This document shows positions 1-64,000 of a DNA stretch of 64,000 nucleotides, in pieces; position 1 is the stretch's first letter, and each line of letters starts with the position of its first letter. The notes under the pieces are model-generated. The model saw only the letters and a program-made list of their open reading frames with translations. It did no database searches and was not told the DNA's origin. The position numbers and the translations under genes are program-made. The DNA comes from Aspergillus flavus. Lineage: Eukaryota; Ascomycota; Eurotiomycetes; Eurotiales; Aspergillaceae. Location of the stretch: the NCBI RefSeq assembly GCF_009017415.1, contig NC_092407.1, forward strand, positions 558,001-622,000, given 5' to 3'.

Positions 1-404
1 TTATAGGATTAGTGGGGCATTCTTCTGCCTTCCATACGTCAAAATGACAGGCAAAAAGCTTCGCTTTGCTATCCAAGCTCAAAAGATAGTCCAGCAACTC
101 TATGTCTTTTAGATTATATATGTATACAAGTTTTGAAAGTACGTCGATTGCCATATAGAATCTCTAATCCATCGTCACATCTACACAAGCATATCTCTAT
201 TTGAATTGCGTAACTCAACTCTACTCGTTCTCTAAAGACAGTTTGGGGGTTCTTGCAACATATCTCTCGCAGGTATTGATTGGTATCGGAATATATCAGA
301 CGAACCAGTATAATTGGACAATGTGACCTTCCGCAACCGGTGGTATGAAATCGTTCTAAATTCCCATTACGGAGAACAGAACGAGAGGAATTAATCTCCA
401 ACAT
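1..404 (-). pseudogene. possible partial or decayed gene at the left edge
   Basis: An ATG at 404 opens a minus-strand frame of 96 codons that ends at a stop at 114-116. A second coding-looking stretch lies at about 105-1 (with segments such as ELLDYLLSLDSKAKLF and CHFDVWKAEECPTNP) and runs off the window edge. Joining them needs an intron of about 37 nt (GTACTT at 142 to AAAAG at 106), which is shorter than normal fungal introns, so either the gene is broken or the join is wrong. I do not recognise the protein. It lies in AT-rich DNA beside an inverted-repeat element, which fits an accessory or decaying gene. Confidence 0.25.
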
Positions 405-718
405 TTAAATTAAAATCATGGAACCAAAGCTTGCTCCACACTTTATCTCAACATCTGCCATGAGTTGTAAGACATACACGCGTCTTTTGCACCTTCAGCG
501 AGGAATGCAAATCCTACATAGTAGGGTAATATAGTTTCATGTCGAAAAGAGCAAAACTAACCCGAACCGGAAGTAAAATCCCCATGCCAGGGGGATCAAT
601 TCTAACTTCAACTGGCCGGAATCTGGAAATCCGTGGGACCCATATCACTGTCATGACACAGTATTTTGGGCCTATTTCGTGTATGACATTACATATATAT
701 AAACTTTCGGAAAAAATA

Positions 719-1010
719 GGGTCTATTCTGACAGTGCACCCACCTACCACCCTGCCTATATAGAGTTTAACTACATAAATTTCTGTAGATTTCTTGCCTG
801 TCGCTCCGGGGGGTACCGGTACCCACGCTCATTTCATTGGCTCCTCAATCCCCTTCAGAGACATCAGGGGAACTCTAACCCCCTACACTCGAGGGCGCTT
901 CTTCCTATAGAAATAAAATAGAATTATATTCATTAGGCTGAGGTTTTATTCTGCTAGACAAAAATTCTATGTAGAAAGGCCGTAGGTGGGTGCCCCTGTC
1001 AGAATAGACC
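719..1010. mobile_element. MITE-like element with terminal inverted repeats
   Basis: The left end (719-747, GGGTCTATTCTGACAGTGCA then CCCACCTAC) is repeated in inverted orientation at 982-1010 with one short indel. Weaker complementarity continues for about 20 bases further inwards on both arms. The element is about 290 bp and AT-rich, has no ORF of its own, and contains the palindrome GGTACCGGTACC near 816-827. This is the structure of a non-autonomous DNA transposon. I could not define a clean target-site duplication, so the exact outer ends are uncertain. Confidence 0.55.
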
Positions 1011-1430
1011 ACCCAAATTATCATAGTGTGATCTGTTTAGTCAAGAGCTGATGTATAGATTAGCCATAGATTAACTACAACCGGGCGTAAAATTATAGTA
1101 TCACACGTAGGAATACTCTATTTTCCTTGGAATAACTATAGCTTCTCCCCGGCCAATATCAAATTACTATACTATTGATAGACGAAAAGTAGGATCTGAT
1201 TTGCGCATATATCTGCAAGGACTATGGTTCAATCATATTCTACCATAGTCGTCCAAAGTAATCATAATGCCATAAAGTCCAAGTTGACTATATAGATATC
1301 ACAGATACCATAGTTATCGGAAACTACCAAGCTTCCAAATGGAATTTTTATAGTTTAGGTCATTGTACCCATAGACATCGATGACACGTCAATTGCGTAT
1401 AGTATTAGTTATTAGAAATTGTACCTCATG

Positions 1431-1757
1431 CTAACTTTCTACCAGCTTATCTGGGTTGAGCTCATGAGTATCCGGTGGAAAGATGTTCATGAAATCATTC
1501 CTTGGTGAAGTTGTGATAGCTTCAACCAATGGTGGTTTATACAACAACTCGATAGTAGCTATAAATATCTTATTGGCCAGCAGGGTTGCTATTATTCGAG
1601 GTGGATGTGAAGTAGAGGTGTAGACATGAGAGGGTCTCAAGTGTCTCTTCGCTTCTCGTGCACCCGCAACATCAAGACAGCACTCAAGGATATTGCCAAA
1701 GTTCTCATTAGTGTATTCCTCACCATATTTCTTAGTAGAACCTCTCAGCTCCACCAA
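1431..1757 (-). CDS. weak hypothetical ORF
   Basis: A 108-codon ORF with ATG at 1757. Its composition is plausible for protein (for example NILECCLDVAGAREAKRH), but no motif or family is recognised. The frame runs from a stop-bounded interval in AT-rich DNA, close to the 3' end of the esterase gene. It may be a gene relic or chance. Confidence 0.15.
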   Translation of the reverse strand: MVELRGSTKKYGEEYTNENFGNILECCLDVAGAREAKRHLRPSHVYTSTSHPPRIIATLLANKIFIATIELLYKPPLVEAITTSPRNDFMNIFPPDTHELNPDKLVES

Positions 1758-1941
1758 TGATCTTCAAATTAGGTTTCAAGTCAGGATAGCTAGATATTTT
1801 GCACGTTATGGCTTGCATAGTAAGATTTGCATGGATTTGACTCTACGAACAGGAGTGCGGATTCATTATTTAGAACCCTTGGGTACCAGAGTGGATATTG
1901 GTCTCTACGACTAAAATACACATCAGTCCGCTTCACAACCA

Positions 1942-3795
1942 TCACATTGTCCTGAAAACACCGAATACCCCGGCCAGCTCGTCGAGCGAGACTGCATGGT
2001 TGCAGTCAAACAAAATGCTTCTGCGATGGCTCTCCCCCTTGTACGGCTCACTCACTAGCCTAGAATCATGCCCTTCGGAGCTTGGCCCATACACCCTAGC
2101 CGTGAAATTGGTAGCGATATCACCATCTGTGACTGCTGGCCACGGGTGGATGCCGTGACAAAACTTGAAGAAGTCTTCTGCAAATGCAGTCGCAACACGT
2201 TGTTGGGAGGGTGTCATGAACTTTTGAAAGTTTTGGGTTAGATATGCAACGTCAAGGATGTGGGTTGCCCTTCCTTTCCAGGGTCCCTCCCATGGATTTC
2301 CTTCATTGAAGTAGTAAACGTGAGAGTTCCCCCTCCAACCCCGTGTGAGAGTCAGAACAGGCGCAAAGAAACAGATATCATTGATGTAATCAAGTACTGC
2401 AGGTAATGCCTCGTCGTCGGACATGCCCCTGCTGATACCATATTCGCTCAGGATGCGTTGCGCCACATCAGGCTGTGATGGTAGTACGTTGTTCATCGCT
2501 GTGGTAAATTTCTCCGCACAGGTTTCCTTTAGGTTTGGCATGATCAATCCTACAATGCTGGCCTAAATCGCATAACAGTGTCAGCTTGTGATAAGCATAT
2601 CGTGACTTCTCAATGAAACAAACTCACATCCATCTGACAGTCGCCGATCATCAGCTCAGTGCACCAATTTCTTTTCTCTGACAAATCAGAAGTTCTATCA
2701 GCTGTTTGAGCATGTGTAGCGGTCGATGCCACCAAGTCACCGTCCACTGCGGGGGCAGCCAGAATTGAGGGAGGCAATGAGGCAATCAGCTCTTGGGCTG
2801 GCTTTTCCAGCAGAGCCTGGATCCTCTCCTCTGTGCTCGCACTTTCTAAACCCAGTGCCAATATCGCTTGCCTATAATTCTGCTCATGAATGTCATACGG
2901 TAAAGCTTGAGTGAAGAGGTAACTGCCACTCATCGCAATGGCTCTCTTGAAAAGAGCAACTTCGGACTTTAGATGATATGTCACCGATGCTAGCAAGCGT
3001 TAGTCCTAGTATCTAAGTCGAAGTGCATCGCTAGCCATACCTGCACCAGCGCTTTCTCCAGCTGCTGTAACATTGTCTGGATCTCCGCCAAAATCTTCAA
3101 TGTGCCTTCGCACCCATTCAAGTGCGACTCTTTGGTCCCGTAGACCGTTGTTAGCTTTATAACCGGCCTTTCGAAGCTCGTCGGAAGTCAAGAATCCAAA
3201 CACCCCCAGCCGATAGCTTATCGATTTGAGTTAGTTCAAAATATTCCCTGAAATGTGGGTTTCGGATAGCCTTACTTGATCGAGACCGCGATAACGGGCA
3301 AGTTCTTGTCAGCGGACAGTTTTACAAAACGCTTAAACTCAAGTTGCGGCCATGAATTGGCTCCAATCTGCAGACCTCCGCCATGAATAAAGAAAAACAC
3401 CGGAAGTTTCGACGATGCGGTAGTGCCCTCGGGAACAGCGATGTTTAAATTGAGGCAGTCGATGCCCGACTGCGTGAGCTCTTTGGCGGCCAGTTTATGC
3501 TGTATGGCGGCCAGCTCTACTTCACATCCAAACGAAGGTGAGATAGCTGTTGGTCTATGTAAGGTTATTTCATGTTAGCTTTAAGGAAGGAAAAGAGAAT
3601 ATAGATTTCTATTTAATTCTCGTACCCGTCCTTTGTCGCATCGAGAGTGTCGCCATCGCGCTTCTCCACGAGTTGTGCATCGGCAAGTCTGTCTTCTAGG
3701 GTAGCGTATTTGATCCCCAGGAATTGTGTTACGCCTTCGGCGACCTTGCCCCGGATCTGCCCCAAATGCTTCGTTTGGATGGTTGTTGTAGCCAT
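1942..3795 (-). CDS. type-B carboxylesterase/lipase family protein
   Basis: Alpha/beta hydrolase of the carboxylesterase type-B family, predicted to hydrolyse carboxylic esters. Five exons: 3795-3626, 3554-3276, 3216-3041, 2989-2628, 2562-1942 (1608 nt, 535 aa, usual family length). Evidence: an N-terminal region with QGxxxFLGIKYA; an oxyanion-hole motif HGGGLQIG; NYRLGVFGF, whose Asn codon is restored exactly by splicing; a nucleophile elbow GESAG (Ser205) after GGDPDNVT; and a C-terminal THILDVAYL that probably holds the catalytic His. The start ATG is followed directly by TTT repeats and no signal peptide is evident, so the enzyme is probably intracellular. It stands alone next to AT-rich accessory DNA and a MITE-like element. 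The substrate cannot be told from sequence. Confidence 0.9.
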
Positions 3796-5145
3796 TTTTG
3801 AACAATTATGGTGGGATGAGTAACTTTACAAAGAAAAAGTAGGTGAAGTGGGGGTTCAGGGTCAGTTCAGATTAAATTTATAGTTGGTCCAGAGCTAAAT
3901 AAGTAGTATGGATCTAATCAACTTAGACTACTTATGCACCTTTGAGACCACATCGGAAACTAAATCATACCCCATGTTCCGGTCTTCCGATTACTAAAGT
4001 TCCATGTCAATTACCCCGGGAGGTGGAATTAAGCTTATTTGTACATATTATATGATGCTTTGATTTCTAACAGGTTTCAAACAGGAACAAAGACTATGGA
4101 TGACACGTTCGTCAAACAGCCAAACTCATTAATGACTGAGTCGGCTTATCCGATTACAACTACCGTTCAGCACTCCAACCTCGGGCAATCAAAATGTGGG
4201 GATTATGTGGGAGGAAAAAGGCGGGGGGTTGACGAGGTGATTTTCATGACACGAAAGTTTTATAGAGCTACTAAAGCTGGAAGCATAAAGCCTAATTTCT
4301 TGCATGAAGAAATTGTGCGATACTTGTAGCTCTACAGACTCGCTGGGAAACCATCTATTAAATTGCTTAATGTTCCTCTCCAACCACCTATTCAATAGGC
4401 GGATTTAGGCAAGTGCCTTGGCCCGAATGGTTAGGAAAATTGCGAAGGTACGCAGGCTATCCCTGGCATGGGTATCAAGCACCGAAACTTAAGACTCGGC
4501 CGAAGGTACGGAACGGTCGTATGTATCCATCTATTTTAGTCACTCATTGATTCCCTGCATATAGATTGTAAAATGTAGAAGCGCAGGCTTTACTGATGTT
4601 GCGTTAGCTGCTAATTCACCAGGTAGGTTAGTTAACCTTTTTCTGGAGAAGATATCCGACAAATTGGAAGGCACCCTATCTTCCGTCTGATAATTCACAA
4701 GGGATACATTCGATAGACATAAGTGTCGTAGTAAAACCCTCGGATGGACTTTCGGCCGTAAGTTCTTGGGAGACCGTAGGATGACAGTGGCGTTTGTCAC
4801 CTATACCTATACCTTGTGACCTGCCATGCAACCAAATCCAAGAGTGAAGTTTGGTATTGGAGTTCAGAATTCAGTATTCCCTGTAGAGATGCCTCATCCG
4901 GTTGTGGTGCCAAGCTGATCATAGATGACGCTCACTGTGAAGGTTAAATGTCTCAGAATATTCCAAAAAAGAGAAGAAGAAGAAAAGACAAAGTTCATCT
5001 GACGTAGACAAGACTCTTCGATAATTCAATAAGGTCCATCTTCGATTTCCCTCGGTGCCACCAACGATGCTATAGAAAGAAACGCCTTATTCAATGCAGA
5101 ATGCTTATAGTTTATAGGGTCGAGATGCAGGGAAGAAACGCTAGC
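3796..5145. other. intergenic region without a supported gene
   Basis: 1.35 kb between the 5' end of the esterase gene and the 3' end of the TPR gene. Short ORFs occur (plus 4039-4329, minus 4540-4800) but have no motif, splice support or recognisable composition. A 10-base word CGAAGGTACG occurs twice near 4443 and 4500. Nothing else stands out. Confidence 0.5.
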
Positions 5146-6087
5146 TTAAGATTGGAAGTTCATGCTATATCCACCCGTATTCGGATCCTGGGTGAATTTG
5201 AAATTATCGGTCGAAAGCCCAAATGGTTTAAGGATTCCGTTACCCAGCTAGAGTATTGGTTAGCGTGAATGATACCGATTTTAATCCGAGGAAGGTCAGG
5301 CTCACATCTTTCAATTTGCCCATCATCTCCGCCATTTCTTTTTCTCTTGCCTTGGCTATCTTATCCGGAAGCTCCCGGAGAGCCTTTTGCACAATGCGCC
5401 TATCATCGAGCGGTAGATTTTCCATACTGGCAAGTAACTTGTAGTCTTCTTCGGCTCCTTGCAGGTTCCCCCATCCGCTAAGCTGCGACTTTGCTCGTGC
5501 ACGTCGCATAAGTGCCTTTGCCCGAATCCGCATAACGTCATTCTTCCTTTCGTCAACCTTCTGCAACCGCTTGAGCTCTTCTTGTTCTGCCTCTTCATCA
5601 TCACCTGTTATCTCCACCACGGAATCTGTCGAGCCCGACTCTTGCTGCTTTTCTTGGGGAGCATCCGTCCTCTCAGTCGCCGATGGGACCACTTTCTCTA
5701 GACAGTCGAGACATGCTGTTGCTGAATCAACAGAGGCTTTCCAGTCTTCCAGCTTCAGGTAGCACGCAGCCATATTACTCCGTAGCACGGCGACTTCGTA
5801 ATCGAGGTAATTCGGACACGAGGCAAGGGCACGATCGTAGCAGGATATCGCTTGGTCATAGCAAGCCGCGGTAAATAGTTTATTAGCTTCAGCTTTTATA
5901 GAGTGAGATTCCTCTAGGAGTTGCTATTGACGATCATATGTAAGCATGATAGCTTCTCCATGACGAAAAGACACAGTAAACTCACAGCTTCTTCCTCAGC
6001 AGGAAATCTAGCATCATGAAAGACATCCTCTTCTTCACTCTCGCTCCCTATATTGTCCGCGCGTTCCTTAGGCGTATTGCTTGACAT
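5146..6087 (-). CDS. TPR-repeat protein, TTC1-like
   Basis: Small tetratricopeptide protein of the TTC1 type, a family of adaptor or co-chaperone-like proteins. Three exons: 6087-5986, 5923-5306, 5247-5146 (822 nt, 273 aa). The N-terminus is acidic ([20 protein letters not shown]). TPR helices follow from about residue 36: [20 protein letters not shown], then [14 protein letters not shown] and a third motif [15 protein letters not shown]. An acidic insert lies between repeats. The conserved tail [18 protein letters not shown] is only obtained by splicing out 5305-5248; without it the frame runs into an unrelated tail. The gene is divergent from the HAD phosphatase, with 311 bp between the start codons. 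Confidence 0.85.
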
Positions 6088-6398
6088 TTTGGGTATATAC
6101 AGCTATTCGCACAACCCTTGAGATGGGCGTTCGGCAGTGTTAGTAGATCAACTACACCGCTGCCGTTCCCGCAGCTTATAATGAGATAGGCTTCGGAGCG
6201 GGACGATAACCCGTTCACCGATTGGCTCGGTCATATCAGTCTTTAGCCTCAGGCATCACATTCCATTGTTATCCTTTCCATCCTTGCCCCGCCATTGTCA
6301 AGAATCCTTCTATCAATTTGCGGAGTAGAGACAATTGATCTACCACACTTTACATCCACATCGCAGTTCGCATATAGGCACTATATCCCGGTCGCAAA
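6088..6398. promoter_or_regulatory. shared divergent promoter, TPR gene / HAD gene
   Basis: 311 bp separate two outward-pointing start codons (6087 minus, 6399 plus). The interval must hold both 5' leaders and promoters. No clear TATA box was seen. A CT-rich stretch precedes the plus-strand start. Confidence 0.5.
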
Positions 6399-7441
6399 AT
6401 GACTAACTCTACTCCAAGGTAAGTTCTACCTACCATCGTTAAGTAAACAGACAACCGAAACTAACAAACGCAAGTCTGCCCCCCGTGCGGGCATGTCTCT
6501 TCGATATGGACGGGCTCCTCATTGACTCGGAGGACAAATACACCGCCATTACAAACTCCATTCTGCACGAATATGGAAAGCCCTCACTGCCATGGTCCAT
6601 CAAGGCTCAGCTTCAGGGCCGCCCGCAACCTGAGGTACGTTGAATCGTCACATGCGACGCCTTCAATCGCACGGATTACCCCACAATGCCCGCAAAACAA
6701 TACCAATATCACTCTAGCTCATACCTTCGAAACAACCAGGCATTCAAAATCTTCTACGACTGGGCGCAACTCCCCATCTCACCGGAAGAATATGCCGCGA
6801 AACAAGCCGCCCTGCAGAGCAAATACTTCCCCGAGTCGCAACCTCTGCCCGGCGTGCGCGAACTCCTGAACAAACTTCTCTCAACGCAGAAAACTGATAA
6901 GCCCGTTTACATCGCATTGGCTACCTCGTCGCACAGCAGGAACTACAAGCTGAAGTCGGACCATCTGCAGGATCTCTTCGCGGCGTTCCCCGAATCCCAG
7001 CGTGTTCTGGGTGATGATCCTAGGATTGGGAAGGGAAGGGGCAAGCCCTTGCCGGATATTTACTTGCTTGCGTTAGAGACTATTAATTCTAATTTACGGC
7101 AGAAGGGGGAGAAGGAAATCACGCCCGAGGAGTGTCTTGTTTTTGAGGACGCCGTTCCTGGGGTTGAGGCGGGAAGAAGAGCTGGTATGAGAGTCGTTTG
7201 GTGCCCTCATCCTGGCTTGTTGGGGGCTTACAAAGGCCGGGAGGCTGAGGTTTTGGCTGGTTTGACTGGTGAACATAAAGAGGAGGAGAAGTCTACGGCT
7301 GAACATGAGGCGGATGAGCTCGTTGCAGGTAGATTGGGGCGGAGCTCGGGGAAACCTGGCCAGCTTAACGATGGGCTTGGGGATTTGGTTCCTACTTTGG
7401 AAGACTTCCCTTACGAGAAATATGGCATTCAACCTGCATAG
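6399..7441 (+). CDS. HAD-superfamily phosphatase (GS1 / pseudouridine 5'-phosphatase-like)
   Basis: Haloacid-dehalogenase-type phosphohydrolase of the subgroup containing GS1/HDHD1 pseudouridine-5'-phosphatase and yeast DOG/glycerol-3-phosphatases. Exons 6399-6418, 6475-6634, 6740-7441 (882 nt, 293 aa). All four HAD motifs are visible: I, CLFDMDGLLIDSE (residues 12-24, nucleophile Asp and general acid Asp); II, LATSSH; III, Lys in GKPLPDIYLLAL; IV, CLVFEDAVPGVEAGRRAGM with the Mg-binding acidic pair. The first exon carries only six codons. The tail has an acidic KEEEKSTAEHEADE stretch. It is a soluble enzyme; the substrate is probably a small phosphorylated sugar or nucleoside, but this is inference. 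Confidence 0.9.
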
Positions 7442-8067
7442 ACTAGTGGATAGAAGCACTAACTTGATTACTAGGGCTTGAAACTGTACATGAAATCCAA
7501 GATACCCATGTGGTGTTGCATGAATCATAGTTATCTCCAGAGGATACCAAACGAAATAAAAGAAAGCATAGCTTCAGTAGGAGTATCCTTAAATTGATAT
7601 CGTCACAAGAGTAAGACGACCCTGGGAAGAGTTGAATCAACAACAACCAAGTTTTCACACTAATCGACCGGCAGATGACAAGGTGATGCAGATCATATGG
7701 TGCCCAACTACTAGGCAAGAAAGTCCACTGAGAGAAAGAGACGTAGTTAATGATGAATTCCAGTCAGCGTATCATTCCGTCATAGAGGTCCTAAAGTCCA
7801 TCCTAAAGTCCATGGCACCCAACTTGATATTCATTTTCGTAATGCCAGTTTCCAAAACAGAACGCAAAGAGAAAACAGGCAGCAAGGGAAGATAGAAAAT
7901 GTTGCCGGGGAGTTGATCCGCTGAGACGGTAGGAACGGACAAGCAAAAAGCAACAAAAGAAACGTAAAAGAGAAGAAAAATAGTTAGCACGAGGGGAATT
8001 ACAAAGCTAGGGAATGATTAGCTTCATACGTTCTTCGAAGCGAGCCTTTCTCGGGAACAATATCGGT
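7442..8067. other. convergent 3' intergenic region
   Basis: 625 bp between two convergent stop codons. Small ORFs on both strands show no motif. It probably holds the two 3' UTRs. Confidence 0.5.
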
Positions 8068-9865
8068 CTAGCGCTGGCGCTTCTCAGGAGAAGAGGCCTC
8101 GTAGTCACCCATGGGACGCTTCCGGCTGGTACCAAAGTTGTTAGAGCTGCCACGAGTGTGGTAAGGCATGTTTGGATTCATCATTATAGGCCTTGGGTGG
8201 GAAGTGGGCGCAGTCATCCGGCGATTGTGGAGGTGCGACATAGCAACGTTTCCCATCATAGGGGTAGAAGAATACTGCTGGGCAGCTGCTGTATATGTTG
8301 GAGTCGGCGTACCAATGCTAAGCATGGGAGAGGAGCTCATTTGCTCGGCTTTCACCATCCGAGAGAGGCCGTCAGGGGTGAGTGTTCCAACTTCAACACC
8401 AGTGCTAGAGCTTGCTGGGGTATCTGAAGGAGCTTCATCTGTGGGTGGGGTAACGGCTTTAGCAGCTTTGCCAGACCTCTTCTTGGCACCAGGCTTTCTG
8501 GTACCGAGGACTTGCTTTCCTGCATTCATCACTTCTCCTTTGCGCTTGTTCAACAGCCTGTTTGCAACCACGCGTTTCTCCGCCTGAACAGGATCATCAA
8601 CAAAATGGTAGACGTAAAGCGGGTCAAGGAGATGCTTGCATATTGTCTTGTGAAGCATGAGACATTCGATGACCTTGTCAATCCTAGTGGCAAATGTCAC
8701 TATCTCATGGTTCTTCGGTTTGACATCGAAGGCACTCAACAATGGACCAAAAGTGTGTCGTTCAATGGCAGTTTCCTCGAATTACGTTAGCAATGTCGCA
8801 TGGATGCGGCATTTCTTACTTACCAAGACCTGCCAGCATGCAGCCTCCATTCGCCGATCGCTGTATCTACCTTCTTTGAAAGGCTTGATCATAGGTTTGT
8901 TGTCCTGCGCACGATGGGTACTTGCCATAGCGTTACACATCTGTTTGACGATTGCCCGCTTCTGTACCTGAGTACGGGGAATGGTGGGATCTTCCGGAAG
9001 TCGGACGCTGGGGCGCTGAGATTCATTGGCCTCTTCCAGAGATGCGTAATATGTGTCGACGTCGACATTGTTGTTCAGGGGATCCATGAGCTTTTGATAG
9101 TCCCGAATAATTGGTGGTACATTTACATCGGTGAACGTTGCTTCTGGTTCGTGACCGCTGTTCAGGGGTGCAGAGGTGGGTAGTGAAGAAGGGCGTGCAC
9201 CACCCCCAAGCTCACCACCGCCGACATTGTTGCCCAGGGCAGGAGCAGACAAATTGCGAGGGAAATTGGTGTTACCGTATGATGGTAAGTCGACATATGT
9301 TCTGCTCGCGGGGCTATTGTTAGAACTGTCGTAGCTTGCACTGCCTGTCATAATGCCTAAACGCAAATAGGGAGGGCTAGAACCGAGTTCAGGACCAGAT
9401 GCAGAAGCTCCTGAGCTGATTGCGAAGTCCTCAGCACTGCTAGATGTATCAGCAAGAAATACACATCACTATTATATACGATGGATACAACATACTCTGC
9501 ACCACCACCAGTACGCGAGATCCTGTTCCCAGCATGCATACCAGTCATCGGCATCATAGCGGTCGAGCGACTTCTCGTAGGCATGCTATGAGCTCCGCTA
9601 AAAATGTCAGGATGAGAGACCTCCAACGTATCTTCCACAGATGCTCCATTCACGAACCCGCCAGATGCCCAGCTGCTATAGCAAATATTTAGTAGTCTAT
9701 AGCCACTGGCTCCCTGACGTCACTGCAAACTTACGTGTCATTGCTCGTGAGAAAGCCATTATAGCCAAGGTCAGCGTTCAAGGCAGGGTTTGAAGTGTGC
9801 GGTTGATCCAGGTGCAATAGCTGCTGCTCCCAATCTTGGTAATACCACTCCGTAAAATGAGCCAT
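8068..9865 (-). CDS. conserved fungal protein of unknown function, probably nuclear
   Basis: I do not recognise the family. Exons 9865-9735, 9675-9496, 9439-8824, 8775-8068 (1635 nt, 544 aa). Residues 1-200 are Ser/Gly/Asn-rich and low complexity. A compact, charged middle (about 200-400) contains IIRDYQKLMDPLNNN, RTQVQKRAIVKQMCNAM and PMIKPFKEGRYSDRRMEAAC, then FGPLLSAFDVKPKNHEIV and DPLYVYHFVDDPVQAEKR. It is followed by a basic segment (KPGAKKRSGKAAK, nuclear-localisation-like) and a disordered tail ending SPEKRQR. This layout suits a nuclear regulator, but no DNA-binding domain is evident. All three introns restore a single frame. The start context lies in an otherwise empty 1.1 kb upstream region, compatible with a long 5' leader. 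Confidence 0.8.
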
Positions 9866-10975
9866 CGTGAAGTTTATCAAAGGACAACAGATGGTTGCAG
9901 CCACCCAATTCCAGGGGAAAAAAGCTCAGCACAGAATTCCAGGAATGGTGGGAGATTCACGAGGTTGGAAGGAAGAAAGAAGCAAAGAGAGGAAGAGGCT
10001 TTGGGAGAGAGAGAATCATCTGAATTTAGTAGAATAGAAGGAAGACATCCATACATCAAATGAGTGAGATAGTATAGAACCAGTGAAGACAGTGTCTGTG
10101 AAGCATTAGCCTCATTGAGAGGGAATAGGAAATGAATAGGAATGCCTAGGAATGGAGGTGGGGATCAAGGTGCGAATGGGGAGGCCATTCATCAAAGAAG
10201 TTGTATTTAAGCAAAAATGTGAATTGCACACGGGGAAGATGCCGCGCTTCTGTTGGTCTGGAAACTGATGATATTCCCAAAGGGGAAAACAATCAGAGTG
10301 ACTGTCAACAACCCCTCGTTTCACATCAATGCAGGAACAATAGGGCCCAGGGGTCCTTATTCAGGGCTAACAGAATTCACCATGTCAACCAAAAGGGCCA
10401 ATGTTATCCAGTAACCAAAACAGTGAAGAACAGGAAGTATGTATTGGTCCTAGTCTTAACAGTCCACAAGTCGATTGTCTTCAGCTGACAATGGCACTGT
10501 TGCATTGAGATATCCAGAAACAATGAATTTGTTGACCGGCATATAAACGCCTCTAAGCTGCGTCAACCCTATTCCCGTCGCTATATATGTCGATCCAGCT
10601 ACATTAGCCTTGCTGATAGGATCCAGTGGGCAAAAGTCACTTGATTATTTAGAAAACGGACAGATATTGAGAAGTCAACTTGCCTAATCCTATGACCCCA
10701 TTGGGAACCGCATAATGCCTTAAAAAGTTCCTTTCACCTGAAAAGAACTTCTAGGACCATCTGACTCGGAGCTAATGGTAGCCTACTATCAATTCCCTGA
10801 CTGCTCCGAGATAGACGTCCGAGAAGTTTCGGTGACTTTTCTTTGATGGCCCCCTATCCCTTCCCCACCATCCCACCCATGATAATGGCTCATAGCAGTG
10901 GTTTCCATTTTCAAAATATGTGATCCGTCCCGCATACAGTTGGAGTGAATGAAGTTGGAAGAAACTGACTCATAT
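9866..10975. other. 1.1 kb upstream region of the unknown nuclear protein gene
   Basis: No supported gene. The part next to the start codon (9900-10060) is purine-rich on the plus strand, that is, pyrimidine-rich on the coding strand of the gene at 9865. This is typical of fungal 5' leaders. Short ORFs show no motif. Confidence 0.45.
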
Positions 10976-12401
10976 TCAGCAGGTCTCCAGAAATGGCATA
11001 GACCATACTTTCACGCTATTATCAAGCTGTCCTGCAGAAGACGAGTCTTCGTCGTCTAAATAGTGTCTTTGCCCGGAGCACGTAGCAACAACATTGCCCA
11101 TTGGATGTAGTACAGTACTGCTCACCGAGTCTATGAGGACCAAGGTCAGCGACTGCATTAGAGTAGACCAAATAGATAATACGTACCATCATGGATCTTC
11201 CATTCCCATTCTGGTTCCTGTCCTCCAGCAGTATGTGTCGGGTCACGCCATACCCTCATGAAACCGTCAGTTCCTCCAGCCCAGATCTCATGCGATGTAC
11301 CTTGATTGGTAGAGACAATGTCAACCTTCATCCGTTGGTTAGTGATAGCCTTGCGGCCTTCTAACCAGCCAAGTAATTGACCGGTTACTCGGATGTCGTA
11401 TATCATAACGCCGTCACTCTTTCGTTCAGCGATGTATAGATATCGTCCACAAGGACTCCAAAGCAGCTGAGTAATACCTCGACCCCCAATACGACGACTA
11501 GCGTCGGTCTTTGCAATGCTAAACGTGCCTAAGGACTGCCCGGTTCCGTTTGAGTCATATAGCCCCACCTGTCTTGAGAATGTGCCAGCTGCTAATATAC
11601 CATCTCCTGTCGAATTGATAGCCATAGCAGAAATGATACCCTTCATTCCAACGCCCCCACCCACTGTCTGTTTACGCTTACTGGGTATAGTAGGCATCCA
11701 AGAAACAGGTCCATCGTTACCAGGTCGGGAAACGTCAAAAAGACATATAAGGCTATCTGACCCAGTGATAAAATGTGTTCCACCGAGGGCGTGCGGATAG
11801 ATAATTGAATGCGGCGTTATAAACGCTTCCGTAGTTGGGTGTACCAAGGAATAAGTCGCCAACAAGGTTGGGGAAAGAGTCGAAGCCAGTCTGATTGGAT
11901 GATCTCGGACCGATGATAAGAAAAGTGTAGTAGATGGATCCTGGAGAGAATAGTAAGGATAAATAGCAGTTGCATAGGTTGGCTCTGCTGAAGGTAGCAC
12001 AGAGTAAGGAGACAACGGATGCGGTGATGGTCTTTCTTCTAAAAGATCAGGGGGCCTGAGCGAGTTATTAGCACGGCAAGAAGTGAGGATTATAACATAA
12101 ACTAACAAGATATAAGTCCTTATATGATGATCTGCAGAATTCGTTAGCAGGGTGGTGCCATCGGGGGTCCTACATGCAGCATTCTAGTCAGTCAAAGCAA
12201 TTCAAAGAAGGTAAAGTCGTCATGAGTATACCATTCTACGCTTTTGACATAATTTGTGTCGGAAGCGCTTTCATCGGTGCAACATGCGGTGCTCGGAGTA
12301 CCCTGACTATGGCTGTCTAGAGATGCATCACCCGCCTCATCACCTCGTTGAGTTGAAGCCACACATATAGGTGCAGAGCTGGTAACACTGCTTGCAGTCA
12401 T
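10976..12401 (-). CDS. WD40-repeat protein, WRAP53/TCAB1-Swt21-like
   Basis: Beta-propeller protein resembling the WDR79/TCAB1 family (animal telomerase Cajal-body protein) and yeast Swt21, an mRNA-splicing-linked protein. Exons 12401-12232, 12169-12107, 12055-11187, 11130-10976 (1257 nt, 418 aa). Features: VEW TPDGTTLLTNSADHHIRTY at residues about 55-75, made contiguous by splicing; then TYAT AIYPYYSLQDP; GGTHFITGSDSLICLFDV; MAINSTGDGILAAGTFSRQVGLYD; LLWSPCGRYLYIAERKSD; GGTDGFMRVW; and a last blade VLHPMGNVVATCSGQRHY ending NSVKVWSMPF. This order, including the HP-P-VATCSGQRH motif, is characteristic of the family. It is divergent from the nucleoporin gene. Role in RNP biogenesis is inferred from family. 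Confidence 0.85.
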
Positions 12402-13149
12402 GATGCGCTGGAATCGAAAGACTGACAATATAAGTATTGGCAGTATACACTCGCTCAAATCGCTCTGAAAGCACCAAGAACGCTAATCAAGAGACATGAC
12501 AGACCAATATGACAAGAGTAAAAAGAATGTTGCGGATGAAGTTGACCTTATACTTGATATCCAAATACGATACCAGTAGCTCAAAATGCGGGGGATCTCT
12601 CCTTTTGGCAAATCACTTTGAACTTTCATATAACGCCATCAATGAGTTCAGCAGAAGATATCCGACATATTAAGCCTAAATAGTTGTTATCGGGTAGCGC
12701 GGAGAGGAACTACAGTATGAAGCGTCTCCTGGCTACGAAGAAAATATCCCAGGGACAATGTTGATAATCACACAGAGAGCATATTTAGATGTGAGATATA
12801 TCAGCAGAAAGTCTCAGTAAATGGCTAAATCACGATCCCACTCAGCAAGATATATGCAGTGGATTTAACGTCCAATAAAAACTTATGCTGGTCTAAAACA
12901 TGATGTTTAAAATAAGTTTAAAGCTGCCGTGCACCGGCATCGGAAAATCTTACTCCATCGATCACTAGCTTAGAGTGTTGTTTCGGACCGCTTCACTTTG
13001 TTTTCACCACAGCATGAATAGGTTCATTAAGCTATTTTCCCTTAACTAAATCTGGTCTGGGGGAGCTGCCTCCTGTATTGAGAAAGCCTGGGACTTTTCG
13101 GTTCGATATTATAATCCGCCTTCCGACCTATCCTTTTCCTCAAGCAGCA
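12402..13149. promoter_or_regulatory. divergent promoter region, WD40 gene / Nup49 gene
   Basis: 748 bp between outward start codons. The half nearest Nup49 has short pyrimidine runs (for example around 13100-13145). No distinct motif can be claimed. Confidence 0.4.
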
Positions 13150-14909
13150 ATGTTCTCCGCAAAACCTGCGGGCGGCGGCCTTTCCATAAACACCAATTCT
13201 GCGAATTCTCTATTGTAAGGCCTTGGTTTTCTTATCTCCTTATTGCCGGACAATTGTGTTTCTGCTTTCTGTTTTGGCATTGATTACTGGTTTCTTGTGT
13301 TACAAAGAAGCCGGTCGTCCACCCTTCTCTTTCACTTTACCGCGTGCACTTTTCCCCTGTTATTTCTTTGTCCCATTCTTGTTTTGGTCTTTTTAAAGAT
13401 GAAGTGCTGCCGCTGTTTATCCAGAAATATTCATACTCAGAAATAGCGTGTTCCAGAAAAGCTAATGACTAGTCGCATCAATTAGTGGCGGGGCCAATAC
13501 GCAGACAACCTCCTCCACAACTACACCAGGAACGACGAGCACGACATCGGGCCTTTTCGGTAACCTTGGAAGTTCTACAGCACAATCCAAGCCTGCGACC
13601 GGTCTGTTCGGCAACGCGACTAGTGGCACTACACAGCAAAATCAGTCTTCTGGGACAAATATGTTCTCAGGCTTAGGCGGACAACAGACTAATACGGGGG
13701 GCGGCGGATTGTTTGGAAACTCCACAGCGACTACCTCCCAGCCACAATCGGGAGGTCTTTTCTCAGGAACCGCAAACGCAAACACAGCGCAGAGTGGCAC
13801 AACTGGCGGAGGTTTGTTCGGGGGTGCTTCTACCGCACAAACTCAATCAAAACCCCTATTCGGTGGCATGGGAACGTCCAACAACACTGGCGGATCGCTA
13901 TTGTGAGTGTGATATATCTATTTCCTATACCCTCGGATTTATGAGCTAACCGTCGGGCGGGTATAGCGGCGGTGCGAACCAAAACAACACGCAACAACAG
14001 CAGCAAGCTCAAAAGCCTACATTATCTTTGTTTGGAAACCAAAACACCACAACACAGCAACCAGCGCAGCCCACTGCAGCAGCTGGAACAGTAGTTCCAG
14101 GGGTCAAAGTGGACTTAAGCAACCTTCTACCGACAACTAAGTATGAGAGCTGTGCCGACGAGATCAAGAAGGAGCTGGAAGTATTCGACAATTACGTTCT
14201 TACGCAAATCAAGATGTGCAACGAAGTGGGAAACATGATCCCTAGCATTGCTGCCCAGGGAGAAACCATTCCGAACGACGTGGAGTTTGTCCAAGGGAAG
14301 TTGGAAACAATGCAACACGCACTGGAGAACGATGCCAGCGATATTGATCAGTTACGAAGTCTTGTGGCTCGTGATGCGGCTGAAGCACAGGTGGGCTTCC
14401 GGGCGATTGATACCCTCAAGCTACCTCTGCAGTTCCAGCCTGCAGCGGGCTCTGGATGGTGGTCTGTTCAAGACCAGAAATTGTCTGATCGACAATCGTT
14501 GCGGTCAACACGCAAGAACACTTTGGCCCTCCCCGACGATGTCGAAGGCGACTCTTCTACAACCGTCAATGGAGTACCTGTCAACCTTGTCGATTATTTC
14601 TCTCAGCGTTCTGACGAGATGGGGACCGTCCTGGAACGTTACAAGCAGAACTTGAAAGAAATCGAAGACCACCTTCATGGAGTTGAGGCTACCCTGGAGC
14701 GGCAGATCCACGAATTCGTGACATCTCGCAGCCGCGATGGAGCCGCTGCAGGGACACCCAAATCGGTGCTTAATGATCTTGCCGTTGTGCTTGGGGACGT
14801 TGAGGCTGGTATTCTAGGCGTTGCCAGTCGTCTCGGGGGAGTTACAGAACAAGTTCAAGAAGTGGTGCTGGGGCCGCCATCTCTCGGCGAAGGTAGACTG
14901 AACCTGTAA
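13150..14909 (+). CDS. NUP49: nucleoporin Nup49/Nup58-type (GLFG repeat)
   Basis: Central-channel FG nucleoporin. Exons 13150-13214, 13486-13902, 13967-14909 (1425 nt, 474 aa). The N-terminal half is a Thr/Ser/Asn/Gln-rich FG domain with GLFGN, GLFSG, GLFGG, PLFGG and SLFGN repeats, which bind transport receptors. From about residue 195 a structured helical domain follows (VKVDLSNLLPTTKYESCADE, then coiled-coil segments such as LERYKQNLKEIEDHL and VEATLERQIHEFVTSR), which by family anchors in the Nsp1-Nup57-Nup49 coiled-coil trimer. The first intron, 271 nt, is long for this window. Both introns interrupt a Phe codon of an LFGGAN-type motif in the same phase (see findings). Confidence 0.92.
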
Positions 14910-15909
14910 TGAATCAATTGTTTTCTGGTTATGTATAATATAATGAAGCTTGCCCTAGTTTACTCTGAAACGGAAGGAGAGGGCTTGGATGTTATGGCTT
15001 GAGCATGATTTTCGAGGTCAGGCGTTCTGCGGTAGATCAGTTAACCGGCGCTATTCCCATTCTATTAGTCTCGTTTGACTCAAGTATCCATTTTTCTTCA
15101 ATGATAAAACATGACGAGATACGGTGTGACGAAGTACGTGGTCTAGAATATATTATTGACAAGTTCGCTTACGATGCATATACCCCATACTCGGTCTGCC
15201 GAGCCGACTGACTAAAATTGTAACTGACGACTACGTAGTTGCTCATGGTTGCGGGTACCTTCCCCTACCGTTAGGCCAACCAGGTTGTCGCACGCAAGAG
15301 CTTGGCCGGTTTGCGTGATCGCACCTAATCGCTTCTAACCCCAGGTTTTCCACACTTTCCATGATCGACACTTGGCTTAGAGACGATTGACGTTTCAAGT
15401 CATTGACCTCCCTGTCTCAATATTGCGAAATCTATTTATTTTAAAGGGCGGGCCAAAAAAAAAAGAAAAATAACGATTCCAAAGACAAGCAGAAGAGCCA
15501 GTAGTCTCCTTCTACCTTCTACATCTTCTGAGGAATATTACCCTCAAGCTCATGCTTACATATAGTCATAGCAAAAATGCCGCAGGGAAAAAATGACGTG
15601 ATGTGCAGCTCGTTTTGTCATCTTCCATTCCAGAAGACCTGTGGAAACTTAGTCCCGTGGATCACTCCCCCTAATCCGTACAGACCATCAGCCTCTTGGG
15701 TGATTTTCGCCAGCGATGGTGCCATATCCGCGATCCCCGGCATTGACGATGTGGAATAATAACGGCAGGTTTGAAAATGGCGGTCTACTACTACCTCCAC
15801 TGGAGCTTCGAGCTCGATAAATAAGCTACATAGACGCTTCCTAGGAACTGCTCATCCAAACACATTTTTTCTACAGTTGGTTCTCTATACTGCTCGTCCA
15901 GCTCAAAAC
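14910..15909. other. intergenic region upstream of the first TauD gene
   Basis: 1.0 kb with no supported gene. A short A-rich run lies near 15456-15470. Small ORFs on both strands (14999-15211 plus, 15577-15759 plus) carry no motif. Confidence 0.45.
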
Positions 15910-17203
15910 ATGGCCCCTTCACTCGAGGATCCGACCTTGGCTCCAGCCTTGGATCATGCTATTCTCCCAAAGAAAGAGGTCAACGGCGACAACAAGTTTC
16001 ACTACACACCAGGACGCACAGTCGTCGAGCGTCACGATAACTACGCTTATGAAGACCTTCTACCTTCATTCCCTGATATTCATTGGGATCCGCTAGAAGA
16101 GATTCCATATGAAGACAGAGGGCTTCGCGGAGATCCTAAATTCCGTAACCTACTGCGGGATGCAACCGATGTTTTTGATTATACGCCCAAGATCGGGACT
16201 GAAATTCACGGTGTGAACTTGGCCAAGTTAGATGAAGCACAGAAGGACGACTTGGCTCGCCTAGTCGCTGTCCGTGGGGTGGTGTTCTTCCGTGACCAAA
16301 AGGACTTGGACATTGATGCCCAAAGAGAACTAGGAAGACATTTCGGGAGACTACATAAGGTACGGAGCCATCTGGGTTTACCTGCTCGTGGGTTAATTTA
16401 ACAACATGCAGCACGCAACTACGTCTGTTCCGAGGAAGCAAGGCTTGGAGGATGTCCATGTAGTTTACAGTGGAGACAATTCTGGTGACCAGCGGGCATT
16501 GTTCACGCCCAGCTTTTTGTGGCACTCGGACGTGACCTACGAGGTACAGCCACCATCATACACGATGTTGAAGGTTCTCACAGGGCCTCCCCGTGGAGGG
16601 GGTGGCGATACACTTTGGACCTCTCAGTATGCAGCATACGATGCTCTCTCCTCTCATATGCAGACATACCTGAAGGGCTTGACTGCGATCCACTCAGCAG
16701 ACATGCAAGCTTCTGATTCACGAGCCCTCGGCCGACCAGTCCGTCGCGAGCCTGTCACCACAGAGCACCCTCTGATCCGCACCAACCCGGTGACTGGCTG
16801 GAACAGTCTTTTCTTCAACCCAGGGTTTGTGACAAAGATCGTTGGAATTCCTAAGACAGAGAGCGACGCTATTATCAAATATCTTACCGATGTGATTGCA
16901 ACCACACAAGAGATGCATGCACGGTTTCAGTGGAACAAGGATGATCTAGCCATCTGGGACAATCGGACTACGGTAAGTAAAGACGCTGTACTAAGCGGTA
17001 GACGTCTCTAATGAACGCAACAGAACCACACGGCGTCTTATGGATTTGCACCTCACCGCCGTCATGCGGTCCGGGTCGCTGCTCAGGCTGAACGGCCCTA
17101 CCTAGACCCAGCCGGCAAATCACAAGAGGAGGAGCACATTGCGCTTTACAACCTGCCACCGGTGAACAAGGATGGTGCTCGCCAGTCAAATTACAATGAC
17201 TGA
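15910..17203 (+). CDS. TauD/TfdA-family alpha-ketoglutarate dioxygenase (sulfonate/taurine dioxygenase, Jlp1-like)
   Basis: Fe(II)/2-oxoglutarate dioxygenase that by family oxidises sulfonates such as taurine, releasing sulfite as a sulfur source. Exons 15910-16359, 16412-16972, 17024-17203 (1191 nt, 396 aa). I chose the ATG at 15910, the first in frame. Metal ligands: HxD in LWHSDVTYE (H188, D190) and the distal His in NHTASYGF (H339), which is generated right after the exon 2/3 junction. The 2-oxoglutarate-binding Arg lies in RRHAVRV (350-354). The N-terminal region IGTEIHGVNLAKL and GVVFFRDQ is typical for the group. No signal peptide, so cytosolic. A second, shorter paralogue lies at 47270 beside an MFS transporter. 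Exact substrate unknown. Confidence 0.92.
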
Positions 17204-17541
17204 GCCTTTGGTTCTCTTACTTTTTCTTGTTCACTGCTGAGCGAAACACTTGCGAGCATTCTAAAGATATGGCGTTACACATACCCGGGAAATTGATTTG
17301 TACCTATTGCTATTTGCATATCGCTAATAAGACTGTTTATTGAATGGTTTCATAATGGACAAGGTAGCCACTCACATACTATCTATAGGTTGTAACAATA
17401 GGTACAAGCAAAAGATCTAGAGCTCTGGCAGCCTGTCAAGCCACGTGCAGACCCCCGACCAACCTCTCACACTTTATTCTAGGTACTTAGAACTGCAAAA
17501 CATCAGATAAATTCGTGGCGCACCACGAAACGGATAACTCA
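17204..17541. other. short intergenic region
   Basis: 338 bp between two genes on the same strand. It contains a CACGTG core near 17442 (GCCACGTGCAG), a possible bHLH/Cbf1-type site, but single hexamers are weak evidence. Confidence 0.4.
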
Positions 17542-20504
17542 ATGGAAACTCCCAAGGATCCTTCTCTTCTGGAGTATGCCCGTTTCTACGGTATTGCCCG
17601 GGATTTCACGGCCGTCGATCCCATCACAAACATCGACGAGACCGCATCTGAAACACCACTACCCCGGGATGCTCTATCGGAATTTCAAGATTACATCTAC
17701 GAGACACAGAGAAATGTTGAGGATAATCTTCGCAAAGAAAAGCTCAATGTCAGGAAAGAAAGCGCTCGGTTGCTAGCATCGGTGATACAAGATGCAAGAG
17801 CAGAAAAATTAGACATAAACTGGGATGAACTTCTACCTAAATTTAGTCAAGTTGATGAGCTTAAAGTGCAACTTCCGATTCTTGACAATGACAGCATCTT
17901 GGATACGTTGCGATATACAAGTCCGTTACGTTACGACGAGAACAAGATCGAAATCCGTCCTCTCGACGAACCGTGCCAGAAACTTAAGGACGAAGATATC
18001 ACGGCCGACCTTTTAACCAAGGCTGACCAGGTTCTGAAGGATATTATGCCAGAGAAGCTAAAGTGTAGCAGAGAGTCGATGTTGTTGATACAAAAGGCCA
18101 GAGACTGTGGAGGTCTTCATTTCGCAGATTTAGAAAGTCTTTTGAACGAAATGATAATTTCCGGTCAGGTATGAATGTGGAAGGCATGTCGCTGGATCTT
18201 TGACTTATACGTTTTGTGAGGTTGCAGGAAGAGCACAATCCTTCGAAATCTCCTCCATTACTTCTGTCGGATATCGACGAAACGTACTATCGGAGTCCCT
18301 CGCTGGCTTCCATGTCATTGATGCTGCCCAGTCTCGCTTCATCTGGCCCTCTTGAGCTTAAGCTGCAGTGCAACAGAAGATCAGCCCGCAGTTCGGACTC
18401 AAAGATATCAGGTTGTGCTGTGGTGCCAAACAAGGGAGACGGTAGTTCTACAAGCGACGAACGAACTCAACTAGAGCGTAAATTAATATTTAACGGAAAC
18501 AACGCAGAAATACAAGCAGTTGGAGTCGATAGTGCAGCTCAGTCTTTTTCAGACAAGTATAACACAAGTGAAGAGCAATGTGTTCCGGACATTTCTCCAC
18601 AGATTGGTGATGTTATTAACTCCATTCATTCAGAACCTTCAGTCATCTCTCTGATGCAAGAGAGCGAGTACATGCCAACCGTGTGCACTTCAACACAGGA
18701 GCGATTATGTCGATCGCCCAGTGTCATAATCAAGGAGGGGAAATGTCAGACCGCAAGCAAGCCGACAGATTATGTTTCGTCCTTCAGTTCCCCTTCGGTA
18801 ATGAACGCGCCCAATTCAGATTCTACGCAGTGTCAAGATATCCAACAATATCCCATGTCAAACATGCCTTCCTCACAACATTCGAAGCCGAAAGACTATG
18901 CTGATAGTTGTCTACATACAGTTGGAGACTACGACAGCGTGGAGGAAGTTGTCGAAACAGGGTTTGACAAGGGATTTTTTCTTGAGAACATTGGTGACAT
19001 GGGACCTGCAGGACAACGACAATTGTCTGAGCATGATACTGTAGCTCATCAACATGAAAGTGGCAAGACGGTCATGTATACGTCCCCAAATGCCGTTGTA
19101 CCTGCCACCTATTCTTCCCTGGATACAGTTTCTAATTCAATAGACTGCGATGTTCCAGCAGACGCAGCTTTTGGGGGACAAAAACGAAGACACGAGGAGA
19201 GGCAGGATATTTCGCGGAAAGGCCGCAAATTTGTCCAATCTTTAGCAGCGTCCCTCGCTAACAACAGGTGCAAATACACGCTACCCTCGCAGTCATCCAT
19301 ATTAGGCTCCTTATCTACCTTCATGGAGATTAGAGGTCGAGCCGAAAGGCGACAAATAACGGCCGTCAGTCCATACTCTACCAACAATATGCCAGCTAAG
19401 GATATTGTGGACTATCAAGACCTAGTTGTAGATGATAGAAGCCTCCGCGAACACGAACAACCGAAAGATGTGCTAGAGGAGGTACAACCTCTCAGGTTAG
19501 AGCTTACAGAACAACGGTATCCTCAATACCCTCAACTGCAGGTCCAAAACCACGAGCAACCGCTACTCTTCTTATCAACTGGACTTCTTAAAAGCCATCT
19601 CCCAATTATCCAAGGTCTCGAAAGTTTAAAGAGCGCTCCAGCTTTGATATACAGAGACTATGATGTTCCCATCCAAAATCAGCCCGTTCCTGGCATCTGG
19701 ATTCCCTCTCAAGCAAGCATGAAGCACGATCTCCCCAAAGAGGCAGACATCATCGTCTCACCAACAGCTGGAATCATACTAACAACTCTACAAGCTACTA
19801 CGCAACTATACCTCCCTGGCCATAAGCCTAACCCACATACAAACGGCGCCAAGTGCATCAACTCGCCGCTCCGCGAACGAATCTTCCTCCTAGCTCCGCG
19901 ATACAAACACCTCTACGTATTCGTTACTCACGGCACAAGCTCCTTAAACAGTGGACAAGGCAACGCTCCACGATGGACAGCAGATAGACGGTTGTTAGCG
20001 TCCTTCACATCACTAACAGCTTTCTGTGATTCGATGTCAGCGGACTCAACTATCTCTCCCATACTGATTTCTCCATCGCCTGATATACTTATAAGATGGA
20101 TTCTGGAACTGGCTCACAAGCACGCTTTCCAATTACCTACTGATACTGTTGATTTACCGCAAACAAGGGGGTTTATGCTCGTAAATCCAACGCCGAAGAC
20201 CAAATTCTATATAGAGGCTATGGAAAATGAAACTTGCTGGGAAATATTTCTCCGCCGAGTAGGGTTGAATCCGTACGCGGCACAAGTTATATTGACTGTC
20301 TTGAGACACGAACGAGACATACCCAAACGCAACGATAATGTCAGTACGCCAGATGATGTCGAGAAAGAGATGAGCGCCCTCTCCAGATTTATCGAGATGT
20401 CACCGGAGCGCCGACGAGAACTCTTTCCAGACTTGATTGGGGAGAGGAGTGATGCAATTCTTGAAAAGGACTGGCAATGTGACTGGGCATTGAATTTTGA
20501 CTGA
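17542..20504 (+). CDS. large protein with XPF/ERCC4-like C-terminus; candidate Zip2/SHOC1-type meiotic factor
   Basis: Exons 17542-18168 and 18228-20504 (2904 nt, 967 aa); start is the first in-frame ATG. Residues 1-210 are helical and charged. Residues about 215-650 are low-complexity Ser-rich with a nuclear-localisation-like KRRHEERQDISRKGRK and a short conserved-looking LGSLSTFMEIRGR near 585. The last ~320 residues resemble a degenerate XPF nuclease-like fold: SHLPIIQGLESL, IYRDYDV near 683, EADIIVSPTAGIILTTLQA near 713, RERIFLLAPRYKHLYVFV, then a helix-hairpin-helix-like segment CWEIFLRRVGLNPYAAQVIL near 878. No ERK-type catalytic triad is visible. Yeast Zip2 and animal SHOC1 share such a dead XPF-plus-HhH layout; that assignment is inference. 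It could instead be another XPF-fold repair factor or an unclassified fungal protein. Confidence 0.75.
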
Positions 20505-21116
20505 TGAGCTGTGCTTATAAGGAATGGTATTATGTGAACTCTGTCCATATTCAACATTTCTGTGCGATTTAGTTCGAATGTAATTTGTCGCCAGGGAGGT
20601 ATACAATGAGAAGCATGGATTTTGAACGAGCGTAAATCACTTGCGATGAACATCCCTCCTATATGCCCTACCACCTCGGCAGTTAATATTATATTCCTTG
20701 ATCCAGGTCCGGCGTGGTCTAAGAGCTGCAACATAGTCGCTTGTGATAAATGCATAAACACGGAGAGCACTCAGGCCCAGACGGTAAAAACGAAGTAGAG
20801 AGGAGACATTCGTATCAGATTACCCGTGTTCATCCCGCAGACAGCGCAGGAGACAACGATTGCTAAAGTACATCGCATAGTATGCAAAGGAACCAAGACA
20901 CATTTCACGCTTTAGATAGCAGATGCAAGATAAGGAAAAGGGAACATTAGCCCGGAGATCGAGGAACAGAATCATACACCTGTCCTCACTTCGTAGATGG
21001 CTCTTTTTTAAATTATTTAAAGTGCATGACAGAAGCTCATGATTTGCGTGATATAATACAAGACTCCGATTGGATTATTCCAACCAGTCGGAAAACGGAA
21101 GAACAAGATGAATCAT
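20505..21116. other. convergent 3' intergenic region
   Basis: 612 bp between the XPF-like gene and the 3' end of hsp10. Minus-strand ORFs here are shadows of the upstream gene's 3' end. Nothing else supported. Confidence 0.45.
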
Positions 21117-21757
21117 CTAGTTCTCCTTGATCTTGGCAAGGAGCCTACAGTCGCATTAAAATCGATTGCCTCGGGCTGAGGGATGTAAGACGGAGAACTT
21201 ACTCATGGTCCCGGAAAAGGGTGTACTCTTCCTCGCCAACCTTGACGGCGCTACCACCGAACTATCAAGACCACCATTAGTACCAAGAAAGTTCCACTGA
21301 GTTCATCAAACGAATTGGGTGCTTCTATTGCCCCGGATGGTTCCGGAAGCAAATTAGAAGGACTCAAACCCGCAACGTACCTGAGGGATCAAGACGTGGT
21401 CACCGGGAGCAACGCTCATGGGAAGGCGAGAACCGTTCTTGTCGACGGCACCAGGGCCAACGGCGAGGACCTTGGCCTCGTTCTGCTCCTTGACGCTGCT
21501 CTCGGGGAGGAAGATACCGGAGGCGGTCTTGGTCTCGGGCTTGATGCGCTGGACCAGGACGCGGTCGAGAAGGGGAGCAAGACCCTTGACGTTACGGAGG
21601 AGAGACTAATCGATATTATTACGTTAGCCATTGATATTCATGGCGGCTCCAGCGGCCTAGCTATGCGAAGTGACAGGGGGTGATGAAGTCGATGAATGGC
21701 GGGAAAACTTCCAGCCGGAGCTTCCCATAACACGTAACAATTGCGAAGACGTACCAT
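21117..21757 (-). CDS. hsp10: mitochondrial 10 kDa chaperonin (GroES/Hsp10)
   Basis: Co-chaperonin that caps Hsp60 in the mitochondrial matrix. Exons 21757-21755, 21605-21381, 21261-21203, 21144-21117 (315 nt, 104 aa, the normal length). The first coding exon consists of the ATG alone: GTACGT follows it directly, and the acceptor ATTAG at 21606 opens TCT CTC CTC, giving the expected start M-S-L-L-R. Core: LAPLLDRVLVQRIKPETKTA, then GIFLPESSV, the mobile loop region, VLAVGPGA, PGDHVLIPQFGGSAVKVGEEEYTLFRDHELLAKI. The last exon is only 28 nt. By analogy with orthologues, the N-terminus doubles as an uncleaved mitochondrial targeting signal. Confidence 0.95.
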
Positions 21758-22338
21758 TTTGACGGGAGAGATGTGAGTGGATGAGAAAGAGATTGAAGGA
21801 TGCAGAATGTGTCAAGAAGGACGGGGAGGTTGAAGTGTGGAGAGTAAGAGAGGAAGAAGAGGAAGAAGAAGACCGGGGAAGGGCAGAAAGAAGATCTCGA
21901 CTCAAGCCGACACGAGAAATTTCCAGAATGCCAAGACCGACAGCTTCACTTCCCCATCGGATTGCCGCTGCCGAGGGTATAGCTTCAACTTTCTATTTAC
22001 CACCTTACTTCTTCATCTAACATATATAACTCAATTGCAGTTAGATGCGGTCGCATTCGTTTATAGACCCGCAGAGATTTATTTAGAAGGCTCTTTTCGT
22101 CTCAACTTGTAACTATCTTACTCTTTACCGCTAGATGTCGTCCAATAAATGCTCCTTTCCACCGAGCATGATAACCTAGATGAACGCAGAAGACACAAGC
22201 TCAAGAAAGTCGTGGTATAACTATTGGCGTATCTTTGAGTGTTACACATTGAACTCCACCAGACCGAACCGTCCCAGGATGCTACACAGCGCATTATAAA
22301 AATTACAACGTGACCAAAACATGAACCCAGTAGCTTTT
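21758..22338. other. intergenic region, hsp10 promoter and Fip1 3' side
   Basis: 580 bp. The part next to hsp10 (21780-21930) is strongly purine-rich on the plus strand, that is, CT-rich on the hsp10 coding strand, a common fungal leader signature. A heat-shock element would be expected from family knowledge, but I cannot point to a clear one. Confidence 0.4.
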
Positions 22339-23437
22339 TTACCATCTCCGGCCCCGGCCCCGTCCGCCTCCAAATCCACCTCCATAGCCCATCTGAGGTT
22401 GGCCGCCGCCTTGATTGCCGTAACCAGGCTGGCCTTGTTGTCCGCCGCCTGCGCCGGATTGGCCTCCCATCATTGCCTGGGCGTGCTGCATGAAAGACAT
22501 TGGATCCATAGATGACGGGTCCAAGCCCTGCGCCATCATACTGGCGAGCATTCCCTGCATCATATCTGGAGACATGTCTGGCATACCCGGCATACCAGGC
22601 ATCGGCGGCGGTGCACCACCGGGGCCTCCGGGGCCAGGTTGAGGGCCACCGGGCATCGGCGGAAGCCCCATGGTCAAGAAACTCTGCATGTCATCCAATT
22701 GTCTCTTCTGATCTCCAACTTCCTTCCGTAACTCTTGCTGTTTCAAAACGTAGCTTGCCCATGTAAATTCATCGAATCCGTAGTTGAAGTAGTCCGAGAT
22801 GTCAGAACCCGGCCGTCTCCATGGTTTATCGTCTTCTGGGAAGTCCGCATCCATATCAGTCGACAGAATCGGTTTACCGGTGGCCGGATGAGTTGGGTTT
22901 GCATGGACGTCTATATCTGAAGCGTGGACAGGGGGATATGCTGAACCTGGTTTCTGCGGTACGGCGGGGCGTGCGGTGACTGGAACCGGAGTTGCATGTT
23001 CAACTTTCGGTGTCACAGAAGGCGTAACTGACTTCGATACGGGAGAAGAATCTACAGATGCAGGTCGCTGCGACTCAGCTCGTAGGCTAGCATGGCGGGG
23101 GTGTGGTCTTGACGTAATGTTAGACAAAAGACGACCCTGTCGCGTTGTTGAAGACGAACTTACACTTCAGGGGGAGGCGCATCAGGAGGAGCTTCCGTGA
23201 TAATATTAAAATCATCCTAGCAAGTTTCTCATTTAGCATAAGCCATAAAGAGAATAATCAATACGGACATACATCATCTTCTTCAACCTCTATCTCTTCT
23301 TCCTCGACGTCATCTGCCTCTTGGTTGAGGTTCGCTTGGGCGTGATGGGCTGTATTCTGAGATGCAGCTACCGGCACTGCATCGGCAGGATCATAGAGAT
23401 CATCGTCATCATCGTCCAAAATGGCCTGATTCTGCAT
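22339..23437 (-). CDS. FIP1: pre-mRNA polyadenylation factor Fip1
   Basis: Subunit of the cleavage and polyadenylation factor that tethers poly(A) polymerase. Exons 23437-23273, 23216-23164, 23107-22339 (987 nt, 328 aa). The N-terminus is acidic (ILDDDDDDLYDP and DVEEEEIEVEEDDDDF). The signature Fip1 motif is KPWRRPGSDISDYFNYGFDE followed by FTWASYVLKQQ, around residues 185-215. The C-terminus is Pro/Gly/Met-rich and ends in an RGG-like GGGFGGGRGRGRRW, as in fungal orthologues. The short middle exon (53 nt) ends PPPEV. Divergent from the XAP5 gene. Confidence 0.93.
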
Positions 23438-24008
23438 CTTAGTAATCGAGCAATGGGTGGAATAGCTAACGAGGGCAAGGTGCAGACTGTTTACGGCAGA
23501 TATCGTATCTTAAGGCCGAGTTTGTCTTGTTTGCTCCGCTCCGGATATTGCGCCGTTTGTATGGACGTCCAGATCGACTTTCGACCTTAATGGAATATTT
23601 TACTTGGTCTATACATGTCTTTTACAACCGGTCTTAGTATTTCATACAGTAAAAACAGAGAGATATCGATACCCTTCACATATAAAGCACAACTTAGTGT
23701 ATGGTGCTATATTTCTTGTATACCCATAACCACAATATATATAAAGTGGCGTGGTAGAGCTACAGTCAATGAATGATATGCATAAGTTACCATCAGGAAA
23801 ACTGAATAGAAATTATAATCAGCCTAACTGCATAGCGACTATGTCAATCTAATTCAAACTTATCATATAATTGACAATCTCTTTCAGTCTCATTTTAAAT
23901 ATCAAGTCTCGATTTCCGAGGTCACGTGCGATAGTACATTGATTACTTATGAGATCTTCGTTTTTGATCTACGTCAGGTATCCTGCTTTGCACATTCAAT
24001 CCAGCATA
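23438..24008. promoter_or_regulatory. divergent promoter region, Fip1 / XAP5
   Basis: 571 bp between outward start codons, AT-rich in the middle. GTCACGTGCG near 23930 contains a CACGTG core 75 bp upstream of the XAP5 start. Confidence 0.4.
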
Positions 24009-25229
24009 ATGTCGCAATCAGAACAGCCGAGCCATAGCTCGACACCTAGGTCTTTCACAAGCCAGACGGCCTCTGCAGAAGAACTTCTCAAGTCACAGAC
24101 CGTCGGTCTAGTCCATCTTTCTGATTTTCGCAAGCGTCGCGCAGAGGTTCTTGAGCAGAAGGAACGAGAAGCACATGATAAGTCGCTGGGGAGGTTCACC
24201 TCTGGTAACTCGAGAAGCGCAACTCCATCAGGTGGCGATGTGACCGACAGGTAAGTTAAGCGCACTTTTGGAAGGCTCTTAGACTAATCGCGACGTACTA
24301 GCGCCTCGACACGGAGCGATGGACCCCCGAAAAAGAAGAAGAAGAAGAAGCCGCTTGCGAAGAGCAAACTCTCTTTTGGAGATGACGAGGAAGAGGGTGA
24401 TAATACCGGAGAAGATTCCGCGGCCAGTATACCTCGTTCCGCTTCACGAACGCCGGTAGATAACAGCTCTTTACCGCCGTCACGTCGGATTACCCCAAAT
24501 CCAAACGCTCCACCCCCACCCAAAGCCATGACAAAAGCTGCGCTGAAGGCTGAAGCTGAAGCGCGGGATGCCTTGCGCAAGGAATTCCTGGCGATGCAGG
24601 AAGCCGTCAAGAACACGGAAATCTTAATACCATTTATCTTCTATGATGGAACGAATATTCCCGCCGGGACGGTCAAGGTTAAAAAAGGCGACCCAGTCTG
24701 GTTATTTTTAGACCGATGCCGAAAGGTGGGCGCAGAACTAGGAGTTGGTGGTAACAGTGGTGCCTCAAAGGGTCGGAAAGATAATCGGCGCGAATGGGCA
24801 AGGGTCAGTGTCGATGATTTGATGCTAGTTAAGGGGGATGTAATCGTCCCACATGTGAGTGATTGTTTTCGTCCCTATTTTATCGTGACCAATGTGCTAA
24901 CCGTCCTCAAGCATTATGAACTGTACTACTTTATTGCCAATCGAGTACCCAGCTTCTCAAGTGCTGGAGGATTGCTGTTCGACTACTCCAACAAGCCCCC
25001 TGAAACAGCTCCTACCAATGATGATCCCCTATTGGGATCGAATACAGATCAACTTGAGGGTGCTGATAAGGATCCTGCATCGACAAAGGTCGTTGACAGG
25101 CGGTGGTATGAGCGGAATAAACATATTTACCCTGCTAGTCTATGGCGAGAATATGAGCCAGGACCAGAATTTGAGGAGAAGATGCGCACGACACGACGTG
25201 ACGCTTCGGGAAATACCTTCTTCTTTTGA
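24009..25229 (+). CDS. XAP5 / FAM50-family nuclear protein
   Basis: Conserved eukaryotic nuclear protein of the XAP5 (FAM50) family, linked to pre-mRNA splicing and chromatin in other organisms. Exons 24009-24250, 24302-24854, 24912-25229 (1113 nt, 370 aa). Features: basic run PPKKKKKKKPLAKSKLSF (nuclear localisation), then the XAP5 domain with ILIPFIFYDGTNIPAGTVKV, KKGDPVWLFLDRCRKV, VDDLMLVKGDVIVPHHYELYYF, and the C-terminal KVVDRRWYERNKHIYPASLW followed by REYEP and a terminal FFF. All motifs are in family order. The two introns are phased cleanly (the second splits the VPH|HYELYYF motif). Confidence 0.93.
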
Positions 25230-25513
25230 TTAAACGGTTACAGACATGATGGAAAGATGAACATATTGCTATAGAGGGTGCGTTATTCTGTGAACTCTGT
25301 ATATTAAGATACCCAACAAATATTACTAGAAACTATATAAAGGGAGAAGACGGAACTGGTTTTTTGTAGTCCTCAGGTATTCTGCGGATGTCTTTTTGTG
25401 ATCTTTGCCATATGTGCGTATGGCTACCGTCGGTTACCCATACCATACACCTCCCACATACATCTCCTTTGTTTCCAACGTTCAAGACTACTTCACGTTC
25501 ACACAGTTTCACT

Positions 25514-26837
25514 ATGGACTTCTATCTCCGATGCAATGCACTTAAATGTCGATGTCAGTTGAAGGAACAAGCGGTTGTTACGACTTGTTCGTACGTCGTA
25601 CCCCTCCTCTTGAATTGTACGTTTATTGTCCTATTGTCTCTGCGGATGCTAAGCATTGACTTATTAGACACATTTTCTGTCCCACTTGCGCAAGCACCCT
25701 TGGCCTTTCGAGTGCCACCAATGGCGAACGTCATTGCCCGGCATGTCAGACAATCCTCGTCAACCCAGATGATGTCGTGATAACTGCCTTGAACCCAACG
25801 GAGGATTACAAAACCAGCGTCCTGAGCGGGTTAGACCCAAACACTATAATGGAATGTGCCGGACGCGCATTGCTTTTTTGGACCTACCAAACAACTCAAG
25901 AAATGTGCGTCGTTCTGGCCGCTGCTCGACACTATTGCGTACTGACGGCCAACAGCTACTACCAGGAATTTCTCGCAAAGACACTCACAGACAGGTATAC
26001 GGGTTTGAACACACAGATGGATAAAGTTATTCATAATGCCAACACGGAAATTTCGACTCTACAGACAAGGCTATCAGGTTCGTGCCGTCCTACTCATCTG
26101 CCCGAACTTTCACCTGAGTAAAGACCAGATATGCAGGCGACACATGAGCAACTTCAGAAAAAGAATCAGGAGCTTGTTGATTTATACCGAGAAAAGTGCA
26201 AGAAGTTCTCACAAATCACGAATCTCTATAATTTGCTGAAATCTCGGGCAATGCGCTCCCATATGCAGACTGCTGCATCGGACTCAGTTTCCCAGGCACT
26301 GAACTCTTTAGGAGCGTCGCGAAATGACCCTTCAGCTTCGGCATCGAACAGACCATTGGGTCCACTAATGCCGATGCAAACACCATCTCATCGTCAAAAG
26401 AACATCTTCCCTGTTGACCAAGAGGGAGTGGAGCAATTACATCGATATCAACGCAGCGGTACTGGGAGCTCAAAGGGGACAAAGAAAAGAACGGATACCT
26501 CAGCAATGCCGCCTCCAAGTCTTCCAGGAAATCCAAGACATCGTGAGTATGTTATTGTGGCTTTAATGCATTGTCTAATATTCATGTAGAGGAGGTGCCC
26601 ATCACTCCTCAGCACCGAACACGCCTCACAGGCCAATCACTTCCTTCTACAGGAATGCCACACTTACCACCAAACAGCGTCGTGCTTGAGCGATTCCGGG
26701 ATGAGCCTATTGCAACTAGTTCTCTTGCTAATAACCATCCTTCGATGAATGAGGGAAGGCCACAATTACAAACCCGTGGTCAGACGGGCAACGGCCCTCC
26801 AGGAACGAGAACCTTTTTCGATAGCACGATAATATAG
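25514..26837 (+). CDS. HEI10: HEI10/CCNB1IP1-type RING E3 ligase (meiotic crossover factor)
   Basis: Orthologue of HEI10, the RING-type SUMO/ubiquitin ligase family that accumulates at designated crossover sites in meiosis. Exons 25514-25590, 25668-25904, 25956-26077, 26129-26542, 26590-26837 (1098 nt, 365 aa). The N-terminal RING has C-x4-C, then TTCSHIFCPTCAS and RHCPACQTILVNPDDVV; the CSHIFC motif spans the first intron. It is followed by EDYKTSVLSGLDPNTIMECA and ALLFWTYQTTQEIYYQEFL, the coiled coil (MDKVIHNANTEISTLQTRLSDM, QKKNQELVDLYREKCKKFSQ) and a disordered Ser/Pro-rich tail. This is the exact HEI10 order. Its presence implies a meiotic programme. A second meiotic candidate lies about 5 kb upstream. 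Confidence 0.92.
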
Positions 26838-26976
26838 GTTTACAGACGACACGATGATGCGGATGCGACCCATGCAGGTCTTCCTTTTTTGTTTTTTCAC
26901 CAACGATATATATAGGTCGAAATGATGTTATCATGTTACCCGGCTTCGGAATCCGGTAAGAGAGCCGACTATTTTC

Positions 26977-27036
26977 AAAAAAGAAAAAAAGAAAAAAAGA
27001 AAAAAAAAAAAAAAAAAAAAAAAAAGGAAAGGAAAA
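26977..27036. repeat. A-rich tract
   Basis: A purine tract of AAAAG-type repeats runs into an uninterrupted run of 26 A (27000-27025) downstream of HEI10. It is a simple repeat; length may vary between assemblies. Confidence 0.9.
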
Positions 27037-27160
27037 ATTCAATATCCTAAATCAAAGTAGTCAAAGAATTATTCATATCAAATTCAAGAAAATGAAACTA
27101 CCTCCAGAAACACGAAAAGGTCCGAAGTGCCATCGTGATGCCATTGACCAGCGTTATAAA

Positions 27161-27488
27161 TTAAAGCGCTTCCATTCGTCCGACGTAATCTATACCCTCA
27201 CCCACTTCAATATCACCCAAATCAACACTTGAGTACGCTGTTAGCATATACAAGAGCGTAGAAAACACAAACCAGTCAACTCAGTAACCCTAGATTTGAA
27301 ACCCAAAAGTATACTGCCTAGCACCCAATACACACATTCGACTTACCAGCACGTCCCACCTCCAAAGCCCTAGTATCAAAACCACCACCACCACAAACCA
27401 AAACAATCCGAAAAAGACAAGAAATTAGAGAAAAAGAAAGATAAGATCCCAATCTCAATGGCCCCTCAAATCCACACCGAAGCTCCAT
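27161..27488 (-). CDS. putative small two-exon membrane protein
   Basis: ATG at 27488 opens 47 codons to a good donor (GCTG|GTAAGT at 27347). The acceptor AACAG at 27238 continues the frame for 24 codons to TAA at 27161 (exons 27488-27347 and 27237-27161, 72 aa). It has one hydrophobic stretch (YLSFSLISCLFRIVLVC) and a tidy acidic tail (SSVDLGDIEVGEGIDYVGRM). Family not recognised. The first 31 bases overlap the 5' end of the plus-strand small ORF, so both may not be real. The tail looks more protein-like than the N-terminus, so the first exon may be misplaced. Confidence 0.3.
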
Positions 27489-27701
27489 CCACCTGCAAAG
27501 GCCCGTCCCGTCGGCTCCGTTCTCAAGCCATACCTCGTTCCCATTACCAAGATAGTGGTCCCTCCGTCCATCCGGGACGTCCCCATCTCGGACGTGCGGA
27601 AGTTACTCACAACACGATTCCACCACACAGATCTTATCCCACGAGTCTATTCTATTTTCTGCATGGATCGAGATCGTTGGATCGTCTGGGGTTTGTCATG
27701 A
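27458..27701 (+). pseudogene. small ORF apparently broken by a frameshift
   Basis: ATG at 27458 has a good fungal start context (TCAATGG) behind a purine-rich leader. After about 12 codons (MAPQIHTEAPST) the protein-like frame shifts by one position. From about 27490 the other frame reads PAKARPVGSVLKPYLVPITK, IVVPPSIRDVPISDVRKLL and ends CMDRDRWIVWGLS at TGA 27699-27701. The join would be restored by two bases around 27491. This may be a recent 2-nt loss, a sequencing error, or an unrecognised splice. Family unknown; the intact form would be about 80 residues. Confidence 0.4.
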
Positions 27702-28244
27702 GGTTATTTCTTAGTCGTATTTTATAATGTAGCTTATTTTGACTCCTGTTTTGGGGTTACTGTATGTGCCTTGTATTTATGGGTATTGAGTTTACAGACT
27801 TCTTATACATAACTAGTAGGTCGGGTTATGGTGTGCGTTTGGGGCTTTGTGGGATCTCTTCTCTTTCTTGCTTTTCTTTTGACCCAAGGATTCTTGTTTC
27901 CTTGACTTATAATGTGAGTTTTGGATTACTATTTTTGTATTCTTTGCCAGGTTACGTAGGAACAAATATCGTAACGTTGGTAATCGTATCTTATTAACGA
28001 CTAACATCGCAGAATCATGTATCTCATGCCCTGCAAGACCAAGTCTAAATTTCAACTCCATACAATGGATATCCCGTCTCCTTGGCCCGAAAATCAGGTC
28101 GAGGTTTTGTCCAACTGCTCGCTCTTTGCCCACAGGGGAAAATATAAAAAAAAATGAAACCATATCATGCCATGCGTTCAGAAACGAAATGCACACGTAA
28201 GATTAAATTAAGTAGAATCAAAGAAAAGGGAAAAGGGTAATTCT
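27702..28244. other. convergent 3' intergenic region before aclB
   Basis: 543 bp, AT-rich and T-rich on the plus strand. It probably contains the aclB 3' UTR. No other feature supported. Confidence 0.45.
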
Positions 28245-29757
28245 TTAAGCAGAGAACTCCTTGACATCGGACTTCTTGCCCAGAAGAGCAAGAGGAACGA
28301 TACCACTGACGTGCATCTCAGGACCGTAGACGTGCATGTTGAGGCCCAGTTCCTCACCAACGGACTTGATGTTACGGAGACCCTCCTGGTAGTTAGGACC
28401 AGCACGACGGACCCAGATCTGGACCTTGTGCTCGTTCAGAACAGGGGCGACCTCACGCAGGGCACGGATGACACCCTTGAAGGTCGAAGCAACGTTGGTG
28501 AAGTTGGCAATACCACCACCAATGAAGAGAACCTTGCCGTCGGGGTGAATAGGAGCACGTAGCATCAGGTCCAGGACGGTGTGGGCGTAGTTGTAGGTCT
28601 GAGTCTCGGTGGGAGCACCGGAGTACTCACCGTAGTTGGCGAGCTCACTGACGAAGCCAGCGGAGGCAATAGCATCGGCGTACACGACGGAGGCACCACC
28701 ACCAGCAACCAGGGTCCAGACACGGCCCTTAGGGTTGAGGACGGTGAGCTTGAGAGAGGCACCGGTCTTGGCATCCAACTCAGCGATGAACTTCTCCTCC
28801 TTGCTCATCTCACGGCCGAAAGGAGCGGGGAACTCCATGGGCGGGCCAGCGTCAATGTTGACCTTGCCCTCCTGAGGAGCAACGGCAATACCCAGGTTGG
28901 CAGGGCTACGGGCAATAGCCCACTTGGTGCCGCACTCGAACTCAGCGGTCTGGTCCAGCTTGGCAGCCAAATCCAGGAAGTGGACCTCAGCGGAGGTGGC
29001 ATCAGCGTTAGGGATGACCACGAGAGGGTTGATCTCGAGGTAGGTGAACTGGCAGTCGACATAGACGGCGTACAGACGAGAGATGAAGTCCACGAGGACA
29101 TTGTGGACACCGCTGGGCACCTTCTTCAAGAGAGTGGCAGCGATCTCCTCATTCGAGGGGTAGTTCTTCAGGTTGACAGGAATAAGAAGCTTCTCGGCCT
29201 TGGCGTCAACATCGCCAACATCGACACCACCTTCGTGGGTAAAGAGGATCCAGTCACCCTGCCAAACGTTAGTCGATATCCTCTGCCGTTACCCATGGGT
29301 CTCCAATGCTTCTTACCTCACGCACGGAGTGAATGTTGATGTAGTACTCAGTTTCCTGAGGGTGGGGAACGAAAGGCTCAACCAGGAACTGACGGAGAAC
29401 GCCAGTGACGGTCTCAACCTGGACGTCCTTAGCGGCGCGAGCCTCAATCCATTCCCTAGCCTCAGCCCAGGTCTTGTTCAGAGCGAGGAGACCGCTCTTG
29501 CCACGCCTCTTGATCAATTGGTCGGGCTTAGCAACGAACTTAGCACCGGAGGCCAACAGCCACGGGTAGGTCACCTCGGCCTGGTCGAGGACATCCTTGA
29601 CGGCACGGTCTTCAGGGAAGTAGAGAGAGGCGAGACGAGCGGGAGGGTTGTGAGTGGAGGAAGGAGGAAGAGGAGTCGGCTTGATGACGGGGGCACGAGT
29701 GAGGTGGTAGTTGAGGATGGCCTTGCCATCAGCCTCGAGAATCGACTTGGCGGACAT
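28245..29757 (-). CDS. aclB: ATP-citrate synthase subunit 2
   Basis: Smaller subunit of fungal ATP-citrate lyase (the N-terminal part of animal ACLY), which with AclA turns citrate, CoA and ATP into cytosolic acetyl-CoA and oxaloacetate. Exons 29757-29317 and 29258-28245 (1455 nt, 484 aa). Features: N-terminal ATP-grasp region ([20 protein letters not shown], then [29 protein letters not shown]), the metal/substrate segment [16 protein letters not shown], and a C-terminal citrate-binding domain with [15 protein letters not shown] and [15 protein letters not shown]. The single intron splits SVRE|GDW. Codon use is strongly biased (C-ending), as expected for a highly expressed gene. Divergent from aclA. 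Confidence 0.97.
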
Positions 29758-31320
29758 ATTGGAGGGGTAAAGGACTAGAAAGAGATATGGAGGAGAGGAT
29801 CAAGAGGGGAGTGAGGAGCTATAGACTGATAGTATAGGGGGGAATAAAAATGTTAAGAGTAAGGGAAGTCAACCCCAGATTAAGAGTATAGAGGTGTGGG
29901 AAGTATGTGAGGATAGATTGGAGTGAGAGGGAAAAGTGAGGAAAGAAAACAAAATAAGTTGTTTCTGGCTTGGCAAAAATTACCAGAGAGGAGTATTGGA
30001 GGTATAGGAGGACAATTCCAAACGGGGGGCGCAGTAGGAAGAAGGAGGAAAAAAAGAGTACGTCGGGTACGGCGATGATAATAATTTCAGCTCCTGGAAA
30101 TTATTATTACTCTTCTGGATGACAACTTGGAGGGGGAGGGGAATTTTTCTGCTGGTAAAACTGTACTCTGGCCCCTCCGAAGCAACCATACCAGCACGAT
30201 ACGGGAATACCAAAACACACCAAAAAAGGCCGAGCTCGGGAGAGGTGTTGAGATACGGTGGGGATCAGCAGAGGATGTGGATCCTACCAGGACCCACTGT
30301 GTTAAGCGGCCTTAATTCCTACGGGTTGGGAGCTTCGCTTTCCACTCTGTTGGGGTTCTTCGGGAAGGGGTATTTAGTACGCAGTATCTGCCCTACGCTG
30401 TAGCCCCAATACTGTACGGCTTGATGAATGGCAACTTCTGGCGCACTTCGGACGGTTCCCTCCGGAAGTCGCACTTCATCGTAGATTTATCTGTAATTTT
30501 AGTTTCTCATTATCGGTTTTGTTGGGTTTTGGGTAGGTTTTGTTGGTGACCCCTCAGGAGCACTAGAGAGTTTGATACGTAGGAGGTGCAGCGTACACGT
30601 GGACCACTGTCTAAATCGGAATAATATCCAGGGACAGGGCACTGCGTTGATTGAGAAGATCTACCTACAGTACTCGGTCCGACTACTGGATGGCTATCCC
30701 AATCCAGGTAGATCCGTAAGGATCTTAGTGCCTGACTGCTCAGGTACCCATCCCCTTCAGTTAACTAATTCACCGCCTTTAGATAATCTTCTAGAAGGTT
30801 AGAATATTACCATGGGTATACCTCGAGTGGTCTACTACTATCAAGGTACTACTCCGTAGTACTCCGGCTACCACCTTCTATTACCTGACGTAGTTACAGA
30901 TCCCTTGTCATGAAGTCATTGATACTACCTTTTCTTAACACACTGAGTGTAAAAGGAAATAGTCGGTTCCAATGCATCTTGTCGCGGTTGCATGATGTTT
31001 AGTCGGTGAGCATCGTCATGTGCGCCCGTTAGCAGCAGGCAGGAATCGAAATATTTTCTTAGGCGGCATCTTTACGTAGTAGGATGCAGGCGATGGATGA
31101 GGTGTACTCCGGTTTACTGTGTACTTTGTATACTACTAGTGGGAAGGTACATTGGCATCCCTGGGCCAACAAGAAAAAAAATATCAGACCGTTCATCGAC
31201 CCCACCTTTAGTCCCGACCAGATCATCTTACAGAAATAGTGCCTTGGGCCTTAACTTTCCGGAGTCGAGACTTGCTTGAAGATGGCCCGATTATCCTGCT
31301 CATTACCCTTTTTGACCGTA

Positions 31321-31442
31321 GTCAGTATTGTATATACGGTGTACTTCAGATCACTCTTGGGGTCAGTATTATGAATACCGTGTACTTCGGGTCACCACTG
31401 GAGTCAGTCCAGTTTATACGGTGTACTTCAGATCACCGCCCA
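31321..31442. repeat. three imperfect 41-bp tandem repeats
   Basis: Units start at 31321, 31362 and 31403, each beginning GTCAGT and carrying a core close to TACGGTGTACTTCAGATCAC. Units 1 and 3 share the core exactly; unit 2 differs at a few positions. The period is exactly 41 bp. They lie about 0.9 kb upstream of the aclA start. Confidence 0.85.
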
Positions 31443-32233
31443 GGCAGGAAAAAAACAAGACTTGAGTTTGTTGAGCAACATTGTCAACCCCCCCAAAAAT
31501 AATACACTGCAGATTAGCTTGTCGCATACTCCGCACTCCATCAGCAGTACTGTGTACGCCGTCACACCAGCCCTAGCTAGCTCTTTCATTCCACCACCGT
31601 AGCTTTTCCTCTAAATGGTTCCTGTGGCTTTCCCGAGTCCCGGTTAGCTAGACTAGATTTTCCAATAAGAAATTCTCATCGGGAGGTTATTATTAGGACC
31701 TTTTCAAGTCCCGAAATCCGAACATAGCCTCAGGCCAGACTACTATTTTCCCAACTGGTCCCGCATTGCGCCCCCCGCCGTTTTCTCAAGACCGTATAGT
31801 ACCGGCCCATACCGCCCACCCATACGATTACCTGTCTGATACATACCAACCATACGCCATACATACTTCAGACTCCGGGCTTCTGTACTTCACCTCAAAA
31901 ATTATTATTAGCAGCTCCATAATTTCTTTACTCCGTACCAACCCCCAATCTTAACCCGATATCGTTCCCCTCTGTTATTATTTTTTTTCCTTCTCCCATT
32001 CCGTCTTAACTCATCGATTAATCCACTTCATTCCCCCTCCAATTCCAATTTCTCCATCCTCCTTCCTTGGTTATCGTCCTTATCCTCCTCTCCCATCTAT
32101 CTTCTCCTTCCCTCCCAGGTCGCTATTACTTGTTGCGACTTACTCCTCTATATCATTTAACTCACCTGCATACCCACCTAATAATACCTTCTTGTTTCCT
32201 TTGATTGTTTTACGTTTGGAGCTCTGTTGACAG

Positions 32234-32351
32234 GTATGCTTCCTCGAAATCAGATCGGATACTGATATCATACACCTCCCCTTCCCTTGACCTATTATTC
32301 CCCCCAGTCCTAGAACTGTGAACGCTTTGCTAATGTTAACCGGATTGACAG
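32234..32351 (+). other. probable 5' UTR intron of aclA
   Basis: A donor CAG|GTATGC at 32234 and an acceptor TTGACAG ending at 32351 frame a 118-nt interval with branch-like GCTAATG/TTAAC sequences near its 3' end. It lies 15 nt before the aclA ATG. Removing it joins the CT-rich leader to the start region. Inferred from consensus only. Confidence 0.5.
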
Positions 32352-32365
32352 AGTAATTAGCCATC

Positions 32366-34504
32366 ATGTCTTCTACCGCTCCTCTTGTCAACACCGCCAA
32401 TGGCGGCTCTGCCAATGACAACATCACCCGCTTCGCACCCCCCAGCCGTGTGCTCTCTCCTCTCAACCATGCCCTCTTCCACAACAAGACCAGATGTTTC
32501 GTATAGTGAGTACTTCCTGTCTTCTGGAGGTCAACGTCATATATTGACCGTTGTAATAGTGGTATGCAGCCCAAGGCCGTGCAGGGCATGCTCGACTTCG
32601 ATTTCATCTGCAAGCGCAGCACACCCTCAGTCGCCGGTATCATCTACACTTTCGGTGGTCAATTCGTGAGCAAGATGTACTGGGGTACTAGCGAGACTTT
32701 GCTCCCTGTCTACCAGGACGTTTCCAAGGCCATGGCCAAGCACCCCGATGTTGACACTGTTGTCAACTTCGCCTCCTCCCGTTCCGTGTACAGCTCTACC
32801 ATGGAGTTGATGAACTGCCCTCAGATTAAGTCCATTGCCATCATTGCCGAGGGTGTCCCAGAAAGAGTAGGTCCTTGATCTCTGCCAAGCTAGACTTCGA
32901 CTGACAGTGGTAATAGCGCGCTCGTGAGATTCTCGTCACTGCCAAGGAGAAGGGCATCACCATTATTGGACCCGCTACCGTTGGAGGTATCAAGCCTGGT
33001 GCTTTCAAGATTGGTAACACTGGTGGTATGATGGACAACATTGTGGCTTCCAAGCTCTACCGTAAGGGCTCTGTCGGCTACGTCTCCAAGTCCGGTGGTA
33101 TGTCCAATGAATTGAACAACATTGTCTCTCAGAATACCGATGGTGTCTACGAGGGTGTTGCCATTGGTGGTGATCGTTACCCTGGTACCACTTTCATCGA
33201 CCATTTGCTGCGTTACCAGAACGAGCCGGAGTGCAAGATCCTTGTGTTGCTCGGCGAAGTCGGTGGTGTTGAGGAGTACCGTGTCATCGAGGCCGTCAAG
33301 AACGGCACCATCACCAAGCCCATTGTTGCCTGGGCTATTGGTACTTGCGCCAGCATGTTCAAGACGGAGGTCCAGTTCGGTCACGCTGGTGCTTCGGCCA
33401 ACTCCGACCTGGAGACCGCTGTTGCTAAGAACAAGGCCATGAGGGAGGCTGGTATCCACGTTCCCGAGACCTTTGAGGACATGCCCGGCGTGCTCAAGCA
33501 GGTCTACGACCAGGAGGTCAGCAAGGGCAACATCCAGCCTCAGCCCGAGCCTGTTCCCCCTAAGATTCCTATCGACTACTCCTGGGCCCAGGAGCTCGGT
33601 CTCGTCCGTAAGCCCGCTGCTTTCATCTCCACTATCTCCGACGACCGTGGTCAGGAGCTCCTTTACGCCGGTATGCCCATCTCCGATGTCTTCCGGGAGG
33701 ACATTGGCATTGGTGGTGTCATGTCTCTTCTTTGGTTCCGCCGCCGCCTTCCCGCCTATGCTAGCAAGTTCTTGGAGATGGTTCTCATGCTTACCGCTGA
33801 TCACGGCCCTGCCGTGTCCGGTGCCATGAACACCATCATCACCACCCGTGCCGGCAAGGATCTGATCAGTGCTCTCGTTTCCGGTCTTCTGACCATTGGT
33901 TCTCGTTTCGGTGGTGCCCTTGACGGTGCTGCTGAGGAGTTCACCAAGGCCTTCGACAAGGGTCTGAGCCCCCGTGACTTCGTTGACACTATGAGGAAGG
34001 AGAACAAGCTCAGTATGTCCCCCTACCATTGCTTCCACTAGATCTTCACTTGAGACGCATCACTAACCGCGCATAGTTCCTGGCATTGGTCACCGTGTCA
34101 AGTCCCGTAACAACCCTGATCTTCGTGTCGAGCTGGTCAAGGAGTTCGCCAAGAAGCACTTCCCCAGCACCAAGCTGCTCGACTACGCCATCGCTGTTGA
34201 GACTGTCACCACCTCTAAGAAGGACAACCTGATCCTGAACGTTGACGGTTGCGTTGCTGTCTGTTTCGTTGACCTCATGCGCAACTCCGGTGCCTTCTCC
34301 CCCGAGGAAGTTGAGGACTACATGAAGATGGGTGTCCTTAACGGTCTCTTCGTCTTGGGTCGCAGTATCGGTCTGATTGCCCACTACCTCGATCAGAAGC
34401 GCCTGCGTACCGGTCTCTACAGACACCCTTGGGACGATATCACCTACTTGCTCCCTGCCCTGCAGAAGGGTGGATCGGAAGGCCGTGTCGAGGTCAACAT
34501 CTAA
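32366..34504 (+). CDS. aclA: ATP-citrate synthase subunit 1
   Basis: Larger subunit of ATP-citrate lyase (C-terminal part of animal ACLY: CoA-binding, CoA-ligase and citrate-synthase-like domains). Exons 32366-32505, 32560-32866, 32917-34012, 34077-34504 (1971 nt, 656 aa). Features: [58 protein letters not shown], the phosphohistidine loop [11 protein letters not shown], and the citrate-synthase-like [45 protein letters not shown] and [11 protein letters not shown]. The third intron restores the Ile of IPGIGHRV. Strong codon bias produces long antisense ORFs, which are not genes. Confidence 0.97.
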
Positions 34505-34961
34505 TCTTTTATATATCCTTATTAATTTCTTACCTTTTCATTTTCTCTATATCTTTACACTCGTGGAAGTGGCCAGTGTGGGATACTGGTAATCTCATAA
34601 AATCCCGTCATGTTCTTGACGTTGGAGTTATGATGGCTTGCGTTGCATTGTTTCGATTCTTATATCATTTTATTTCACCTCACAATCTGTAGTGCGCACA
34701 TGTGGCATGACTAGCTGATAGGGTTGATGAATTCTATGCAAGGGCAGAAAAGGCAGAACCTGTTTAGAAGAGTTAGAATTACGACAGCCTGATCTACAAT
34801 CCAATGGGTTATAATTTCAATGATATTCCATATAGCTTCAAACTTGAGTAATCTTTGTCTATATACTTATAACCAGGTCCCTTGGTGTCTTCTTCGACTT
34901 CAGCTGAAAGATATCGGGGCCCTGCCCGCTTTGCCCATGTCAGTTGCGGATCTGGGAGTTG

Positions 34962-35042
<81 letters not shown>

Positions 35043-35499
35043 AGAATTGCATAAACAAGACACGGAGGAAAATTCATTCCAGATGAAGTGACTTTCCGAA
35101 TGTGTTTCAGTCCAATTGGTCTATGAACTGCCCGAGATAGCAGTTCTTCCGACCCCACATTGGCCTTTATCAAACTTTGGGAAGTAGTGAAACTAACCGC
35201 TATAGGCAAGACTAACTTAGAGCTTCTGCAATTCTTGAATCGATAAAATATATCCTTACATTAAATCTACGGCCCAACTCTAAGCGCGTCATACTTCGCC
35301 AGCCCCAAGAATTCTCAAAATTTCCTTCTCACAAGTGGGCTTTCAGCCCCTCGAAATCGCTCATTGTTACCCAATTCGCGCACCAAATTACCACGCAAGA
35401 AAATCTCACCCAGAATAAGAACCCTCGACTTTATACACCTATAGAAACGAAAACCCAGAAAAAGAAAAAGAAGGAAAAATAAAATAGAAGAAATCCAAA
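34505..35499. other. intergenic region aclA / Pop5
   Basis: Holds the aclA 3' UTR, a very long poly(A) run (listed separately) and the AT-rich Pop5 leader with short A-rich stretches. No gene supported. Confidence 0.45.
34965..35037. repeat. 73-bp uninterrupted poly(A) tract
   Basis: Positions 34965-35037 are all A. ORFs coding poly-Lys or poly-Phe across it are artefacts of the tract. No obvious retroposon body or target-site duplication flanks it, so it may be a simple repeat, a retroposed tail, or an assembly artefact. Confidence 0.95.
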
Positions 35500-36232
35500 A
35501 TGGTCCGCGTCAAACACCGCTACCTCCTCCTCGACATCCTCTACCCAGATCCCACCTCATGGCCTTCCTCAACAGCGCCCAAAAATGCACCACTAAACGC
35601 ACAATCCCAATTGCGAATCCACTCGCCCACATCCGACGCCCTGACGCCGAGCTTACTCGCAAAGATGGTGAGGGAGGAAGTCGCGGAGGTATTTGGTGAT
35701 TGGGGCGTGGGGAGACTGGGTGGTGTTACCGCTGGAGGTGTTAGTGGTATGTATAGTGCCCTTTTTTCTTTTCTTTTTGGCTAGCCCTATCTTGGTAGAT
35801 GGTTCTTATGCCGGGTTAAAATGGTGACTAATCTTATGTTTGATCGGGATAGTTAAATATTTGTCGCCTGCGACTTCGACGGCTATTATTCGTTGTCCGC
35901 GCGCGTCGTTCCGGCTTGTTTGGACCGCGCTTACTTATATGTCTCGGGTGCCAGAGTATGGGGACTCGAATCGGTCGAGGCGGTCGGATGTTCCGTTGAC
36001 GAGGCCTTGTGTTTTTCGGGTCATTAGAGTTTCTGGTACGATGCGGAAGGCGGAGGAAGAGGCGATTCGGCGGGCGAGGAAGGAGATTGTGCGGTTGAGA
36101 GGCGCGGAGGAGGTTGGGGTGCTTGGGGGTTTGGTTGGTGGATTGGAATATGAGGAGGGCTCTGGTGTTGCTGAGGATGTGATGGGGGATGAAGAGGAGG
36201 ATGTTGATATGGGGAGTGATGGGGAGGATTGA
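35500..36232 (+). CDS. POP5: RNase P/MRP subunit Pop5
   Basis: Protein subunit of ribonucleases P and MRP, which process pre-tRNA and pre-rRNA. Exons 35500-35746 and 35853-36232 (627 nt, 208 aa). Features: start MVRVKHRYLLLDILYP, the conserved SVKYLSPATSTAIIRCPRAS restored across the intron, RLVWTALTYM, and PCVFRVIRVSGTMRKAEEEA followed by IRRARKEI. The C-terminus is acidic (GDEEEDVDMGSDGED), as in many fungal orthologues. In the second exon codons have a high share of G-ending codons. Confidence 0.93.
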
Positions 36233-36357
36233 TGATCTTCTATAGGATGAGGTGTTTGCTTTATTGGGTGCGTTCGCCGTTGTTGGCGAGGTTTTTCTTT
36301 TCCATTAATCAGAGATACCCTATAATACATGTATAGTAGAGGATGGTGAATTTCATG

Positions 36358-37535
36358 TCATGATTTTCGTACAACTTTCACTCCGCCGTCTGGTATGAAT
36401 CCCCTGCCAAGATCGTCGTACTCATCGTCGTCTTCGTAACCGGCGCTGGGTTTGGTAGGGCCGGCTGCTTCGTCTCGTGCTTTGGCCTCTGCTTCCAACT
36501 GTTGCCTTTCAAGTTCATCGTGCTCATCTTTGGCATCTAACCAGCGTTCCTGTACATCTCGAACGTCCATAGTGCCTAGACCGTCCCGGACAGCAACCTG
36601 CCAGACGGTATCGTTTGCACCTTCAGCAGGTCCGAACACATACCCGCTTGCCCGGTCAATGACGTGCAATAGGCTCATCATGCTCTTCTTGTCTTCGACA
36701 GCCAGCGTTTCGAATGCAACGAGCCCGAAATCCTCAACGAGGTCTATAATGGCTTGATTGAGGGCCCCGAACTTATCATGCGAAAGCCGAGACGATTCCG
36801 CTTCCAGGTGCGGCAGCAAATATGAAAGGTCTTGGACCTCTGTGTAATAGTCTAGATTGAAAGGGAGCGGAGCGTAGTTCGAGAGATTGTCGATCTTGGT
36901 GAGGACGTTGAGGTGGGGAAGGTCCATTTGAAGCATGGCTCGAAGGGAGAGGATGAGGGCGGATATGTACATAGAAGGTAAAGTGAGGTTATAGGAGTCA
37001 ATTAGGTGTATTACGATTAACTAAAGTAATAGTTAGCTCCATGTATATCGTAATTAGACCAAGAATGGAATAGAAAGAGACATACTCTATATCCCATTTT
37101 TTGGAGCTTGAAGAAAATGTTCCGTAATGAAGAGTGATGCGTGAAAATCTCGACCTGACCTGGGCAGTCAAATAGAACATAGTCATCTAGCAACGGCTCA
37201 CAATCAGTATATCATACTAAGTTGCCGCACCAGTTCCGATGCTTACCTCCGAGTTCCTTCATCCCCTCCTCCAGCCAGTCAAAGTTCTCCTCCAGTTCTT
37301 CTAGCGCATACAATATACCTCCGTTAGGACCCAGGTGGTCTTCACTCATTACCTCCTCGAGCGTGACCAGGTCGCGAACATCCAGCGCACATGGGTAGGA
37401 TGTTTTATCATTTGCGGGGTCCAGATTCACGATCGAACATTTGCGGCCAATTGCCCCGAGGAACTGATGCATGCCATTGCAATATGTCGACTTTCCCGCG
37501 CCGGGAGGCCCAATCACTAGCTGCGCAAACGGCAT
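36358..37535 (-). CDS. GPN2: GPN-loop GTPase 2
   Basis: GTPase needed for nuclear import and assembly of RNA polymerases II and III. Exons 37535-37247, 37186-37086, 37020-36358 (1053 nt, 350 aa). Features: P-loop GPPGAGKST (residues 9-17), IVNLDPANDKTSYPCALDVR, the GPN loop in HLGPNGGILYALEEL, the G3 motif DDYVLFDCPGQVEIFTHH, LIVIHLIDSYN, the G4 motif NVLTKIDNLS. The acidic C-terminal tail is GYEDDDEYDDLGRGF. Both introns are needed to restore D-D-Y-V and R-L-I-V-I-H. Divergent from BUB3 with 226 bp between starts. Confidence 0.95.
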
Positions 37536-37761
37536 GATGACCCGCCTATGATGGAGATGTAAGGTACACGGAAAAGTACTTATGATAGATAAGTTGTGAG
37601 ACTATCGATTGCATTCATTGATAATGGCGGGGAGAATATTATAGGGCGGTATTATGCGGCAGAAAATGATCTGAAGGACCGAAGCTTCGATGACGCCGGC
37701 CGATCAACAACTATCTGCCGTTGCTGCTTCAATTGGCTTTTCCCAGTGACTTTGCGCAATC
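37536..37761. promoter_or_regulatory. compact divergent promoter GPN2 / BUB3
   Basis: 226 bp separate the two start codons, the shortest such interval in the window. It must carry both promoters and leaders. No specific site recognised. Confidence 0.55.
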
Positions 37762-38958
37762 ATGGCGTCGAGTAAGTATATCTTTCCTATGGCATACTTT
37801 ACATTCCTGACTAATGCACTTTAGACCAGTTTATCGTCGCGTCTCCACCGACCGATGCCATTTCCGCCTTGAAGTTCTCTCCCGACCCTAATTCCACACG
37901 AATTGTTGTATCCTCCTGGGACAAGAATGTGTACCTTTACGAGCTGCGCGATGAAAATGGGAATGTAGGAGAAGGCAAACTGTTACAGAAATTCGAGCAC
38001 CGTGCTCCAGTACTTGATGTGTGTTTCGGCGCAACTGAGGACGAGGTCTACACGGCCGGCTTGGATTGGGACGTTAGGAAGTGAGTCCGGCTGCATCTCC
38101 CCTTCTCTGATAAGATACCGAGAGCTTGGGAAATATGATGCAGTGCTAACAATCTGCAGGATCGACATAGCAACATCAACCCAGACCGTGCTTAGCAGCC
38201 ATGAAGCAGGAGTTCGAAGCGTCGTTTACAGCAAGGAACACCAACTGGTGATATCGGCATCTTGGGACTCCACATTACACGTACATCGCATCGATGCCCC
38301 AGACTCTATACCGTCGATCATTCCTCTCCCTTCCAAGCCCTTCTCCGTGTCTCTCACTGCTACGAAGCTAGTCGTCGCAATGGCTTCACGCGCGTTGCAT
38401 ATCTATGATCTGAAGGCGCTGTCTCTCCTCACAGCTCAGTTGGATGGTACCGTTCCAAACAAGGTTGAGGTCGAGCCGTGGCAGCGGAGAGAAAGCAGTC
38501 TTAAGTTTATGACACGGTGCGTAGCATGCATGCCTGACGATGCGGGTTACGCTTCTTCGAGCATTGAGGGTCGAGTCGCTGTCGAATGGTTTGATCCTTC
38601 CCCTGAATCGCAAGCGCGAAAATACGCTTTCAAGTGCCATCGCCAGACGGCTGATGATGTCGATGTGGTATACCCCGTGAACACCCTTGCCTTTCACCCG
38701 GTACATGGAACCTTTGCATCTGGAGGTGGTGACGGTGTGGTTGCTCTCTGGGATGGCATTGCGAAGAGGAGAATCAGGCAGTATCAGAAGTACCAATCTA
38801 GTGTTGCTGCCGTGGATTTTAGTGGTAATGGGAAATATCTCGCGATTGCTGTCAGCCCAGGGTTTGAAGATGGAAAAGATGACGTTGTTGAGGGGACAGT
38901 CAAGATTTATGTGCGTGAGCTTGGCGAGACAGAGGCCAAGGGAAAGGGTGCGAAATAG
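37762..38958 (+). CDS. BUB3: mitotic checkpoint protein Bub3 (WD40)
   Basis: Kinetochore WD40 protein of the spindle assembly checkpoint that binds GLEBS motifs of Bub1/BubR1. Exons 37762-37771, 37825-38080, 38160-38958 (1065 nt, 354 aa); the first coding exon is only 10 nt. Features: VVSSWDKNVYLYEL, HRAPVLDVCFG, EVYTAGLDWDVRKID with the Lys codon split by intron 2, HEAGVRSVVYS, ISASWDSTLHV, the Bub3-type RRESSLKFMTRCVACMP and YASSSIEGRVAVEWFDPS, YPVNTLAFHPVHGTFASGGG, and SVAAVDFSGNGKYLAIAVSP. The ESSLK..TR and SSIEGRVAVE motifs distinguish Bub3 from Rae1/Gle2 reasonably well. Confidence 0.93.
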
Positions 38959-39125
38959 AACTACGTAGCTTTACTATGAACATCTAATTATCACGACTGG
39001 AAATGGTATTTCAACCTTGTCTAGGTAGACAGTGTAAGGAATCTAATTCACGCTAGCATCAAATGGTATCATTTATAGTTCCACTTTTATGTATACATGT
39101 CTAGATCGTCTCGGTCAGTAAGTGG

Positions 39126-40023
39126 TTAAGCAGAAGCCTTTCTAACGGACACGGAGCCGTCAGGCATACCGAAGTATGCGGCGATAGGCTTCTGACCACC
39201 AGTACCTCCACGAGCCTGCGCCTGGGGACCAGTTTCACCGGAGAAGATACCAACATCCAGGACACCGGGAATCTGCTTGATGGCCCGAGAAAGGGCTTCG
39301 ACTTCCCAAACTCCATCCTTTCCAGTGCCATCTTGTCCGGCTGCAATGTCTGCCTTGGTAAGAAGAGACTTGAAGGGAGCATCAATGATGTTAAAGGCCT
39401 GGTCGGTCTTCAAAGGGGTTGGCTTGGGTGCGCCTTCCGGAGCAGTAGTGTTCAAGCGAAGAGCAGGCGAGATGCTACCGAGTTCCCTGAGCTCTCCAAG
39501 GACACGGCTAGCAGCAATGGGGGCCACTTCGATGGGAATGTACTTCCAGTTCGAAAGGAGACGAGATTGAAGTTTGCGGGAGTCTGTTTGGGGTCAGTCT
39601 TGGTAAGCCTCTTTTGGACATTTTTCAGTATCAGCCTCACTGACCAGCAACGCAAACGAATTCTTTGGCCTGGAGGGCGACAATCTTCTCCTGGAACAAA
39701 CAGGCACCACCGCCCTTGATCAGGTTGAGGTCATCATCGACCTCATCCGCTCCATCGAAGGCAATGTCCAGCACGGTTCCTTCGGGGAGAGAGTCGAAGT
39801 CAACGGCTGTCAGGCCGTTGGAGACGATGAGCTGCTTGGAAAGATAGCCTGTGGGTACGTATTTGGTTTGGGAGGTGTCGACACCGGACTCCTTGATGGC
39901 CTCAACAACGTAGACAATGGTGGAACCACTGCCAATGCCCACATACTTGGCATCCTTAGGGTAGTGGTTCTTTACAGCAGCCTGACCGGCTGCGCGCTTT
40001 GCGGATTCGATAAGATCGGCCAT
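39126..40023 (-). CDS. RKI1: ribose-5-phosphate isomerase (RpiA type)
   Basis: Interconverts ribose-5-phosphate and ribulose-5-phosphate in the non-oxidative pentose phosphate pathway. Exons 40023-39645 and 39583-39126 (837 nt, 278 aa). Features: YVGIGSGSTIVYVVEAI, KYVPTGYLSKQLI, the catalytic region DIAFDGADEVDDDLNLIKGG followed by GACLFQEKIVA, and after the intron DSRKLQSRLLSNWKYIPIEV. The conserved D-S/D-x-K motif is formed across the splice site. The C-terminal part carries an insertion rich in Pro/Lys (EGAPKPTPLKT) and an unusual AQARGGTGGQ segment. The gene converges on BUB3, with only 167 bp between stop codons. Confidence 0.94.
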
Positions 40024-40434
40024 TGTGGATCTAAGACGAAAGTTTGCAGGAGAGACCGTGGGAGAGGAGGAACGAAAGGTATGCAGACGTAGACGAGGGT
40101 GAGCGGAGAAGGATGAGGGGAACGAGGATCGGAATCTGTATAAATATTATTAGGCGGGCTATGTCGGAGTTTAAAGTGCTCTAGCGGCAGGAGTTTACTG
40201 GGGGAAAAGAACCGCAGTTGCCCTGAAGGTGGGGATCCAAAATGCGATCCCAAGGAACGTCCCCGTAATCTGGACTTACACGGTAAATTGGCGGCCACGT
40301 GGAATTATTAGGAACATGGCAAAGCAATTGAGGTTCAATGGATATCTAACACCTGTACGAAACACACCTAATGATAGCGTTCCCGCAAATTGCAGAGTTA
40401 TGATTGTCGCGATGGTAAAAGTGACTCCTGTCCA

Positions 40435-40570
40435 GTGGTGGGGTTGTGTCGTCATAGTACTTTTTGACGGCCTCAGGCCGCCGTGCACGGCCTTAGCTGT
40501 CGGCGTTTAGAATTACCGAGTACAGTAATCCCACCTTAGCACTACTGCAGGGCACCGTCAACATGGAAAG
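40435..40570 (+). repeat. diverged direct repeat, copy 1
   Basis: GGTGGGGTTGTGTCGTCAT, then after a short gap ACGGCCTCAGGCC, and further on TACTGCAGGGCACCGTCAAC. The same words in the same order and orientation occur at 42016. Similarity is patchy between the blocks. Confidence 0.6.
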
Positions 40571-42015
40571 CCTTCCCCCCAGTTCAATTCAGTTACGGGT
40601 GGGGTTGATGATCAGTTATCCACAGGATGATCCGGATATCAGAGCATATGCTCCGCGTAAGAAACAGGCGTGGAAGTCTTCTCTTGAAGAGCGATATATT
40701 GCGTTACTACGTACAGTTTACCATCCGCCCAACTTGAAAAGAGAATACCACTAATTGAGTTTTACAGTTTAATATTGAGCGCCTCGTAGTGGCGCCTCTG
40801 TAGAAATAGGTGATCTTAGTGCTCTTGCTGTCGCGCTCTCTGAATGGTAACGGCCAGACAGAAAAAACACTAAACTCGGAGCCATGTGCCTTGAGCGACA
40901 AGATTATTATTAGGAGTAGACAACAACTTTTATTTAGCATTAAGTATTTAACAAGGATTTGACCGTTCGAGTGAGAATCAGTCTATATAGAGTTTTATCG
41001 CCTCTCTATGCCCGTTGCATATAGTGAGCAAGGAGTGCTTTACAGGTACTTACAAGATGATATTTGTACTTCAGTGGACTCCGCTGGCTTTTATCAGAGA
41101 TTAAGTCCACTGCAAAGATTCAGAGAGTTATTGCCTAGCCGGCTCTGCTGACTATACACAAGCATTGATATACATGCAATATATGTGTAAGTATGGCCAG
41201 TAACCGAAGTTATATACTAAAATTCATCGATTATATTCTTTATTATGCGGATAGGTAAACTTCAGGTACGAGATTCTCTAAACTTTCTATCTATCTTGAT
41301 AATGTCCTCCTAGTTAGATCTGTTTATGAGATGACTCTTGCTTCTTAACATGATAGGGAACACCTTTACTGTGTAGGCTTGGGGAATAGCAAGTTCTGTT
41401 GCTGAGACAACTGAGCAGCTTTTATGCCTATATGCTCTTCGCTCCTTCTCACTCAATTCTGGATCTGCATCTTTTTTTTTCATCCATCTCCAGTCTTAAA
41501 GTAGCGAGACTCTCCCTCTATTGAAACCCAAAAACAACATAACCCTCCACACTTCTGTACGATAGGCTTCTCAATGAGCGAAAGAGGAGGGCTATCACCT
41601 TGGGCCATCTAACATGGCGGGAGACCATCCATGAATGGGTTGTCAGGGTTACTGGTCCCAACAAAAAGGGTAGGAAATCTTCTGACCTAGCACTATGATT
41701 TTCACAGACAAGAGTCGCTCTTACCACGTAGGCTCAAGGACTCCTAGAATTCCCGAAGCTTGAGATATAAGAACAGGAATATGCCTTTGGATGTTGCTCT
41801 AATGTGAAAGATCATACTGGTAGGACCCATGTGTACGAATGGTAATCAGTAATCTAACTCGAATGTGCTCCTAGGATCTCTAAATGCGGACTAAGCCATT
41901 GAATGGTCCAAGCTTGAGAGACTCTAGGCTGGTCGTGACTTTGAAAAAGTATCGATAACTTTTGTTGTATGCACAAGATCTCATATAGTAGACTATGAAA
42001 TGGACGATTACTATT

Positions 42016-42150
42016 GGTGGGGCTGTGTCGTCATCACACTTTTACGGCCTCAGGCCACAATAAATGCACGGGCCCTGTTACGCTGTGTACCCGTCACGTG
42101 GGCATGCAGCGTCTACTACGGATTACTGCAGAACCATTGTCAACAACTAC
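42016..42150 (+). repeat. diverged direct repeat, copy 2
   Basis: GGTGGGGCTGTGTCGTCAT, then ACGGCCTCAGGCC, and TACTGCAGAACCATTGTCAAC, matching copy 1 at 40435 in order, spacing and orientation. The pair spans about 1.6 kb, a layout that solo or decayed LTRs could leave. Confidence 0.6.
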
Positions 42151-42295
42151 AAGCTTTCAACGATAGTCAGATGCTTGCCATTCTATTCTCTGTCCGAGGC
42201 AGGTACTAGTATCCCGGCTGTACTAGTGACTTTATATCGTCTCTCCGCTACTCCCAGCTATTCCTTATCATTCCTCTTTCACTTCCCCGCCCCTC

Positions 42296-44030
42296 ATGAC
42301 TGATGCTTTTCCAAGCGCCCTGACTGGGCCATCTTCCAAAGAAAGGAAATATGATCGGCAACTGCGGTTATGGGCTGCAAGTGGCCAGAAGGCTCTAGAA
42401 GAGTCTCGTGTACTTTTGGTCAACTCTGATGGCCCATGGAGCAACCAGAGCACTGGCGTATCAGGCGTAGTGGGTGTCGAAACACTGAAGAACCTTGTCC
42501 TTCCTGGAATTGGAGGGTTTACTATCGTGGATCCTGCTACTGTCACCGAGGCAGATCTTGGAGTCAATTTCTTCCTCGAAGAACAGAGCCTGGGGAAGCC
42601 GAGGGCCGCAGAGACCTGCCGATTGTTAAAAGAATTGAACCCCGACGTAGAAGGAAGCTTCCAATCAAAGGTATGGGATAGTGGGGTTTGTCTTTAAATG
42701 CACTTATATGCTGATACTTTATCTTTAGTCCATTACGGAGCTTCTAAGACAGGATCCAGGGTTCCTTGCACAGCATAGGCTGGTGTTAGTTTCTGGTCCT
42801 ATGAAGCGACCCTCTTTAGATGCCCTTTGCAAGGCTGCCAGTGAACTAAACATTCCAGTCTTGTATACACGCTCTGTTGGATTCTACTCTAGTTTCTCGC
42901 TTCAACTGCCGCCCTTGTTTCCTATAGTAGAGACCCATCCAGATCCGGAGACAACACAGGATCTCCGTCTGCTCAACCCTTGGCCGGAGTTGGCAGAAGC
43001 TGCTTCTCGAATTGATGATTTGGAGACCTTGGATGACCACCAACACGGTCATGTTCCATACCTATTACTACTTCTCCACTACCTTGAGAAATGGAAGGAG
43101 GCACATAACGGCAACGTTCCATCGAATTACAAGGAGAAGTCTGAGTTTAGGGAGATGGTGCGCTCTAGCGCAAGGACGTGTAATCCCGAAGGCGGCGAAG
43201 AGAACTACGATGAGGCTGTTGCGGCCGTATTGAAATCGCTGAACCCCTTTAGCTTACGCAGTTCGACTCGCGAGATCTTTGAGATGGAAGAGTGCAAAAA
43301 CCCCCGAGCAGACTCGGCCGATTTTTGGATTATCGCATCTGCAGTTCGAGAGTTCTTCCAGCAGCATAATGTGCTACCTCTGCCCGGCTCACTGCCCGAT
43401 ATGAAAGCTCAGTCGGCAGACTATGTCTCTCTTCAGAACATCTACAAGTCAAAGGCGAAAAAAGATGTAGAGGAAGTCACAAATATAGTCAGAAGAATCG
43501 AGTCGCAAATAGGATCTCGGTCGGGTGATATCCCAGAGAAAGAAATCGAAATATTCTGCAAAAACGCCGCTCACATCAAGGTTATTCGTGGACGCAGTAT
43601 CCCTGAAATTGATGGAGAAGCACAGACTCTTAAGGCCATCCGCAACAGTATAAGCATCCCTGACTCTCTTATTCCTGTATTCATTGCCTTCCAGGCCTTG
43701 GACAATGTTGTGACCGACCTCCAAGAAGGAAGAATTCCAAGTGGATCGATTGACGACGAGGTGGCATGGGGCGCTCAGATTGATCGTGTGCTCTCTGCGC
43801 TCACGGCCGACGACCAATCTACAATTGACGAGGACGCTCGAGAGCGCATTTCGGAAGCCATCCAAGAACTACGCCGGACAGAAGGCGGGGAACTGCATAA
43901 TATTTCATCACTCACTGGTGGCTTGGTCGCCCAGGAGGCACTCAAGGTTATCACAAGGCAGTATGTACCGTTGGATAACACGTGCATCTTCGATGGAGTG
44001 CGAAGCCGTAGCGAGATGTATACGCTGTGA
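42296..44030 (+). CDS. ULA1: NEDD8-activating enzyme E1 regulatory subunit (Ula1/APPBP1)
   Basis: Adenylation-domain subunit that pairs with Uba3 to activate NEDD8 for cullin modification. Exons 42296-42670 and 42729-44030 (1677 nt, 558 aa). Features: [80 protein letters not shown], and the C-terminal repeat of the fold with [20 protein letters not shown] and [18 protein letters not shown]. No catalytic Cys is expected in this subunit. A 10-codon SNQSTGVS stretch sits where the glycine-rich loop begins ([19 protein letters not shown]) and looks longer than usual; this is either a lineage insertion or a missed small intron. Confidence 0.93.
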
Positions 44031-44418
44031 TGCGGTTGCGCACCGGGGACTATGACAGAGCCTCTCTTAAGGAGGGCAACTGTAATGAAATGAAATTATG
44101 AATTGGTGTATCATCATCCTCCGAGTAGTTACTCTTTTCCGGCTTTTAAACTGTCATAAGCCCGCTCCCATTCCACATTATATAGATATATCTCGTATCC
44201 ACGGCGTCTGCAACCTTGTCATCTCCAGGCGGCTGAGGGTGCTCATTGATGTTCTCGTCAAATTCAAGCCAAGACCTCACTGGCTCTGCAAGAACGGAAA
44301 TCGCATACTTGCGGTAGATCAAAGAAATTAGGAAATAATAATAGAAAATGTCACTATACAAGCCGGATATGAAGTCATACTCAAACTTCTGTAGAGCATT
44401 CACTATCCATTCATACCA

Positions 44419-46585
44419 TCAAGTGTCCTTTAAAATATCTGTAGCTGATCGCTCACCCTCTTCCAATGGAGCGCCGCTAAGACCATTCTCCAGAATTTCC
44501 TTGTGTCTGATCAATCTATAGGTTAGTGACAAAACATCCAACCTCCCAAGGTGATTTAGATATGGACTGCTTGCCTCCTGATGTAAAATTCAATCCCCAT
44601 CATTGAAACAATACTTCCGGCAGCCCAAGCAGCTGACAATGGAAATCCAATAGGATACCGTGGACTATCTGACGTTCTCCAAATACGAAGTGGAATTGTC
44701 GCATGGCCAACGTCTGTTTTTAAAATAATATTAGCAAAGCCTGTTCGTCGTATTTAGTGACAACAATGAAGAAAGAAGAAGAATAATAATAAAAGAAAAT
44801 CAAGAAATTCCGTAAGCAAAACATACACACAAGCGTAACAGTTAGGGCTACGAGGATTGATCGGACTTCGGGCTCTTTGCGAAGGATCTCCCCGATCCAA
44901 GCTAGTAGTGCGTATCTAATAAGAAGTTTTAGCTGAATACAATGCGTAAGCTGGGAGTTAGGAGAGTAGGACATACCCCCATCCACTGGTAGCGAAGGTC
45001 ATGAAGTAGAAGGCCATGACTGTGGGCGTGGAATCAGGCCAGGCGGATAAGACAGAACAGCAGAGTACTTGCAGCAGCTTTGGTTATGTTAGACAAACCG
45101 CGAGTAAAATCCCATTATAGTATATTTATTGGAGTGTGAATCCACTTACCGCTGCACAGACGGCCACTTGCCATCGCCATTGCTTCTTGTCACTCAGATA
45201 ATTGAGACCGACATTGGTGACGATTGAGATTGCGTATCCGCCCAAGGGGATGAGGTTGACAGTGTAGGTGCTATTCCCATCAATAAGGGTCTTTACAGCC
45301 AAGGACGGGATAATGTATCTTACCTATATAGCTGTTCACCGTTGTCATTTTTCAGGCCCTGACACGGATCAGTATTCCACCTTGACACCATCACAACTAA
45401 TTGGGATATACCTTGAGATACAACAGAAAATATGAGTTGCACCTCTGACTCCATGCATATTGAAGATAGGCAGCGATATAGAGCCAGCTCAATGGGCTTT
45501 TCAAAAGAGCACGGATCTTCTTCAGGACAACTTGCCGATTGACAAGTTCGTTCGTCTTAATCCCATAGCTCGCCATGCGGTCCACAGCAATTTTGCGTTC
45601 GGTTTTTGTTAACCACAGCGCCCGGGTGATGCTTGGAGAATCGGGGATAATGAATAGGCCAAGCATGCCCCATGCCATCGTTATACAACCTGTGACTATG
45701 AACAGCCATTGCCATCCTTGTAGTCCGCCTGCGCCATCCAGGTTCTTGTATAAGGCTGCTTGTAGAATACCGAGGAACATATTACCTGCCGTACCACTGA
45801 CACCGAAGATTGCCAGACGTGTTCCCAGTTCTTCCGGAGTATCTAGAGCTCTCGTTAGCTTGAAATAAGAGGCAGGAATGCGATATCCGTTGACTTACAC
45901 CAGTTGAACAGTAGACTAGCAAGACCTGGCCAAGATGTCTGCCTTTTTTAAGTGTCTATACTTTTATCTTAGCAATGGTGAAGTTGTACTTACGGACTCG
46001 AAAACCCCCAAAAAGAATCTCAGTGCATATACAGTCCTTGCATTCTTTGCGGCAAATGTGCTGCATTGAGCATTAGCATGCTATAGACAACTTAGAGAGA
46101 CTCATACGCCAAATTCAATGCACCCCAAATAATTTCACAGGTCGGCAGCCATACAGATGGCCTGATCTTGGTTTGCGTCAGTTGCGACGGCACGATTGCT
46201 ATAGCGTATCCGATAGAAAAGAATGTCGTGAATTCCACAAGTTCGTTGCCATAAAGGCTGAGGGATTCCTTCATTCCTGAAACGTATGCTTGGGTAGTTG
46301 CAGACTGGTCCATGTCCTACAGTTCATCTGGTTAATTTCAATATTTTTCTTATCTTCAAAACAAAACACTTGTCCAGATTACGCCGAGAAACCGACCTTG
46401 GTCAAGCCAGAAACAAATGCCCATGTCAACAACAAAAAATCAATTTTAAGGACCACCAAACGCTCTCTGCTCTTGCAGAGTTTCGATAAAATTGGGTTGT
46501 CCCATACTCGACTTCTTGTAGCTCGTGAGCTCTCATCATTCGAAGGGCGTTGTTCAATAACCACACTGTTTTTGGTCGTCGCCAT
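44419..46585 (-). CDS. MFS transporter, Dal5/anion:cation symporter family
   Basis: Plasma-membrane 12-helix symporter of the fungal allantoate-permease family (Dal5, Tna1, Seo1, Soa1). Ten exons: 46585-46397, 46316-46108, 46060-45994, 45938-45899, 45842-45412, 45290-45150, 45077-44977, 44915-44827, 44713-44575, 44515-44419 (1503 nt, 500 aa). Evidence: VVLKIDFLLLTWAFVSGLTK, DMDQSATTQAYVSGMKESLS, FFSIGYAIAIVPSQL, RFFLGVFES, GTRLAIFGVSGTAGNMFLGI, GWQWLFIVTG, and after splicing YLKTLIDGNSTYTVNLIPLG. Exon 9 ends at a GC donor (AG|GCAAGC, 44574), a GC-AG intron. Divergent from a TauD dioxygenase gene, which points to uptake of a sulfonate or similar anion; substrate is inferred. Confidence 0.88.
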
Positions 46586-47269
46586 CCTTCAGCTGGGCAT
46601 ATAAGCCTTTAGCGTGGTACGTCGTACCCAGTTGGAACTAAATTCCTTCATCGGAGACAAAAAGGTGCTTTGCGCTTGCAGACAGAAGGTTTATATGCTG
46701 GAAGGAATCTCTCATTTGTAAATTGCGCGATAGTTATCATCGATGGTCTGCGACATTGGCCTGTAGCCAAGTATTAGATACAAAGTCTGATTGGATCTTC
46801 GTAAAAGGCCAAAGATTTAAGATGGCTAAGAATTTTATTTCAAAAAACAATATGCAAGTTCTCTTTTAGTGTGTAAAAGAGTTTGAGTGTATGCAATACA
46901 GCATATGTGAATGGGTGTTGATGGTGTATTTCTTGGCTTGAAAGGTATCATCGTGTCATATCATTAAACCATTTGACACATGTTCCAAGATTGTGACCCC
47001 AACAGGTAATTTTGTTCGGAGCTCCTCCGGTCTTAGTTTCACCAATTCTCTTAAGAAGCAACAAGGATATGGCTGGGGTCATGGAGAATGGAGGGGTATA
47101 ATGTTGCTATTCTTGAACTGTCTAGCCTCCATCTGTAGTGGCATCTCAGTATGTGTCCGTCTATAAAACCCGGCCCCCTCCCGATCGGCATAGAATGCAA
47201 CATCAATCTTTGCTACTGTTATCTAGTAACCAAGTCTGTAATATCAGTATCTAATAGATTTTAGATATC
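46586..47269. promoter_or_regulatory. divergent promoter, MFS transporter / TauD dioxygenase
   Basis: 684 bp between outward start codons. A TATA box (TATAAA, 47162-47167) lies 103 bp before the dioxygenase start. ATCGTGTCAT at 46950-46959 matches the fungal sulfur-regulator (Cys3/MetR) palindrome ATGRYRYCAT at nine of ten positions. GATA-type words occur near 46730. The sulfur-control reading is inference. Confidence 0.5.
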
Positions 47270-48558
47270 ATGCCTAACGACGCTTCTGCCCCTCTCTACC
47301 CCGCTTACCTCCCTGTCCGTCCGGAAGGCTTCACTCCAACTCTGAAAGTTCCACTTCAAGATATTCCTGAAGCAGGATGTCGCGCAGATCCCTCCGTACC
47401 AGAGATCTATACTAAAGACAGTCAGCTTAAGAGCATAACCCCGCGGATTGGGACGGAAATACGAGGAGTTCAGCTAAGTCAATTAAGTACGGATGGTTTG
47501 GATCAACTAGCACTGTTGGCTGCTCAGAGAGGCGTGCTCGTATTTGTATGGATGACCTAAATTTGATCCCTTCAATAATATAGCCCGCCTCTATTCCTAT
47601 CAGCCGAGTATTGACTGACGACTCGGGCAGAGAGACCAAGATTTTGCCGACATTGGGACAGGCCGACAGCGGGATATCGCAGCTCACTATGGACCCCTCC
47701 ATCAGGTTCGCCTGTGTTAAGCTTCGTAATGACCGGCAATTTGCATAAACTAATGACCTAGTTGCATAGCACCCGACGATGGGATATCCACAAGGGACTA
47801 GTCCTGAGTTCCAGGTCGTGTACGCAGACGAAAAAGTGTATGATAGCCTGCCCTCCGCACTGTATCCCCCGTCAGCTGATTGGTATATAGTGGAAATCTT
47901 CGTACTTTGCTTGGAACACGTACAAGCTATGACCTTTGGCACATAGATCAAACATTTACGCCCAACACACCTGGTGTAACATTCTTCTGGGTTCTTGAGA
48001 CACCTGCGTCTGGCGGCGGGGATACAGCATTCACCTCACTGACAGCTGCCTATCAAGCTCTCTCGCCCACTTTTCGTGAAGGCCTACATCGGCTAAAACT
48101 CCTACACACCAGTGCCAGTGTGGGTGAGGTTGCGCGTATTGGGCAGGAAAGAGCGCTGAAGGATGCAGTACAAACGGAACATCCGCTTGTTATTGGACAC
48201 CCGGTCACCCATGATCCTGTGTTATTTGTGAACCCAGCTATTGCCAGACAAGTGGTTGGTTATAAGCCCGAGGAGTCGGAAAACCTGCTATCGTTTCTGC
48301 ACAATCATATTCGGTCATTGGATTTCAGCTGCCGGGTTTCATGGGAAAAGGGAACTGTTGTCGTATGGGATCAAGTGTGTCTCGTATCTTCATGTTTTAG
48401 CTTGAAGACTATGCTAACTTGTGCATCAGAGAGCAGTTGCACACTCAGCTGTGCCAGACTTCGAGGATGGTGACCGCCGACATATGGTTAGAATCATCGC
48501 ATATGGCAGTCAGCCCCAGGCGGTTTCCGTGCATAAACCGTCTAAGAATGCCTCTTAG
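47270..48558 (+). CDS. TauD/TfdA-family alpha-ketoglutarate dioxygenase, second copy
   Basis: Paralogue of the enzyme at 15910, probably oxidising a sulfonate with Fe(II) and 2-oxoglutarate. Exons 47270-47545, 47631-47705, 47770-47837, 47891-48374, 48430-48558 (1032 nt, 343 aa). Metal ligands: HxD in LWHIDQTF (H157, D159) and H306 in RAVAHSAVPDF; 2-oxoglutarate Arg in RRHMVRI (near 318-322). Also ITPRIGTEIRGVQLSQL, VFRDQDFADIGTGRQRDIA made contiguous by intron removal, GDTAFTSLTAAYQALSP and TEHPLVIGHPVT. It has more introns and a shorter N-terminus than the first copy. Divergent from a Dal5-family transporter, suggesting an uptake-plus-cleavage pair. Confidence 0.9.
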
Positions 48559-49320
48559 TTTTATATATGTCGAGTCTACTCCAAGATGAGAATTTACCAA
48601 GAAACGAGGTGAAAAATCCATTCAAACATTTGAAAAATCCGACAATGTCTTACAGCGGACTGTTCCTATCTTTGTTCTCTGTTCTCTCAGCTGCTCAATT
48701 ACTCAATCTTTTAATATCTGTTCTAATAACTTACAACCTCACTTTGCCTACCACCACAAGTCATCACTTGCTAATATCTTCCACTCATACCCCTTACTAT
48801 TCTTTGTATAACATACATCTCTAGATTGACTCGGTGGTAGCCTGTGATCTCTCACTTTTCTCTTCTCTTTCGCTAGTTCATCCTCACTTCATCACCTTAC
48901 ACTAATTTTATGCTCAACCACTCTTCAATAATAACTAATCTTTCAGCTATTCTATGAATTTCAGTTCTCATAGACACCATCCTCTTACTCTACCTGACCA
49001 CAACTTTTCCAAGTCCCTTCCTTCGCCTCCTTCTTCAATCATGCATTGCTATTACCATAATCTCACCTGTCACCACATTCACCTGTGATCTTATATCTCT
49101 ACACTTATCATTCCATAGAATCCATGCACATGTGACATTTAAGGCCTCAAATTCCAGCACGCCGGCTTGATTCTATTGATACTCTCCCCTAGCTACTCGA
49201 TCACCTTTCCAATGCCGTGACTACTGTTCCCATCAAATGCTCGCATCTATCCTTTCTTACTATCCTGAACTACACCTACACTTACTAGCGAGTATCCGCT
49301 AGATTCGAAATTACACCACG
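48559..49320. promoter_or_regulatory. long pyrimidine-rich leader/promoter of the SNF2-like gene
   Basis: From about 48690 to 49320 the plus strand is dominated by C, T and A with very little G, an extended strand asymmetry over some 600 bp. No ORF is protein-like (a small hydrophobic ORF at 48567-48824 is composed of the same skewed sequence). It leads directly into the SNF2 start at 49321. Confidence 0.5.
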
Positions 49321-52300
49321 ATGCCTGACCCGGATTCTGACCATGATCTTGGTCATGCCGGGAATGGTAAGACTCCCCGAGAAAGGGCGTTCATAACCTT
49401 TTCATATGCTAACAAAAGGTAGACAAACATGACGGACCCCCCAGAAAGCTCACCCCAAGAAGAGGAAAGAAAGAACTCCAAAGAATCCTCAAGCTTGAGA
49501 CCGATAGTGAATGGCTCGAGTGGCTAAAAAGTGCACTAGTTGCCCCCTGGTGGAAAGAACTACACAGCGACTGTTTATCCAAGCCAAAATCAGGAAAGCC
49601 CGCCAGAGTCAGTCAGAAAGTGATTTTAGAAAGACTGACTCGCGGGGAGGCAAACGGAAAAACAAGATATAGCGCGCGATTTCCTGAAAAAGATGATTGG
49701 GATCTTGCTGATCATCTAGCACGCTTTGTGTATATGGTTAAGACCGAGAATTACAGGTCCAATCAGGGCGTTTTCTTCAGGAAGAACTTTCCCGAGCCAT
49801 TCATGGAAGCCATTGTCTGGGCTCTTCTGAACTACATGAGGAGCACTGATGGAAGCTCTATATTAGGCAAGCGTCCATGCTCTGAGGAGTCCAAAGAAGA
49901 GCCACTGTTTTGCGTGGACTTGGAAGCAGACGAGCAGGACTCAGATCAGCCAAGTGTCGGAGAGCCTGAGCCGATAGATCTTACGATTGAGAAATGGCGC
50001 GAGGAGATGATTCATCCAAGAGAGCGGATTATCTTGACCAGATATTCTCCGAATTTCAATCCACAGGAAAAATATTGGCAGTTCCAACTTATATCGGAGG
50101 CCCTTAAGAAGGCTGAAATGGCTTCTGTCGATGGACAGATTGAAAATCTAGGGGATTTGTCAACCGAGCAGAACATCGCTTGGGAACCTACTTTGGGCCA
50201 TTCCGTTGATGGTTTAGATCCTTCAGTGAACAGCCAAATTGATCATTTTGACCCAATGAAAATAGCCGCCACGGCAGATCTAGAAGCAAGTATAGCTGCA
50301 GAGATTGACGCGAGTGACTTTGAGTCCTCCATGTTGATCATTCCAACCGAAGAATCATTGGAGCGATTTGAAAAACATCGAAAGATCCTGGACAATCTTG
50401 AATATCAGATAAACAATCACGAAGAGGCCTGTCAGATTCTCAAAATCGCAAATCCTAGAGCACCGCGGATGAGATCTATGAACCGATCAGTCGCTCTGAA
50501 GTTCTGGCAACCGGTTGCCGTAGCCCGTTTGCTTGATATTCGTTCAAATACTAAGGTTCGAGGTGCTATCCTCGGTGATTCTGTGGGGCTAGGAAAGACG
50601 TGGGTGGCCATTGCCGTAATGCTTAAGGTCTGCATTGCCTCAAACCTGTTCACTAAATAAGCTAATCAAGGAAAAACTAACCATATGATATAGATATGGG
50701 AAGATTATAACCAATCTGTGAAAAAGGCAATAGGCGAAGGAAATGAACCACCGCCAGGTAAACCATTCCTGGTCGTCATGCCTCCATCACTTATCATGCA
50801 ATGGTGTGCAGAGATCACTCGAGTCACAGACAAATTGCAAGTTGTGTTGTACTATGGCAGTAAGACATCCAAAGAGGGCATACGTCCAGTGAAGACCATA
50901 CTGCACAAGGAACATGAGCTGTTTGATGGTTCACCAGCCAATGGTCGAAAAGTAGTTATTACCTCCTATCAGACATTCAGCAACCGCCATGGGTCCGCCG
51001 CCGCAAAAGCATGGTGTAGAAGAACGCATCAGGTTTATATGGAGGATATACCAACTCCACCAAATGGTTTTCCGCACCTCCTTGACGGTTGTTTTTCAGA
51101 TGTGATTGTTGATGAGGGGCATACACTTCGAAATTCGGACACCTCACAGTCCAGGGCAGTCCACTGGTTGAAGGCGAGCTTCTATCTACTATTGACTGCC
51201 ACCCCCATTTACAACTCTCGTGAAGACGTGCGCGGATATATTCCACTACTGTTTCGTCCACCCTCTCAAGGGGATATGCATATGTTGAAGGAGTTAGGGG
51301 GAGAAATTTTCAAATTGCCCCCTGAGGACCCTGCGAGAAACGTTTGCTGCACGAAAATGGCAGTGGAAGAGTACATTCTTGACAATAACGTGCCACCAAT
51401 GGTGGCAGGGGAGCGCTTACGTGTCATATTTGGCCAGATCATGGTTAGGAGAACGTTATCATCTCGTATGGAGTCATTCGGTTCAAGGATGATAGGAAGC
51501 GATATACCGCCAACCCATCGCAGAGTTTGCACTACAGTATACAGTCGAAAAGAACACGATATGTATACTAGGCTTTCTGCTATTCATTATGATGGGCTAT
51601 TCATGGAAGATCCGAGGGATCCGACCAAAATAGTTTGGAACATGGCCAAACTCCGCAAACTTTGTCTTTTGACCTCATGGCTAGGTTTCGATCATCTCGA
51701 GCATGCGCTCCACGCGCCCAAGATACCTAAAGCCTGCAAGGATCTGAAACAAGGGACTTTAGGAGCCGTCTTCGCACGAACCATAGTGGAGGAAATGAAG
51801 CCTCAATTCCAAGAGTCTATCTACCAGAGCATCGAAACGATAGTAGAAACGCGGAGAACCTGGGTTCTCGAGTTTCTCCTAAAGGGTTCGCCCAAGATGC
51901 GGGCTATGCTTCCCGTCCTGCGTGATCAGGTAATTGTTCATGGCGAAAAAGCAATGGTATGGACCCAGTTCCCCGCTGAACAGATCTATGTTGCAGCAAT
52001 TCTTAAAGAGGCCAATATTGATGCGGAGGTTTTCCATGCAGGACTGACTCGTGATGAGAGGATGAAACTTGTCGAGCGGTTTACACAGAAGCATGACGAA
52101 TGCATGGTATTGATATGTGCATATAATGTCAATGCTGCTGGCATGAATCTACAAAATCTCTGCCGCAACGTTCATATCCTCACAATGAGCTTGTCCAAGT
52201 CAGTTGTTAACCAGGCTATTGGAAGAGTAAGTCGACTTGGCCAAGAGCGTATGACGTTCGTCTATGAGTATCGCCTTCGGTCCTCCTTTGACGAAGACCT

Positions 52301-52529
52301 TGTTTCCCGCAGTGAGCGAAAAGCCCTCCCAGGTTTAGTCGCAGACCTCGGTGAGGGTTTCAGTTTCCCTTCAATCTCAGAAGGTGAAGAGGGTCTAACC
52401 AACCGATGGGTACTGCGAGCTGGAGAGTTATATCAACTTGCACCTGGCGAGCTTATAAGAAAGGAGGACATCACAGAGAGTAGGCCTATTCTCGAGGAGT
52501 TAATGAGGTCTATGGAAGACACCATTTAG
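49321..52529 (+). CDS. SNF2-family ATPase/helicase-like protein
   Basis: DNA-dependent ATPase of the Swi2/Snf2 superfamily, fungal accessory type. Exons 49321-49366, 49423-50627, 50694-52529 (3087 nt, 1028 aa). Motifs: I, GDSVGLGKTWVAIA (classical GDEMGLGKT with Ser-Val); Ia region FLVVMPPSLIMQW; VVITSYQTF; II, DEGH in VIVDEGHTLRNSD; III, YLLLTATPIYN; V-VI, LICAYNVNAAGMNLQNL and NQAIGRVSRLGQERMTFVYE. The N-terminal 400 residues are unlike known accessory domains I can name; no PHD, bromo or RING motif is seen. Intron 2 (50628-50693) falls shortly after motif I. Nuclear role expected; the remodelling or repair target is unknown. Confidence 0.88.
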
Positions 52530-53178
52530 TTTATGAGTTTTCTATAATTTTTCTTTCTTTTATCGTTTGTGATGATACTGGCACCATTGAGAAAAGCTAA
52601 CAAACCTCGCGTGCACCCCACAAGTATTGTCCAAAAGAATAATTCTAATTGATGGGGTGGTGGAGCTAAAGAAATTCTGGAGTCAGGCTTTCAGAGTGCC
52701 AAAGGTCCGCCCTGGAGTTTTAGAGATATTACCTAGTCGATCCGCTGCGAATTAAGTATTTTTGTGTATTTTAATGAAATCGTCTCTTCAAGCGAGATGA
52801 ATATCGAACTATAGAAACCCTCCTTGTCTAATATACTATAGTACTTGTATTAGTAGTCTTGGCGTTGGTCAACTGCACCGAGGCACGTGCGGAACCAGCG
52901 GATTCTCCCAGGTTGGATTAGCGCCGGATTTAGGGAGTTGACAACAACTAAAGGGAACTGCGACCTATCTTCAATACTTCCGCTGACATCGAGGCTCATG
53001 TTCTAGGACATGATGCACTCAGAATTTCCGTCATTCTGATACCATTATACTCATCCCACTGAGGTGATCTCATCCTACCGCGAACTGTTGATCTCGCCGC
53101 GAATGTCTTGTACTTGACGCCTGAACTTCAGATCTAGCCCAGCAGGCCGGCAAGTGCCGTCCAACCAAGCAGTCAGCC
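52530..53178. other. intergenic region SNF2-like / RING gene
   Basis: 649 bp, no supported gene. AT-rich at its 5' side, GC-richer next to the RING gene start. Confidence 0.4.
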
Positions 53179-56078
53179 ATGTCTGTCTTGCAAGGGACTA
53201 TGAATGTACCTATGACTACATCCACTGCACAAGCTCTTAATACAACGATCCCGGCCGCCGCTACCTCTGCACTATCCTCTTCTGCGCGCGAACTGCTCGC
53301 CGCCCCGTTCCGTCGTTTCTCCGCACTCTCGTCGCATGTCAACCGGCTGGTGGGGTTACCGAGTATGGCAACATATTTGCGAGGCTCAGAATTGGCAGGA
53401 CCAGCAGGGGGTGCAGTGGTAGAAGCGACACAGACAGCGGCAGAGGCCGCCAGGGAAGGCGTCGTTGAAGCCGCCGCGCAGGCCGACTCAAGTTACCATC
53501 TGACCGACATCTTCCAGGCTGTTATTAAGTTCAGTGGGTTCTTTTCCTACTTGACTAGTCGATGGTCTTTGGCTTGCTTCACTGTGGTAAAGTTCTACCT
53601 GCCAGATAGTTTTCATGGTCATCTTGCCCTAATAGATCAAAGGCCCTTGTTCTGAACAGGATCACCATATATGCGTCTACCCGGCGACACCTCCATCTTG
53701 ATTGGAGCCGGCGACTAGCTTTACGAATTATACCGATCCTTCTTTTTATATCTCAGATTCACTCCCTACTCCGCACAATCCGTTGCCAGACGTCGACCGA
53801 GTACTCGCTCATTCGATACGGCACTCCCGGGAAACGTTTGTTGTTTGATCATGCTGGGGGCGGAGGGTTTCTGTATTCACTCGGCTCCACACTTTTACCA
53901 TGGGAGACCGATGAGCAATCTTGCAGTGCAATGAACATGGGCCGGCCCGCTAGTTCCTCGGATATTTCCTACGGATCGTTTGTGCTTCTCTGGCCAGTGT
54001 TCCTCCGGCTGTGCCTAAGCCACTTTGTTGAAACACTTTCGTGCGCGCTACAGGGAAGAGCAGTGGTTACAGAAGCTGGGATGTCTATTTTCGAGCATTC
54101 TCTTGCATTTGCCGAGGCGGAGTCTACAATTAGTCAAACGCTTGGGCTAGGACTGTTTGGTCTACCCAAGCAAAGTGCTAGCAAAGATGACTTAGGAGAA
54201 AGCGCCCAATCCACCCTTCATCTACTTAGTAGGACTCAAGTTCTCGAGCGGATGAATGTGACCCCAGAGCTACTTCTGATCGCTTTGATATCATGTTGCA
54301 ATAGCCTCACTTCAAACGTCCTAGATGTGTTTGGTAAACAGAGCCGGTACCGGTTGTTCAACACGGCATTCTGGGGCCTTTGCTTCATGTCTACCATGGC
54401 GTGGGGCTTGGTGAAAGGCTCGTCTGTGGGAAGTGAGAATGTGGTCTTAAAATTTCCCACAGTTTGCATCGTGGGATTCGTACCACATCTGCTAATTCTA
54501 TCGGGCATTATCACATGCGCTGTGATCTATATGCTTGCTCTCCTCATCACAGCTTTCTCCCTTCCTGTCGATACTCCTCAGCCGTTGTCGCTTCGGGAAA
54601 GATTCACACTGGCACATGAGAATATGCAGGGCGCTACCCAGTTTCACAATATTCGATTCAATAGACACGAAGACTTCTATACCACCCTGTTGAGAATTGG
54701 ATATACCGCCCTGACTGCGGCCAGCGAGGCGGTGTTTCTGAACGAAGGCAAAGGAGTTGTTGCTCGGAGTATGACATGGCTAGAAGAAGATAGGTTAGCG
54801 GAGATCGAATGGTCACGACAAAGGCGATCTCTTCGGGACCCCGTCAGCCATACGAGTGACATTCCTTTCGGAGGTGGCGAATCTGTGGACTTCGATATAC
54901 CGGAAGCGCCTTCCGATTGGGAAAGTGGATATGGCCGGGAAAAGAAGATCGAGAAGCCCAAGAATGGATCAAGATCCCTGCGAACTCAGACAGACCCGGG
55001 TGGTGTAGGGGCCTTCCGAGGCATGGTCCGATGGTACCATGGCTTTGCTTTCTTCCGTGGAATTTTCTATCTCCTCCTTAGATGGACCGCTTATGGCTTG
55101 GACAAGCTGTTGAGCAAGATTGGAATTAGTGCCCGACCGCAATGGCTGAAAACTATAGTAAGATCGCGTAAGAGTCGACCCCAAGAACTGAAGAACAAAC
55201 AAACGGAGTCCCTCGATTTCTGGATCTTGACGGATACTGGCGAGTTGGTGCTACCGGCGGATCACGAGTTTGACGTAGAAACAGAAATGAGGAAGCGGGA
55301 ACGATCAGGGGCAACGCTTTGGGAGCAGTCGGATGAGCAGCGACTCGATGACAAGCTCTACGGCTGGTGGAAGGCTGGAGGCTCATGGGGTGACCGCGAC
55401 TTGAGCTCAGACTACTCACCACCCGAAAACGATATTGATGACACGACCAGTGTCGTCTCAATGTCTACGACCGCAGACTCCGAATGGGAGGATGAATCGG
55501 ACGGTCGCCGTACACCCACCCGCGATAACCCTTTCCCTTCAGGTTTCTCTCGCGAAAGCACTACCGTACAAGAATCGATGGTGGATATTAGCTCTTTCGC
55601 GCGCTTGCTCGATCCGCGTGATCAGGAAAGCAGGCAGGAAGCACGCATCCTAGCTGCCCATCTTGCTGCCGGTCAAGAGGGCCGAATACTGACTCGACGT
55701 CGCTTTCAGCAACAGATAGAGCATGAAAGGGCACAGGTATTACTGTCATCTCGATTGTCTCAGGAAATAAGATCCGAAAAACGAAAGCCTACCATGGAAG
55801 AGGAGAGCGAGATACTTGAAAAACTTATCCTCTCCCGACGCTCAAGCGCTTCTGTCCGTGCTGACGAGCAGTCCTGGGAATCTGGCGCCTCCGGATTGGG
55901 ACCAAGCGGGCCACCGTGTGTTATCTGCCAGACAAACCCACGTTCAGTCATTACATGGCCATGCCGATGCCTCTGCGTTTGCGAAGAGTGTAGGGTGAGC
56001 CTTGCAATGAACAATTTTGGTAGTTGTGTGACTTGCCGCCAGGACGTTGGGGGATTCGTGCGGCTGTGGGTACCATAG
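53179..56078 (+). CDS. membrane RING E3 ligase, Asi1/Asi3-like
   Basis: Multi-spanning membrane protein with a C-terminal RING, resembling the inner-nuclear-membrane ligases Asi1 and Asi3 that act in protein quality control. Exons 53179-53586 and 53643-56078 (2844 nt, 947 aa). Residues about 105-200 and 250-420 hold several hydrophobic segments (KFSGFFSYLTSRWSLACF; IPILLFISQIHSLL; FVLLWPVFLRLCL; LLLIALISCC; LLILSGIITCAVIYMLALLI). The cytosolic/nucleoplasmic middle is acidic and disordered. The last 55 residues form the RING: CVICQTNP, WPCRCLCVCEECR, CVTCRQDV, ending FVRLWVP. Spacing C-x2-C / C-x-C-x2-C-x2-C / C-x2-C fits this family. Start ATG is in a good context (CCATGTC). Confidence 0.85.
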
Positions 56079-56553
56079 AATTCCTTTCTTCCAATTCAAT
56101 TCTACTACTTTTTTAATGTTCTTCTACGACGGCGTTACCCTGATGGACATACCATTGCATATATTACTACACCATCATCATCATCATATCACCACTTATC
56201 TTCGTTCTCGTTTTAGTTTTCATATAAAATGTACTCTCCTTACATACCCGATGATAAGCAAAAGGATCAGTACTACTGCATATCATCCAACGTGATTTAA
56301 TATTTGACCAAACCTGTTTATTAACAAAGGTAGGTAGAAAGTAAGCTAGGGAGCAACAAAAGCAAACAATTCCAACAATCACGAACCAAAAGGCCAGACA
56401 GAAGGTAAAAACAAGCAAAGCAATCATTAAAATTATATTATTACAAACCCCAAGCCTAAGTCATCATACTATCATTCAATATCAGCAGGGACGACAATCA
56501 TGGAGAGACGTACCCCTTCCACCGAAGAGTAAACATCGAGTCCCACTAAGGAA
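56079..56553. other. convergent 3' intergenic region
   Basis: 475 bp between convergent stop codons, AT-rich, with a (CAT)n-like microsatellite CATCATCATCATCAT near 56171. No gene supported. Confidence 0.5.
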
Positions 56554-57297
56554 TCAAAGGTGGTAATACGCAGCCACAGCAGCGATAGCCACACCGGCCA
56601 AGCCCCCGGTAACTTGTGCTGCTCCATTTGTCTTAAGAGGAGGGGTAGCTGAGCTGCTTGCTCTGCCCGAAGAGGAAGCACCACCTGCACCTCCGCCAGC
56701 ACCACCAGTGTGAGTGGATGCTCCTGGAGAAGAAGAGACATGGGATGAGCTAAGTGCCGAAGACGAGGGCTTGGGGCTGGAGGATGCATGAGAGGAGACG
56801 GTGGGGATGGTCATGGAGCCTGTGGGTGATGCCCTTGTTCCTGTGCCTGTTGCCGTTGCCGTTGTGGTTGTGGTTGACTGGGGGGTAGTTGAGGCTCCTG
56901 GGTTAGGCACGCTGATGGGATGGCCAGCTGAGGAGCATGCGGAGACGACGATATTAGAGACGGCTTTGTGTGGTGATTAGCCTATTAGTTCCAGGAGTAG
57001 TCCGGGGGGGATGGAGACGTACAAGATTGCTCGGCGAGAGGACAGGCTTGTGCAACACATGGACTGACTTTGGGGACGAGCTCGGGCTTCTGGCAGTGGC
57101 ACGCGAAATCGGTTAAGGATGGGCATCCATCGCCTTGCAGAGCGTTGACGAGACATGACGCCTGTAGGATTGGTTAGTGTTGTTCGGTGGTTGTGAAGGG
57201 GAGTGGTGGACTTTACTGCGCAGGGTGGGATATTGGGGAGGGTTTGGGCAGCGGCCAGACTGGCAAACAGGATGATCATATGGTGGATGAGCTGCAT
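56554..57297 (-). CDS. CFEM-domain GPI-anchored cell-surface protein
   Basis: Secreted, probably GPI-anchored protein with one CFEM domain (eight Cys, by family haem/iron handling or cell-wall function). Exons 57297-57217, 57161-57023, 56963-56554 (630 nt, 209 aa). The first 18 residues are a signal peptide (HHMIILFASLAAAQ). The CFEM domain runs over LPNIPPCAASCLVNALQGDG, CPSLTDFACHCQ, VSPCVAQACPLAEQ and VVSACSSAG, with both introns inside it. It is followed by a Thr/Ser-rich, O-glycosylation-prone spacer with TTTTTATATGTGT. The end AAQVTGGLAGVAIAAVAAYY fits a GPI-attachment signal with a short hydrophobic tail. Confidence 0.88.
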
Positions 57298-58724
57298 ATT
57301 GGTAGCTTAGATGCTTCTGTGAAAAGAATAGAAGGGAAGTTGGAGTGATATCGAAACGAGTGTCGAGATGTAACGAGCGGTGGCGACGACGGAGTTATAT
57401 CTCTCGGGAGAAATGAGCGTCTTTTTATAAGCCATGAGGGGAACGTTTCACCAGATTCAGGGAATTGCATCACATGTTTATTAACGTTAAGATTAGAGCT
57501 TGTTTGATTACAAGCTTCTATGGTCAGGACGGTGCGATTCTTCTGGTTGGGGGAAGTCTATCCAATCGTTCCTGGACCGTCGCGCCATGTGACATGCAAC
57601 CTGAACCATACCTCAGTTCATTCTCTGGTACACCTGGGGAGTAAGACCTCCTTTGGTGCGGTTGGCGTCGCCCCAATACGTACTCCGTACACCCTGGGGA
57701 TAATCAAGGTACGGCACAGGGACGTAAGCAACGCTAATTATGATGCCTTTTTGACCTATTGACTTCACTATTGCAGAAGGCATACGTAGGCTCGGACCAG
57801 GGTGCTCTGTACCTATACGCTGGAGTGTCATTTGGATGAGGTGCTAGGATTGCGAAGCTACTAGGATGAGAGCGGGCTTGTACAGATCACTGGCCATGTT
57901 ATTGGTGAGCACCGTGCAAACAATTTCGATACCTGGCTAGTTGAAAGGCAAGAAGTCTGTAAAGCTGTCGATATCAAAAGCCTGAAGTAGGACTACTGCC
58001 ATGGGTAGTAAACACTTTTAGGGCTAGAAACGTAACCAAGCACTTACTAGCTCGTATGGAGACTCGATCTGACTGGACCACATATTTAGCACTCTGGCTA
58101 GTAGATTGCAATTTCACTCCTGCTACCACTCATGTGCTATAAGGACAAAGGTAAGATATGGCGAAGCCATCGGGGCATGGGTCAATGTGTCACAGGTGGC
58201 GAATCAAAACAGCCTATACCGAGAACACAAAGTCCAGTGAGACGGCTCCGGGACTTTGCTGATAGGTTTCTACCAACCCGTAAAGTAAGACATCTACTAG
58301 GATCTTGTGCAATGGGGCCTGGCCGAGAACAAAGCAAGTGTAACATAGGCGAGTTACTGTCTGTTCGCGTGTGGCTGTCGTCAAAGAGGGTTCTTTGTGG
58401 TGGAGTATTCTGTCTTTGTCTCCCCGTTTGTGAAATTTAGGGACTCGCCAATGGGACAACTTCCAGTATTGCTAGCCCGTATGCATAGTTGGATAGGACT
58501 TTTCACGCTACCAACGAGTAGGTGCGCAATTTAATGAAATGCAAGATGAAATCCATTATGAACTTGGGTCACACAACCAATGATGTGAGCATCCAAGTTA
58601 CCGCAATCGAGGGTATGTATATACAGTATCTTCCCAACGCCCTGCTCCGAATACCAAACCAACGCCATATATCTTCGACACTCATCCGTTCCAGATGGGG
58701 CTATCTGTACAATGGAGTAGTGGT
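57298..58724. other. 1.4 kb intergenic region
   Basis: Upstream of the CFEM gene and downstream of the Pol delta subunit gene. A short TACGTACTCCGTAC palindrome-like word lies near 57679. Small ORFs (for example 58132-58440 plus) show no motif. No gene supported. Confidence 0.45.
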
Positions 58725-59459
58725 TCAGGACAGAAGCTCATCAACGTATGCCCTCTGTTTGATATCATCCTTGTGTTTGAGTAGCACGGCCAAGACCTCA
58801 ATTGGGGGGTTGAGATTCAAAGAATTCGCGCGTCTCCATCGCTTCAACCGAGCAATTCCAATGCAAGGCTAGATATCAGTCAGCTAGTCGTTCTCCTTGA
58901 GCACCAGAGAATGTTGGGCTCCTTAGAACTTATGATGGACTAAGCGAACGTACCCCAAATTGACTGGAAAGATCGAAATGTCGCAGGATCTTCTCATGTA
59001 GGGTGAGATCTTGCTGGTGAACTGGCATGCATACTGTTAGCGTTTGACTCTGCAACGTGTAGCTATGATCGGAAATGAATCGGGTGAACACTAACACCGA
59101 GGTCCCCTTCTCTTCTCTTCCTCTTTCCTCCAGTATTGTTGTAAGTCCTTCTCAGTAATTTTGATGGCCTTTTCGTCTTCTTTCGACAACGGCTGTTCAA
59201 TCTCCGCTTGCGCTTGTTGCCTCACGGCCAGCTCTGCCACATGCGGCTGCGAGGGCTCGGTGGGCGTAACCGACACTTGTTCAGGCTCCGGGACCTTCTC
59301 AGAAATAGAGGCGATGACTGGTTCAAGGTCTTTGGTCTTCTGCGTTTGCGTCGGTGTCGCCGATGGCTTGGTTACTCTGGACTTGGATCCAAATGAGAGG
59401 GTGGCCTGGTTAGAGCGGGTGGCCGTGGCCCGGCCACCGCGACGACGAGTGGGAGGCAT
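58725..59459 (-). CDS. POLD4: DNA polymerase delta subunit 4 (p12/Cdm1)
   Basis: Smallest subunit of replicative DNA polymerase delta. Exons 59459-59096, 59021-58954, 58868-58725 (576 nt, 191 aa). Features: basic N-terminus MPPTRRRGGRATATRSNQAT followed by LSFGSKSRV, a PCNA-interacting-peptide-like region; acidic/Gln-rich spacer; and the conserved C-terminal domain GPRFHQQDLTLHEKILRHFD, LSSQFGPCIGIARLKRW, LNLNPPIEVLAVLL. The first intron uses donor GTTAGT and splits the Phe of GPRFHQQD. All motif segments join in frame only with both introns removed. Confidence 0.93.
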
Positions 59460-61273
59460 TTTTGCGATATATGTGCACTATAGAATGGAGTTGTTGCAGA
59501 AATATAGTCGGAGTCTACAAGGTACTAATGTGCAGGGTGGAGAGAAAGATCGGGTCTGGGGTCAAACCGGTACTGTGTAGTTCGAAGATAGTGGGGACAT
59601 CGATGTCATAAAGTTTGGGTTGGTTGTTGCACATGGCAACCGAAACCCTCAGTATCGGATATGGCAGTTGGGTGAGAAGTGGAAGCTCTCACTGAGTATA
59701 ATATATTAGTATAATTTTTTACTCTACAGGAAGCTTTCTCTATAAGTATACGTCTTCTTTTTCTTCGTATTTTATTTTTTGTTTTCTTTGTTGTCGTCCA
59801 GGTTATACATACTTGCGGTAGTTCCAAGCAACATACGAAAGTATTTTGTCTTGTCCGAATGCGGCTACTCAGGAATAGTCACAACCCTATACGATTAGTT
59901 AAAGCGAAAAATAGTGATACTAGTGATAGATATGAAGTTAGAAGACAAGCCACTTAATTTTCAATATCAAAAGCTGGACAGTAATTTCTCGTCCTCGAGT
60001 GATCTACGATAGTAATATGTCACCCCGCATTCTGAGTAATAGCAGCCTAATAGTCATCACGTTCCGGGGGATCCTAGCGAGTGTCCAGGCCTCAGCATCA
60101 ATCGGCTTCCGACACTACCTCTCTATCCTTCCAATGTGGCTATTAACACCCGCGACCTCGCTAACATGCCGGCAGAGGAGCAATCGAGCGACTATACTCG
60201 CTATGTGAAACATGTGTATATGTGTACACCATACCCTGATACAATAAAGATTGTTACAAGATCGAGTGTGGCCTTTTTCTGTTTGTTGGACAGTTTTCAT
60301 TGATCCTGTTACTCGTAGTAAAATAGACATGAATCGATTATGACGTAAGGACCAAAGAGTGAAGAAGTTGATAGCACTCAATCCTTGATTACCTTTCATG
60401 ATAGCTGCCTGATGTGTCACTAAGGAGTTAAGACTACCGCGTTGTTGTCTCTAGTATTTGCTGAGACATGCATATGTACATGGAGGGGGCTGTTCACAGG
60501 GCAGTGACAGGGCGTCGAGGCCAATGAGACATTTCAGCCTTGTTGGGTCTGGTGGGTTCGAGATGCGAAGTGTACCAGTGGTTCACCGAGTCTTATTTAT
60601 AAAAAAAAAAAGAGGGCCTGGGTATGATGGCAGTATTGCTTGACCTTCCGTCAAGGAGGATATCGAGAAAATCGAATAAATTCGGAGTGAAAGATAGAAT
60701 AGTAAATATGTGGCTCTCGTATTCATGGAAATGAGTTGTTGCCGATCCGCTGACGGAAGAGAGTGCATGGTAACCCGGAAAGGGTTGGCAAAGCCGCCGA
60801 TCGAATCGAGGCTCGACAAGAGGTACTTGTTGTAGCCGCCGCAATCGACTTGCTCCTCAATCACAACTTCCACCCACCCCCACATAGGCGGCTATTCAGC
60901 ACCTATTCCTGCGCCCTTTTACGCTTATTTCAAAATTCCCCGGTTTCACTTACCCAAAGCCTGAGACATCTGCGCCTTTTGGCTTCGATACTTGCCAATC
61001 GAACAATCCCGTACGTCGTCTGCGATCCACTGGGAAAGTGCTCCGTTTCTTGGGTCGTCCGAGCGCTTCTCCAGGACAACACAAGCCGCTTACCGCAACT
61101 GCGCCATCGCAAAAGCTTCGGCGCAAGGCGATCGAGCGGAATACGCTGGCCCATCCGGTCTCTATGAGCCTTTCAAGGAGTTTGAGGTCGTCGAGGTCGC
61201 ATACCCCCCGGATAAGCTCCGGAGCGCATCCCTCTCAGCCGCCCCATGGTGGTGCGGGTGTAGCGCTCTCAGC
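59460..61273. other. 1.8 kb upstream region of the arrestin-like gene
   Basis: 59.6-60.6 kb shows no protein-like ORF; it has pyrimidine-rich patches near 59740-59800 and a 12-A run at about 60600. From about 60960 to 61273 open, protein-like frames exist but without an ATG in the frame that joins the arrestin exon (see arrestin entry). Confidence 0.4.
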
Positions 61274-62603
61274 ATGGCCGCCTTCGTGCGAGTGTCGGGG
61301 CCGCCGAATGGCAACTTTCTGATCGGATATCCAGGTATATCCGCAACTATGGTGAGTGTTAGCCTTCCCTCCCCTTCATATGGCATGAGCGTCGCAATAA
61401 CCGGTTGACTAGCCTCGCATCGAAGGCAAAGTTGAGATCAGACCTAGTGTCGGCATTACGGCTCCCGTCAATATATCCCTCGTTACCATTTACCTCCAAC
61501 GTCGTGAGACAATACACCCTTCGGCGGATTCCGTTACTAAGAAACACCTGGCCCCTCCTCGGAAAGAGACTACAGATCTCGTGGGCAAGGAGATGCTGCT
61601 TTTTCGCTGCCCTGCCGGTCGAGAATACGAGGAGGTCATTTCTATGGACCTGCCTTTCGTCCTTTTCATCCCCTTCGGGCGCGGTGGGCAAGATGCGTCT
61701 CGGCGAGTCCCCCCGGCGAGTTTACAGCTTCCGAGTCGAACGGCGGAGACATACTACGAGATTGTGGTGACGGTCCAACAAGGACATTCAGATCAGAGAA
61801 AACACATGTTTCCAGTGCCAATCGCACGCTACGATACACTCTCTACATTTGGGATGTATAACCGTCCCGAGGCAGCAGAACGGGTATCGGATCACTTAGT
61901 CACTCTGGGCATCTCATTACCCCGATGGTCCTATGGCCCACTTGACCCAGTGAGTGTCTACGTCAAACTATCGCCAAACCCGGATTGGATGAGCAAAGCT
62001 CGAAAGGTTACAATAAGCAAGATCACTATTGGTATCGACGAAGAAATTATATATAATCACCAGGGTGATGAACCGCAGAGGAAAGTGAAAACCTTAACAA
62101 AGCGAACTGAGCATATTGGAATGAAGCTGCCACCGTCCGGCTTCCTAACAAACCTCGGCTTAGTATTTCCAGCGAAGGATATGCGAGATGCCGAGGGAAT
62201 ACTTCCCAGAGGGAAACCTGCTTTTCCGATGTATGCAGTGAGCGGGTTCACGACCACCGCAAGCCTTTATAAGATTGAGTACTACTTAACGGTAAAGGTT
62301 CGTATTTTAGTTCGACCGCACCCTTCCGAATATTTAGTAGGTGAAGCTCACTGGCCATAGGCCCACTTGACATCTGCAAGGGATATTGTTATTCGACAGC
62401 CAATAGTAGTTTGCCCTCTTGATCATGCCGGGTGTAAAGAAGAAATGGAGGCTATTGAGCAGGCCGCTCGAGATGCTGTCCATGTGAACCCAGATAACCC
62501 CATGCTGCCCTTACCCTCGATAATACGACCCAGTGACCCTAACGCTCTTCGTCATCTCGGAGTAGCCATTGTCGGTAACCAGAAGAAGCCTTTGATCGAT
62601 TGA
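61274..62603 (+). CDS. arrestin-fold protein, N-terminus uncertain
   Basis: Fungal arrestin-like protein, a family of ubiquitin-ligase adaptors for endocytosis. Supported exons: (61274 or upstream)-61351, 61413-62297, 62361-62603; from the first in-frame ATG at 61274 this is 401 aa. Features: GPPNGNFLIGYPGISATM, PRIEGKVEIRPSVGITAPVN, VTIYLQRRETIH, KEMLLFRCPAGREYEEV, MDLPFVLFIPFGRGG, ETYYEIVVTVQQG, then the arrestin C-lobe VSVYVKLSPNPDW, KVTISKITIGIDEEIIY, YYLTVKAHLTSARDIVIRQP. The same frame stays open upstream to a TGA near 60963 with protein-like content (GLYEPFKEFEVVEVAYPPDK) but no ATG. A competing frame starts GTG at 61038. The gene may have an extra 5' exon or a damaged start. Confidence 0.8.
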
Positions 62604-63305
62604 GCAGAGGCAATGACCAAACTCTTGGATATCCTCATTGGGAGTCCGATGTCTTGCTCAATTTCGGTGGTGGAGGTTTCCACTCTTGCTACACCAAATA
62701 TACAAGATAGGGCTCAGCCTGCACTGCGAGATTCGCGTGCAATCCCCAGCTCGCAAGAAAGCCGAGCAAGATCACGTTTCACGAATGCATGGGTCCCGGA
62801 GTTATTTGTTGCATGGTATTCATGATAGCCTTTGTATTTCGTCTTCGCTGGCCGGGAGGAAAACGGGGTGTTTGGGTTTGATTAGCATTAGGGAGGGATC
62901 CTGTTGGTCAGGGGTCACTTGTTTTTCCGATATCATTCCCTAACTGTGTACGCTCAATCTAATATGTAAGATCTACTGGTAGAGTCTAAGAATCAACCAA
63001 GCGCATCTATGCACAAGGATTGACCTCGTGAGTAGAAGACAAGCAACAGGACAGAACCTCGGCTTGGTAATCTCTGCATCAGTTTTGGAGGCAATTCTGG
63101 CCTGGGTACATGCTTCTCTCCTACAAGGGGATATCACGACTGCATCCGCAGTTTGGTATGGCTTTTCTCTATCCCAGTGAGATTTTCTTGTCTCCTAGTG
63201 AGCGGTATTCTTCATCTAGTACCCTCTATGCCCCTTTCGTATCTCAAATGTGCGCAGATGCTAATATTGGGTAGGGAGTGGACTCTGAGTACTTTGTCGG
63301 TGGGC
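62604..63305. other. intergenic region after the arrestin-like gene
   Basis: The arrestin frame stays open for 73 codons after its TGA (62604-62825), but that stretch shows no family motif. Otherwise nothing is supported; it presumably contains two 3' UTRs. Confidence 0.4.
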
Positions 63306-63608
63306 CTACTTCCCAATCTCCAAGAAACCCATTGCCAAACTCAGCGTATCCGGATCCAAAGAAAGAGAGCTCTGCTTTCGGTCGCTTTCGATGTTCCGAA
63401 GGCAATCTTTGAGAATTTCTAGAACGGTCTGGTATTGTTTGGAAGAGGAACCGAAAGTAGTCAGCGCATTGTTGAGATTAACGGAGATCTAATGAGCCAG
63501 CCAAATAATTAATGAGGGGTTCGCTGCGAAAGTGCGAAAGATAAGGATACACACCTGGGTAAGAATCTCGTTGTACTTGACGCTGTTGTCTATGATATTT
63601 AGGTCCAT
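63306..63608 (-). CDS. small helical protein of unknown function, two exons
   Basis: ATG at 63608, exons 63608-63555 and 63488-63306, joined by a 66-nt intron (GTGTGT..CATTAG), giving 78 aa to a TAG at 63308-63306. The sequence is amphipathic and regular (MDLNIIDNSVKYNEILTQ, ISVNLNNALTTFGSSSKQYQ, TVLEILKDCLRNIES), suggesting a small coiled-coil subunit such as those in kinetochore, DASH or BLOC-type complexes. I cannot name the family. The C-terminus LSLAMGFLEIGK ends abruptly, so a further exon is possible. The start faces the gene at the right edge, 309 bp away. Confidence 0.55.
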
Positions 63609-63917
63609 GGGTACTCAGTACCAGCCCATGTGCCCATGGACAGAGGATAAGAGTGAGTGTGTGGTGAAAGGGAAACAATAGAACTTCCCCGCGGTGGGAA
63701 AGTGGAACTGATCAACTCTGATAAGCTCGGGCCACCCGAGATTTTTATCGCCAATCGATCTCCGGGAAATTTACCTTGACCACTCACTTGCTCCCTCGAG
63801 CTCTAGACCTCTTCCTTACGTCTTGACCGGGCTCCACCTGATGCAGGGTCCCTGAAGCTTTTTTCATATTCGATTAACGGTTCCTACATAGACCCGAAGC
63901 TACTATAAGCATCACAA
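63609..63917. promoter_or_regulatory. divergent promoter at the right edge
   Basis: 309 bp between the start of the small helical protein gene and the ATG of the edge gene. No specific site recognised. Confidence 0.4.
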
Positions 63918-64000
63918 TGGCCGACACAGACGAAGCCGCCATCCACCTCCCATCGCATGACTCCGCGGCGCACATCGACACGGACTTGTCCGATGAGACG
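63918..64000 (+). CDS. 5' end of a gene running off the window
   Basis: ATG at 63918 in a good context (CACAATGG) begins an open, acidic frame MADTDEAAIHLPSHDSAAHI then DTDLSDET up to the end of the window. Codon use is protein-like. The product cannot be identified from 27 residues. Confidence 0.6.

What the first reader, a model, noticed from the sequence alone, without database searches (positions are those of the whole stretch)
17542..20504. Unassigned 967-aa protein with an XPF-like, helix-hairpin-helix C-terminus near HEI10
Seen: a long disordered middle and a C-terminal ~320 residues with IYRDYDV, EADIIVSPTAGIILTT, RYKHLYVFV and WEIFLRRVGLNPYAAQVIL in that order. Family knowledge: yeast Zip2 and animal SHOC1 are meiotic ZMM proteins built on an inactive XPF nuclease fold plus HhH and are extremely divergent, so they are often missed in fungal genomes. 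Inference: this may be a filamentous-fungal Zip2/SHOC1 equivalent. HEI10, which works in the same crossover pathway, lies only about 5 kb away.
Basis: partly seen in the sequence, partly recalled or inferred. Interest (0 to 1): 0.75.

Follow-up and report, generated by a model that had tools for sequence, protein, structure and literature searches.

The report
Aspergillus Zip2-like meiotic crossover protein
An unnamed Aspergillus protein has the predicted shape of Zip2, a protein that steadies DNA joints during meiosis, and this gives a likely job to a fungal protein family so far listed as 'domain of unknown function'.

The parts
17542..18168 (+). Exon 1 (aa 1-209): conserved, partly helical N-terminal region, including SLLEYAR..GIA (aa 8-19), LKVQLPILD (aa 107-115) and EKLKCSRE (aa 171-178); proposed Zip4-binding region (inferred)
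   Evidence: pLDDT is below 50 at 31-40 and 105-149
18169..18227 (+). 59-nt intron, GTATGA..TTGCAG
   Evidence: same junction in database protein P0001
18228..20504 (+). Exon 2 with stop codon (aa 210-967)
18228..19520 (+). Disordered middle (about aa 210-640); holds one short conserved motif, LGSLSTFMEIRG...SPY (aa 568-592, window 19302-19376), part of which is predicted as a short helix (571-578)
   Evidence: coordinates computed from the exon boundaries
19566..20135 (+). XPF-like (ERCC4-type) domain without the nuclease motif, aa 656-845 = Pfam DUF7102 (PF23394)
   Evidence: Pfam E 8.2e-54; genome match at the same place; fold; no ERK/ERR in 98 of 98 rows
20220..20447 (+). C-terminal helical module, aa 874-949 = Pfam SAM_6 (PF23395); read here as (HhH)2, with FLRRVGLNPYAAQVIL as the first hairpin
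   Evidence: Pfam E 2.9e-23; model residues 38-348 (aa 652-962) superpose on Zip2 499-704
25514..26837 (+). HEI10 (neighbour, same pathway), 365 aa, introns 25591-25667, 25905-25955, 26078-26128, 26543-26589 (splice sites chosen by me)
   Evidence: RING domain PF14634 E 5.1e-7

Best explanation
The gene encodes the Zip2/SHOC1-type ZMM protein of this Aspergillus (A. oryzae/flavus clade), and the Pfam pair DUF7102 + SAM_6 is the XPF-like plus (HhH)2 core of that protein in filamentous ascomycetes. Most likely mechanism: in meiotic prophase the C-terminal core pairs with a small ERCC1-like partner (Spo16 type, not found here). The pair clamps branched recombination joints (D-loops, Holliday junctions) without cutting them, because the nuclease motif is lost. 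The N-terminus tethers Zip4, linking the joint to MSH4-MSH5, MER3 and HEI10, and so steers it to a class I crossover. Shown here: gene structure, predicted fold, loss of the catalytic motif, domain order, and the other ZMM genes or candidates in the same genome. Inferred: partner binding, DNA binding, meiotic expression and the crossover role.
Against: The family profile hits no Zip2 sequence in the PDB at E <= 10, and a Pfam scan of 41 members at E <= 1 lists neither ERCC4 nor any SHOC1 or Spo16 family. No Sordaria or Neurospora name appears among the listed members (111 of 111 listed, 120 of 430, 120 of 129), although Zip2 has been studied in Sordaria (PMC11244814, passages); so the tie to an experimentally studied fungal Zip2 is not made. 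No Spo16 candidate: the search for it did not complete. In human cells SHOC1 was reported not to interact with C1orf146/SPO16 (PMC13245411, passages), so a Spo16 partner is not to be taken for granted. No expression data.
Confidence: 0.85

Rival explanations
1. A nuclease-dead XPF-(HhH)2 protein of mitotic DNA repair, a FANCM/FAAP24-type scaffold that reads branched DNA at stalled forks and has no role in crossovers.
Against: No helicase family matches the protein or 41 scanned relatives; FAAP24 is short (recalled), this protein has 967 aa; Foldseek prefers Zip2 by about 100-fold in E and ranks it first again in the second model. The few section Nigri and Penicillium names among the hits and a degenerate Nigri copy fit a gene that can be lost without vegetative harm better than a repair gene; this is weak.
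Confidence: 0.08
2. The ERCC1-like partner (Spo16/PTD/EME1-like subunit) of a complex whose Zip2 lies elsewhere in the genome.
Against: The ERCC1 and EME1 rows align over 110-137 residues at lower Z, while Zip2 is matched over its whole core; Spo16 is small (recalled); an EME1-like gene is separate (weak match, E 9.6e-6).
Confidence: 0.04
3. A former Zip2 that has taken another job in Aspergillus, a genus in which A. nidulans lacks the synaptonemal complex and both A. nidulans and A. fumigatus lack crossover interference.
For: A. nidulans lacks SC and interference (PMC8344875, passages); A. fumigatus shows no interference (PMC10501685, passages); yet full-length relatives are present in A. fumigatus and in species that I place in or near section Nidulantes.
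Against: The loss of the catalytic motif and the sequence signature are the same in non-Aspergillus relatives, and Zip4, HEI10 and MSH4/5 candidates are kept in this genome.
Confidence: 0.1

Closest known systems
S. cerevisiae Zip2 (PDB 6BZF/6BZG, Zip2:Spo16)
   Same: XPF-like fold plus (HhH)2 at the C-terminus, nuclease residues not conserved (PMC6155065, passages), long N-terminal part; best fold match
   Different: 16% identity over aligned residues; not detectable by sequence profile; here a disordered middle of about 430 residues
SHOC1 (Arabidopsis, mammals)
   Same: Inactive XPF-(HhH)2 core in a longer protein (PMC5962103 and PMC6155065, passages)
   Different: Human SHOC1 keeps a degenerate ERKX3E motif; here 0 of 98 rows have ERK/ERR. 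The mouse core lies at 925-1156 of 1481 aa, whereas this protein ends with its core
Sordaria macrospora Zip2 (named in PMC11244814, passages; primary paper recalled, not held)
   Same: A filamentous ascomycete with a Zip2-Zip4 complex
FANCM C-terminal core (PDB 4BXO, 4M6W, 9HJO)
   Different: FANCM carries a helicase (recalled); none was found here
Pfam DUF7102 (PF23394) + SAM_6 (PF23395)
   Same: This is the family as catalogued; 111 of 111 hits carry DUF7102 and 110 of 111 SAM_6
   Different: No function assigned; 'SAM-like' is better read as (HhH)2

Membership tests
Zip2/SHOC1 (ZMM) | C-terminal XPF (ERCC4)-like domain followed by (HhH)2 | tested here: met
Zip2/SHOC1 (ZMM) | Nuclease motif GDXnERKX3D lost or degenerate | tested here: met
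   0 of 98 rows with ERK/ERR; E 0 of 98, K 1 of 98 at the equivalent columns. Column equivalence set by my ungapped register with the genome's own XPF
Zip2/SHOC1 (ZMM) | N-terminal region that binds Zip4 | not testable with these tools
   A conserved, partly helical N-terminus exists; the folding tool takes one chain
Zip2/SHOC1 (ZMM) | Partner Spo16 (ERCC1-like) present | not tested
   Search for PF15162 did not complete
Zip2/SHOC1 (ZMM) | Sequence-profile homology to Zip2/SHOC1 | tested here: inconclusive
   No Zip2 chain at E <= 10 from the family profile; no SHOC1 or ERCC4 family in a Pfam scan of 41 members. Zip2 proteins are very divergent (recalled), so this is not decisive. No Zip2 or SHOC1 alignment was available to compare
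Zip2/SHOC1 (ZMM) | Other ZMM genes in the same genome | tested here: met
   SPO22/Zip4, third Sec63-helicase gene, MSH4/5-like MutS loci, HEI10. Naming of MSH4, MSH5 and MER3 rests partly on recalled features; PDB searches did not name MSH4 or MSH5
Zip2/SHOC1 (ZMM) | Meiosis-specific expression; loss reduces class I crossovers | not testable with these tools
   No expression or genetic data held
FANCM | Superfamily-2 helicase in the same protein (recalled definition) | tested here: not met
   No helicase family matches the protein or 41 scanned relatives
XPF/MUS81 (active nucleases) | ERK catalytic motif | tested here: not met
   the genome's own MUS81 and XPF are separate genes, EME1 too by a weak match

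The most novel reading that the evidence does not exclude
Aspergillus runs an intact ZMM set, with this Zip2, in meioses without a synaptonemal complex and without crossover interference. The ZMM machinery would then make many randomly placed crossovers, showing that joint stabilisation by Zip2-type proteins can be uncoupled from interference.
Probability: 0.35. Interest if true: 0.8.

Novelty: new member of a known kind. Interest (0 to 1): 0.62.

Why it matters
It gives a structure-based identity to two Pfam families without a described function and to hundreds of 'hypothetical' fungal proteins. Homology surveys may miss such genes: one lists zip2 among lost genes in Pseudogymnoascus (PMC4438637, passages; whether that genus carries DUF7102 was not tested), and the A. 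fumigatus crossover study calls bioinformatic tests for synaptonemal complex proteins not feasible there because they evolve too fast (PMC10501685, passages). A full-length Zip2-like protein in A. fumigatus (P0019, 961 aa, 77 member sequences), a species reported to have the highest known crossover number and no interference, gives a concrete gene with which to ask how ZMM proteins work without interference.

Tried and rejected
Sequence-only routes to Zip2 failed. phmmer of exon 2 against PDB chains gave one hit, E 2, taken for chance. A profile of 98 sequences gave one hit, E 0.39, in its N-terminal part, taken for chance. Pfam on 41 relatives at E <= 1 gave DUF7102 and SAM_6 in 41 of 41, and 11 further families in one or two members each, the best being ETS_PEA3_N in one member, E 4.3e-4. 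The family name SAM_6 (SAM-like) was weighed against (HhH)2; superposition on Zip2 up to Zip2 residue 704 favours (HhH)2.

Looking for a member with a telling name: none of the rows listed is named Zip2 or SHOC1 (names are cut short in the listing and many rows have none), and no Neurospora or Sordaria name appears. A few carry other labels (WW domain-containing protein, Lysine acetyltransferase, a Nucleoporin, DUF7102 domain-containing), which I take for annotation spill-over; not checked.

Rows left out: the 98-row alignment A2 holds the window's own C-terminus and 97 relatives picked by me from the 229 then held; the degenerate P0107 was not put into A2, A3 or A5, so '98 of 98' does not count it. 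A3 has 75 and A5 41 of the 318 relatives held.

Papers: the three primary papers on Sordaria Zip2, on Zip2-Spo16 biochemistry and on the Zip2:Spo16 structure are not held, so I rely on later papers' passages and on recall. DUF7102 occurs in no held paper. Searches for Zip2 with Aspergillus, Neurospora or Pezizomycotina (the last listed 15 of 50) showed no title or abstract start that names a Zip2 in Aspergillus; I did not read those papers whole.

Patchy distribution: one section Nigri name appears (A. saccharolyticus, P0107, 446 aa, SP.G changed, no SAM_6) and five Penicillium species names, and A. nidulans is not named. Not listed is not the same as absent: each cluster shows one name, and candidates outside the length limits were not scored.

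Full report
What is there. The window lies in a 37.7-Mb, 8-contig genome (G000:C3:558001-622000). From the closest named protein (P0001, A. oryzae, 956 of 967 residues identical) I infer the A. oryzae/flavus clade. The raw frame from 17542 meets stops; a single 59-nt intron at 18169-18227 restores one frame of 967 aa, and P0001 has the same junction. The four quoted motifs are at aa 683, 714, 767 and 880.

Family. Pfam finds two families, neither with a described function: DUF7102 (aa 656-845, E 8.2e-54) and SAM_6 (aa 874-949, E 2.9e-23). Three protein searches give 111 hits, 430 hits (one listed) and 129 hits (one listed). The named rows are Aspergillus, Penicillium and Paecilomyces, Sordariales, Xylariales and other Sordariomycetes, helotialean fungi and some lichen fungi (groups assigned by me from the genus names). 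In one search, 111 of 111 carry DUF7102 and 110 of 111 SAM_6. None of the listed names is Zip2 or SHOC1. This genome has one match at E <= 1.

Active site. Set in ungapped register with the genome's own XPF fragment (GDYILTPDICVERK), this protein reads ADIIVSPTAGIILT. The Asp of GD is kept (97 of 98), the catalytic Glu is a hydrophobic residue (I, V, L, C or M in 98 of 98), the Lys is K in 1 of 98, and no row has ERK or ERR between aa 705 and 745. The register is mine, by sequence and strand order; it was not read from a printed structural alignment. The 98 rows are the window's own and 97 chosen relatives; P0107, degenerate, is not among them. The reported Zip2 and SHOC1 state is similar: residues of the XPF active site are not conserved in Zip2 (PMC6155065, passages), and recombinant SHOC1 showed no nuclease activity (PMC5962103, passages).

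Why Zip2 and not another XPF relative. The genome has three ERCC4-domain matches, which PDB sequence matches identify as MUS81, EME1 (weak, E 9.6e-6) and XPF. FANCM has a helicase (recalled); there is none here. Zip2's layout, an N-terminal part that binds Zip4 and a C-terminal core that binds Spo16 (PMC6155065; PMC13245411; passages), fits this protein. The genome also encodes SPO22/Zip4 (two matches, 34.8 and 26.9 bits against a cut-off of 27.5, the second over it only with its neighbours; the same search rang below the cut-off in 2 of 14 control genomes), a third Sec63-type helicase gene with a single Sec63 domain, the candidate MER3, MutS genes at six places of which two look like MSH4 and MSH5, and HEI10 at 25514-26837 in the window. 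The names MSH4, MSH5 and MER3 rest on recalled features; PDB searches did not name the first two: L011 matches MutS best, then MSH2, MSH3 and MSH6, and L012 had no hit. Family searches for ERCC1, Spo16 and SHOC1 did not complete.

Mechanism. [quoted passage not shown] A Spo16 partner is likely but not certain: human SHOC1 was reported not to interact with C1orf146/SPO16 (PMC13245411, passages). The short motif LGSLSTFMEIRG...SPY in the disordered middle (F[ML]ExRG core found in 17 of the 21 relatives checked; conservation) may bind a further partner; which one is unknown.

Why it is of interest. A. nidulans has no synaptonemal complex and no interference (PMC8344875, passages). A. fumigatus shows no interference and, by the paper's title, the highest known crossover number; the authors expect no synaptonemal complex but call bioinformatic tests not feasible (PMC10501685, passages). 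A full-length Zip2-like protein nevertheless exists in A. fumigatus: P0019, 961 aa, 77 member sequences, with the ERCC4-type stretch; its hairpin reads FLRQAALNPYA, so my strict HhH pattern missed it. Three further A. fumigatus clusters (P0068, P0071, P0078) lack the ERCC4 stretch in their gene models; I did not find out why. Eleven further species that I place in or near section Nidulantes from recall have relatives; the ERCC4 stretch matched in 10 of 11 and the HhH pattern in 10 of 11. One section Nigri species appears, with a degenerate 446-aa protein (P0107). So the ZMM module may persist where interference is gone; that is testable. Whether A. fumigatus itself keeps Zip4, HEI10 and MSH4/5 was not tested; those genes were looked for in the window's genome.

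Limits. Everything about function is inference from fold and context. Sequence methods do not link the family to Zip2. The closest experimental system, Sordaria Zip2, could not be compared: its primary paper is not held and no Sordaria name is among the listed hits. HEI10's nearness (5.0 kb) may be chance; conservation of the linkage was not testable.

Noticed in passing
25514-26837: HEI10 gene, 365 aa, four introns by my splice choices; RING domain over Pfam cut-off. Between it and the Zip2-like gene lie a Fip1-motif gene (22339-23166, -) and an XAP5 gene (24288-25229, +).
   Followed up: partly
window aa 235 and 245 (exon 2, about 18303 and 18333): The window allele has Leu where P0001 has Pro at aa 235 and 245, in a stretch where the Aspergillus-rich consensus shows an LPSP motif; 2 of the 11 differences between the two proteins.
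   Followed up: no
aa 568-592 (window 19302-19376): Short conserved motif LGSLSxFMExRG...SPYF in the otherwise disordered middle, seen in looser form in non-Aspergillus relatives; possible binding site of an unknown partner.
   Followed up: partly
P0107 (A. saccharolyticus): The only section Nigri name: 446 aa, SP.G changed (GCTTV), no SAM_6. Together with the scarcity of Nigri and Penicillium names it hints at loss of this gene in those groups.
   Followed up: partly
No Neurospora or Sordaria name among the listed members although many other Sordariales are; fast divergence, loss in Sordariaceae, gene-model limits or unlisted rows could explain it.
   Followed up: no
P0068, P0071, P0078 (A. 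fumigatus): Three A. fumigatus clusters (899, 899 and 844 aa) lack the EADII..LTT stretch that the 961-aa P0019 has; alternative gene models or real variation, not checked.
   Followed up: no
13950-14909, 15775-17011 and 28245-29799: Neighbours: Nup49-type nucleoporin (+), a TauD-type dioxygenase (+; Pfam match in 15775-16401) and ATP-citrate lyase with citrate-binding domain (-; Pfam match in 28245-29288); ordinary genes.
   Followed up: no
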